Below are positions 1 to 42,158 of a DNA stretch of 42,158 bases, piece after piece. Made by a program: the position numbers and the translations under genes. Position 1 is the first letter of the stretch. The number at the start of each line of letters is the position of its first letter. The notes beneath the pieces were generated by a model. It had not been told where the DNA came from and did not search any database. It was given only the letters and a program-made list of their open reading frames with translations. The stretch comes from Candidatus Ornithospirochaeta avicola. GTDB lineage: Bacteria > Spirochaetota > Spirochaetia > Sphaerochaetales > Sphaerochaetaceae. The stretch is taken from positions 1 to 42,158 of the forward strand of contig DXHU01000022.1 of the NCBI GenBank assembly GCA_019113245.1, in the 5' to 3' direction.

Positions 1-1
1 C

Positions 2-88
2 GGACCTTCAATAAATACACAGATTACGGTCGTATCCCTTGTTGCAAGCCTCACATCCTCAATCTTTGCCTTATTCTCGATTTTCTAG
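2..88 (+). CDS. C-terminal fragment of an unknown membrane protein (5' end outside window)
   Basis: Frame 2 is open from the window edge to a TAG at 86-88 and encodes 28 residues. The last ~20 are hydrophobic (VVSLVASL...IFALFSIF), like a terminal membrane helix. A hairpin with a T-run starts 8 bp after the stop, as expected for a gene end. Too little is present to name the protein. Confidence 0.45.
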   Translation, partial: GPSINTQITVVSLVASLTSSIFALFSIF

Positions 89-96
89 AAAAGCAG

Positions 97-130
97 ACCC
101 TTCTTGCCTGAATTATGGCGGAAGGGTTTT
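97..130 (+). terminator. Rho-independent terminator of the upstream gene
   Basis: ACCCTTC (97-103) pairs with GAAGGGT (121-127). GCC/GGC (106-108 / 117-119) extends the stem around a TGAATTAT loop, and TTTT follows. It lies 8 bp after the partial gene ending at 88. Confidence 0.6.
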
Positions 131-154
131 CATGAAAGATTAACTTTAAAAACT

Positions 155-215
155 GCCAACTTGACTAATTGAAAAATGCCAACTTGACTAATAAAAAACT
201 GCCAACTTGACTAAT
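155..215. repeat. Three 23-bp-period direct repeats upstream of the DUF4143 ATPase
   Basis: The 15-bp core GCCAACTTGACTAAT occurs identically at 155-169, 178-192 and 201-215, with an exact 23-bp period and A-rich 8-bp linkers. The linkers are far too short for CRISPR spacers. The array ends about 45 bp before the likely ATG of the downstream ATPase, so it lies in its leader or promoter. Confidence 0.85.
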
Positions 216-261
216 TGTATTGCAAACTATACTCTATGATTGGGGAATAACTATAGCGCAT

Positions 262-1542
262 ATGCAGAATTTAGAATACAAACCAAGAATTGCAGATGAA
301 ATTCTGGCTCGAGAACTGGAAGGCATGGGAGCTGTTCTGATAAAAGGACCAAAATGGTGTGGAAAAACAACTACTGCTGAACAAATTGCTAAAAGCATAA
401 TCTATATTGATGAGCCTCAAAATGTTGATTTGAATATAAGAGCATCAGAAATCAATCCATCACAGTTGCTTGAAGGCAATACGCCTCGACTCATCGATGA
501 ATGGCAGATAGCACCAAAACTATGGGATGCAGTGCGTTTCACTCTGGATCGGAGGAAGCTTGATGGACAATTCATACTAACAGGATCAGCAGTGCCTCCT
601 GAAGCAAAAGAGGTAAAACATTCCGGAACAGGACGAATTTCACAGATTATTATGCGGCCAATGTCTCTGTGGGAATCCGGAGATTCTAACGGAAGTGTCA
701 GCCTCAATGACTTATTTAACGGGAAGTCCGATATAAAAGGAATTAACAGCAGCAATATTGACGATATAGCTTATTTTATCTGCCGTGGGGGATGGCCGCG
801 TGCAACATTGCAACGCAAGGAAATATCTTTAAGAAGGGCCTTTGATTACTATGATGCCATAGTCAACGTGGACATCCATCGCGTTGATGGTGCTCAAAGA
901 AGCACAGAGAGGACAAAACATCTTATGAAATCCTATGCACGCATGCAGGGAACTCAGGTTCCTCTCACAACAATACGAGATGACATGAGACCAAATGACA
1001 GCCCTTCTCTGGATGAGCGCACCGTATATTCATACGTGGAAGCACTGAAAAAACTATTTGTCATAGAAGACATGCCGGCATGGAATCCGAATCTGCGCTC
1101 AAAAACAGCAATACGCACCAGCGATACAAGATATTTTGTTGACCCTTCAGTCGCAACAGCCGCATTGGGCATTGGACCTGAAGCTCTCATAAAAGACTTG
1201 AATACTATGGGACTGATGTTTGAAACAATGTGTATTCGAGACCTTCGTGTCTATGCTGATTCTTTGGATGGTTTCATCTCTCATTATCGTGATAAATCAG
1301 GCCTAGAATGTGATGCTGTTCTCCATCGAAGAGATGGTTCATACGGCCTGATAGAAATCAAACTCGGAGGAGAAAGCCTCGTTCAGGAGGGAGTTAAAAA
1401 TCTCCAGCGCCTTGCAGCAAAAATTGATACAGAGAAAATGGCAAAACCGTCTTTTCTCATGGTCCTCACAGGAACTGGAGGCTATGCAATAAGAAGGCAT
1501 GACGGAGTTTTTGAGGTGCCTGTGTGCTGTCTGAAAAACTGA
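262..1542 (+). CDS. AAA-type ATPase with C-terminal DUF4143 domain
   Basis: 426 residues. The N-terminal AAA_14-like ATPase has a Walker A loop GPKWCGKT (about 29-36), a Walker B-like RLIDEWQ (76-82) and a sensor-like ILTGSA (about 105-110). The C-terminal DUF4143 part carries E-C-D...EIK residues (ECDAVLHRR..., LIEIKLGG) that resemble a PD-(D/E)XK nuclease-like core. Biological roles in this family are poorly defined. The open frame extends upstream to a TTG at 220, but the ATG at 262 gives the family-typical start (MQNLEYKPRIADEIL); neither has a strong ribosome site. The gene stands alone, preceded by three 23-bp repeats and converging on the regulator ending at 1554. Members often occur as many scattered copies per genome, which fits acquisition by transfer. 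Confidence 0.85.
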   Translation: MQNLEYKPRIADEILARELEGMGAVLIKGPKWCGKTTTAEQIAKSIIYIDEPQNVDLNIRASEINPSQLLEGNTPRLIDEWQIAPKLWDAVRFTLDRRKLDGQFILTGSAVPPEAKEVKHSGTGRISQIIMRPMSLWESGDSNGSVSLNDLFNGKSDIKGINSSNIDDIAYFICRGGWPRATLQRKEISLRRAFDYYDAIVNVDIHRVDGAQRSTERTKHLMKSYARMQGTQVPLTTIRDDMRPNDSPSLDERTVYSYVEALKKLFVIEDMPAWNPNLRSKTAIRTSDTRYFVDPSVATAALGIGPEALIKDLNTMGLMFETMCIRDLRVYADSLDGFISHYRDKSGLECDAVLHRRDGSYGLIEIKLGGESLVQEGVKNLQRLAAKIDTEKMAKPSFLMVLTGTGGYAIRRHDGVFEVPVCCLKN

Positions 1543-1553
1543 TAATATTTCTC

Positions 1554-2867
1554 TCAGTCCTTAATTGAGTATTCCTCTATCTTGTTTATCAGGCTTCGGC
1601 GTGAAATTCCGAGTTCCTCACTTGCTCTGGTGCGGTTTCCTGAGTTTCTCTTGAGTGCAAGGATTATTGCCTCCCTTTCAATTTCTTTCATGGTCCGCGC
1701 CTTTCCTTCCTCCCTCTCAGCTTTTTTCTCCTTGATTTCAATATCCTCTTTCTTTATATATTCGCCTTCAGTGTATATGAAAGCACGCTCTATTATGTTC
1801 TCCATTTCTCGGATATTCCCTGGAAACGAATAGCCTTTAAGGCGTTCAAGTGCACCGTCCTCAAGGCCCTTGATTTTGCGCGCCATACTCTTATTCAGTT
1901 TAGATATTATATATGCAGCAAGAAGGGCTATATCATCCTTTCTCTCCCTCAAAGGGGGAACATTTATCCTGATTACATTGAGGCGGTAATATAAATCCTC
2001 ACGGAATGCACCTGTTTTGACAAGATTCTCAAGATTCTTGTTGGTTGCAGCTATTATACGTGCAGAAATATCGATTTCCTCAGTAGATCCGAGCCTCTGT
2101 ATCTTCCTTTCCTGAAGCACGCGCAGTATCTTAACCTGCAAGGAAAGAGGCATGTCGCCCATCTCATCAAGAAACAGCGTTCCTCCGTTTGCAACTTCAA
2201 ACAGCCCTGTCTTTCTTGCCTGTGCGCCTGTAAATGCACCTTTTTCATATCCGAAAAGCTCGCTTTCAAGCAAGCTCTCATTGACTCCTCCTATGTTTAT
2301 TGCAACAAACGGGCCGCCGGATACTCTGCTGTGTTTATGAATCTCCCTTGCAATTACTTCCTTTCCAGTACCGCTTTCTCCGGTGATCAGGACAGTTGAG
2401 TCAGCAGGTGCTGTTCTAATTATCAGGCTCTTTATCCTCGTCATCGCCTCAGAGTCCCCGATTAATGAGAAATCCTTCTTTTCAAGGTTTATTATCCTCT
2501 TGAGATTCATGTTTTCATAAAGAGTGTTTATTTTTATGACGAGCTCTTCTGGATTAAAAGGCTTCACAATGAAGTCATTTGCCCCTTCTTTCAATGCACT
2601 GACTGCATCATTTATCTCCCCGTGGGCGCTTATCATGATAAACGGGATGTCAATGCCCTCTTCTCTTGTATGCTTTAAAAGCTCAAGGCCGTCCATCTGA
2701 GGCATCCTCAGATCGCTTATGACAGCATCAAAACTCATGCTCTTGAGCATCAGGAGGGCCTCTTTTCCGTTTTCTGCTGTCTCAAGGTCTATGTTCTTTA
2801 TTCTGAAATACTTTTTAAGCGAGCTTCTGATGCTCTCTTCATCATCAGCAAGAAGGACTTTTATCAT
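1554..2867 (-). CDS. NtrC-family sigma-54-dependent response regulator
   Basis: 437 residues. Receiver domain 1-115 has acidic D8/D9, phospho-acceptor D52 and K102. The sigma-54 AAA+ domain has Walker A GESGTGKE (163-170) and a complete GAFTGA loop (210-215), the element that contacts sigma-54. The last ~45 residues form a Fis-type helix-turn-helix (NRTRASEELGISRRSLINKI). Its start codon overlaps the kinase stop by 4 bp (ATGA, 2864-2867), so the two are cotranscribed as a pair. It ends the run TolC, adaptor, ATPase, permease, kinase, regulator, implying that it controls or responds to this efflux system. I saw no clear sigma-54 promoter in the 87 bp upstream of the TolC gene. The intact GAFTGA indicates a genuine sigma-54 activator. 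Confidence 0.93.
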   Translation of the reverse strand: MIKVLLADDEESIRSSLKKYFRIKNIDLETAENGKEALLMLKSMSFDAVISDLRMPQMDGLELLKHTREEGIDIPFIMISAHGEINDAVSALKEGANDFIVKPFNPEELVIKINTLYENMNLKRIINLEKKDFSLIGDSEAMTRIKSLIIRTAPADSTVLITGESGTGKEVIAREIHKHSRVSGGPFVAINIGGVNESLLESELFGYEKGAFTGAQARKTGLFEVANGGTLFLDEMGDMPLSLQVKILRVLQERKIQRLGSTEEIDISARIIAATNKNLENLVKTGAFREDLYYRLNVIRINVPPLRERKDDIALLAAYIISKLNKSMARKIKGLEDGALERLKGYSFPGNIREMENIIERAFIYTEGEYIKKEDIEIKEKKAEREEGKARTMKEIEREAIILALKRNSGNRTRASEELGISRRSLINKIEEYSIKD

Positions 2868-4129
2868 CTCATCTCCTTTTTAAGCGTGATTATAACCAGA
2901 GCACCGCCACCTTCTCTGTTTTTTATGCTTATTGAGCCACCTGCTGACTCTAAAAAGCGCTGTGAAATGGCTAGCCCTATTCCAGATCCATGAACCTTTG
3001 TAGTGAAGAATGGGTCATAGAGCTTTCTCTCATCTTCTTTCTTTATACCGCAGCCGCGGTCGCTTACAATTACCTTGTAGTATTTTCTTCCCTCACTCAG
3101 GCTTATTCTGATATCATAAATGCCGCTTTCCCGCGATGCCTCAACCGCGTTCTTGATCACGTTCTCAAATATGCTTCTCAGCCTGTCCCTGTCGAAAAGG
3201 ACATATGCATCATCTGAAACAGTGCTTTCAAATACTATCTCTTCCTTGAAAAGTGGAAGAAGAGCGGAGATAAAAGAGCAGAGCTCAAGCTCTTCAGTCT
3301 TTCCTTCCCCGCTGCGGAGGAAATCAGAGACCTTTTCAGTAAGCTCGACAAGGCGTGCTGTCTCCCTCTCTATTATTCCTAAATCCTCCATTGCATCTTC
3401 AGGAAGAGTGCACTTCAAAAGCGCAATCTGGATTGTGATTGCAGAAAGAGGATTCTTTATCTCATGATTAAGCGTGCGTGATGCTTCTCCAAGCCTTACA
3501 AGGCTCTCCTGACGGACAAGGAGCGCCTTGTATTTCCTGTTCTGGCGGAAGATTATAAGGGCAGTTATGTAAAGGGCTATTGTAAGGGCTATTGCCAGAA
3601 AAGATATAATTCTCTCCCTGTTGATTCTCTCGCGGTACTCTGTTGCATCAAAAGATAGAAAAAGAATCGAAGGCTTTCTCTCATTCAGCCGAGATGGAAG
3701 GATTAGAGAGGAAGATGTGTCAAACTCGACTCCCGCCGATATTATCCTTGTATACTCTATTCTGTTTTCTTCCTCGTTTATGCTTGTTATGTTCCTGCTT
3801 TCATTGAAAACAGAGAAAGGAAGACGGCTATATACGCTTCCGCGCGAGAAGAGGAGCTCTCCTGCCTGGGTATATACTCCAAGGCTGAGAACATTGTTTC
3901 TCTCCATGTTTGCAGAAAGAGTCACTCCCCCGCCGCTGAGAGAAAGGAAAATGTCATTGAACGCAATTTCCGCACTTGCTCTTGCCTCCAGCTCGGTCTG
4001 ACGGAATATGAGGTTTGAAAGAAGGAGAACAAGGGATAAAAGAACTAAGAATGCAAGAAAGAGGCCTGCCTGCAACAGGGCATGCCTCCTTTTTTCCTTG
4101 CTTTTAAGTCCTTCTTTCTTTTTTTTCAT
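2864..4129 (-). CDS. Membrane sensor histidine kinase, partner of the NtrC-type regulator
   Basis: 421 residues. A basic N-terminus is followed by membrane helix 1 (about 18-42), a periplasmic sensor region of ~130 residues, helix 2 (about 173-194), and the kinase core. The H-box TLNHEIKNPLSA places the phosphorylated His at 222. N-box NVIKNAVEA (323-331), G1 DRGCGI (357-362), F-box DPFFTTK (372-378) and G2 GSGIGLAI (381-388) are all intact. The HEIKNPLSA form is typical of kinases paired with NtrC-like regulators. There are 4-bp overlaps with both the efflux permease upstream and the regulator downstream. The sensor domain has no recognisable fold; a sensed stress or substrate of the pump is an inference from position. 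Confidence 0.93.
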   Translation of the reverse strand: MKKKKEGLKSKEKRRHALLQAGLFLAFLVLLSLVLLLSNLIFRQTELEARASAEIAFNDIFLSLSGGGVTLSANMERNNVLSLGVYTQAGELLFSRGSVYSRLPFSVFNESRNITSINEEENRIEYTRIISAGVEFDTSSSLILPSRLNERKPSILFLSFDATEYRERINRERIISFLAIALTIALYITALIIFRQNRKYKALLVRQESLVRLGEASRTLNHEIKNPLSAITIQIALLKCTLPEDAMEDLGIIERETARLVELTEKVSDFLRSGEGKTEELELCSFISALLPLFKEEIVFESTVSDDAYVLFDRDRLRSIFENVIKNAVEASRESGIYDIRISLSEGRKYYKVIVSDRGCGIKKEDERKLYDPFFTTKVHGSGIGLAISQRFLESAGGSISIKNREGGGALVIITLKKEMR

Positions 4130-5310
4130 TCTCTGCTCAGTGCTTCTATCGGATCAAGACCTGCTGCTTTCTTTGCAGGATACCATCCGAAGAAGATACC
4201 GACCAGCATGGAAAACACAAGGGCGAATATTACTGCACCCCAGCTGATATAAAGACTCCATGATGCATAGTCTGCAACAAGATATGACAGGCCAACTCCT
4301 ATAAGTATTCCGATTATACCACCAAAGAGCGTCAGAATGGTAGACTCGACAAGGAACTGCCCCTGTATTGTCTTCGGCCGTGCCCCGAGAGCTTTCCTTA
4401 TTCCTATTTCCTTTGTTCTCTCGACAACGGAAACAAGCATTATGTTCATAATCCCTATTCCGCCTACAATAAGCGAGATGCCGGCTATGCAGGATAAGAA
4501 CAGCGTGAGCGATGCCATGATCTCATTCGACATTTCAACGATGCTTGCAGGAGAATAAAGCATGTAGTTATCTCCGCTACCCATCACGCTCTGAAGGTAT
4601 TCATCAATTGCATCGCTTACAGTAATTGCGTCCGTTGTATCATCAACAGTAACTACATACTGGCTCGGCATTCTTATCGGGCGCAGCCTCTGGTCGTATG
4701 TGTTGTAAGGAATGAACACATTGTAATCATAGCTGTTTCCAAGCGTGTCATCCTTGCTCTCAAGAACTCCGATAACAAGATATCTCTTGCTCTGTGCGCG
4801 GAAGATTGAGATATACTTTCCTACAGCGGATTCTGCAGGAAAGAGATCATCAGCAAGCTCCTCTCCAATCACACAGACCTGACGGCGGTTTATATTGTCC
4901 ATCGCCGTGAAGAACTCTCCGTCCTTGAGTGAAAGCGAGTTTGCCTCAAAATATGTCGAGTATGCTCCAATCACGCTTGCCTGCTCTATGTTCTGTCCGT
5001 TTCGGATATTGTATGAGCTTGTGGCAATTGGAAGAACCTCATCAATTCCCTCGACATTCTTTTTCAGCGTTGTAGGAAAATTCTCATCAAAGATCTTTGT
5101 CTCATAAGCTGATCCCATCGGCATTATGGTCACCATGTTTATGCCGCTTATCTCAAGAGACTCATTTATATTCCCCCTCACAGACTGGCCAAGGTTCATT
5201 ACAGCGACAACGGATGCTACTCCGATTATTATTCCCAAGAGGCTGAGCGCGGTTCTCATCTTGTTATGGAACATGCTTGCAAGGGCAAGTTTAATATTCT
5301 CTAAAAACAT
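4126..5310 (-). CDS. MacB-like ABC transporter permease (FtsX family)
   Basis: 394 residues. One N-terminal helix (about 20-40, LSLLGIIIGVASVVAVM) is followed by a ~230-residue periplasmic MacB-type domain and three C-terminal helices. The conserved cytoplasmic segment ERTKEIGIRKALGARPKTI and the ending FGWYPAKKAAGLDPIEAL are diagnostic of MacB/FtsX permeases. Unlike E. coli MacB, the ATPase is a separate protein, encoded just upstream with a 20-bp overlap (5291-5310). MacB-type permeases do not transport through the membrane: they couple ATP hydrolysis to extrusion of periplasmic substrate through adaptor and TolC. Substrate unknown. Confidence 0.92.
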   Translation of the reverse strand: MFLENIKLALASMFHNKMRTALSLLGIIIGVASVVAVMNLGQSVRGNINESLEISGINMVTIMPMGSAYETKIFDENFPTTLKKNVEGIDEVLPIATSSYNIRNGQNIEQASVIGAYSTYFEANSLSLKDGEFFTAMDNINRRQVCVIGEELADDLFPAESAVGKYISIFRAQSKRYLVIGVLESKDDTLGNSYDYNVFIPYNTYDQRLRPIRMPSQYVVTVDDTTDAITVSDAIDEYLQSVMGSGDNYMLYSPASIVEMSNEIMASLTLFLSCIAGISLIVGGIGIMNIMLVSVVERTKEIGIRKALGARPKTIQGQFLVESTILTLFGGIIGILIGVGLSYLVADYASWSLYISWGAVIFALVFSMLVGIFFGWYPAKKAAGLDPIEALSRE

Positions 5311-5989
5311 CGTGATCTGCTATCCTCCCGTCATGGATGTATACCTGCTCGCGGCATTTGTTTCCAAGTGCCTTATCATGTGTTACGAAAACAATGGTGC
5401 GTCCCTCTTCATTCAGCTCCTGGAAGAGCGCCATTATCTGCTCTCCTGTGCGGCTGTCAAGGGCTCCTGTGGGCTCATCTGCAAGCAATATCGCAGGATT
5501 GTTCACAAGTGCACGCGCAATCGCAACCCTCTGCTTCTGCCCTCCGGAAAGCTCAGTGGGAAGATGCTTCATCCTGTCTTTGAGCCCTACTTTCTCCAAA
5601 AGGAAGCTTGCCCTTTCCTTTCTCTCCTTCAGCCCGATTCCTCCGACATAAAGGAGGGGAGTTATTACATTCTCAAGCGCATTGAGCTTGGGAAGGAGAT
5701 TGAACTGCTGGAAGACAAAGCCTACTTTTCTATTTCTCAAGTCAGCCAGTTCTGCTTCATCCATTGCAGAGGTTATTTCCCCATCAATTGAAAGCAGCCC
5801 GCTTGTTGGAGTATCCAGACAGCCTATCATGTTCATCAGCGTGCTCTTTCCGCTTCCTGAGGGTCCCATTATCGCAGTGAAAGACCCGCGTTCTATATTC
5901 AGATTTATCCCGTCCAGCGCTTTTACAACATCATCTCCCACAAGATAGTAGCGCCTCAAGTCAGAAATCTGGATTACATAATCATTCAT
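5291..5989 (-). CDS. ABC transporter ATP-binding protein, MacB/LolD type
   Basis: 232 residues, full length for the class. Walker A GPSGSGKST (42-50), Q-loop FVFQQFN (91-97), signature LSGGQKQR (147-154), Walker B ILLADEP (167-173) and switch His in VTHD (about 204) are all present, so it should be catalytically competent. GxLDSRTG after Walker B is typical of the LolD/MacB subfamily. It starts 8 bp downstream of the adaptor stop and overlaps the permease gene by 20 bp, so ATPase and permease are translationally coupled halves of a split MacB. Confidence 0.94.
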   Translation of the reverse strand: MNDYVIQISDLRRYYLVGDDVVKALDGINLNIERGSFTAIMGPSGSGKSTLMNMIGCLDTPTSGLLSIDGEITSAMDEAELADLRNRKVGFVFQQFNLLPKLNALENVITPLLYVGGIGLKERKERASFLLEKVGLKDRMKHLPTELSGGQKQRVAIARALVNNPAILLADEPTGALDSRTGEQIMALFQELNEEGRTIVFVTHDKALGNKCREQVYIHDGRIADHDVFREY

Positions 5990-5997
5990 CAGTCACC

Positions 5998-7095
5998 TCA
6001 GAACATCATGTTCATCATGTTTCCGCTCTTTGATTCATAGGTCAGGACATCACCTTCCTTGATATCTCCTGAGATGATCTGGACAAGGTTCTCTCCAAGG
6101 TAGCGGACATTTACATTCACACTCTGGCTTGTTCCGTCCTCCATCTTCTTATTTACAGTGGAGACTCCGCCACGACCTGTTGTGACAGCAGCCTGAGCAC
6201 AGACAAGCATGCTCTCTTCTCCCTCTGCATTGAGGTTGCCTTCAAATGAATAGCCAGGGATTACGCCCTCTGGAGGATTGTCAATCGTCAGCTCGACATC
6301 TACAACTCCGATTCCAGAGTTTGAGTAACGGCCGAGCATAGGAACATATGATACATAAGCAGGAACAGTTACTCCCGGCAGGCTGTCGAATGTGAGGCTA
6401 GCCTGCATGCCCTCGCTCACATACTGCATGTCAATCTCGTCAATCTCGATTGTAGCCTTAAGCGATGAGTTGTCGATTACTGTTATAACCGCACCTGCTC
6501 CTGCCTCATAATAGTCCCCGCTTGCAATATCTACTTTTGTCACAATGCCGTCAAAGTTGGCATATATGTTTGTGTAATCAAGATTTCTCTCAGCTGCAGT
6601 CTTCTGAAGCTCAAGGAGCTCGACTTCCTTCAAAGATCCTGTGAGCTTTGCACTCTCAAGCTGATTCTCGATGTTCTTCAGGCTTGCCATCTGGCTTGTG
6701 TTGTCAACGCTTGCAAGAAGGTCACCCTCCTTCACTATATCTCCCTCTTCCACATACACTGCAGTTACAGGCCCGGATGTTCTGAATCCGGCCTCCTGGA
6801 TTTCTTTTGGCTCCACATAACCTGAGACGTCAACTGTCACCTGATAGCTTGTGCGGTATACCTGGGTCTCCCTTGCAACAGTGCGGCTCATCGCAGCTGC
6901 CTGTGCGGCCCTATCACTCTGGTACTGTGAATACATGATATAAAGGGTAAGGAGGATCACGATGACTACTACCCATGTGATTATCCTCTTTATTCTTCTC
7001 TTTCTCTTTCTGCTGGCATATGCTGCCCTCAGCTTCTCTTCCTGTATCTTCGAGATATTAAGTTCTTCTTCTTTTTTAAGATCCTTATTTTCCAT
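5998..7095 (-). CDS. Periplasmic adaptor (membrane fusion) protein, MacA/HlyD type
   Basis: 365 residues. A strongly basic cytoplasmic N-terminus (KRKRRIKR, about 30-37) precedes a single membrane anchor (about 38-56). Lipoyl/barrel-sandwich halves flank a short coiled coil (about 120-170): AVYVEEGDIVKEGDLLASVD first and NFDGIVTKVDIASGDYYEAG second. Beta-barrel and membrane-proximal domains follow. The protein links the inner-membrane MacB-type pump to the TolC channel encoded 16 bp upstream. The short hairpin is nearer to MacA than to long-hairpin adaptors. Confidence 0.92.
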   Translation of the reverse strand: MENKDLKKEEELNISKIQEEKLRAAYASRKRKRRIKRIITWVVVIVILLTLYIMYSQYQSDRAAQAAAMSRTVARETQVYRTSYQVTVDVSGYVEPKEIQEAGFRTSGPVTAVYVEEGDIVKEGDLLASVDNTSQMASLKNIENQLESAKLTGSLKEVELLELQKTAAERNLDYTNIYANFDGIVTKVDIASGDYYEAGAGAVITVIDNSSLKATIEIDEIDMQYVSEGMQASLTFDSLPGVTVPAYVSYVPMLGRYSNSGIGVVDVELTIDNPPEGVIPGYSFEGNLNAEGEESMLVCAQAAVTTGRGGVSTVNKKMEDGTSQSVNVNVRYLGENLVQIISGDIKEGDVLTYESKSGNMMNMMF

Positions 7096-7111
7096 AATTC
7101 AAAACTTCTCC

Positions 7112-8554
7112 TTAAAGTGAATAAATGAGGATATCATATTCAAGCTCGAGACCTTCAAGCTTCTTAATCTCTACATCTGCTTCTGCATTCTCAAACGCAA
7201 GAGCGGCACTTTCAAGCTCGCTTTCGCTTGCAAGCCCCGCATCATAGCTTTCCTTTGTAAGCTCATAGCTCTGCCTCTGGTATTCAAGCTCCTCTTTCAA
7301 AAGAGCATAATCGAGGTTGAAGGCATTGATTTTCTGGGCAAGGCTCATTCCTTCTATTGTGTAGTTTGTAAGCGAGTCAATATAATCATTTGATGCCTTT
7401 ATGGCATTATTCGCATTGGTTTTTTCTGTGATGTCTGAAGTGGATGAACTGCTCCAGCTTCCTGAAATTGTAAGCTGAGGAGTATAGGAAAAGTCCTTTG
7501 TAGAAGTAAGAGACACATCTGCTCCGATGCTCCAGTTGTCGCCTTTGTATGATACTCCGGCACTTCCTGTGACAGTATTCTGAACCGGGGCTACACCTTT
7601 AGCATTTGCCTTTGCCTTGCTGTTTTTATAGCTCGCACCAAGGGAGCCGGAAACACTTAGTGTGCTTGTATCGCTACTTTCAGCTTCAAGGCGTGCTAGC
7701 TCAGATTCAATGTAGCTCAGCCTTACATCAGTGTTGCCGCTTTCAAGGCTCACAAGCTCCAGATTCGGTTCCGGAATGTTCTCAAGGCCATTCCACTCTA
7801 GCCCTGTTGCTGTATAAAACTGCTCCTTTGCATTTTCATACTGCTCATAGAGGGACGAAAGAGAATTCTCTGTTTTCTTTTTCTCCAGCTCAGCCTTTCT
7901 CCAGTTGACGCTGCCCTCGCTGTATGTTCCAAGGGCTTTTATATCCTCCATGCTCTTCTTTGCAATCTCAAGCGCATTCTCACTTGTCCTGATGCTCTTT
8001 TCTGTAGAAAGGATGCTCTGCATCTGGGAAATTATGCTCTTCTCAAAGGACAGGAGCGCATTTTTATATGTCTGTTCAATAGTAAGTGTGTTCTGGCTGT
8101 CCTGAAGAGTCTTCTTATATTTTCCCTCTGATGAAGAGAGATCGAATGTATGAGATGCACTCACACTCGGCCAAATTGAAAATGCTCCGTCATATCCTGC
8201 GCTCAACGGGGATGATACTGTGACTGTTGTGGCATTGGTCATCCTTTCACCTGATTTTACGCTTGATGAGGAGGGAATCACGATGGATGCACTGAGTTCA
8301 GATACTTCCATGCTTCCGTTTTCCATGTTGTCAAAGCTGGTGTTGATTGGAGTTGCTTTTGCACTTACGCTGTAGCTTACATCCTCAGATCTTGAAGCTT
8401 CCTCATTTTTGAGCAGGCTGTTCTGATATGCTATCTCAGCATTCTCCAGCGTCCTGCTGCTATCTTTTGCCTTTGCTATAATCTCTGAATAGTCAGCTGC
8501 AAAAAGAGAAAACGGCAGGATTGCAATCAATAGAAGAATAATTATCTTTCTCAT
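7112..8554 (-). CDS. TolC-like outer membrane efflux channel
   Basis: 480 residues with signal peptide 1-19 (MRKIIILLLIAILPFSLFA). Two long alpha-helical stretches rich in Glu, Ala, Leu and Ser, each interrupted by a beta-strand-like Ser/Thr-rich segment (about 55-130 and 300-360), give the duplicated TolC architecture. The C-terminal YDAGLASESELESAALAFENAEADV is the typical TolC helix. SD AGGAAA is placed 7 nt before the ATG. It is the first gene of the six-gene minus-strand run, so it should provide the outer-membrane exit duct for the MacAB-like pump. It has low direct sequence similarity to E. coli TolC; the call rests on architecture and neighbours. Confidence 0.88.
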   Translation of the reverse strand: MRKIIILLLIAILPFSLFAADYSEIIAKAKDSSRTLENAEIAYQNSLLKNEEASRSEDVSYSVSAKATPINTSFDNMENGSMEVSELSASIVIPSSSSVKSGERMTNATTVTVSSPLSAGYDGAFSIWPSVSASHTFDLSSSEGKYKKTLQDSQNTLTIEQTYKNALLSFEKSIISQMQSILSTEKSIRTSENALEIAKKSMEDIKALGTYSEGSVNWRKAELEKKKTENSLSSLYEQYENAKEQFYTATGLEWNGLENIPEPNLELVSLESGNTDVRLSYIESELARLEAESSDTSTLSVSGSLGASYKNSKAKANAKGVAPVQNTVTGSAGVSYKGDNWSIGADVSLTSTKDFSYTPQLTISGSWSSSSTSDITEKTNANNAIKASNDYIDSLTNYTIEGMSLAQKINAFNLDYALLKEELEYQRQSYELTKESYDAGLASESELESAALAFENAEADVEIKKLEGLELEYDILIYSL

Positions 8555-8641
8555 AGTTTTTTTCCTGAATAAAATTTATAAGATAAAAAAGGACATGAAA
8601 AGAAGAAAGAGGGAGAGAAGTCACCATTTTCTGTGTTGATT

Positions 8642-8809
8642 TCATGAAGACTCTTCTTTCTTCTTTCTTCTTTTCACGGCCTCAGTCAGTATCCATTCAA
8701 TCTGTCCGTTCAGTGAGCGGAAGTCATCTTCCGCCCACTTCATCAGATCGTCATAGAGATTCTTTGAAAGCCTTAAGGGAACCTGCTTTCTTGTCTTCTC
8801 ATCAGCCAT
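8642..8809 (-). CDS. Small Arc-type ribbon-helix-helix DNA-binding protein
   Basis: 55 residues: one RHH unit with strand KQVPLRLS, helix [15 protein letters not shown], turn RSLNGQ and helix [14 protein letters not shown]. The LNGQIEW turn is typical of Arc/Mnt-like repressors, which dimerise through the strand and bind palindromic operators. The frame is open further upstream, but the ATG at 8809 overlapping the SPFH stop (TGATG) and GGGAG 9 nt before it mark the start. It is translationally coupled to the SPFH gene. A perfect inverted repeat over the -10 box of the SPFH promoter (9851-9869) is a plausible operator, which would make it an autorepressor. Such proteins are often labelled HicB-like antitoxins, but no toxin lies next to it. 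Confidence 0.85.
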
Positions 8810-9822
8810 CAGTATATGCTCCCGCTGTTTACAATAGGCTGCGCATCCTTGTTGCCGCACAGCACGACAAGGAGATTAGAAACCATCTGGGCCTTGCGCT
8901 CAGCATCAAGATCAACAATGTCCTTGCTCTTGAGCTCATCAAGAGCCATCTCGACCATCGATACTGCACCTTCGACAATCTTCCTCCTGGCTGCGATTAT
9001 CGCAACAGCCTGCTGGCGCTGCAGCATTGCCTGTGCTATCTCCTCAGAATACGCAATATGGTTGATTCTTACCTCAAGAACCTCAATTCCGGCACTCTCT
9101 ACCCTTTCCTGGAGGCTTGCCTTCATGTTCTCTGCAATCTCCTGAGAAGAGCCGCGGAGCGTCATCTCAGTCTCTCTGCTTGATTCATCCTCGCTCATAT
9201 CATCATAAGGATAGAGCCTAGAGATGTTTCTTATCACGCTGTCAGCCTGGTTTGAAAGATACTGCTTGTAGTCATCAACCATGAACACAGCCTTTGTCGG
9301 GTCAGTTATCTTCCAGATTACAACTGCACCGATCATGATTGGGTTTCCAAGCTTATCATTGACCTTCTGTATCCCGTTCACGAATGTCTGCACTTTCAGC
9401 GATACTGTCTTTCTTGTGCTATGGGGCATTCCTGTCTGCACTCCGATGGAAAGAGAGAGCGTTTTCTTCTTCTCCTCATCTTTTTCCTCATTCTTCCTGC
9501 AGTCATTTGCAATCACAAAAGGATTTACAAACCAGAACCCTTCATCCTTGAGCGTTCCATAATATGAGCCGAAGAGCGTGAATACATATGCCTCATTGGG
9601 CTTTACTGTCTTGAGCCCTGCCATAAGGATAGGAAACACAATCCATGCTATTATGAAGAGCACAAGGGATGTTATGAAAAGAGCGGAAGCCTCATCTGAT
9701 GATGAAGCATCAATGCAGCCGTACACAAAGAAGAGGGTGAATACACTAAGAGCCAGAATCAGCAGAACAAGTGCTTTATAACCATTTCTTGCCTTTACAG
9801 GCTTTTCTTTTACATCTGTCAT
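8809..9822 (-). CDS. SPFH/band 7 domain membrane protein
   Basis: 337 residues from the ATG at 9822. A TTG at 9834 is also possible, but the SD (AGGAG) is only 2 nt from it. Two N-terminal helices (about 14-38 and 46-70) are followed by an SPFH domain: [30 protein letters not shown], then [22 protein letters not shown], and the helical [27 protein letters not shown] segment. SPFH proteins form membrane-associated oligomers, often with proteases or in lipid microdomains; the role of this bacterial subgroup is not defined. It is preceded by a near-consensus promoter and overlaps the downstream Arc-type gene by one base. Confidence 0.9.
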
Positions 9823-9850
9823 GTTTTCTTTCAATACTCCTTTATCTTTC

Positions 9851-9869
9851 TGATATCAAAAAGATATCA
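9851..9869. promoter_or_regulatory. Perfect inverted repeat over the -10 box of the SPFH promoter
   Basis: TGATATC-AAAAA-GATATCA is a perfect 7-5-7 inverted repeat covering the -10 hexamer (9861-9866) of the minus-strand promoter. Position and symmetry fit an operator. The Arc-type protein of the same operon is the obvious candidate ligand; that link is inference. Confidence 0.6.
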
Positions 9870-9889
9870 CCAAGAATACAGATTGTCAA
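9861..9889 (-). promoter_or_regulatory. Sigma-70 type promoter of the SPFH-Arc operon
   Basis: On the minus strand: -35 TTGACA (9884-9889), 17-bp spacer, -10 TATCTT (9861-9866). Predicted transcription start is near 9854, giving a leader of about 30 nt before the ATG at 9822. Confidence 0.7.
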
Positions 9890-9935
9890 TACTCTTCCCC
9901 TTGAGAGAAGAGACAAAATTGAGTATCCTCAGACT

Positions 9936-10856
9936 GTGATTAAAAAAAGAATTGAAGATGAGAAACTCCTTGAGCATCTCAAGAATATAGAGATGGATCA
10001 CAAGGAAATATATTTGCTTGCAGATGAAAGCATAAGGCTTTCAATAATAAGTGCTACAGAGATGGTCAATCAGGTCAAGGCCAACTTCTCGCTGGGGCTT
10101 CTTGAATCCTATATCCTTTCACAGGGCTACATTGCAGGAGCGCTTTTAAGCTCGACTGTAAAGGGAAACGACCGTGTGCTTCTTCAGCTTGAATGCGGGG
10201 GACCTGTAAAGGGCATGAGCATTGAAAGCTGGGCAAGCGGTGCTGTGCGCGGCTATCTTGCAACCAAGAGCATAGCACTTGAAAAGCCGCTTGAGAGCCT
10301 TGACACTTCCTTTCTCTACGGCCCAGGATTTTTAAGCGTGACAAAGATTCTTGAAGGCTCGAAGACTCCATTTACCGGTCAGGTGATGATGGAGTACGGC
10401 AATCTTGCAAAGGATCTTGCTCTGTATTTTACCCAGAGTGAACAGACCCCCTCGCTTTTCTATATAGACCTCTCATATGACGGGAGAGGAAACATCGATG
10501 GAGCTGGCGGCATATTCATCCAGGCTCTGCCATCTGCGGATGAGAAAACTCTTGAGGAAATCAACAGCATGAGTTTTTCTCCGCTTGCCAAGGCAATAAG
10601 GGACGGAGAAAAGATCAGCACTTACATAGAGCGTGAGTTCTCACGCTTTTCTGCACGTCTTATAAAGAAAAGCCTTGTCGGATTCTCATGCCCGTGTAGC
10701 AAACAAGGATTCTTGCCGTACATCAAAAGCATGATGGAGAAAAATGAAGAAGAGTTCCTCTCCTCCACTTTCCCCCTTGCTGTTGAATGCATCAACTGCG
10801 CAAGCACATATAGCTATACAAAAGAAGAGGTGTTAGCCCTCAGGGGGTCAAAATGA
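9936..10856 (+). CDS. hslO: Hsp33 redox-regulated chaperone
   Basis: 306 residues from GTG 9936. The core (IYLLADESIRLSIISATEMVNQ..., ALLSSTVKGNDRVLLQLECGGPVKGMSIES, GAVRGYL) is classic Hsp33. The C-terminal switch carries the four zinc cysteines as CPC...CINC. Under oxidation these form disulfides, zinc is lost and the cytoplasmic holdase is activated. The start is uncertain: the frame is open to 9771. GTG at 9936 gives an N-terminal extension (IKKRIEDEKLLEHL) that I recall in spirochaetal Hsp33 proteins; ATG at 9993 would give a 287-residue protein close to the E. coli length. It overlaps rlmKL by 4 bp (ATGA). Confidence 0.92.
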   Translation: MIKKRIEDEKLLEHLKNIEMDHKEIYLLADESIRLSIISATEMVNQVKANFSLGLLESYILSQGYIAGALLSSTVKGNDRVLLQLECGGPVKGMSIESWASGAVRGYLATKSIALEKPLESLDTSFLYGPGFLSVTKILEGSKTPFTGQVMMEYGNLAKDLALYFTQSEQTPSLFYIDLSYDGRGNIDGAGGIFIQALPSADEKTLEEINSMSFSPLAKAIRDGEKISTYIEREFSRFSARLIKKSLVGFSCPCSKQGFLPYIKSMMEKNEEEFLSSTFPLAVECINCASTYSYTKEEVLALRGSK

Positions 10857-13096
10857 TTTTCTTCGCACAGTGCCCGCTCAATATGGCAGATCTCTTAAGA
10901 AGTGAAGCTGAGAGATCAGGGGTAAAAAACATCAGGGAAAGCAAGGCCGGAATCGAGTTTGAAGCTACAAAGGAAGAGGCATACCGCTTTATATATTCAA
11001 CAAGGATTGCATCGCGGGTGCTTCTGGCAATCTATTTTGACCAGAGCGTCACATCATCTGATGAGCTTTACAATAAGACAAGGGAAATCCCTTGGCATGA
11101 ATATCTTGACTCATCAAAGAAAATCAAGGTCACATGCACTGCTGTAAAATGCCCTTATATAAAGAACACAGTATATGCTTCCCAGAAAGTCAAGGACGGA
11201 ATCTGCGACAGCATAAAGGAAAAAGAAGATGGTCTGAGACCGGATGTCGATGTAGACAATCCAGATATCACAATACATATTCATGCATCTGAGAAAAAGG
11301 TGATCTGGTATCTGGACTACTCAGGAGAAAATCTCTCTGTCAGAGGATGGAAGAAGGAAAGCACTCTTGCAACGATGAAAGAAAATCTTGCCGCGGCACT
11401 TCTATACCGATCTTCATGGTATAAGAGCGCAAGGGCAAAGGAATGCTTCACTCTCCTCGATCCCTTCTCAGGATCAGGAACCATTGCAATAGAGGCAGCA
11501 CAGATTGCTACAGATACTGCACCGGGACTTGGCAAAGAAGATTCAGCCTTTGCCTTTACGCGCCTTTTTGATTTCGATAATGCCCTTTTTGACAAAATCA
11601 AGAAAGAGGCAGAAGAGCTGAGAGAAGAAGGAAGGAAGAACTGCAGGGGAAGAATAATCGCATCTGACATCTCTCAGAAAGCATTGTCCTACACACAGAA
11701 GAATGCTGAGAATGCCGGTGTTTGGGATCTCATTGAGACAGTAGAGAAAGATTTCAGGAAATACAGCGAAAACGAGATTGAGAAAAGCGGATTCTGCTGT
11801 ATCGTCACAGATCCCCCGTATGGCGTGAGGATGAAGAGCGATGACATAGACAAGCTTTACAGCCAGTTCGGCTCAACACTCTCATCTGCATTCAAAGGCT
11901 GGGACTGCGCTATAATCACAGAAAACCAGGAAGTTCTTTCAAACATACCTTTAAAGGCAGAAAGAACAAACACTCTTTATAACGGAGAACTTACCTGCCA
12001 GATTGCGCATTACCATGTGTTTACTGATGAGGAAAGAGATGCTCTTGTAAGAAAAAAAGAGGAAGCAAGAGCAAAAAGGCTTGCAGAGCCCCTGTCCCCC
12101 GGAGCCCAGATGGCATTCAACCGCATTCAGAAGAACATGAAGAGCATTTATCCTGTAATGGAAAAAGAAAAAGTGACATGCTTCAGGCTTTATGATGCAG
12201 ACATGCCGGAATACTCTGCGGCAATCGATATATATGAGAACAAGTGGATAAACCTCTCAGAATACAAGGCTCCTGATACTATAAAAGAAGAGGATGCAAA
12301 GCGGCGCCTTGAAGAGCTGATTGCGGCAACCGAGAGGGCAACTGGAATTGACAGGGAAAACATATTCGTCAAGACAAGAAGCCGGATGAAGGGCGCAAGT
12401 CAGTACAAAAGGCTTGAAAGCAAGAACCATTTCTACATTGCGCATGAAAATGGACTAATTGTTCTTGTCAACTTTGAAGATTATCTGGACACAGGAATAT
12501 TCCTTGACCACAGAAAGGTAAGAAAGCTCATACAGGAAAAAAGCGATGGTAAGAGATTTTTAAATCTCTTCTGCTATACAGCAACTGCAACGCTTAACGC
12601 AATCAAGGGAGGAGCAGTCTCCACTGTAAGTGTTGACTCGTCGGCAACTTATCTTGACTGGGCTCTTGAGAATATGAAGATTAACAAGTTTACAACAAGC
12701 ATGGACAACTATTTCTACAAGTCAGATGTGATGGATTACCTTTATTCCACATATGACAAGTTCGATCTCATATTCCTTGATCCCCCTACTTTCTCGAACA
12801 GCAAGGACAGAGCAACTCTTGATGTGCAGAGAGACCATAAGAAGCTGATAAAGGCAGCGCTTATGCATCTTGCCCCGTCAGGGGAGCTCATATTCAGCAC
12901 CAACTACAGGAAATTCAAGATGGATGACGAGATTCTCTCAACATACTCAGTTCGCGATATAAGCGAGGAGACAATCGGAGAGGACTACAGGGACAGAAAG
13001 ATCCACAAGTGCTACATAATAAAGAAGAAAGTCAAGATAAAGCTTTCCGAGATTATCAGGAAGAAGAAGGACGATGGGCTTACTCTCAAATACTGA
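10853..13096 (+). CDS. rlmL: Bifunctional 23S rRNA (guanine) methyltransferase RlmK/RlmL
   Basis: 747 residues. The N-terminal THUMP region (about 45-150) is followed by the RlmL-like methyltransferase (SAM loop DPFSGSGT 203-210, catalytic DPPYG 320-324), which in E. coli makes m2G2445. The C-terminal RlmK-like domain has FLDHR (550-554), NLFCYTA (571-577) and LDPPTFSNS (642-650) and corresponds to the m7G2069 activity. Both halves are complete, and the length is somewhat above the ~700 of E. coli. It sits in an overlapping run: 4 bp with hslO and 23 bp with the Crp/Fnr gene. Confidence 0.94.
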   Translation: MIFFAQCPLNMADLLRSEAERSGVKNIRESKAGIEFEATKEEAYRFIYSTRIASRVLLAIYFDQSVTSSDELYNKTREIPWHEYLDSSKKIKVTCTAVKCPYIKNTVYASQKVKDGICDSIKEKEDGLRPDVDVDNPDITIHIHASEKKVIWYLDYSGENLSVRGWKKESTLATMKENLAAALLYRSSWYKSARAKECFTLLDPFSGSGTIAIEAAQIATDTAPGLGKEDSAFAFTRLFDFDNALFDKIKKEAEELREEGRKNCRGRIIASDISQKALSYTQKNAENAGVWDLIETVEKDFRKYSENEIEKSGFCCIVTDPPYGVRMKSDDIDKLYSQFGSTLSSAFKGWDCAIITENQEVLSNIPLKAERTNTLYNGELTCQIAHYHVFTDEERDALVRKKEEARAKRLAEPLSPGAQMAFNRIQKNMKSIYPVMEKEKVTCFRLYDADMPEYSAAIDIYENKWINLSEYKAPDTIKEEDAKRRLEELIAATERATGIDRENIFVKTRSRMKGASQYKRLESKNHFYIAHENGLIVLVNFEDYLDTGIFLDHRKVRKLIQEKSDGKRFLNLFCYTATATLNAIKGGAVSTVSVDSSATYLDWALENMKINKFTTSMDNYFYKSDVMDYLYSTYDKFDLIFLDPPTFSNSKDRATLDVQRDHKKLIKAALMHLAPSGELIFSTNYRKFKMDDEILSTYSVRDISEETIGEDYRDRKIHKCYIIKKKVKIKLSEIIRKKKDDGLTLKY

Positions 13097-13691
13097 CACT
13101 CTCTTTTCCTCTCTCACAGAAGACGAAGTTAAGAAAATCATAAGAGAGGAAAGATTTTACAAGAAAGGCTCTGTGATAATCAGGGCCCAGGAGAAGAATA
13201 CATCTGTGATGTTCGTAAAATCCGGACTGCTGAAGATTACAAGAATAAGTGCGGATGGAAATGAGAACACTGTATCCCTTGCTGAAAGCGGGGATGTCTT
13301 TGCAGAGGCCTTCTCCATCCTTGAAAGAGAAAGCCCTGTAGAGATTTCTGCCATCCAAGACTCATCTGTTGTGTTTTTGGACACGGCAGAGATAAAGAAG
13401 AACATAAAAGCTGTAAACAACCTTTTAAAGATCCTTGCAGAGAGAAACCTGTATCTGACAAAGAGGATTGAACACCTTATGGAAAAGAGCATAAAGGACA
13501 AGGTCCTTTCACTTTTAAAAGAAGAATCAGAGCGTAAGGGATGCAGGACCATAAGGCTCTCTTATAACAGGGAAGAGATGGCAAGGTACCTTTCTACAGA
13601 CCGCTCTGCCCTCTCTGCAGTCCTTTCAAGGATGAAGAAAGAGGGCATGATTAATTACAGAAAAAACGAATTCACACTGCTTGAGATTTGA
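13074..13691 (+). CDS. Crp/Fnr-family transcriptional regulator
   Basis: 205 residues. An N-terminal cyclic-nucleotide-binding-type beta barrel (about 25-115, FYKKGSVIIRAQEKNTSVMFVKSGLLKI, ESGDVFAEAFSI) leads through a dimer helix (about 120-145) to a winged helix-turn-helix (about 165-200, SYNREEMARYLSTDRSALSAVLSRMKKEGMI). It lacks the N-terminal Cys cluster of FNR and the RxS cAMP-binding pattern of CRP, so the ligand is unknown. The start lies 23 bp inside rlmKL, after AAGGA. Its 3' end overlaps the convergent YhhN-like gene by 20 bp. Confidence 0.9.
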   Translation: MGLLSNTDTLFSSLTEDEVKKIIREERFYKKGSVIIRAQEKNTSVMFVKSGLLKITRISADGNENTVSLAESGDVFAEAFSILERESPVEISAIQDSSVVFLDTAEIKKNIKAVNNLLKILAERNLYLTKRIEHLMEKSIKDKVLSLLKEESERKGCRTIRLSYNREEMARYLSTDRSALSAVLSRMKKEGMINYRKNEFTLLEI

Positions 13692-14334
13692 GCAGTATAG
13701 AAGAAAGAATAAGCGCATTTGCCGCAATGTAGCTCATCATTATGAGAACCTCATTGGAAATGCTGCTGTCAACCTTTCTCATGCGGTAGATTACTAGAGA
13801 GTCAGAGAACGCATATGATATGCATCCGAGAAGAGCAATAATACGCGCAATCCAGATACCGTTCCAGCTTGCGCTTCCTGCGGCAACAGCAAGGGCTGAT
13901 ACAAATGAAATATATACTGCGTACTTGATCCAGTCCTTCTCCTTTTTGTCTATCACTAAGCTCTCAAAGAGCGCTTTATGAAGCAGGTAGCAGATTCCAA
14001 GATAAAGCACAAAAAGAGGGAAAGAGAAACCAGAGAGAAGGAAATATACTATATATGCAACATGCCCGAATGCAAATGAGAGCACGCCGGCAAAGAAAAT
14101 CTCCTTTGCCCTGAATTCAAGAAACACATCTCCAATGGTATAGAAGAAAAGGGCCGCCGTTATAAAGTGCCAGTTTGAAATTACAAGTGACAGCGATGAG
14201 GCAACAGATAAAAACAGAGCAAAAAGAGATGGAATTATAAGGGCCTTGCTGACTGATTTCATGACTTCCCATTTTTTCACAAGGCAAGTAAAGTGAAGTG
14301 CAATTACGATTATGAAGAAAACTAGAGCGCCCAT
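13672..14334 (-). CDS. YhhN/TMEM86-family membrane protein (lysoplasmalogenase-like)
   Basis: 220 residues with about eight hydrophobic helices and little else. The pattern FYTIGDVFLEF, FAFGHVAYIVYFL and CISYAFSDSLVIYRM matches the YhhN family, where conserved Asp residues (in IGDVFL and SDSLV) are proposed catalytic residues. Animal TMEM86B hydrolyses lysoplasmalogen; bacterial members are less well characterised. It starts 2 bp after the Fic stop with AGGA as a possible SD, so the two are probably cotranscribed. Confidence 0.8.
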   Translation of the reverse strand: MGALVFFIIVIALHFTCLVKKWEVMKSVSKALIIPSLFALFLSVASSLSLVISNWHFITAALFFYTIGDVFLEFRAKEIFFAGVLSFAFGHVAYIVYFLLSGFSFPLFVLYLGICYLLHKALFESLVIDKKEKDWIKYAVYISFVSALAVAAGSASWNGIWIARIIALLGCISYAFSDSLVIYRMRKVDSSISNEVLIMMSYIAANALILSSILLKSQAV

Positions 14335-14336
14335 AC

Positions 14337-15107
14337 TCAGTCCTCCTTTCTGATTATTATTTCCTCAAGCACGTCAACAAGAGGCTGGTAGTCTCCCTCA
14401 ATTGCCGCTATGTTCGCTTCAAGGAAATTATCTGCATCCGCATTCTCCCAGTGAATCTCATAGCCGGCATTCAGGGCAAGAGTTGTAAAGAAGAAGCGGC
14501 TTGTGCGTCCGTTTCCCTCCATGAATGGATGAAGAGCTTCAACTTCACCCATGAAATATGCAAGCTCGTTGATAAAATCATCCTGATCCTCAAGGTCTTT
14601 CAAATATGATGCATCAGAAAGCTTTCTGAAGATCTCCTGCCCCATTTTCTCTATGTACTCAGGACGGCAGAACTCCGTCTTCTTGCTTATGCTTTTTGTC
14701 CTGATTGCTCCGGCAGACGGATATATGTCCCCGAAAAAGACTGAGTGCAGTCTCCTCAGATAACCGAAGTCTGTTACAACATCATCCTGCCCTTTTTCAA
14801 GAAGCTCACATATTCTCACAGATGAGATGAACATCTCAGCCTTCTTCAGAAGACTTTTGTCCTTTATATTGAAATAGTTGACAAGGCACCTTGTATCAGG
14901 ATAGAGAGAAAACTCATCAAAAGATGCATCATAACTGTCAGAAAGATTCATCCTCTTTTTGTAGTCTTCAATTGCATCATCGGCACTCTCATCGCCTTCC
15001 AGTATCTTTGTAAACAGCTGTTCAGAAAGCTGCGGGAAATCAAGGCCGTCAAAATCGTAACCGAATCTGAGATAGCCTATACAGGATTCCACATACCTGT
15101 CCTTCAT
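14337..15107 (-). CDS. Fic-domain protein (predicted AMP transferase)
   Basis: 256 residues. The Fic core has VFFGDIYPSAGAIRT (about 123-137) and the complete active-site motif HPFMEGNGRTSR (193-204), with catalytic His193. Such proteins usually transfer AMP from ATP to a hydroxyl side chain of a target protein. Residues 1-52, with a DDAIEDYKKRM-like helix, resemble a fused VbhA-type antitoxin segment, but I see no canonical [S/T]xxxE[G/N] inhibitory motif there: GYLRFG sits where it would be expected. No separate antitoxin is encoded beside it. The SD is weak (AGGTTTGAATAAAT-ATG). It is probably cotranscribed with the YhhN-like gene. Confidence 0.9.
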   Translation of the reverse strand: MKDRYVESCIGYLRFGYDFDGLDFPQLSEQLFTKILEGDESADDAIEDYKKRMNLSDSYDASFDEFSLYPDTRCLVNYFNIKDKSLLKKAEMFISSVRICELLEKGQDDVVTDFGYLRRLHSVFFGDIYPSAGAIRTKSISKKTEFCRPEYIEKMGQEIFRKLSDASYLKDLEDQDDFINELAYFMGEVEALHPFMEGNGRTSRFFFTTLALNAGYEIHWENADADNFLEANIAAIEGDYQPLVDVLEEIIIRKED

Positions 15108-15253
15108 ATTTATTCAAACCTCAAACAATCTTTTTCAGATAATTAACTCTATCATATTAAAAGCACTTTGTCATTTAGAATGCTTTCCCACTCTTTGCTG
15201 CTCTGTTTACCAAAAACATAGATTCTAAACGCATTATGCTGTCTTTCTCCTGA

Positions 15254-16339
15254 TTATTTTGAGCCTTTCTTCCTTTCAAGCTCTAAAAATGTTTTTATGA
15301 GTGATTTAACCATTGAGGATACTACCTTTTTCTCCTCGCTGCTCAGCTTCATATAGAGCTTTGCCATCCTCGGAGCATCTGTGAGTACCTTCTTTGAATA
15401 TCCAACAAAATCCTTGTACCCAGCCTTCTCATAAAGAGAAAAAAGAATTTCTGTAAACTTCATGCGCTCTGCAATTGTCACTTTCTCAAGCCATGCTGAA
15501 ACTGTACGGTCAAAGAAAAGAGAGTGCCTGTCTCTCTTTTCAAGATAGCAAAAACTTCTGCCGTCAAAGAGCCATGAATAAGGATCGTGCTGAAAGATAG
15601 AAAAATAGGATGATGCGATTACAGAGTACTCTTCAGCATGCTCCATTATCATGCCAATCATGCTGCTTGACGGGACATATGTCATTATTCTGTCTTCACA
15701 CTTCTTCATTTTCAGTGCTGTCGGAGATGCGGGAAGAAAACCAGGGCCGTCAAAATTGTACACACCTTTCACTTTTTTCTTGACGCTTTCTGAAGAATTC
15801 AAAAAAGAGAAGACTGCAAGGTTTCCACCCTTGCTGTGTCCGGTAAGCACTATCTCATCATCATACTTTCCTGCTATCCTCTTCAAATACAGGGTGGCAA
15901 AATGCTGAGAAGGGACACGCTTCATATAGGATGTCTCAAAATCCTCCTTCCATCCAGCAAGGGATAAATCCGTGCCCTTAAAGCATATGATGCTCAGTCC
16001 TCCCCCGTGAAGCGTGAATGAATAATACTGGACTGCCTTTGCTGATGAAAAAAGGTTGACCGAATCCGTGAGCAGAAGATTCATGTACCTCGGACAGTGA
16101 GAGATTGAGAGAAGAAAGCGGTAATCATTTTTCCTGCTTCTCCAGTTCTCTGCCTTGTCCCCGTCAGAAAGGACTCTCTCTACTGCTTGAGAAAGCATTA
16201 TGCTCTCGCTTTCTTTCACATACGCAGAAAAGCGGATATACACAAGATTGCTTAAAACAAAGTAATCCTCTTCTTTAAAAGGAAGGACCTCAAAACTGAG
16301 GTCCCCTGTAGTTTTCAGATAATCAAAAAGCGTTTCCAC
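15254..16339 (-). CDS. DUF2974 (Mbeg1-like) alpha/beta hydrolase, lipase-like
   Basis: 361 residues. The nucleophile elbow GHSKGGN (167-173, Ser169) follows a CFKGTD segment (119-124) and precedes VYNFDGPGF (193-201), the arrangement seen in DUF2974/Mbeg1-like proteins related to class 3 lipases. No signal peptide, so cytoplasmic. Substrate unknown; lipid ester hydrolysis is inferred from the fold. The gene starts 4 bp downstream of the outer-membrane barrel gene and is probably transcribed from that promoter. Confidence 0.85.
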   Translation of the reverse strand: METLFDYLKTTGDLSFEVLPFKEEDYFVLSNLVYIRFSAYVKESESIMLSQAVERVLSDGDKAENWRSRKNDYRFLLSISHCPRYMNLLLTDSVNLFSSAKAVQYYSFTLHGGGLSIICFKGTDLSLAGWKEDFETSYMKRVPSQHFATLYLKRIAGKYDDEIVLTGHSKGGNLAVFSFLNSSESVKKKVKGVYNFDGPGFLPASPTALKMKKCEDRIMTYVPSSSMIGMIMEHAEEYSVIASSYFSIFQHDPYSWLFDGRSFCYLEKRDRHSLFFDRTVSAWLEKVTIAERMKFTEILFSLYEKAGYKDFVGYSKKVLTDAPRMAKLYMKLSSEEKKVVSSMVKSLIKTFLELERKKGSK

Positions 16340-16343
16340 TTTC

Positions 16344-17345
16344 TCAGAATGTGAAGCCCATCACAAGACCGGCATCAACAACATGAGTCATTGACGGGAG
16401 CATGAAGCGGTATACACCCTCAAGTCCGAGTGAGAAGCATGAACCCATGTAGAATCTCATTCCGAGAGCACCCTGTACGAATGCAGCACTCTGGAAAGTC
16501 GCATCTCCAATCTTGAAGTCCTTGAGCTTATAATCCTGTCCGATTGTTCCCTCTTTCTCTCCGTTATACATTCCGGCTCCTCCACCTACTCCCAAATTGA
16601 GGTTGAAGAATCCAGCGCGTACATCTGCTGTGAACATAAGTGCTGTCATCAGTGATGCATCATAGTTGTCAATGTCAAAGAATTCCTTTGCACTTGTAAA
16701 GAGATCCTTTACAGCAATCACATTCACGAGATTTCCTTCAATGTCCCATCTGAGGCCGAAGCCGAAGTTATCACCGACTGTGATGATGTTTGCAAAGTCG
16801 AAGCTGAGAGTTGCTCCAACATATGGATCGAATTTGAAATTCTCGTAATCAACAGGCAATAGCATTGAGCCTTTCATGAGGAGGCTGAATGCGAAACGGC
16901 TTTCATCCTCATCTGCAACAGCAACCGGATCTAGAGCTGCAGGCTCAAGAACAGCTGTCTCCTCAGCAGGTGTTATAACAGGAGCTGCAGTCTCCTGCTG
17001 AGCAGGTGCCTCCTCTTCTGCTGGAACAACTTCCTCCTCTACAGGAAGAACAAGAAGAGCCTCTGCTGTTGATGAAGCTGTTTCTGACCAGTTGATTGCA
17101 TCGTACGAGCGCTCAAGATATAGAGTATGGTCTGAATAAGGATCAAGACCAGTTGCGGTATATTCAGAAATGTCTGCAGAGACAACTGTCCAGCCGTCAT
17201 CAAGAGTGCCATCCAGCTGGTAGCGGTAATACTGGACTTCTGGATCATCGAGAAGCCACTGCCATGTTACATTCATCTCCTGTGCTGCAAAGAGAGCTAC
17301 AACAGAGAACAGTAAAACAGATAAAGTCAATAAAATCTTTTTCAT
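16344..17345 (-). CDS. Outer membrane beta-barrel protein with N-terminal fibronectin III-like domain
   Basis: 333 residues: signal peptide 1-20 (MKKILLTLSVLLFSVVALFA), then a fibronectin type III-like domain (about 22-95, WQWLLDDPEVQYYRYQLDG, YTATGLDPYSDHTLYLERSYD). An acidic Pro/Glu/Ala linker (about 98-145) leads to a beta-barrel of alternating hydrophobic strands ending in the aromatic GFTF. The terminal Phe is the usual barrel-assembly signal. Its ligand is unknown. A near-consensus promoter (-35 overlapped by an inverted repeat) lies upstream. Confidence 0.8.
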   Translation of the reverse strand: MKKILLTLSVLLFSVVALFAAQEMNVTWQWLLDDPEVQYYRYQLDGTLDDGWTVVSADISEYTATGLDPYSDHTLYLERSYDAINWSETASSTAEALLVLPVEEEVVPAEEEAPAQQETAAPVITPAEETAVLEPAALDPVAVADEDESRFAFSLLMKGSMLLPVDYENFKFDPYVGATLSFDFANIITVGDNFGFGLRWDIEGNLVNVIAVKDLFTSAKEFFDIDNYDASLMTALMFTADVRAGFFNLNLGVGGGAGMYNGEKEGTIGQDYKLKDFKIGDATFQSAAFVQGALGMRFYMGSCFSLGLEGVYRFMLPSMTHVVDAGLVMGFTF

Positions 17346-17383
17346 AGGATAAACTAAGCTCCTTTTTCTGTCGTCTTTGTATC

Positions 17384-17413
17384 ATTTTAGCCTAAAGGAG
17401 GCAATACTATCAA
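17384..17413 (-). promoter_or_regulatory. Sigma-70 type promoter of the OM barrel gene
   Basis: On the minus strand: -35 TTGATA (17408-17413), 18-bp spacer, -10 TAAAAT (17384-17389), about 40 bp before the start codon. Confidence 0.65.
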
Positions 17414-17430
17414 GGAAAAAGTAATGCCTC
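17398..17430. promoter_or_regulatory. 11-bp inverted repeat overlapping the OM barrel promoter
   Basis: GAGGCAATACT (17398-17408) and AGTAATGCCTC (17420-17430) pair with one mismatch around an 11-nt loop. It lies between divergent genes, so it is not a normal terminator. It covers the spacer and -35 box of the minus-strand promoter and may be an operator. Confidence 0.5.
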
Positions 17431-17475
17431 TTAATCAATTGTTCCAAACCCATTGGAAAGAAAATCATCCCCTGT

Positions 17476-17505
17476 TTGAACAAACTCGGGAAAAATATAT
17501 ATAAT
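17476..17505 (+). promoter_or_regulatory. Sigma-70 type promoter of the YitT-family gene
   Basis: -35 TTGAAC (17476-17481), 18-bp spacer, -10 TATAAT (17500-17505). The SD GGAGG (17513-17517) sits 5 nt before the ATG. Confidence 0.65.
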
Positions 17506-17522
17506 ACCCGCTGGAGGATAAG

Positions 17523-18443
17523 ATGAAATTAACCAGCGACAAAAGATATCTGGCTCTTGAGTACACATACATTGTGATTGGATCTTTCATCACAGGTTTC
17601 TCAATCACTATTTTCACCAACCCTTCACAGATTGCTCCAGGTGGTGTCAGCGGTATAGCAACTATCCTTTATCATATGTTCGGCTGGGATCTCGGACTGT
17701 CGATGCTCCTGATGAACATACCGCTTTTCCTTGTGGGTGTATGGCTTTTCGGAAAGCAGTTCGGCTTCAAGTCCGTACTTGGCTCTGTTCTCCTTTCAGT
17801 TGCGACAAATTTCTGGGGCTATCTTCTTGGCTATGATGGAATCCTCGATCTTTCACGCGATATGAATGTCTGGCTTTCATGCCTGTTTGGAGGTGTCACT
17901 GCAGGACTCGGAATAGGTCTTGTAATGAAGAGTGGATCAAACACTGGCGGAACCGATATCCTTGCACAGATTCTTGCAAAATACGGCAAGATCTCTCTTG
18001 GAACATCGCTTTTCCTGGTCGATGGCGTAATCATCCTGATGTCTGCATTCACATTCGGAATCGAGAAGGCAATGTTCGCAATAATAGTTGCATACGTCAT
18101 GCAGATCATGGTGGACAAGGTCATTCTCAACATGGGAACAAACTATGCAAAGACTGTCCTGATCACATCTGAAAAGATTGAGGAGATCAGAGCCTTCATA
18201 CTCAACGATCTTGATAAATCAGGAAGCATAATAGATGCGAAAGGCATGTATTCCAGAGCCGACAAGCCCATAATCATGACAGTCATCCCGAACAACATGA
18301 TTGCAAAGCTCACAAGATTCGTGCATATAATCGACCCCTCGGCATTTATGATTATACAGGAGACAATCCATGTCTTTGGTGAGGGAAACAACAGCATGGC
18401 TCAGTATGTTGCGCTCAACAAGGATGTGACACAGCAGCACTGA
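17523..18443 (+). CDS. YitT-family membrane protein (DUF161 + DUF2179)
   Basis: 306 residues. Five or six N-terminal helices carry the DUF161 pattern (ITGFSITIFTNPSQIAPGGVSGIATILYH, GLGIGLVMKSGSNTGGTDILAQIL). The soluble C-terminal DUF2179 domain (about 215-300) includes GMYSRADKPIIMTVIPNNMIAKL and DPSAFMII. The function of this widespread family is not established; transport or membrane homeostasis has been suggested. SD GGAGG 5 nt before the ATG. An IS3-family element begins 8 bp after its stop and has separated it from whatever followed. Confidence 0.9.
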   Translation: MKLTSDKRYLALEYTYIVIGSFITGFSITIFTNPSQIAPGGVSGIATILYHMFGWDLGLSMLLMNIPLFLVGVWLFGKQFGFKSVLGSVLLSVATNFWGYLLGYDGILDLSRDMNVWLSCLFGGVTAGLGIGLVMKSGSNTGGTDILAQILAKYGKISLGTSLFLVDGVIILMSAFTFGIEKAMFAIIVAYVMQIMVDKVILNMGTNYAKTVLITSEKIEEIRAFILNDLDKSGSIIDAKGMYSRADKPIIMTVIPNNMIAKLTRFVHIIDPSAFMIIQETIHVFGEGNNSMAQYVALNKDVTQQH

Positions 18444-18513
18444 AAAAAATAAGGCTGCCTAAGTGAAATGAACCCTTCAAGTTGGACTCAAAACCAATTT
18501 GGAGGGTTTAATC

Positions 18514-19047
18514 ATGAAGATAAGGGAAGAAGATCTTAGGGAAGAACTTGAAATTGCGCTGGCAGGGAAAGATAGTCAGCCAAGATGCTCTGCTAGGCTG
18601 GGAATGAGGTTAAATAGATTCAAGCAGCTATTGCGCAGGGCAAGGATACATGGAGTAGATGCGGTTCTGCACAGCAATATGCCCAAAATGTATACTGATT
18701 CTTTCAAGCTGGAAGTGGTAAACTCTATCATAAACGAATCACTCACGCCCGGTACGGCAGGAGCTAGGTACAATCTGAACGAAAGTACAGTCAAGGCATG
18801 GGTGAGGAAATATCGGGAAGGCGGAGAAGAGGCTCTTCTCGAAGATGGCAGAGGAAGACAGGGAATGGGACGGAAGAAGAAGCCCAGGCTTGAGGATTAT
18901 GAGCCAGGGTCAATGGAATACCTGAAGCTTGAGAACGAGATTCTTAAAAGGGAGAACGAGCTGTTAAAAAAAGCTTTGCCCTTAGTTCGGGAAAAGATAA
19001 GGAATCGCTCACGCGCAAAGAGCGGTACCAGCTCATCAGAGAACTAA
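18514..19047 (+). CDS. IS3-family transposase OrfA (DNA-binding part)
   Basis: 177 residues. Helix-turn-helix segments (about 62-100, YTDSFKLEVVNSIINE...ESTVKAWVRKYR) bind the IS ends. A leucine-zipper-like helix at about 130-160 (LKLENEILKRENELLKKALPLV) mediates dimerisation. The SD GGAGGG (18501-18506) is 7 nt before the ATG at 18514; an upstream TTG overlapping the SD is not used. The zipper codons contain the A7 slip site (18966-18972), where a fraction of ribosomes should shift into OrfB. Confidence 0.9.
   Translation: MKIREEDLREELEIALAGKDSQPRCSARLGMRLNRFKQLLRRARIHGVDAVLHSNMPKMYTDSFKLEVVNSIINESLTPGTAGARYNLNESTVKAWVRKYREGGEEALLEDGRGRQGMGRKKKPRLEDYEPGSMEYLKLENEILKRENELLKKALPLVREKIRNRSRAKSGTSSSEN
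18949..18973 (+). promoter_or_regulatory. Programmed -1 frameshift signal joining OrfA to OrfB
   Basis: A-AAA-AAA-G (18966-18973) lies in the OrfA frame. An internal SD-like AGGGAG (18949-18954) ends 11 nt upstream, the arrangement known from dnaX and IS150-type elements. Shifting -1 enters the OrfB frame, which is then open to 19871. A small possible hairpin (CCC 18979-18981 with GGG 18989-18991) follows. Confidence 0.75.
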
Positions 19048-19871
19048 GCGGCGAATTCCATCTGTATGAGCTGACATCATTCTTCAAAGTGCCGAAGAGC
19101 TCGTATCTGAGCTGGAAGGCGCATCACAGGGATGATGAGGATGCGGTGATAAAGAAACGCATAGAAGAGATATTCGAATACCATAAAAAGAGATACGGAT
19201 ACAGAAGGATAACAGCCACGCTACATCAGGAAGGGCTTATTGTGAATCACAAGAAGGTCAAGCGGCTGATGAAAGAGCTAGGGCTATTCCCTGCCACATA
19301 CAAAAGAACACGTTATTCCTCTTATAAAGGCGAGGTCGGGAAAACCGCGCCGAACATACTGAACAGACAATTTGATGTCGATGCTCCCGATAAGGTGTGG
19401 GCAACCGATGTTACGGAGTTCCAGACAGATGAAGGCAAGCTCTATCTGTCTCCGATAAAGGACCTCTGCACAAGAGAGATAATAAGCTACGACATCTCCC
19501 CGTCTCCGAATATTGAAATGGTAATGAAGATGCTTGATACGGCTCTCCAGAGCCATCCAGATCACAAGGGACTTATGATTCATTCTGACCAGGGATTCCA
19601 GTACCAGCATACAATGTTCGTCAATCGGCTGAAGAAGGAAGGCATCATCCAGAGTATGTCAAGAAAGGGCAACTGCCTGGACAACAGCAAGATGGAGACG
19701 TTCTTCTCGACGCTGAAGAAGGAAATGTATTACGGACATGAAAAGGAGTTCAAGACGAGAGAGCAGCTCAGAGCTGCAATAGAGGAATACATTGACTACT
19801 ACAACAAGGAAAGGATACAGATGAAATTAGGCTACCTTCCTCCATTGATTTTCAGAGAGAAGATAGCCTAA
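18972..19871 (+). CDS. IS3-family transposase OrfB (DDE catalytic part, expressed as OrfAB)
   Basis: The frame is open from the slip site to TAA at 19871, about 299 residues. The first ATG-like start inside it (GTG 19089) has no ribosome site and would cut off the conserved segment ERYQLIRELSGEFHLYELTSFF. The protein is therefore most likely made only as an OrfAB fusion. An HTH_21-like region (KKRYGYRRITATLHQEGLIVNHKKVKRLMKE) precedes the rve/DDE integrase core with D in WATDVTEF, D in IHSDQGFQY and E in NSKMETFFSTLKKE. All three catalytic acids are present. The C-terminus YYNKERIQMKLGYLPP is typical of IS3. Confidence 0.9.
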   Translation, partial: SFALSSGKDKESLTRKERYQLIRELSGEFHLYELTSFFKVPKSSYLSWKAHHRDDEDAVIKKRIEEIFEYHKKRYGYRRITATLHQEGLIVNHKKVKRLMKELGLFPATYKRTRYSSYKGEVGKTAPNILNRQFDVDAPDKVWATDVTEFQTDEGKLYLSPIKDLCTREIISYDISPSPNIEMVMKMLDTALQSHPDHKGLMIHSDQGFQYQHTMFVNRLKKEGIIQSMSRKGNCLDNSKMETFFSTLKKEMYYGHEKEFKTREQLRAAIEEYIDYYNKERIQMKLGYLPPLIFREKIA

Positions 19872-19934
19872 GCTTATTTCAGGTCCGGCTTTGAGGGTTC
19901 ACCTCAAAGCAGCCTCACTAAATGTTTTATGCTC

Positions 19935-20846
19935 TTATTTCTCCCAGAGCTTTTCAGGATAATATCCGCTGTCAATCTTTGCCTTGATCTCGCTCATGAC
20001 AATTGCCTTATCCTCAGGATATGTCATCCCAAACCACTTGTCCTGGCTTGTCAGCACATCGATTGTGCCCTCGCCCTTCTGGACCATAAGCCCTGCGGCA
20101 TTTGGAAGAAGACACTCTTTCTTTTCTTCGAATCTGTTCTTTCTGATGAAGTCTGACCAGTAGAGCTCAAAGCTTTCAAATGCCTTTGGAGTGAAACCGA
20201 AGAAATTCATTGAAACTGTCTCCTTTCCTGTCAGCACATCATCACCGTAATCCATGTGGGATACGATACCTCCATCTGCTGTATATTCAATCTTTGTGTT
20301 CTCAACCATTGATGTGAGCTTTCCGTCCTTGACTGTGCAGATACCGCGGCTGACAGATCCGCTCTTGCTCATTGTGTTCTCAAGCATGTAGCCAACCATG
20401 GCATGGTTAGTATCGTCAACTGAAAGCTTTGAAAGATACTCACCAAGCTGCATGTATGCGCTTCTGCCGTAATAGTCATCTGCGTTGATAACTGTAAACG
20501 GTGTGTCAATGACATCACGTGCACATAGCAGTGCGTGGATTGTTCCCCATGGCTTCTTTCTGTTTACAGAATCCCTGACTTCCCTGTCTGTAAGCAGACT
20601 TGTCTTTGTCTGGAACACATACTCTGCATCCATGTTGCGTGCAATCCTGTCAAAAAGGCGCTCCCTGAAATCATGCTCAATGTCTTCTCTGATGATGAAA
20701 ACAACCTTTCCATATCCTGCCTGCTTTGCATCATATACACCGAAATCGAGGAGAGTCTCTCCGTGCTGACCTACTGCGTCTATCTGTTTTACTCCACCAT
20801 AACGGCTTCCCATTCCTGCTGCAAGAACCAATAATGTCGGTTTCAT
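19935..20846 (-). CDS. Sugar-phosphate nucleotidyltransferase family protein
   Basis: 303 residues. The nucleotide-binding signature LAAGMGSRYGGVKQ at the N-terminus and the metal-binding VINADDYYG (about 120-128) place it in the NTP_transferase fold (GT-A-like), which makes NDP-sugars or related activated compounds. This subgroup has no assigned substrate that I can infer. ATG 20846 is chosen because AGGAGG lies 7 nt upstream; the open frame extends 11 codons further. The gene is monocistronic: a terminator of the sugar permease operon lies just upstream, and an IS element and convergent YitT gene lie downstream. Confidence 0.87.
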   Translation of the reverse strand: MKPTLLVLAAGMGSRYGGVKQIDAVGQHGETLLDFGVYDAKQAGYGKVVFIIREDIEHDFRERLFDRIARNMDAEYVFQTKTSLLTDREVRDSVNRKKPWGTIHALLCARDVIDTPFTVINADDYYGRSAYMQLGEYLSKLSVDDTNHAMVGYMLENTMSKSGSVSRGICTVKDGKLTSMVENTKIEYTADGGIVSHMDYGDDVLTGKETVSMNFFGFTPKAFESFELYWSDFIRKNRFEEKKECLLPNAAGLMVQKGEGTIDVLTSQDKWFGMTYPEDKAIVMSEIKAKIDSGYYPEKLWEK

Positions 20847-20925
20847 TTCTATTCCTCCTGAACATTCAAATTCTACCATAAAAAAATGAAGAGTGACAGG
20901 GAAAATTGGTTAATTATCTGTGAAC

Positions 20926-20953
20926 AAAAAGGGAGCAGAAAAACATCCTGCTC
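20926..20953 (-). terminator. Terminator of the minus-strand sugar importer operon
   Basis: On the minus strand GAGCAG (20953-20948) pairs with CTGCTC (20938-20933) around a 9-nt loop, followed by CCTTTTT. It lies about 30 bp after the second permease stop. Confidence 0.65.
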
Positions 20954-20983
20954 ACCTTTATGTAAATTCTCCCGAAAATCCAA

Positions 20984-21820
20984 TCAGCCTTTAAGACCGC
21001 TTGATGCAACTCCTTCAACGAAGTATTTCTGCAGTGCCAGGAATACGACGAGAACAGGTATGAGCGCGACAACGCTGGCTGCCATGATAAGGCCGTATTC
21101 ACTTGAATACTGTCCAATGAAGGATCTGATTCCAAGCTGGATAGTCTTGAGATGATCCCTTGTAAGATAAAGATATGGACCGAGGAAGTCGTTCCATGTG
21201 TTCACGAATGTGAAGATCGTGAGTGTTGCCAGTGCCGGCTTTGAAAGCGGGAGCATTATCCTTGCCCAGATACCGTACTCGGTCATTCCGTCAATTCGGC
21301 TTGCCTCACAGAGCTCTGTCGGAACTCCTTCATAGAACTGCTTCATCATGAACACTCCGAATGCAGAGAATGCCTGGAGTATTATGATTGCCAGATGTGT
21401 GTTGTTCAGTCCCATCTCTCTCATCATGATGAACTGAGGGACCATGTACACCTGCCACGGCATTGCAATTGTTGCTATATAGCCAAGAAAGAGTGCCTTC
21501 TTGCCCTTGAACTCAAGCTTGCTGAAAGCATATGCTGCAAAGCTTGATGTGAAAAGCTGCAGTATTGTGACAATGAGTGTCAGCTTTACTGTGTTCAAGA
21601 AGTATGTTGCAAGAGGGATTCTCTCCCAGATTTCTGCATAGTTGCTCCATCTCGGATTGCTCGGAATCCACTGAATCGGGAACGTGAATACGTCCTTGTT
21701 CAGCTTCAAGGAAGCACTGAGCATCCACACAAACGGGATCAGCATCAAAAATGCTGTAACAATCAGGAAAATGTAAAGCAGGACCTTGAGGATTTTCTGT
21801 CCTGTAGACTGAATCATCAT
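20984..21820 (-). CDS. Carbohydrate ABC transporter permease, MalG/LacG type
   Basis: 278 residues with six predicted helices. The EAA loop CEASRIDGMTEYGIWARIMLPLSKPALATL (about 185-214) docks the ATPase. The C-terminal VASSGLKG ending is typical of MalG-like subunits of CUT1 importers. SD AGGAGG is 7 nt before the ATG. It follows the MalF-like gene by 12 bp and completes the membrane channel for the binding protein at 22833-24122. No ATPase gene is present. Confidence 0.93.
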   Translation of the reverse strand: MMIQSTGQKILKVLLYIFLIVTAFLMLIPFVWMLSASLKLNKDVFTFPIQWIPSNPRWSNYAEIWERIPLATYFLNTVKLTLIVTILQLFTSSFAAYAFSKLEFKGKKALFLGYIATIAMPWQVYMVPQFIMMREMGLNNTHLAIIILQAFSAFGVFMMKQFYEGVPTELCEASRIDGMTEYGIWARIMLPLSKPALATLTIFTFVNTWNDFLGPYLYLTRDHLKTIQLGIRSFIGQYSSEYGLIMAASVVALIPVLVVFLALQKYFVEGVASSGLKG

Positions 21821-21832
21821 AGCGCGGCCTCC

Positions 21833-22768
21833 TTATTTCTTATCCCTGTCCAGACGGAACTGGATGATAGTGACGATAAGTACCATGATAAACAGCACGA
21901 GAGCCTCAGCACTTGCCTGACCGTATCTGAGGTATCTGAATGCCCTGTTATAGATATCGTAGACAAGAACAGTCGTTGCCTGTGTGAGTGTTCCGGCACT
22001 TCCTCCTGCAAGCATGAATACAATGTCGTATACCTTGAAGCACTGGATTGTAAGCATGATGAGGACAAAGAATGTTGTGTTTCTGAGCTGAGGAAGAGTA
22101 ACATACCAGAATTTCTGCCATGTGTTTACTCCGTCAATGCTTGCTGCCTCATAAAGCTCTGTATTGATTCCCTGTAGACCTGCCAGGTATATAATCATGT
22201 AGTATCCCATATACTTCCAGATTGAAAAGAGAACCATTGTAAACATTGCCCAGTCATTATCAGCAATCCATCCTGGAGGATCCTCTACTCCAAGGCGGAT
22301 GAGAATCTCGTTAACAGGTCCCATTGCCGGGTTGAAGATCATGTTCCATACTGCCGTGATTGCGACAAGGGATGCAACGTAGGGGAAGAAGGACACAGTC
22401 CTGAAGAAATTCCTTCCCTTGATCTTCTGGTTGAGCACAATTGCAAGGAAAAGGGATGCAATCAGTGTCAGAGGAACAGTTCCAATTGAGTAGATTACCG
22501 TGTTTACAAACGAAGATCTGAACTGCTGGTCATCCATGAGAGAAGTGAAATTGCTTATCCCTGCCCATGTGATTGCATTTGCTCCGTCCCAGTTCAAAAA
22601 TGCAAGTGCGAATGCAAAAATGATTGGCACAAGCGTGAAGACAGCAAAGCCGATGAAGTTAGGAGCAATGAATGAGTAGGCGACAATCTGCTTCTGGACC
22701 TCAGCTTTCTTCTTTGCCGCGCTCTTTACAACCTTTATGTCTGTTACAGGTAGTTTTTCTTCTGCCAT
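21833..22768 (-). CDS. Carbohydrate ABC transporter permease, MalF/LacF type
   Basis: 311 residues. A cytoplasmic N-terminus rich in Lys is followed by six helices (first AYSFIAPNFIGFAVFTLVPIIFAFALAFL). The EAA loop YEAASIDGVNTWQKFWYVTLPQLRNTT (about 212-238) marks it as a CUT1 permease. ATG 22768 has AAGGAG 8 nt upstream; the frame is open 11 codons further, but that reaches into the hairpin between this gene and the binding protein. It is the second gene of the importer operon. Confidence 0.93.
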   Translation of the reverse strand: MAEEKLPVTDIKVVKSAAKKKAEVQKQIVAYSFIAPNFIGFAVFTLVPIIFAFALAFLNWDGANAITWAGISNFTSLMDDQQFRSSFVNTVIYSIGTVPLTLIASLFLAIVLNQKIKGRNFFRTVSFFPYVASLVAITAVWNMIFNPAMGPVNEILIRLGVEDPPGWIADNDWAMFTMVLFSIWKYMGYYMIIYLAGLQGINTELYEAASIDGVNTWQKFWYVTLPQLRNTTFFVLIMLTIQCFKVYDIVFMLAGGSAGTLTQATTVLVYDIYNRAFRYLRYGQASAEALVLFIMVLIVTIIQFRLDRDKK

Positions 22769-22790
22769 ATTATAAGCTCCTTGAAAGAAA

Positions 22791-22814
22791 ATGCCGTGCA
22801 CCGACGCACGGCAT
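22791..22814 (-). terminator. Attenuator-like hairpin between binding protein and permease genes
   Basis: ATGCCGTGC (22791-22799) and GCACGGCAT (22806-22814) form a perfect 9-bp stem with a 6-nt loop. On the minus strand it is followed by TTTCTTTC, a weak terminator tail. This would cap the binding-protein transcript and give less permease than binding protein. Confidence 0.6.
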
Positions 22815-22832
22815 CATTTTAGGCTCTGAGCA

Positions 22833-24122
22833 TCAGTTGGCAAGTACTGCGTCAACCTGCTCTCCCATCTTTACAAGACCATCGTCAACAGAGATGTTGC
22901 CTGTCATGATCTCATCGTGTACCTGATTGAGGACAACCTCGATTTCTGCGCTCTTGTCATGCAGAGGCATCTCAAGGTAGAGGTTTGCAACCTCAAGTGC
23001 TGCAGCACTGTTCTCGTCCTGCGGGAAGCCAGGAATGCTTGTGATGATTTCTGTTGTTGCATCTGTTGTGATTGCTGGGAATGATCCTGTTGATGCTACA
23101 ACTTCAGCTCCTTCCTCGCCTGTCACGAACTTGACAAAATCCCATGCAGCGTCCTTGTTCTCGCTGTTTGTAGGAATACCGAGTGCTGTGATTGTTCCGA
23201 GTGTTGAACCCGGCTCTACGCCTTCAGCATGCGGGTACTTAACGATACCCCAGTTCTTGCACTCTGTTGTTCCCTTCTCAATCTCCTGAATGAGAGTTGC
23301 GATGAACCATGAACCCATGTTCATTGTTGCAACCTGGTTGTTGTAGAATACGCCAGAGTAGTGAGTGTTGCTTGTCTTGAGCATTGCATAATCCATTACA
23401 ATTCCATCTTCCTGCTGAGCAAGAACCATGTCATAGTAAGGCTTCATATAGCTGTAGTCTCCGCCGTCAACGATTGTATGCTTTCCATCGAGGATAGCAA
23501 AGAGCTGTACTGCACTTCTCCATGTATGATAATGTCCGCCATAGACCTTGCTTGCACCGCTTCCGCTTGTAACTGCACGTACAAGAGCATCATACTCTTC
23601 GAATGTCATGTCATTTGTAGGATAGTCAACGCCTGCTGCGTCAAAGAGATCCTTGTTGTAGAATACTACCCAGAAGTCATTTCTGAACGGAAGCTCATAA
23701 ACCTTTCCGTCAACTGTGACCTGCTCTACGACTCCACCGTACTTGGAAGCATCTACTCCATCCTTCTCCATATAAGGTGTGAGGTCGACAAGAAGATTTG
23801 TCTTTACGAGGTTGTTGTAGCCAGGAATATCCTTGACTGCTACTACATCGTATGTCTCTCCACCTGAGAGCTGAATCTGAAGCATGTTGGAATAATCTGA
23901 TGAACCAAGGTCAACCATCTCGATCTTCACGTTCGGATTTGCTGCCTCATATGCATCGATAAGCGGCTGGTAATATGCTGTCTGTGCGATATCCCAGACT
24001 GCCCATGTGAGTGTTGTTACTTCGTTTTCTGCAGATGCAGAAGCTGCATTCTCATCCTTTGAACAGGATGCAAATGAGAAAATGACTGCAAGAGCAAGTA
24101 AAACTGCTAAAAGCTTCTTCAT
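22833..24122 (-). CDS. Family 1 extracellular sugar-binding lipoprotein
   Basis: 429 residues. Lipoprotein signal with lipobox SFASC at about 16-20 followed by an acidic, Ala/Ser-rich tether. The mature part (VTTLTWAVWDIAQTAYYQPLIDAYEAANPNVKIEMVDLG, YDVVAVKDIPGYNNLV, GSWFIATLIQEIEKG) is a typical family 1 solute-binding protein for oligosaccharides. SD GGAGG lies before ATTA-ATG. It is the first gene of the importer operon and divergent from the sensor kinase at 24258, the normal layout of a YesMN-controlled sugar locus. Confidence 0.94.
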   Translation of the reverse strand: MKKLLAVLLALAVIFSFASCSKDENAASASAENEVTTLTWAVWDIAQTAYYQPLIDAYEAANPNVKIEMVDLGSSDYSNMLQIQLSGGETYDVVAVKDIPGYNNLVKTNLLVDLTPYMEKDGVDASKYGGVVEQVTVDGKVYELPFRNDFWVVFYNKDLFDAAGVDYPTNDMTFEEYDALVRAVTSGSGASKVYGGHYHTWRSAVQLFAILDGKHTIVDGGDYSYMKPYYDMVLAQQEDGIVMDYAMLKTSNTHYSGVFYNNQVATMNMGSWFIATLIQEIEKGTTECKNWGIVKYPHAEGVEPGSTLGTITALGIPTNSENKDAAWDFVKFVTGEEGAEVVASTGSFPAITTDATTEIITSIPGFPQDENSAAALEVANLYLEMPLHDKSAEIEVVLNQVHDEIMTGNISVDDGLVKMGEQVDAVLAN

Positions 24123-24177
24123 TAATTTCCTCCGTATTTTTAACTGTAACCAGCTTAAAACCGGATTTGGGCGCTTA

Positions 24178-24229
24178 ACATGTAATATTTTTACTGTTTT
24201 ATTAAAATTTTTAACAAGATTTTTACATG
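24178..24229. promoter_or_regulatory. Candidate regulator-binding region shared with the 31.4-kb promoter
   Basis: ACATGTAATAT (24178-24188) and TTTTTACATG (24220-24229) form inverted half-sites about 40 bp apart between the binding-protein and kinase genes. The two motifs occur fused as TTTTTACATGTAATAT at 31407-31422. A possible minus-strand promoter for the binding-protein gene (TTGTTA, 18-bp spacer, TAAAAA) lies between them. The YesN-like regulator encoded next door is the likely ligand (inference). Confidence 0.55.
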
Positions 24230-24250
24230 CAGAGCTTTTTTTAGTACAAT
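24222..24250 (+). promoter_or_regulatory. Sigma-70 type promoter of the kinase-regulator-lyase operon
   Basis: -35 TTTACA (24222-24227), 17-bp spacer, -10 TACAAT (24245-24250). The predicted start, near 24257, is immediately before the ATG at 24258. Confidence 0.65.
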
Positions 24251-24257
24251 CTGTAAT

Positions 24258-25997
24258 ATGAACAGGGAAAGTGGAATCAGAATGAAAATCATCGCGCTCT
24301 CGCTTGTAATCATGATGGTTCTTCTTGCCGCATTCTCACTCCTTTTGATAAACATCTCAAACAGAACATATAGAGAAAGATACATCAGCGACAGCTTTTC
24401 ACAGCTTTCTGAATACATGATGAGACTTGACACGATAAAGGACAATATCGAGAAGCTACTTATCAGGGTAAGCATAAATGAGAATTTGAAAAGCAGCCTC
24501 AGGAGCGGGGATTCTCTTTCATGGTTTGACAGCTATGAGGAGATAAGCAGTTTCATCGAGGCAAATCCCTCCTACTTTTACATAAACCGCATAGTCGTCT
24601 CAGACTCATCTTTCTCCCGCTTCATACAGGTTGGAAACGATATCTCAAACTCAAAGCCCCTCAACATGGAAAGAGTGCTGAGAGAAATAGAGGCCTCAAG
24701 TGACCTATTTTGCAATGTAAGCTACTCAGAACTCTCATTCTCAGGAGACCTTGAGAGCAGACTGAGCATGGAGATAATAGACTACAACACAGGACTCACG
24801 CTTGGCTATGTGACAGCCGCCATATCCATGACAAAAGTCCTTGATGTCATGAGCGATATCAATCAGCCTTATATATCATATGCAATATACACTGACGGGG
24901 CGGCATACACAGCTGGAGAAAACGGGGTTACCCGCTATAGCGACAATGATTTTCTCGCATCCCCCGATTCCTGGCTTCTCTACTCTCTTTCAGAAAAAGA
25001 GAAAGTATACAAGTACAACGGACTACTGATTGAACAGCTGATTTCTGATGACGGATACTCCCTTCTTTTGCTGTTGAATGAGCCCGATCTCTTTGACGGA
25101 TTCACATCAATGAGCTACATAATTCCGATGATGGTCTTTTCTGCCCTCCTGATAATCACACTGATGGTTGTCTATCTTGACAGGATAATGTACCGTCCGG
25201 TAGTGCGTCTTGCACAGAAAATCAGGAAGATAAGAATCGGAGATTACACGAGGGATGAGAGCATAGAGACCAGCGATGAGCTCGGGCTTGTAGGGAAAGG
25301 CATAAATGACCTTTCAGAGGAAGTAACTACCTTAATTGAGCGTCGCGTTGAGGATGAGAGAGCGAAAATCGAGCTTGAGTATAAAATGCTTCAAAGCCAG
25401 ATAAACCCGCATTTTCTCTATAACACATTGAATGCGATAAAATGGATGGCAACGCTCCAGCATGCTGACGGCATAGCTGAAATGGTCCTCTCTCTTTCGC
25501 GCCTGATGAAGGTGACAAGCAAGGGACAGGGCGGCATGATAAGCCTTGAAGAGGAAATCTCGTTCATTGATGACTACATGACAATCATGCGCTACCGCTA
25601 CGGAAGCACAGTCACTTATATCAAGAGGATTGAAAAAAGTGCCCTTGATGTCAAGATTCCACGATTCACTCTCCAGCCCCTTGTTGAAAACGCCATATTC
25701 CATGGCCTTGAACCAAAGGGAGAAGGATGCGTTGCAATTGTTGCCAAATGCTTTCCATCCTATGTATCGGTCCTTGTGGCAGACAACGGAGTCGGCTTTG
25801 ACACCAAGACAAAGGGAGAGAGAAAAAGTGACGCAATGTTCCGCCATATAGGCATCGAGAATATAACAAAAAGGCTGAAATATGAGTATAATGGAAGAGA
25901 CGTTCTATCGATATGGAGCAAAAAGGGAGTGGGCACATCCTGCATCCTGCAACTTGTAAGGAGTGACGATGATAAGCCGTGTGATAATTGCAGATGA
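24258..25997 (+). CDS. YesM-like sensor histidine kinase of the sugar locus
   Basis: 579 residues. Helix 1 (about 10-32), an extracytoplasmic sensor region of ~255 residues and helix 2 (about 287-308) are followed by a HAMP linker and a His_kinase-type core. The phospho-His is in LQSQINPHFLYN (His385); PLVENAIFHGLEPKG and DNGVGFD form the ATP site. These kinases pair with AraC-type regulators and sense extracellular sugars, often through the binding protein. The start is uncertain: ATG 24258 lies at the predicted transcription start, so the message would be leaderless. ATG 24282 (MKIIALSLVIMM) would give a 25-nt leader with only GGAA as SD. It overlaps the regulator gene by 29 bp. Confidence 0.93.
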   Translation: MNRESGIRMKIIALSLVIMMVLLAAFSLLLINISNRTYRERYISDSFSQLSEYMMRLDTIKDNIEKLLIRVSINENLKSSLRSGDSLSWFDSYEEISSFIEANPSYFYINRIVVSDSSFSRFIQVGNDISNSKPLNMERVLREIEASSDLFCNVSYSELSFSGDLESRLSMEIIDYNTGLTLGYVTAAISMTKVLDVMSDINQPYISYAIYTDGAAYTAGENGVTRYSDNDFLASPDSWLLYSLSEKEKVYKYNGLLIEQLISDDGYSLLLLLNEPDLFDGFTSMSYIIPMMVFSALLIITLMVVYLDRIMYRPVVRLAQKIRKIRIGDYTRDESIETSDELGLVGKGINDLSEEVTTLIERRVEDERAKIELEYKMLQSQINPHFLYNTLNAIKWMATLQHADGIAEMVLSLSRLMKVTSKGQGGMISLEEEISFIDDYMTIMRYRYGSTVTYIKRIEKSALDVKIPRFTLQPLVENAIFHGLEPKGEGCVAIVAKCFPSYVSVLVADNGVGFDTKTKGERKSDAMFRHIGIENITKRLKYEYNGRDVLSIWSKKGVGTSCILQLVRSDDDKPCDNCR

Positions 25998-27570
25998 TGA
26001 ACCTGTGGTACTTGCAGGGCTCTCTTCCTTGATTGATTGGACAAAGGAAGGCTATGAGATTGTCGCAAAGGCAAGGAACGGGCAGGTTCTGCTTGAAGAG
26101 ATTGAACGCCTGAAGCCGGACATTGTCATAACTGACATAAAGATGCCTGTAATGGATGGTTTTGACGTAATTGAAAACCTGAAGGATGCAGAAGACAGGC
26201 CAAGCTTCATCCTCCTCACGAGCTTCGAGGAATTCGATTATGTAAAAAAGGCCATCGGTCTTGATGTAGTTGACTACATTGTAAAACTCGAGCTTAACAG
26301 AGATGACCTATTGAAGGCGCTTGATAAAGCAAGGAAAGCCAGGGAAAACAAGAAGAAAATACTCTCTGAGGATATAAAAAGCTCTGAAAGCCTTGTCGAG
26401 AGCTTCTTCTTCCGCCTGCTTTTCAAGCTAAATGATGACGAGGATGTAAAAGCACAGGCAGAAAGCCTCGCTCTTGACATCTCATTTTCGAAATATGTCG
26501 TCTCCTACACCAAGATCGAGATTTCTGAAAACATGGATAAAAGCCAGGCAGTGGCACTTTACAAATCTGCCATCACACTCCTTTCAGATTCCATCAGCCG
26601 CTATATGAAAAACCACATAGTCCCTCTTGATCTTTCCCATGCGGCTGTGATTTTTGCGTTCAATGCACAGGATGCGGGGGGCTACTACAACCAGATTTTC
26701 CAGGCTCTGAGAAATGCCCAGGAGAATGTAAGATCCCTTTTCAGTCTCAAAGCCACATCATCTGTCGGGCCCGCCGTTGACAATATTCTTCAGATTTCAA
26801 GCTCATTTCACAAAGCGAAAGTGCTGAGCACAAAGAAAACCGAAAGCGATGAAATCCTCATTTCCACACACAGGCAGAACGAGAACTTTGAAGGAAATGA
26901 TTTAGATTTCTCTCAATACCGCGAAAGGATAAAGCAAGCATTTGAAGAACTCAAGGGAGAGGAGATAGAACAAGTGCTCTCAGATCTCATCAATCACATG
27001 AGATATGAGGACATATTGTTTGAAAGTGCTATGGATATCTCTTCAAACGTCCTTTATATGGCAACAAACCTCATTCCTGAATGCGAGGAGATGCTTGAGG
27101 AGATTTTTAGGCCATACTCCACATCGGGCTACCGCTCGCTTTACCTTGCCCGCAACAGCAGCGACTGCATCAGTTTTTTAGAGCATCTTGAAAAAGGGCT
27201 TATAGAGGAACTTGAGAAAAGGCGCCAGGATTACAGGATGATCCAGATAAACAAGATTCAGGGCTATATCATCGACAATATCTCAAGAAAGCTGAGCCTG
27301 AAAGAGGTGGCTGATCTATTCGGCTACAGCCAGGCATATCTTTCAAGCCTTTTTTCGCGCCTCTGCGGTATGAGTTTTGTCGATTATGTGACAAAGGAGA
27401 AGATAACAAGAGCAAAGCAGATGATGGCCACAAGCGATGCAAAGATTTACAGTGTTGCGACATCTCTCGGCTTTGAGTCCCCATTCTACTTCTCGAAGGT
27501 GTTCAAGAAAGTAACAGGGCTTTCGCCCAGCGAATATATAGACAGTTTAGGAAACACAAAGGAGAAATGA
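25969..27570 (+). CDS. YesN-like response regulator with AraC-type DNA-binding domain
   Basis: 533 residues. The receiver domain has the acidic pair in IIADDEP, phospho-acceptor Asp56 in ITDIKMPVMDG and the switch region ILLTSFEEFDYVKKAI. A ~280-residue linker has no recognised domain. The last 100 residues form a double helix-turn-helix of AraC type (LSLKEVADLFGYSQAYLSSLFSRLCGMSF, VATSLGFESPFYFSKVFKKVTGLSPSEY). ATG 25969 has AAGGAG 5 nt upstream; the GTG at 25963 abuts the SD and is unlikely. Paired with the kinase by overlap, it should activate the divergent importer, its own operon and probably the second importer at 31497. Confidence 0.94.
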   Translation: MISRVIIADDEPVVLAGLSSLIDWTKEGYEIVAKARNGQVLLEEIERLKPDIVITDIKMPVMDGFDVIENLKDAEDRPSFILLTSFEEFDYVKKAIGLDVVDYIVKLELNRDDLLKALDKARKARENKKKILSEDIKSSESLVESFFFRLLFKLNDDEDVKAQAESLALDISFSKYVVSYTKIEISENMDKSQAVALYKSAITLLSDSISRYMKNHIVPLDLSHAAVIFAFNAQDAGGYYNQIFQALRNAQENVRSLFSLKATSSVGPAVDNILQISSSFHKAKVLSTKKTESDEILISTHRQNENFEGNDLDFSQYRERIKQAFEELKGEEIEQVLSDLINHMRYEDILFESAMDISSNVLYMATNLIPECEEMLEEIFRPYSTSGYRSLYLARNSSDCISFLEHLEKGLIEELEKRRQDYRMIQINKIQGYIIDNISRKLSLKEVADLFGYSQAYLSSLFSRLCGMSFVDYVTKEKITRAKQMMATSDAKIYSVATSLGFESPFYFSKVFKKVTGLSPSEYIDSLGNTKEK

Positions 27571-27572
27571 CT

Positions 27573-28739
27573 ATGGAAAAGAAACTCTTGAGTGAAAGCG
27601 AGAGAATCAGGGCGCTGGATAATGCATATGCCATTATCAGAAGGAATTTGAAGGAATTCACCTATTCCTGCCAGAGCGAGGCCGGAAAGGATGGATTCTA
27701 TTACCCGATAGAAAATGTTGAATGGACAACCGGATTCTGGCCGGGTGAGCTCTGGCTGATATATGAGTACTCAAAGGATGAGGAGATAAAGAGAGTTGCC
27801 CAGATATTCACCGAGAGCTTCAGAAAGAGAATCGATGAGAAGATTGCTGTCGATCATCATGACATGGGATTCCTCTATACCCCGAGCTGCGTATATGACT
27901 ACATGCTCACACAAAGCGCAGGAGCACGGGATGCCGCAATCAAAGCCGCAGACCAGCTTTTAAGAAGATGGCAGGGAAAAGGACAGTTTCTGCAAGCATG
28001 GGGTGCATTCGGTGCAAAAGAGAATTACCGCTATATAATAGACTGCCTTCTGAATCTTCCGCTCCTTTACTGGGCAAGCGATGAAACAGGGGATGAGAAA
28101 TACAGGAAAACTGCGCTTCTTCATACTGCAACATGCATGGCAAACAGCTTCAGAAGCGACAATTCCACATTCCACACATTCTTCATGGACCCGGAGACTG
28201 GAAAGCCTGTAAGAGGAGAAACATGCCAGGGCTACAAGGCTGACTCTTCATGGGCACGCGGTCAGGCATGGGGTGTATACGGCATGGCACTCAGCTACCG
28301 CCACACAAAGGAGATGAAATACCTTGACAAATTTGAGGCTGTCCTTGACTATTTCCTCTCAAAACTTCCTGAGGACAAGATTCCTTACTGGGATCTGATC
28401 TTCACTTCAGGCGATGAACCAAGGGATTCATCCAGCGCATCAATCGTCGCATGCGGATGCCTTGAGGCTGCAGAAAGCTATGAGAAGCTCAACATGTATG
28501 AAAAGAGCGTGAAATACAAGATGATTGCAAAGGAGCTTCTGAAGGCTGTTTATGACACATGCATGACAGATAAGGACGATATGAGCACAAACGGACTTAT
28601 AAAGCATGGCACATACAGCAAGAAAAGCCCGTACAACACATGTACAGAAAACGGTGTCGATGAGCCTGTATCCTGGGGAGACTATTACTGGCTCGAAGCC
28701 CTGATGAGACTTTCTGGAGAATGGAAATGCATCTGGTAA
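27573..28739 (+). CDS. Glycoside hydrolase family 88 unsaturated glucuronyl hydrolase
   Basis: 388 residues, an (alpha/alpha)6 barrel. Matches to GH88: WTTGFWPGELWLIYEYS, HHDMGFLYTPS with the first catalytic-type Asp (Asp97), YIIDCLLNLPLLYWAS with the second (Asp157), and SSWARGQAWGVYGMA. The enzyme hydrates the 4,5-unsaturated uronic acid that polysaccharide lyases leave at the non-reducing end of glycosaminoglycan oligosaccharides, releasing it as a keto acid. No signal peptide, so cytoplasmic. ATG 27573 has GGAG 8 nt upstream; the earlier ATG 27567 is too close to the SD. It overlaps the lyase gene downstream by 13 bp. Confidence 0.92.
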   Translation: MEKKLLSESERIRALDNAYAIIRRNLKEFTYSCQSEAGKDGFYYPIENVEWTTGFWPGELWLIYEYSKDEEIKRVAQIFTESFRKRIDEKIAVDHHDMGFLYTPSCVYDYMLTQSAGARDAAIKAADQLLRRWQGKGQFLQAWGAFGAKENYRYIIDCLLNLPLLYWASDETGDEKYRKTALLHTATCMANSFRSDNSTFHTFFMDPETGKPVRGETCQGYKADSSWARGQAWGVYGMALSYRHTKEMKYLDKFEAVLDYFLSKLPEDKIPYWDLIFTSGDEPRDSSSASIVACGCLEAAESYEKLNMYEKSVKYKMIAKELLKAVYDTCMTDKDDMSTNGLIKHGTYSKKSPYNTCTENGVDEPVSWGDYYWLEALMRLSGEWKCIW

Positions 28740-30535
28740 AGAATGCGCTGAAAGGCTGCAATGTCACACCCGCCTCATTTTCTGACTTCTCATCTTCAAA
28801 CCGCGCCTTATATGATGAAGTGGACGAAAAGACAAGAAGAGCTTATATAAAGAATGCAGATTCAATGCTTAAAAAAGGCTACAGTGAAATAAGCCTTCCT
28901 CTGTTCAGGGAATTCTTTGCAACCGGGGACAGAAAGCATCATGAGACTTTGTATTTTTTCAAGCGCAGGAAGCTCAGCGTCCTTACATGCGCTGAAGCTC
29001 TTGAGAATGAAGGAAGATTCATCCCTGAGATTGAAAACGGGATCTACAGCCTTTTAAGTGAGCCTTCATGGGTTATTCCGGCACATAACAGCTACATCCG
29101 TGACACGCCTCAGCTTCCGACTCCCGATATCTCCCGTCCTGTTCTGGATCTCTTTGCATGCGAAAGCGGAGAAATCCTTGCTCTTGTAAAAGAGGTTCTT
29201 GGAACAAAAATCGATCCGATTCTGAAAAAAGATATCGAATTTGAACTCATGAGGAGGGTAATCAGGCCATATCTTGAGGATCATTTCTGGTGGATGGGAG
29301 GATGCGGAAAGCTCAATAACTGGAGCGTCTGGTGCACGCAGAACGTGCTGGTTGCAGCCATCTCTCTTCCACTTTCAGAAAAAGAGCTTTCTCTTGTGAT
29401 AAAAAAAGCTGTCAGGACAATGGATCTGTGGCTTGATGAATACAAAAAAGACGGATGCTGCGATGAAGGGGCATCTTATTATCATGCTGCAGGACTTGCA
29501 CTCTTCGGGTGCCTCTATCTGCTGGACAGAGTTGCAAATGGAGCCATGACGCCGGTTTTTGAGAACGAGAAGATCAGAAACATCGCTTCATATATTGAGA
29601 AAGTGTTTGTCCAGGACGACATCTATCTCAATTTTGCGGACTGCTCACCAAAGGCAGGAAGGCTTTCAGCACGAGAATTCCTTTTTGCTGAAAAATGCGG
29701 GAATGAAGAGATGATGGCTCATGCGAGAAAGGACTACATAAAAGAGACATATAAGGGAGAGGAGGACAACAACTACAATCTCTTTTACATGCTTCTTGCC
29801 CTTTCTTCTGACAAGAAAATAAGAACATATAAGGGAGAAAGCAAAAAAAGGAAAGCTCTTTCCTTTACTGACTTTCCCTCAGTGGGTCTTACAATCTACA
29901 GAGAAAAAGATATCACGCTTGCTGTAAAGAGCGGGTCAAATGATGACAGCCACAACCATAATGATGTGGGATCCATAACTCTTTATAAGGGCAAGAAGCC
30001 TCTTTTAATAGACATCGGAGTTGAAACTTACACAAAAAAGACATTCTCTCCTGAGCGCTACACTCTATTCCCGATGAGGAGCATTTATCATAACACGGTC
30101 AATTTCCCTCCTGTTGAACAGAAAGCAGGAAAAGAGTTCAGGGTAACAGAGAGAAAGGTAAGCCAATCTTCCATCTCATTCCATCTTGAGAAGGCTTACG
30201 GCGATGAGAGAATTGAAAGCTATGTCAGATCCGTATTCTTCAACCGCAAGGATGGTAGCATCAAAGTAAAGGATGAGACATCTTCATCACTTTCTCCATG
30301 CCTGAGCATAATAACTCAGGAGGAGCCTGAAATTAGTGAAAACAGGATTTCATTTCCTTCCTTTGAAATAAACTTTACAGGTGCAGAAAAGATTGAGAAG
30401 GAAATCATTGAGATTTCTGACCAGAGACTGATGAAGATGTGGAAAAGCCCTATTTATAGATGTCTGGTGCCGTTTGTAAAAGATCTTGAATGGAAAATAA
30501 CATATAGAGAACAAGGAGAAAAAAGTGAAAATTGA
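28727..30535 (+). CDS. Heparinase II/III-family polysaccharide lyase, cytoplasmic
   Basis: 602 residues: an alpha-toroid N-terminal half (about 1-370) and a beta-sandwich heparinase II/III domain (about 375-600). Candidate catalytic elements follow the order known for Pedobacter heparinase II: NNWSVWCTQN (about 197-206), EGASYYH (about 247-253, catalytic Tyr) and NDDSHNHNDVGS (about 405-416, catalytic His), with FPMRSIYHNTV after it. Family members beta-eliminate uronate-containing glycosaminoglycans or alginate. There is no signal peptide, so it should cut imported oligosaccharides in the cytoplasm. ATG 28727 has GGAG 7 nt upstream. The product is the substrate type of the GH88 encoded directly before it. 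Exact PL family and substrate cannot be fixed by eye. Confidence 0.88.
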   Translation: MHLVKNALKGCNVTPASFSDFSSSNRALYDEVDEKTRRAYIKNADSMLKKGYSEISLPLFREFFATGDRKHHETLYFFKRRKLSVLTCAEALENEGRFIPEIENGIYSLLSEPSWVIPAHNSYIRDTPQLPTPDISRPVLDLFACESGEILALVKEVLGTKIDPILKKDIEFELMRRVIRPYLEDHFWWMGGCGKLNNWSVWCTQNVLVAAISLPLSEKELSLVIKKAVRTMDLWLDEYKKDGCCDEGASYYHAAGLALFGCLYLLDRVANGAMTPVFENEKIRNIASYIEKVFVQDDIYLNFADCSPKAGRLSAREFLFAEKCGNEEMMAHARKDYIKETYKGEEDNNYNLFYMLLALSSDKKIRTYKGESKKRKALSFTDFPSVGLTIYREKDITLAVKSGSNDDSHNHNDVGSITLYKGKKPLLIDIGVETYTKKTFSPERYTLFPMRSIYHNTVNFPPVEQKAGKEFRVTERKVSQSSISFHLEKAYGDERIESYVRSVFFNRKDGSIKVKDETSSSLSPCLSIITQEEPEISENRISFPSFEINFTGAEKIEKEIIEISDQRLMKMWKSPIYRCLVPFVKDLEWKITYREQGEKSEN

Positions 30536-31298
30536 AATCATAAGAGAAGGATCTGTATACCGCTCTGCAGAGCAGAAAAACGAAGCTTACCTCGTATTTG
30601 AAGAAGAATACAAGGAAGGAGATGTAATCAAAGTCACAGCAGAAGGAAAAGGCTTTGTGACAATCCAGCTTGATGCAGTCCTTGGAAGAAGCACAGTATA
30701 CACTGACGGAAGTGCATATTGCCTCACTGTTCCCTTTGGACAGAAGCATGACTGCTATCACCCTGCCGCATTCAAGGGAGATATCCATTTCCTGTGGATA
30801 AGAAATGCATACAGCTGGGAATACGGATACAGGAATCTTGCTTTAAATCCATATGACAGCCATGAGAACACTGCATTCTTCCCTCACAGCAAGGCAAATA
30901 TCGAGACAAGAGGAGAAAGCGTGTTTGCTTCCCGCAATGCAATGGACGGCATAATTGCTGCAAACAACCACGGAAGATGGCCATGGTCAAGCTGGGGAAT
31001 CAATAAGGACCCGAAGGCTGAGATGTATATTGATTTCTGCCGTGATGTGCTTGTTGACAGGATTGTGTTCTATAACCGCGCAGATTTCCCGCATGATGCA
31101 TGGTGGGACAGTGCGGAAATCACATTCTCAGACGGGAGCACGGAAGTCTTCAATTTCGTAAAGAAAGACGGGGCACAGAGCTTTGATATCAAGCAAAGGA
31201 AGATAAGCGCGCTAACACTCCATTCGCTCATCAAGGCAGATGACCCTTCCCCGTTCCCTGCTCTGATTCAGCTTGAAGTGTACGGAAAAGAGTGCTGA
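30525..31298 (+). CDS. Conserved hypothetical with discoidin (F5/8 C)-like C-terminal domain
   Basis: 257 residues, no signal peptide. Residues ~1-100 are beta-rich with EGDVIKVTAEGKGFVTIQLD, resembling a carbohydrate-binding jelly roll. Residues ~110-257 resemble a discoidin/CBM32-like domain: ASRNAMDGIIAANNHGRWPWSSWG, EMYIDFCRDVLVDRIVFYNRADFPHDAWWDSAEITFSDGS and a closing LIQLEVYG. GTG start with AAGGAG 6 nt upstream; it overlaps the lyase by 11 bp and is the last gene before a terminator. It is likely to bind or process the same oligosaccharide; no catalytic residues are recognisable. Confidence 0.75.
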   Translation: MKIEIIREGSVYRSAEQKNEAYLVFEEEYKEGDVIKVTAEGKGFVTIQLDAVLGRSTVYTDGSAYCLTVPFGQKHDCYHPAAFKGDIHFLWIRNAYSWEYGYRNLALNPYDSHENTAFFPHSKANIETRGESVFASRNAMDGIIAANNHGRWPWSSWGINKDPKAEMYIDFCRDVLVDRIVFYNRADFPHDAWWDSAEITFSDGSTEVFNFVKKDGAQSFDIKQRKISALTLHSLIKADDPSPFPALIQLEVYGKEC

Positions 31299-31317
31299 AA
31301 TGCATTTTAAGAATCAC

Positions 31318-31350
31318 GGGCATGGGGCTTTCCTCATGCCCTTCTTTTTT
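31318..31350 (+). terminator. Strong terminator of the lyase operon
   Basis: GGGCATGGGG (31318-31327) pairs with CCTCATGCCC (31332-31341), a 10-bp stem with one G-T and a CTTT loop. TTCTTTTTT follows. It starts 19 bp after the last gene. Confidence 0.85.
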
Positions 31351-31406
31351 CATCAAATACAATAAGTTAGCATATGATTTATGACATTAAAAAAACTTAC
31401 GTAATG

Positions 31407-31422
31407 TTTTTACATGTAATAT
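31407..31422. promoter_or_regulatory. Palindromic element TTTTTACATGTAATAT at the second importer promoter
   Basis: It contains the perfect palindrome TTACATGTAA (31410-31419) and overlaps the -35 box. Both halves recur in the divergent promoter region at 24178-24229. A second palindrome, TTACGTAA, lies about 13 bp upstream. Likely operator for the locus regulator. Confidence 0.55.
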
Positions 31423-31437
31423 ATTCTCTTGTAATAT
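31409..31437 (+). promoter_or_regulatory. Sigma-70 type promoter of the second importer
   Basis: -35 TTTACA (31409-31414), 17-bp spacer, -10 TAATAT (31432-31437), giving a leader of about 53 nt. A weaker second candidate (TTGATT 31460-31465, 18-bp spacer, TATATT 31484-31489) would start at the ATG itself. Confidence 0.6.
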
Positions 31438-31496
31438 AAGAAATTATTTAAGTTCAGTATTGATTATATTCTTATATTCAGGTTATATTTTCCTAG

Positions 31497-32303
31497 ATGA
31501 CTTATAAAAGAAAGGCATACTTATATCTTCTTCCTTCCCTCATCCTGGCAACTGTTTTCTTCATCCTGCCAGCACTTGCAGCAGCTTTCTCTTCTCTCTC
31601 CTCTCCCAGCGGGTATATAAGCCTCTTTAAAAAGAGATATTTCCTTCTTTCTGTTAAGAACACACTACTGTTCACTCTCTTATTCATTCCTATTAATACG
31701 CTTTTTTCTCTTGTTCTTGCCGCTCTTACGAGAAAAGATGACAAAATATCTCTCTTTTTTAGAAATATATATATTATTCCCCTTTCTTTTTCTCTTGCGC
31801 TCATTGCAGTTGTTTTCAAGAAGATGCTTTCATCACACAGCGGGATAATTAACAGGATGCTGGGCCTTGATTTCTCTTTACTGGACAGCACTTCCGGATC
31901 CTTTGCATCTCTTGTGTTTTTATCATTATTTCTTGATGTTGCTATTAATTACATAATACTCTACTCATCTTTCAGATCCATTGATAAGAGCATAATTGAA
32001 ATGGCCATGATTGACGGAGCAAAGAAAAGCCGGCTTTTTTTCTCAATAGAAATTCCCTTGATAAAGAAAGCCATCTTCCTTGTGCTCGCTCTTGGAATAA
32101 AGGATGCTCTTCTGATTTCCTCTCCCATAATGATTTTGACATCAGGAGGTCCTTTCAGAAGCACAGAAAGCATAATGTTCTTTTATTATGTGGAAGCATT
32201 CAACAACATGAATTACTCATATGCGAACTCTATTTCAACTCTTATGCTCAGCCTCAGCATCTCGTCATCGCTTTTTTTTGCGAAGAGGAGGAAACATGAT
32301 TAA
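31497..32303 (+). CDS. Carbohydrate ABC transporter permease (MalF/UgpA type)
   Basis: 268 residues, six predicted helices, opening with the family-typical KRKAYLYLLPSLILATVFFILP. EAA loop IEMAMIDGAKKSRLFFSIEIPLIKKAI (about 164-190). It is shorter than most MalF-like subunits, mainly through short loops, but not truncated. No Shine-Dalgarno sequence precedes the ATG (TTTTCCTAG-ATG), which is odd for the first gene of an operon. It overlaps the next permease by 8 bp. It belongs to a second importer in the same sugar locus, without an ATPase gene. Confidence 0.88.
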   Translation: MTYKRKAYLYLLPSLILATVFFILPALAAAFSSLSSPSGYISLFKKRYFLLSVKNTLLFTLLFIPINTLFSLVLAALTRKDDKISLFFRNIYIIPLSFSLALIAVVFKKMLSSHSGIINRMLGLDFSLLDSTSGSFASLVFLSLFLDVAINYIILYSSFRSIDKSIIEMAMIDGAKKSRLFFSIEIPLIKKAIFLVLALGIKDALLISSPIMILTSGGPFRSTESIMFFYYVEAFNNMNYSYANSISTLMLSLSISSSLFFAKRRKHD

Positions 32304-33093
32304 AAAGGCTCTCATCCTCATATTTGCCGTCCTGCTCATTTTCCCCCTTTTTCATGCAGTCTGCCTTTCTTTATTCTCTCCTTCAGACTTCTACTCCACT
32401 CCTGCCAGATTTTTCCCATCAGCATTGCATTTTGAGAACTATAAGGCAATATTTGACTCATATTCTTTATTGAGACCTTTAATCAACACAATTGCAGTTG
32501 CAATGGTGACAGGAGCTCTGAGAATACTGATCATACTTCCTGCATCCTATGCAATAAGCAATATGAATTTCCGTTTCAGAAAGGCAATATCTGCCATTCT
32601 GATTATCCCCATGTTGATTCCTCAGGATGTGGTCCTGCATTCTAATTATAAAATAATAGCAGCACTTGGACTTCTTGATACGCTTCAAGGCATCAGTTGC
32701 GCATGCATATATTCAGCCTCTTCTTTCATAATAATCCATCTCTCTCTTTCCTCTGTTCCAGAAGAACTGATTGGAGCTGCAAAAATCGACGGAGCTGAGG
32801 ATTGCATGATTCTCATAAAGATAATTGTTCCTCTCATCCGCAACACGATAGCTCTTATCTTCATCCAGGCTTTTTTAAATCAGTTCAACTCATATCTCTG
32901 GCCATTAGTGGTGTCCTCAAGCGAGGAAAGCAGGATGCTCCAGATTGCCATAAACCAGCTTGGTTTTATCGAAGATGGAAATATGGGAGCAGTTTTTGCC
33001 TCAATTTCATTCATCTTCATTCTGAGTCTTTTTTTGATACTCAGCATGAGAAAAAGAATATTTTCAGCAACAGAAGATAGTCTTCTGTTTTAA
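32296..33093 (+). CDS. Carbohydrate ABC transporter permease (MalG/UgpE type)
   Basis: 265 residues with six predicted helices and the MalG-type EAA loop PEELIGAAKIDGAEDCMILIKIIVPLIRNTIALI (about 173-206). ATG 32296 is set by GAGGAGGA just upstream; the open frame reaches 25 codons further back inside the preceding gene, in a different frame, and is not used. It is followed after 11 bp by the binding-protein gene, so order is permease, permease, binding protein, the reverse of the first importer. Confidence 0.9.
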   Translation: MIKKALILIFAVLLIFPLFHAVCLSLFSPSDFYSTPARFFPSALHFENYKAIFDSYSLLRPLINTIAVAMVTGALRILIILPASYAISNMNFRFRKAISAILIIPMLIPQDVVLHSNYKIIAALGLLDTLQGISCACIYSASSFIIIHLSLSSVPEELIGAAKIDGAEDCMILIKIIVPLIRNTIALIFIQAFLNQFNSYLWPLVVSSSEESRMLQIAINQLGFIEDGNMGAVFASISFIFILSLFLILSMRKRIFSATEDSLLF

Positions 33094-33104
33094 TAGGAGG
33101 AAAA

Positions 33105-34376
33105 ATGAAAAGATCTGTATTGCTGTTTATGTCATCACTTCTCTTTATCTCATCCCTTTTTCCGTCCGGAGCAAAAGAAGATGAGAATACAATAGAAATA
33201 TGGCACTCAAACACGGGGGCAAAGGCAGAGGCATTTGAAAACATAGTTGATAATTTCAACAGCACGCACGAAAATCTGAAAATAAAGGCTGTTTATCAGG
33301 GCAGTGCAAGCGATGTGCTTACAAAAGTGAAAAGCGCAGAATCAGCTGGAGGGAAAACCCTTCCAGACATTGCCATACTGGATGCTACAAGCGCGCTTGA
33401 CATGTCAAGAAGCCGCTTTCTGGTGACTCCTGAAGAGCTTGAGATCGACACATCTGTGCTCCTTGATAAAGCACTTTCAGAATACTCATATAAGGATGTG
33501 CATATAGGACTTCCGTTTTCTGCCTCAGCCCTTCTGATGTACTCCAATGCTACGCTTTTTGAAGAGGCATCTCTTGCTATCCCCTCCACTCTGGATGAGA
33601 TGACAGCGGCAGGAAAGGTGATGAAAGAGAAAACAGGAGCATATATTCTCTCTTGTGTCCCATCCACATACGAGATGATTACTTTCCTCTCCTCCCAGAA
33701 CGGCGGATGCTACATTACCGATAACAGGAACGGCCATGACGGGATACCGGAAAACGTGCTCTTTGACGATAACGGAACGTTCACTTTCTTTCTTGAAAAA
33801 TGGATAGCGCTTTCTGAAACAGGTGCTCTTAACAGCATCACAAGCGGTGCTGAGGATGAGTTCCTGACAGGAAAGACTGCATCTGTCTTCCTCTCCTCAT
33901 CCAATCTTGAGAACATGATTAATAAAATCAACGGACGCTTTGATCTCTCAGTCTCCCCCGCTCCTCTTGTGAATGAAAATGCAACAGGAGGAGAGAATAT
34001 TGGAGGAGGATATCTTGCATTCTTTTCCCAAAATTATGGCGTGAAAGAAGTAGCAGAGTACCTTATCAGTGAAGATGTACAGCTTTACTTTGCAATGAAC
34101 ACCGGATATGTTCCCGTGAACAAAAAAGTATATGACAATCCTCAGTGGAAGAGTTTTTTAGAGGAAAATCCCCTTTTCAGCGTTGCTCCAGAGATAATAT
34201 CAGAATCATCAGACAAGGTCATGGGACTCTGGATTCCTTCTGCCTACCAGATCTACCATTCTTTCCAGAAGACCATCAAGGATGCTGTGGATAAGAAGAT
34301 AAATGTTAAAGAAGCAGAAGATATCATGGCAAAGGAGATTGAAAGCGCGCTCAATGAGTACAGAAGGATCAATTGA
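33105..34376 (+). CDS. Family 1 extracellular solute-binding protein (UgpB-like), no lipobox
   Basis: 423 residues. The N-terminal signal MKRSVLLFMSSLLFISSLFPSGA has no Cys, so unlike the binding protein at 22833 it is not a lipoprotein; a cleavable signal is predicted. The mature part (IEIWHSNTGAKAEAFENIVDNFNSTHENLKIKAVYQGSASDVL, LPDIAILDAT, YLISEDVQLYFAMNTGYVPVNKKVY) matches UgpB-like family 1 proteins. SD AGGAGG is 5 nt before the ATG. The 3' end overlaps the convergent MerR gene by 8 bp. It serves the importer formed by the two preceding permeases; the ligand is probably an oligosaccharide of the same pathway. Confidence 0.92.
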   Translation: MKRSVLLFMSSLLFISSLFPSGAKEDENTIEIWHSNTGAKAEAFENIVDNFNSTHENLKIKAVYQGSASDVLTKVKSAESAGGKTLPDIAILDATSALDMSRSRFLVTPEELEIDTSVLLDKALSEYSYKDVHIGLPFSASALLMYSNATLFEEASLAIPSTLDEMTAAGKVMKEKTGAYILSCVPSTYEMITFLSSQNGGCYITDNRNGHDGIPENVLFDDNGTFTFFLEKWIALSETGALNSITSGAEDEFLTGKTASVFLSSSNLENMINKINGRFDLSVSPAPLVNENATGGENIGGGYLAFFSQNYGVKEVAEYLISEDVQLYFAMNTGYVPVNKKVYDNPQWKSFLEENPLFSVAPEIISESSDKVMGLWIPSAYQIYHSFQKTIKDAVDKKINVKEAEDIMAKEIESALNEYRRIN

Positions 34377-34821
34377 TAGTCTCAGAAGAGTAGAATGTAC
34401 ACCTGTCCTTAAATGAGCATGTTCTGCACAGCTCTCCCGGGCAAGATGTGAAATTATCTTTTGCGCTCTCAAGCTGCTTCAGCCTCCAGGACAGCTCACT
34501 GATGTATATCTCTGTCTTCTTCTTTTTCTCAAGCGCCTGAGAAAGCTTTGCCCGGTATGCCTTTAGAAGCTCTTCCCTTCTTCTGTTTCCGCTCTCATCT
34601 ATTTTTTTGAGCCTTATTATCTTCTTTATCTCATCAATGGAAAATCCAAGGCTCCTGAGCTCGATGATTCTCTTCAAGATTATTATGTCCCTCTCCGTGT
34701 AGAATCTCTGGTTCCCGCTGGATCTTGAGACCTTGATTAGTCCTTCCTCCTCATAATACCTTATTGTTCTGATTGTGATGTTCAGCTTTACTGCTATTTC
34801 ACCTATCTTGTATTTCTTCAT
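34369..34821 (-). CDS. MerR-family regulator with C-terminal four-cysteine cluster
   Basis: 150 residues. Winged helix at the N-terminus (YKIGEIAVKLNITIRTIRYYEEEGLIKV, then SSGNQRFYTERDIIILKRI) and a dimerisation coiled coil (about 85-122). The tail SCPGELCRTCSFKDRC has Cys127, 132, 135 and 141 (C-x4-C-x2-C-x5-C), a plausible metal or Fe-S site resembling in concept, though not in spacing, the SoxR cluster. Effector unknown. No clear SD before the ATG; a TAAAAT box lies only 6 nt upstream of it. Its start is just past the terminator of the large lipoprotein gene. Confidence 0.9.
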   Translation of the reverse strand: MKKYKIGEIAVKLNITIRTIRYYEEEGLIKVSRSSGNQRFYTERDIIILKRIIELRSLGFSIDEIKKIIRLKKIDESGNRRREELLKAYRAKLSQALEKKKKTEIYISELSWRLKQLESAKDNFTSCPGELCRTCSFKDRCTFYSSETIN

Positions 34822-34837
34822 AGCGCTATTTTAGCAG

Positions 34838-34869
34838 AAAAATCCTCCGGAGTGGACTTCTCCGGAGGA
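34838..34869 (-). terminator. Terminator of the large lipoprotein gene
   Basis: TCCTCCGGAG (34843-34852) and CTCCGGAGGA (34860-34869) form a perfect 10-bp stem with a 7-nt loop. On the minus strand the stem is followed by TTTTT (complement of 34838-34842). Confidence 0.85.
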
Positions 34870-34875
34870 TGATGA

Positions 34876-37800
34876 TCACCTGATAAGAATATTCACTTCC
34901 TCAGTATGCACAAGATTATCTGAGTCATATATAAGGATTTCAACCTTGTGCAGGCCATCAGCTGCATCTGGAGAAATCCTCACCTCAGCACCCTGCCCGT
35001 TCTGCATTGCTGATACAGCATTGTTCCTGTTCTGCCAGCTGTAACGGCTTGAAGTGTTGCTTAAAAGGAATGTGTACCCGCTGTCGACATTTCCGATGTT
35101 TATCACCGGCGTGTTTACAGTAATATCGCTGTCAGTGCTTCTTACTTCAACTCTCACATTTCCGCTTTGAGGACCGATGTTGTTAACAGCCATATCTATA
35201 TAGGCATATCCGCCCTTTTCAAGCTTATTCTCTCCCTTTGCGCTAAGCCCGTAGACCTTTGATGAGAGGATTTCTGGATCAAAGCGCTCAGGGCCTACTG
35301 TGAAAGTCTTTTTGAATGACTTTTCAAGTCCGCTGCTGTCACTAAAGGTGAAGACCATTGTCACTTCCTCTCCAACAGGTGCATCCTTTGAGATTTTTAT
35401 CCTATCATCATCATAGCTTCTCAGGCTCTTGCTTCTTCCGCTTGAAATTGTCTCAAAGTCCCATACCTTTTTAAAGCCCGATGCATATTCGCTCTCACTT
35501 GATGTGTACATCTTCAGTCCGTTTATCGCATTGACTCCTGTGTTTTCAGCCTCAATGCGGACTGCAAACTCCTTTCCAGGATATACTTTCTCAAAGCTGT
35601 CCTTGTTGTAATAGCCAATTGAGGCATCAAGTCCAAGCTCAGGCTTCTTTATCTCAAATGAAATTGGCACTTTCCACTCATCATATCCATTTGAAAGTGT
35701 GAGTGTCAGCGATGCAGTCTTCCCTTCTTCTGCATCATTTGCAATGCGGAAGGAAAGACAGTTTGCGCTCTTGTTTGAAAGAGTGCTGCTTATCGAAACT
35801 CTCCTAAGCTCCGTACTCTGATTCTTTCCTGATAGAATTGTCTTTATGTTGTTTCCGCTGATTGTGCCATAATTGTAGCTGGATTTTGTGACAATTACTC
35901 CATCTGTATTGCTTTCAAGCGTTGCCTTAACACTGACACTGCTCTTCCCGCTGTTTAAAACTGCAAAATCAAGATAAGCGACCTCTCCGATTTCACATAC
36001 TCCGTTTCCGTTTATGGAATCAATAAGCACGCTCTTTTCAATAGAGAGCTTCGAGTCCGGCTTCCTGATCACAACAGGAATTGTTCTCTCCCACACATTG
36101 ATACCGTCGCTCATGCTCACCGTCACATGGGCTACAGTATTCTCTGGAGCATCATCCTTGACTTCTATCTTCATGCTTGATGAGGAAGAGAGACTGGATG
36201 GGTTTGAATTCGTAGTTCTCCCCTTTGCGGCAAGAAGATAATAGCCTGCCCTGATTTCGCTGTTATATTTAAACGGCCCTTTGTTTGGAATATTTATATA
36301 TTCGCTGTCTGTCGAGAGTGTCCATGTAAGGTTTCTGATTCTTGCCTCACCTGAGTTGCGCAAAGCAAAGTCAAGAGATACGGTCTCTCCAGGACTTGCA
36401 ATACCGTCATTGTTCTCATCCGGATCGAATATCTGATAGCGCGTGATTACAGGATTGCTTCTAACACTCACAACAGGAAGTTCTATCTCCCCGCTCCATC
36501 CTCCTTCCGGGCATCCAACCCCTGTTGCAGTCCATTTGATGACTATTGGAGTTCCTGCCTCATAATCAGGACTGACCTTTATCTCAATTCCTCTCTCCTT
36601 CGATGTATTTGTCGTATCTGCAGAAGAATTGAAATAATATGTGCTTACACGTCTTCCTGAGTTCCAGTAATCCCCGCTTCTGATTGACTGAGAGAGAATC
36701 TGCACACCCTTTGTCTCTGTGGTGAATATGATTTTAGGCTCTGCCAGGGCACTCTTTCCTGTGTTCTTGAAAAGATATCCTACCCTGATTGTCTCACCCG
36801 GGTTGATTGTCTTGTCCCCGTCCCCGTCAGTCTCAAGGAAATCGAATTTCTCAAGAACTATGTTTGCATCCGTGTACTTCACCGGCAGCATGATGCTATC
36901 TGATGAGCTTGCTCCAAGAGGAGTTGAAAGTGTGAATGTAAGCGTGATGTTATTTGGCTCTGTCTTATCACTTACAGTGAACTTGTACCTTCCCTTGCCC
37001 TCTGCATTAAGGTACCTTATTCCATTATTCTCACTCGAGGATGAGCCATAGAGCGAGACATACTTGCCCTCTTCAAGGCTTGCATAGCTTGCCCTTCCTG
37101 TGTTTATCTGAATGCCAGCATCGCTTGTGCTCATTATGCTTGTAAGATTATATGCGCTGTCTGAGCCATCTTTAAGCTTCCACAGCACATCAAGAGTAAT
37201 GCTCTCTCCTGGATTGATTACTCCATCCTCATTTGCCTCATCATGAATCTTGTAGCTTACAATCTCTGCATCGAATCCTGATTTTGCAACAGGAATGCTA
37301 ACAGCTTTTTGAGATGTGTATTCTCCTGCGCTTACCTTGACAAGGACATCAACAGCCTCGATATCCTCTGTTACAGGTACGCTTATCTGATAGCGGTTAT
37401 CAGGCATGTTGCGCTCAAAATAGCTGTCATTTATGTTATCTTTTGAGCGTACAACAGAAGAGTCCTCTCCTGCTGCAATGAGTATTCTGGAGGAATAGAC
37501 ATAGTTCTCATAACTATCCGGAGAACCTATCTTTTCCAGCTTTGCTTCCTCACTCAGGCACTCAACAGAGACCTTTAAGTCTGCACTTATCGTTCCTGTA
37601 TTCATAATAAGAGGATAGAAATTGACGGTCTCACCGTAATTGAGCTTTCCATTCTTATCCCCATTGAGGTCCTGGATTATATAGTCCGTATCAAAACTGA
37701 CATACTGCGCATAAAGTGTCTTATCAAGCAGGTCTAGAGCGCTTGCAGGGTTATCTGAGTTATACAGCTCAGAGTCTGAAGAATACTCGCTTCCTGTGCT

Positions 37801-38628
37801 GTATCCGAGGATTATATACCCCTCAGCATCTGGAGACGGGATATCAATTAAATCAGATAGCTCTGCTTCGTATGTATGGACCTCGCTATCTCCGCCAATT
37901 CCGTTGTAGCTGTAGCTTACAGGAATTGAGATATCTACATCAAATGAATTTCCAAAGGGGACAGAAAGAGGATAGCTGTCAAGGCTGCTGATGCTCTCTC
38001 CGCTTTCGTTCCTTACATCCTTGATTATCACGGAATCAGAAAGATAGCCGTATATGTCGCTTTCTATGTTAACATACCTTCCTTCTATCTCAGAGCGGGA
38101 AAGGGAGCGTGTGACTTCCTCTGAGCCCGCTTTATATGTAATAGGAACATCGATTGAGAAATAATCATCACCCCAGGTGAGCGCATTCCAGGAATCTTCT
38201 GCATCAAGGAATTTTATGATGTAGTTTCCAAATTCGTCAGAAAGTTCTCTTATGCTATATTTATAAAGCGCATTAATGTTCTCATTGTACTCATCTCTGG
38301 CCTTATCCATCTCCTCTTCAAGCTTCTGGCCATCGACCATGATTCTTTCAACATCACTCCAGCTTGTAGCTTTTTCCAGCTTCGCCTCAAGACTTTCCTC
38401 TTTCTTGTCAAGCTGGCTTCTCTTGTTCTGGTAGCTCCTGTCCAGCTTTTCAATCTCGCTGAAAAATGAATCTTCATATTCTTCAACCATGCTCTGGATT
38501 TTGTCCAGAGCATCACCTTTTGTAAGGCTTACCAGGATTTTATCGAACTCTTCAGATGCATTGAAACCGCATGATGAGAGTACTAAAAGGCACAGCAGAG
38601 CTAAAAGCAAAAACCATTTCTTCCTCAT
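34876..38628 (-). CDS. Large lipoprotein with tandem Ig-like repeats opened by dockerin-like acidic loops
   Basis: 1250 residues. Lipobox LSSC with lipidated Cys20; a coiled-coil region (about 45-125) may act as a stalk; a beta-rich domain occupies ~150-315. About six repeats of ~135 residues follow. Each opens with an acidic Asn/Asp/Gly loop plus PGE-x-hydrophobic-N-x-G: DLNGDKNGKLNYGE (320-333), DEANEDGVINPGE (463-475), DGDGDKTINPGE (601-612), DPDENNDGIASPGE (735-748), DSINGNGVCEIGE (870-882), and degenerate versions near 1008 and 1129. This resembles CARDB-type adhesion modules with calcium-binding loops. It should be anchored on the cell envelope; adhesion or an S-layer-like role is inference. 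Promoter TTGTTG-17-GATAAT upstream; monocistronic with a strong terminator. Confidence 0.85.
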   Translation of the reverse strand: MRKKWFLLLALLCLLVLSSCGFNASEEFDKILVSLTKGDALDKIQSMVEEYEDSFFSEIEKLDRSYQNKRSQLDKKEESLEAKLEKATSWSDVERIMVDGQKLEEEMDKARDEYNENINALYKYSIRELSDEFGNYIIKFLDAEDSWNALTWGDDYFSIDVPITYKAGSEEVTRSLSRSEIEGRYVNIESDIYGYLSDSVIIKDVRNESGESISSLDSYPLSVPFGNSFDVDISIPVSYSYNGIGGDSEVHTYEAELSDLIDIPSPDAEGYIILGYSTGSEYSSDSELYNSDNPASALDLLDKTLYAQYVSFDTDYIIQDLNGDKNGKLNYGETVNFYPLIMNTGTISADLKVSVECLSEEAKLEKIGSPDSYENYVYSSRILIAAGEDSSVVRSKDNINDSYFERNMPDNRYQISVPVTEDIEAVDVLVKVSAGEYTSQKAVSIPVAKSGFDAEIVSYKIHDEANEDGVINPGESITLDVLWKLKDGSDSAYNLTSIMSTSDAGIQINTGRASYASLEEGKYVSLYGSSSSENNGIRYLNAEGKGRYKFTVSDKTEPNNITLTFTLSTPLGASSSDSIMLPVKYTDANIVLEKFDFLETDGDGDKTINPGETIRVGYLFKNTGKSALAEPKIIFTTETKGVQILSQSIRSGDYWNSGRRVSTYYFNSSADTTNTSKERGIEIKVSPDYEAGTPIVIKWTATGVGCPEGGWSGEIELPVVSVRSNPVITRYQIFDPDENNDGIASPGETVSLDFALRNSGEARIRNLTWTLSTDSEYINIPNKGPFKYNSEIRAGYYLLAAKGRTTNSNPSSLSSSSSMKIEVKDDAPENTVAHVTVSMSDGINVWERTIPVVIRKPDSKLSIEKSVLIDSINGNGVCEIGEVAYLDFAVLNSGKSSVSVKATLESNTDGVIVTKSSYNYGTISGNNIKTILSGKNQSTELRRVSISSTLSNKSANCLSFRIANDAEEGKTASLTLTLSNGYDEWKVPISFEIKKPELGLDASIGYYNKDSFEKVYPGKEFAVRIEAENTGVNAINGLKMYTSSESEYASGFKKVWDFETISSGRSKSLRSYDDDRIKISKDAPVGEEVTMVFTFSDSSGLEKSFKKTFTVGPERFDPEILSSKVYGLSAKGENKLEKGGYAYIDMAVNNIGPQSGNVRVEVRSTDSDITVNTPVINIGNVDSGYTFLLSNTSSRYSWQNRNNAVSAMQNGQGAEVRISPDAADGLHKVEILIYDSDNLVHTEEVNILIR

Positions 38629-38645
38629 AATAATCCCCTGTAAAG

Positions 38646-38674
38646 ATTATCTCACAGTATGATTCTCTCAACAA
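38646..38674 (-). promoter_or_regulatory. Sigma-70 type promoter of the large lipoprotein gene
   Basis: On the minus strand: -35 TTGTTG (38669-38674), 17-bp spacer, -10 GATAAT (38646-38651). The leader is only about 11 nt after the predicted start, with SD AGGGGA 6 nt before the ATG at 38628. Confidence 0.55.
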
Positions 38675-38688
38675 GAAGAAAAGTCCTT

Positions 38689-39285
38689 TCAAAAAATATT
38701 TTTTTTAACTTCTGGAAGCAAATCATAAATTGAGCAATCTGCTTTTCTTTCAAAATATTCTTTTATTTCAATTGTTTTCTTCCATCGGGCGAGCGTGTAA
38801 GGATGCATGCCATACCGTAATGCTACATCCACAAATCTCTTTTCCAGAATACAGAACCCAGTTGGAAGAGAAAGCGCATCGCATAATTGTACAAGACGGT
38901 CATAATCATCATAGTTAGCTGTTTCCAGAAATCTTTTAATAAAAAGAAAATCCTCATCTGTGACATCAAAAACCCCTATGGATGAATGAATGTTCTTAAT
39001 CATGAAGGCATGAGAGATACAAATCTGTGCAGCCTTGTCCCATCTAAAGCCATTACAAAAACGGTATCCGTCAATAAGATGGCGCTCAGAGCTGATGCCT
39101 GTATATCTTCCAATGTCATGAAGCAAACCATAGCAATATGCCAGGTCTGAAGAGAGATTATCACATTTATCTGCTATTCTCTTGCAGGCAATGGCTACAA
39201 ACTTTGAATGGTTAACCCAGCCCCCAGGATTCTGATGTGCAGCCCATTCCAATTGTTTTTCCGCAGTATAGCAATCCAGTATCAT
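38689..39285 (-). CDS. HD-domain metal-dependent phosphohydrolase
   Basis: 198 residues. Metal-ligand residues of the HD superfamily appear in order: His26 (VNHSKF), His56-Asp57 (LLHDIGRY), His69 (ERHLIDG), His92 (ISHAF) and a later Asp in LCDALSL (about 136). Such enzymes hydrolyse phosphate esters of nucleotides or related compounds; the substrate is unknown. SD AGGA lies 7 nt before the ATG, directly after the T-run of an upstream terminator, suggesting conditional read-through from the 80-residue gene. Confidence 0.87.
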   Translation of the reverse strand: MILDCYTAEKQLEWAAHQNPGGWVNHSKFVAIACKRIADKCDNLSSDLAYCYGLLHDIGRYTGISSERHLIDGYRFCNGFRWDKAAQICISHAFMIKNIHSSIGVFDVTDEDFLFIKRFLETANYDDYDRLVQLCDALSLPTGFCILEKRFVDVALRYGMHPYTLARWKKTIEIKEYFERKADCSIYDLLPEVKKNIF

Positions 39286-39296
39286 TTTCTGTCCTC

Positions 39297-39340
39297 AAAA
39301 AAAACAAGAGGATCTAATGCAATAACGCACGCAGATCCTC
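39297..39340 (-). terminator. Intercistronic terminator between the 80-residue gene and the HD gene
   Basis: GAGGATCT (39308-39315) and AGATCCTC (39333-39340) form a perfect 8-bp stem. On the minus strand an eight-T run (complement of 39297-39304) follows 3 nt after the stem. The HD gene SD follows at once. Confidence 0.8.
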
Positions 39341-39389
39341 AGGGAAAGGTGGTGTTTCCTTTCGTATAAAATGTGAGGGTGTTAACTGC

Positions 39390-39632
39390 TCAGCAGTCAC
39401 CAATGTAATAGTACACAACCGAAAGATAATCCTCCGGTTTCTCAAAATTTAAAGAGATGGGAAGAAAATTTCCGTTGGTCTTGTACTGGTTCTCCATTTC
39501 TTTCTGGATTTGTATCTGTCCTTTGATATTCACTTTATTTCCATCAGAATCCAGCTTCAAAATTCGGCCCTTGCATGAATTGATTGTTTTGATAAAACCA
39601 GGTATATTCAAGATTCTCAATTTCAACATCAT
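39390..39632 (-). CDS. Small protein of unknown function, 80 residues
   Basis: Not recognised with confidence. A strong SD (AGGAGG, 6 nt before ATG-ATG) and good fit between two same-strand genes show it is real. The sequence alternates predicted strands and helices (LKLRILNIPGFIKTIN, GRILKLDSDGNKVNIKG, ISLNFEKPEDYLSVVYYYI), loosely resembling a small alpha/beta HPr-like fold. The phosphorylatable His of HPr is absent. It lies 54 bp downstream of the AraC regulator and upstream of a terminator and the HD gene. Confidence 0.65.
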   Translation of the reverse strand: MMLKLRILNIPGFIKTINSCKGRILKLDSDGNKVNIKGQIQIQKEMENQYKTNGNFLPISLNFEKPEDYLSVVYYYIGDC

Positions 39633-39686
39633 ACCGCACCTCCTGATAGTTTCTGTACAATATCATTATATTGCCGTATGTCGGAA

Positions 39687-40619
39687 TTACATATCTTGAT
39701 TATGACAATTTTTATTCTTATTCTGACAAATCATACGATATTCACGAGGAGTATATCCCGTATTTTCACGAAAAACTTTCCCAAAGTAGCTTATGCTTTC
39801 CATACCGCAGGAAAACCCTACTTCTGTTATTGAAACATTGGATTCTGCCAACATCTGGCATGCTATCTGAATACGGTAACTTCTGATGTAATCAACGGGT
39901 GTCATATGTAAATGATTTTGAAATACCCTGTAGCATTCTCTCTCGCTTAAAAAAACAGCAGAAGCAAGCTCGCGTATGTAAATCTTTTCTGAGTAGTGCT
40001 CGTGAATGAATATCATCATGTCTTTCAGTTTGTCCGTTGTCTCTGCATTTTTCGCTTTGCTACAGCCTGAGGCTTTCCACATGTAAAAGCTTTCCATCCA
40101 TATTCTTGAAAGATTTTCCCTAATTTTTATTTCGTATCCAAATTCATCTTCTTTGAGAAGAAAAGACGAGTATATCAAATCAATTATAAATTCGTGTTTA
40201 GGATCTTCTGGAGAAAAGGCAATTATGTCAAACTGTGTTGATGAAGTAATTGGCAATACGTACTTTCTCTCAATCAAACTGCCATGATAGCCTGCAAGCA
40301 AAATAGGATTAAATATATGCAAAAGCTGTATGTTTTTTTCATGACGCCTCTTTACCTGCGTCTTATGAAGCACGTTTGCATTCACAATTCCTGCAGAGCC
40401 AGCGGCAAACAATAGTCTCTGATGTGGTGTGCAATATTCAAGTTCTCCACTCTCCATATAAAAGAGCTCAATAGCATTATGCCAATGCCACGGAATAAAA
40501 GGTTCACTGTAAGAATTTAAATCCGCTCTTGATGCAAGATAAGGGAAATCAGGATTATCATAGGGCAGTTTCTCTTCTTTCCTGCCAGCTTGAAATTCAA
40601 GACTATTAATGTTTTTCAT
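39687..40619 (-). CDS. AraC-family transcriptional regulator with N-terminal cupin domain
   Basis: 310 residues. A cupin ligand-binding domain (about 30-150) contains PWHWHNAIELFYMESGELEY and GSAGIVNANVLHKTQ. The C-terminal double helix-turn-helix (about 208-300) includes IYIRELASAVFLSERECYRVFQNHLHMTPVDYI and ITEVGFSCGMESISYFGKVFRENTGYTPREYR. Proteins of this build usually sense a sugar and activate adjacent genes. ATG 40619 has AAGGTG 7 nt upstream; the open frame runs 16 codons further. It is divergent from radC and probably cotranscribed with the small protein downstream. Confidence 0.9.
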   Translation of the reverse strand: MKNINSLEFQAGRKEEKLPYDNPDFPYLASRADLNSYSEPFIPWHWHNAIELFYMESGELEYCTPHQRLLFAAGSAGIVNANVLHKTQVKRRHEKNIQLLHIFNPILLAGYHGSLIERKYVLPITSSTQFDIIAFSPEDPKHEFIIDLIYSSFLLKEDEFGYEIKIRENLSRIWMESFYMWKASGCSKAKNAETTDKLKDMMIFIHEHYSEKIYIRELASAVFLSERECYRVFQNHLHMTPVDYIRSYRIQIACQMLAESNVSITEVGFSCGMESISYFGKVFRENTGYTPREYRMICQNKNKNCHNQDM

Positions 40620-40652
40620 CTGAACACCTTTTATTAAATTGTAACATACAAA

Positions 40653-41357
40653 ATGGAGAGTACTCATTTAAATAATGTCCTTTCACTCACCCCGCATTTC
40701 TTATCAGGTATGGAAGCATGTGAAAAGAAAGAAGACGCAAAAGAAAAAATCGGAAGACTCGGAATCAGGGCATTAAGTGACAAGGAACTTCTTATGCTCC
40801 TGATCCAGAACGGAAGCAGGACAAGAAGCCTTGAGGAGATAAGCTCTGATGTGCTTGCACTTCTTGACAGGAAATCATCGATAATGTTCTCAGAGCTCAG
40901 CGCGATAAACGGATTGTCAAATGCAAAAGCATCAATCATCGCAGCCTCTTTAGAACTTGGTAGAAGAAGAATTGCAAAGCAGAGTGTGCAGATAAAAAGT
41001 CCTGAGGATGTCTATAACTCAATAAGGCATTACTCAGACAGAAGTCAGGAGCACCTTATAGTAGTTGCTTTAAACGGTGCTCATGAGATCATATACACAG
41101 AGACCGTGACAGTCGGCCTTGTGAATATGACGATAGTGCACCCCAGAGAAGTATTCTCAAATGCGATTGAGAAAAGAGCCAGTGCGATAATAATTGCTCA
41201 TAACCATCCATCAGGCCGTCTTAACCCGAGCAGTGAAGATATCGACATGACAAGGAAAATCGTGAAAGCCGGCTCCGTTTTAGGAATTTCTGTTCTTGAT
41301 CACCTCATAATCTCAAGTGCTGGGTATCTGAGCTTTAAGGCTAAAGGCCTGATTTAG
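40653..41357 (+). CDS. radC: RadC/JAB-domain protein
   Basis: 234 residues. A helix-hairpin-helix-like N-terminal region (about 30-105, RLGIRALSDKELLMLLIQNG, LSAINGLSNAKASIIAASLELGRR) is followed by the JAB/MPN domain with metal motif HNHPSGRLNPSSED (183-196: His183, His185, Asp196). Despite the name, a role in DNA repair is disputed; the biochemical function is unknown, and members often sit near mobile or defence genes. The start is uncertain: ATG 40653 and ATG 40710 both lack a good SD; the latter matches the usual RadC length better. The copy of a 37-bp repeat bordering the toxin-antitoxin pair begins 4 bp after its stop. Confidence 0.9.
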   Translation: MESTHLNNVLSLTPHFLSGMEACEKKEDAKEKIGRLGIRALSDKELLMLLIQNGSRTRSLEEISSDVLALLDRKSSIMFSELSAINGLSNAKASIIAASLELGRRRIAKQSVQIKSPEDVYNSIRHYSDRSQEHLIVVALNGAHEIIYTETVTVGLVNMTIVHPREVFSNAIEKRASAIIIAHNHPSGRLNPSSEDIDMTRKIVKAGSVLGISVLDHLIISSAGYLSFKAKGLI

Positions 41358-41360
41358 TCA

Positions 41361-41397
41361 ATGCTAAAAAAGAAAGCATATTGTTATATCGCAATTG
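41361..41397. repeat. Left copy of the direct repeat flanking brnTA
   Basis: It shares AGAAAGCATATT...ATATCG.AATTG with 42132-42158 (24 of 27 positions identical). The match continues leftwards with one indel (ATGCTAAAAA versus ATGATAGAAA). It starts 4 bp after the radC stop. Confidence 0.75.
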
Positions 41398-41471
41398 CTC
41401 TTCTCAATCACTTGGCATTCATGGATGACTGATGCTACTCGATTCTGAAATACTGGCTGATATAAATATAT

Positions 41472-41499
41472 TTGCAATAATTCTTAATTATATTATAAT
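41472..41499 (+). promoter_or_regulatory. Promoter of the brnTA operon
   Basis: -35 TTGCAA (41472-41477), 16-bp spacer, -10 TATAAT (41494-41499). The SD AAGGAGG starts just 2 nt after the -10 box, so the 5' leader would be very short or begin inside the SD. BrnA-type antitoxins normally repress such promoters. Confidence 0.6.
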
Positions 41500-41511
41500 G
41501 AAGGAGGATGA

Positions 41512-41820
41512 ATGTACAGAAACATCTCGTTTTCATGGGATGCGAATAAGAACCGTGCGAACAAACGGAAGCATTCCATTTCATTCGAGGAGGCGCTGAC
41601 AGTGTTCTACGATGAGGATGCATTGCTGATATCCGATGATAATCATTCACTTGAAGAAGACCGCTTCGTGATGATGGGAAGGAGCAGCCAATTCCGGATC
41701 CTAATTGTCTGCCACTGCTATCGCAAAGATGATGAGGAGATTAGGATTATATCAGCTCGTAAGGCGAACAGTGAAGAAAGGAAGCAATACGAAAACCAGT
41801 TGGGCAGGAGATGGAAATGA
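41512..41820 (+). CDS. brnT: BrnT-family toxin (RelE-fold ribonuclease)
   Basis: 102 residues. The N-terminal FSWDANKNRANKRKHSISFEEALTVFYDEDALLI and central EEDRFVMMGRSSQFRILIVCHCYRKDDEEIRIISARKANSEERKQY are the BrnT family pattern, including the ISARKA motif with catalytic Arg/Lys side chains. BrnT proteins cleave RNA and stop growth; they are neutralised by BrnA. SD AAGGAGG lies 4 nt before the ATG. Its stop overlaps the antitoxin start by 4 bp (ATGA). Full length, with no visible defect. Confidence 0.92.
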   Translation: MYRNISFSWDANKNRANKRKHSISFEEALTVFYDEDALLISDDNHSLEEDRFVMMGRSSQFRILIVCHCYRKDDEEIRIISARKANSEERKQYENQLGRRWK

Positions 41821-42029
41821 AGGATAATTACGATTTCAGCAAAGGCATAAAGAACCCGTATACGAAGAAACTCAAGAAGCAGATTACAATACGCATCGAT
41901 GCAGATGCAATAGAATATTTCAAAGAACAGGCAACCGATGTCGGGATATCCTATCAGAATCTCATCAATCTTTATCTCAGGGACTGTGCAGAGAAAAAGA
42001 GGAGACTTTCGTTATCATGGGAAAAATAA
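41817..42029 (+). CDS. brnA: BrnA-family antitoxin
   Basis: 70 residues. Ribbon-helix-helix DNA-binding part (KQITIRIDADAIEYFKEQATDVGISYQNLINLYLRDC) after an N-terminal segment NPYTKKLKK. The strand-helix-helix dimer binds operator DNA and the toxin, repressing the operon. ATG 41817 (ATGA overlap with the toxin stop, AGGAG 6 nt upstream) is preferred over ATG 41811, which touches the SD. Toxin-first order is normal for BrnTA. Confidence 0.9.
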   Translation: MKDNYDFSKGIKNPYTKKLKKQITIRIDADAIEYFKEQATDVGISYQNLINLYLRDCAEKKRRLSLSWEK

Positions 42030-42120
42030 GCTATCGCCACAACAAATTCAGTTTGGTAGTAGTATGACATTCTCCATTGATTATATTTTTCTGCAAAATT
42101 GTATCTACTATTAATCTTAA

Positions 42121-42158
42121 ATGATAGAAACAGAAAGCATATTAATATATCGGAATTG
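42121..42158. repeat. Right copy of the direct repeat flanking brnTA (runs to window end)
   Basis: Same orientation as 41361-41397, with 24 of 27 core positions identical. It may continue past the window. The 91 bp between brnA and this repeat hold no gene or clear terminator that I can see. Confidence 0.7.

Follow-up and report, generated by a model that had tools for sequence, protein, structure and literature searches.

A predicted lipoprotein with seven tandem Ig-like modules, five of them carrying candidate calcium loops, in a Sphaerochaeta-like spirochaete

The window analysed, a stretch of 42,158 nucleotides from Candidatus Ornithospirochaeta avicola (contig DXHU01000022.1), carries on its minus strand an open reading frame with an ATG start (34876..38628) that encodes a lipoprotein of 1250 amino acids, referred to below as the long protein. 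Its overall layout is a lipid-anchored helical base, one InlB-type repeat and then seven Ig-like modules (M1 to M7). Directly upstream lies the gene for an HD-domain protein (38689-39285, minus strand), a place taken in the sister species (G020) by a RadC-like gene. Among the features given below, M1 to M5 are supported by pairwise alignment, left-out profile, AlphaFold2 and loop pattern, and M6 and M7 by alignment, left-out profile and AlphaFold2.

38569..38628, minus strand: signal peptide and lipobox, residues 1-20 (MRKKWFLLLALLCLLVLSSC), from the sequence and the lipobox cysteine in relatives
38158..38559, minus strand: helical base, residues 24-157, a long helical hairpin and then two shorter helices (AlphaFold2)
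37696..37929, minus strand: InlB-type B-repeat, residues 234-311 (VIA-align to InlB)
37288..37713, minus strand: module M1, residues 306-447, with loop DLNGDKNGKLNYGE at 320-333
36871..37287, minus strand: module M2, residues 448-586, with loop DEANEDGVINPGE at 463-475
36469..36870, minus strand: module M3, residues 587-720, with loop DGDGDKTINPGE at 601-612
36064..36468, minus strand: module M4, residues 721-855, with loop DENNDGIASPGE at 737-748
35659..36063, minus strand: module M5, residues 856-990, with loop DSINGNGVCEIGE at 870-882
35290..35658, minus strand: module M6, residues 991-1113, with a degenerate loop (PGK, no acidic ligands)
34879..35289, minus strand: module M7, residues 1114-1250, C-terminal, with a degenerate loop (GG)
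34842..34870, minus strand: terminator-like hairpin directly 3' of the stop codon, of 11 pairs (7 G-C) with a T-rich tail
24258-34376, plus strand: run of polysaccharide-use genes, for a sensor kinase, an AraC-type response regulator, a GH88 enzyme, a solute-binding protein, two ABC permeases, and proteins resembling heparinase II/III and DUF7402

The N-terminus has the signal peptide and lipobox cysteine that define a bacterial lipoprotein (L17-S-S-C20), lipidation itself being predicted. The lipid anchor proposed in the first-pass annotation is supported by relatives, since the lipobox cysteine is kept in the long homologues of the same genus for which the N-terminus is available (L014, L017, L018, L019 and L020) and in L053, while it is absent from L024, a long relative in another genus. 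When the protein is cut at the period of the loops, seven modules of 123-142 residues result. Smith-Waterman comparison of module pairs against shuffled sequences gave z scores of up to 15.8 (M4/M5) and of about 11 for M2/M4 and M3/M4, and a profile made each time from the six remaining module types recognised every module, with E-values (computed at Z=1000) from 2e-7 for M1 to 2e-29 for M4. The repeat period of about 121-145 residues claimed at first therefore holds, the spacing between loops being 134-142 residues. The accompanying description of a protein built of ~135-residue repeats is correct as to the seven modules but overlooked the helical hairpin, the InlB-type B-repeat and a short paralogue (see below).

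AlphaFold2 was run on two overlapping pieces, residues 300-1250 and 21-460. The first, modelled with homologues, is almost all beta (mean pLDDT 81.5), and each loop is placed between the first and second strands (A and B) of its own module; as the pTM of this model is 0.44, module-to-module geometry is not established by it, and stiffness is our inference. Structural matches found with VIA-align are Ig-like/FnIII beta-sandwiches, namely a HAP2 domain (Z 12.8, 116 residues, rmsd 2.6), complement C4 (Z 11.5), Fusexin1 (Fsx1, 11.3) and the Ig-like domain of a Micromonospora sialidase (11.2). Single modules superpose on such folds with Z 11-12.8 over 100-116 residues at rmsd 2.2-2.6, which places them among Ig/FnIII beta-sandwiches; rows for RbmA and transglutaminase with rmsd 16-38 were excluded as full-length matches. 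The Ig-like modules postulated by the first-pass annotation are supported by both the predicted beta modules and these matches, and models without an Ig-like fold, the outcome named beforehand as contrary, did not appear. A search of the PDB for sequence relatives of the modules found none, and weak dehydratase matches in that search were put down to chance. A viral origin was also considered and rejected: a scan of viral contigs with the full-length sequence gave no match, and the viral proteins that resemble it in fold are generic Ig-repeat ones with low TM-scores.

In the model of residues 21-460 (mean pLDDT 81.7), the helical base is predicted with a pLDDT of about 89-97. Residues 234-311 superpose on InlB 322-390 (7nms) over 68 residues with Z 7.4, rmsd 2.2 and 28% identity, and the same region matches 7pv9 with Z 7.0, so that by its fold this segment belongs with the InlB B-repeats (PF09479, Flg_new). 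A Z of 7.4 alone is middling, but the assignment is credible because of the 28% identity and because the profile of the short paralogue independently matches an InlB repeat (2y5p, E 1.5e-4). Pfam found no Flg_new match in the long protein, and in short paralogues the scores of 18.2, 20.9 and 25.1 bits are all under the cut-off of 27.

The pattern [DN]x[DN][GK]xx[NSE]xGE occurs exactly five times in the protein, at 324, 466, 603, 739 and 873 (spacings of 142, 137, 136 and 134). Shuffled sequences of the same composition contained a mean of 0.004 loops and a maximum of 1 (20,000 shuffles), a very large margin that serves as a guide rather than a blind test, since the pattern was written after the five loops had been viewed. 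The degenerate loops of M6 and M7 retain PGK/PGE or GG and have lost the acidic residues, so the count of five clear and two degenerate loops given at the outset is upheld. The term "dockerin-like", applied to them at that stage, suits the loop sequence, which resembles the calcium loop of dockerins and EF-hands, but not the domain: each beta module has a single loop in a strand-loop-strand setting instead of the two loop-helix repeats of dockerin type I, and there is no Pfam dockerin match.

In EF-hand-type loops, the metal is held by positions 1, 3, 5, 7 (through the backbone), 9 and 12, position 6 being glycine and position 8 hydrophobic (PMC3123361). Sequences of the form Dx[DN]xDGx[ILV][DSTN] with an acidic residue, usually E, at position 12 bind Ca2+ in many folds, including strand-loop-strand ones, and CD2 gained a Ca2+ site when such a loop was grafted between two of its strands (PMC3123361). 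All five loops of the long protein agree with this pattern at positions 3, 5 (D or N) and 12, and agreement at 6, 8 and 9 is usual; the exceptions are K at position 6 of M3 (G in M1, M2, M4 and M5), A and C at position 8 of M4 and M5, respectively, and E at position 9 of M5. Position 1 is N, E, D, D and S in M1-M5, respectively, and is variable in relatives as well; in most modules an acidic residue stands one or two places before it and may take its role. The best fit at positions 1, 3, 5 and 12 is that of M3 and M4. Across 22 aligned loop-bearing modules from six species, which share 16-38% identity with the first module, the sole invariant column is the Glu at loop position 12, and no other column apart from Asp-5 and Gly-11 of the loop (both at least 90%) is so strongly kept. 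Judged from sequence, the loops of M1-M5 are likely to bind Ca2+, though not with equal likelihood in all five, and because position 1 is relaxed in M1, M2 and M5 the affinity could be low.

The closest long relative, in the sister species G020 of the same genus, is 93% identical, and five more distant homologues in the genus align at 27-40% identity. In all, the long form is found in 7 of 48 congeners; more distant long relatives, L024 (G197) and L053 (G346), belong to other genera of the same family. All of these relatives carry loops: with a slightly wider pattern, L014 and L015 have five each, L017, L024 and the partial L016 four, and L018, L019 and L053 three. Both L018 and L019 are without the entire M4, so module number changes between species. 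The long gene is under purifying selection and its loops are kept: the comparison with G020 gives dN 0.037, dS 0.353 and dN/dS of about 0.10, and four of the five loops are identical. The helical N-terminus (residues 1-140) diverges fastest (75.7% identity to G020, dN/dS about 0.32). The long homologue of G015 is split across two contigs, and that of G033 (G033:C77, L015:4497-8122) is in two frames near the N-terminus, the first piece containing a TAA, as in a pseudogene or an assembly error. Similar modules are found in scattered other spirochaetes (L090, L093 and L097). Another genus of the family has a second expanded repeat protein, a 1615-residue open frame (G087:C1:164331-166781, L025) in which six or more modules of this type stand in tandem.

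The short paralogue, of 390-420 residues, consists of a signal peptide, a helical base, InlB-type repeats and one Ig-like module. In the members tested, the signal peptide is without a lipobox and there is no acidic loop, and Pfam gave no match above cut-off in the short paralogues tested. A family profile search with relatives of ~390-420 residues found matches, for the most part to the short form, in 107 of 139 genomes; this figure is a slight overcount, as a few matches are weak or partial and some are to other repeat proteins. The genome carrying the long gene has its own short copy (G000:C23:124736-125905, minus strand; L076:6737-7906, minus strand). Profile-profile comparison of the long and short families with hhalign gave a probability of 99.3, the aligned parts being helical base, InlB-type region and a single Ig-like module. 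Given this homology and the distribution of the two forms, the long form is most readily understood as a paralogue of the short protein that has expanded and acquired a lipid anchor; the direction of change, from short to long, is read from the distribution. The surroundings of the short gene are kept within genus g1 and not across genera; its neighbours there are genes that we take, from their sequences by eye, to be MATE-like, chorismate-mutase-like and thiamine-pyrophosphokinase-like.

The neighbourhood of the long gene is kept only in G020, and the other relatives lie elsewhere, those of G033 and G015 sharing a pyruvate:ferredoxin-oxidoreductase-like neighbour. Since it is not conserved beyond G020 except for this shared neighbour, gene context was discarded as a functional clue. 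The patchy distribution among congeners, together with the differing neighbours, suggests that the long form is accessory. The loop-bearing relative in G197 (L085:3163-3900, plus strand; G197:C51) is divergently placed beside a gene resembling, by eye, a PapD-like periplasmic chaperone.

Among named families, the nearest sequence relatives of the module are the myxobacterial MXAN_5808 family (NCBIfam TIGR03900) and NF038112, which contain a similar loop-bearing module (E 1.8e-11, best stretch residues 419-523). These are peptidase families, whereas the long protein has no peptidase match and scores 42.8 bits against a cut-off of 660.95. CARDB, DUF11 and NEW3-type domains have the Ig-like fold in common with the modules, to which a calcium-type loop is added here. 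Profiles for CARDB (PF07705) and DUF11 (PF01345) gave no match in the long protein or its modules, and relatives give weak matches to CARDB, NPCBM_assoc or DUF11 that stay under the cut-offs (L024 with CARDB, 20.3 against 22.7 bits; L053 with DUF11, 14.5 against 24.6 bits). DUF7932 (PF25560) reaches 27.6 bits for the whole protein against a cut-off of 27, the best stretch covering only profile positions 2-26 of 130, at M2. The likeness to Listeria InlB is confined to the one repeat described above; the long protein has no leucine-rich-repeat or GW match. Beta-sandwich modules of RbmA, the tandem FnIII biofilm scaffold of V. cholerae, align with Z 11.2 and no sequence relationship shown, and its two domains do not superpose together, as the rmsd is 16. 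By analogy, the nearest functional counterpart is the Lig family of Leptospira, whose LigA/LigB Big domains bind Ca2+ at 2-4 uM (PMC3012076). Both are spirochaete proteins of surface type with many tandem Ig-like modules and a role for Ca2+, presumed in the present case; Lig proteins are made of Big domains, whereas here there are candidate EF-hand-type loops, a base of helical hairpin and InlB repeat, and a different spirochaete group. No Big domain appeared among Pfam matches to the long protein at E up to 10. The parts are thus all of known kinds, as in other tandem Ig-like bacterial lipoproteins, and searches of the open-access literature gave no description of the long protein or the short paralogue; as far as the tools reach, the combination and the family are undescribed.

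The explanation we prefer, to which we would give about even chances, is that the long protein is an outward-facing, calcium-stiffened stalk lipoprotein in the envelope of a non-flagellate, Sphaerochaeta-like spirochaete, that it contacts partners, and that it derives from the short paralogue. The surface adhesin or structural fibre suggested by the first-pass annotation is one of several candidate readings. The order from the lipid anchor outward would be helical hairpin, InlB-type B-repeat and seven tandem Ig-like beta-sandwich modules, and each of M1-M5 would hold one Ca2+ in its 12-residue A-B loop of EF-hand type. The A-B loop would lie at the pole of the Ig fold that points toward the next module, where Ca2+ may rigidify both module and junction and so give an extended stalk. 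M7, which has neither a next module nor a loop, fits such a model, and the loop-less M6 may act as a hinge. The stalk would reach outward, with distal modules perhaps contacting host or dietary polymers or other cells, and would have originated by expansion and lipid anchoring of a short secreted paralogue that is widespread in the family. We favour an outward location on account of the long form's accessory character and of a length far greater than that of this paralogue. The explanation is weakened by M6 and M7 being without ligands and by the lack of a conserved gene neighbourhood that would name a function.

A possible but doubtful alternative is a periplasmic envelope spacer, a lipid-anchored, calcium-stiffened rod between the membranes that keeps distance or shape where periplasmic flagella and PBP transpeptidases are missing. 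Profile searches with positive controls found neither a flagellin N domain nor a PBP transpeptidase domain in the genome that carries the long gene (G000, 97% complete, 1.5 Mb), which suits this alternative and also fits the non-spiral Sphaerochaeta group, a monophyletic one (PMC12236494) in which Sphaerochaeta coccoides is reported to have only one transpeptidase (PMC4423922). The short paralogue, as a widespread secreted protein with no anchor, is compatible with a periplasmic role too. A form missing from most congeners, which probably have the same envelope, could, however, hardly be a core spacer, and seven modules with a hairpin would probably exceed the normal width of the periplasm. 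It is far less probable, and close to conjecture, that the long protein and its short paralogue make up a hitherto undescribed system, confined to non-spiral spirochaetes, whose calcium-locked Ig rods strengthen an envelope that has no periplasmic flagella or transpeptidase cross-linking.

That the acidic loops are structural turns that have ceased to bind metal, and the protein an ordinary Ig-repeat lipoprotein, we consider improbable. Plain turns would suit the variable position 1, the loss of the loop from M6 and M7 with the fold intact and its absence from the short paralogues tested; such turns should, however, need neither the invariant Glu-12 nor the nearly invariant Asp-5 of the 22 divergent modules. 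Slightly more improbable still is a role for the lipoprotein in carbohydrate use, as a binder of polysaccharide or by displaying a partner, tied to the adjoining operon with its GH88, heparinase II/III-like and sugar ABC transporter genes, which probably serves a uronate-containing polymer. The Ig-like domain of a bacterial sialidase among the close folds would agree with this, but the long gene is on the opposite strand, has its own terminator-like hairpin and is separated from the operon by a MerR gene, the arrangement is shared with the sister species alone, and Pfam found no carbohydrate-binding family in the long protein.

The long protein adds a family of Ig-repeat lipoproteins with candidate calcium loops to a spirochaete group whose surface has been little studied, and it brings to light a short paralogue, present across most genomes of the family, whose function has no name. 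The five loops that are kept, the two that are lost and the one module gained or lost between species would, should the loops bind calcium, form a natural series on which to test how calcium stiffens an Ig stalk.
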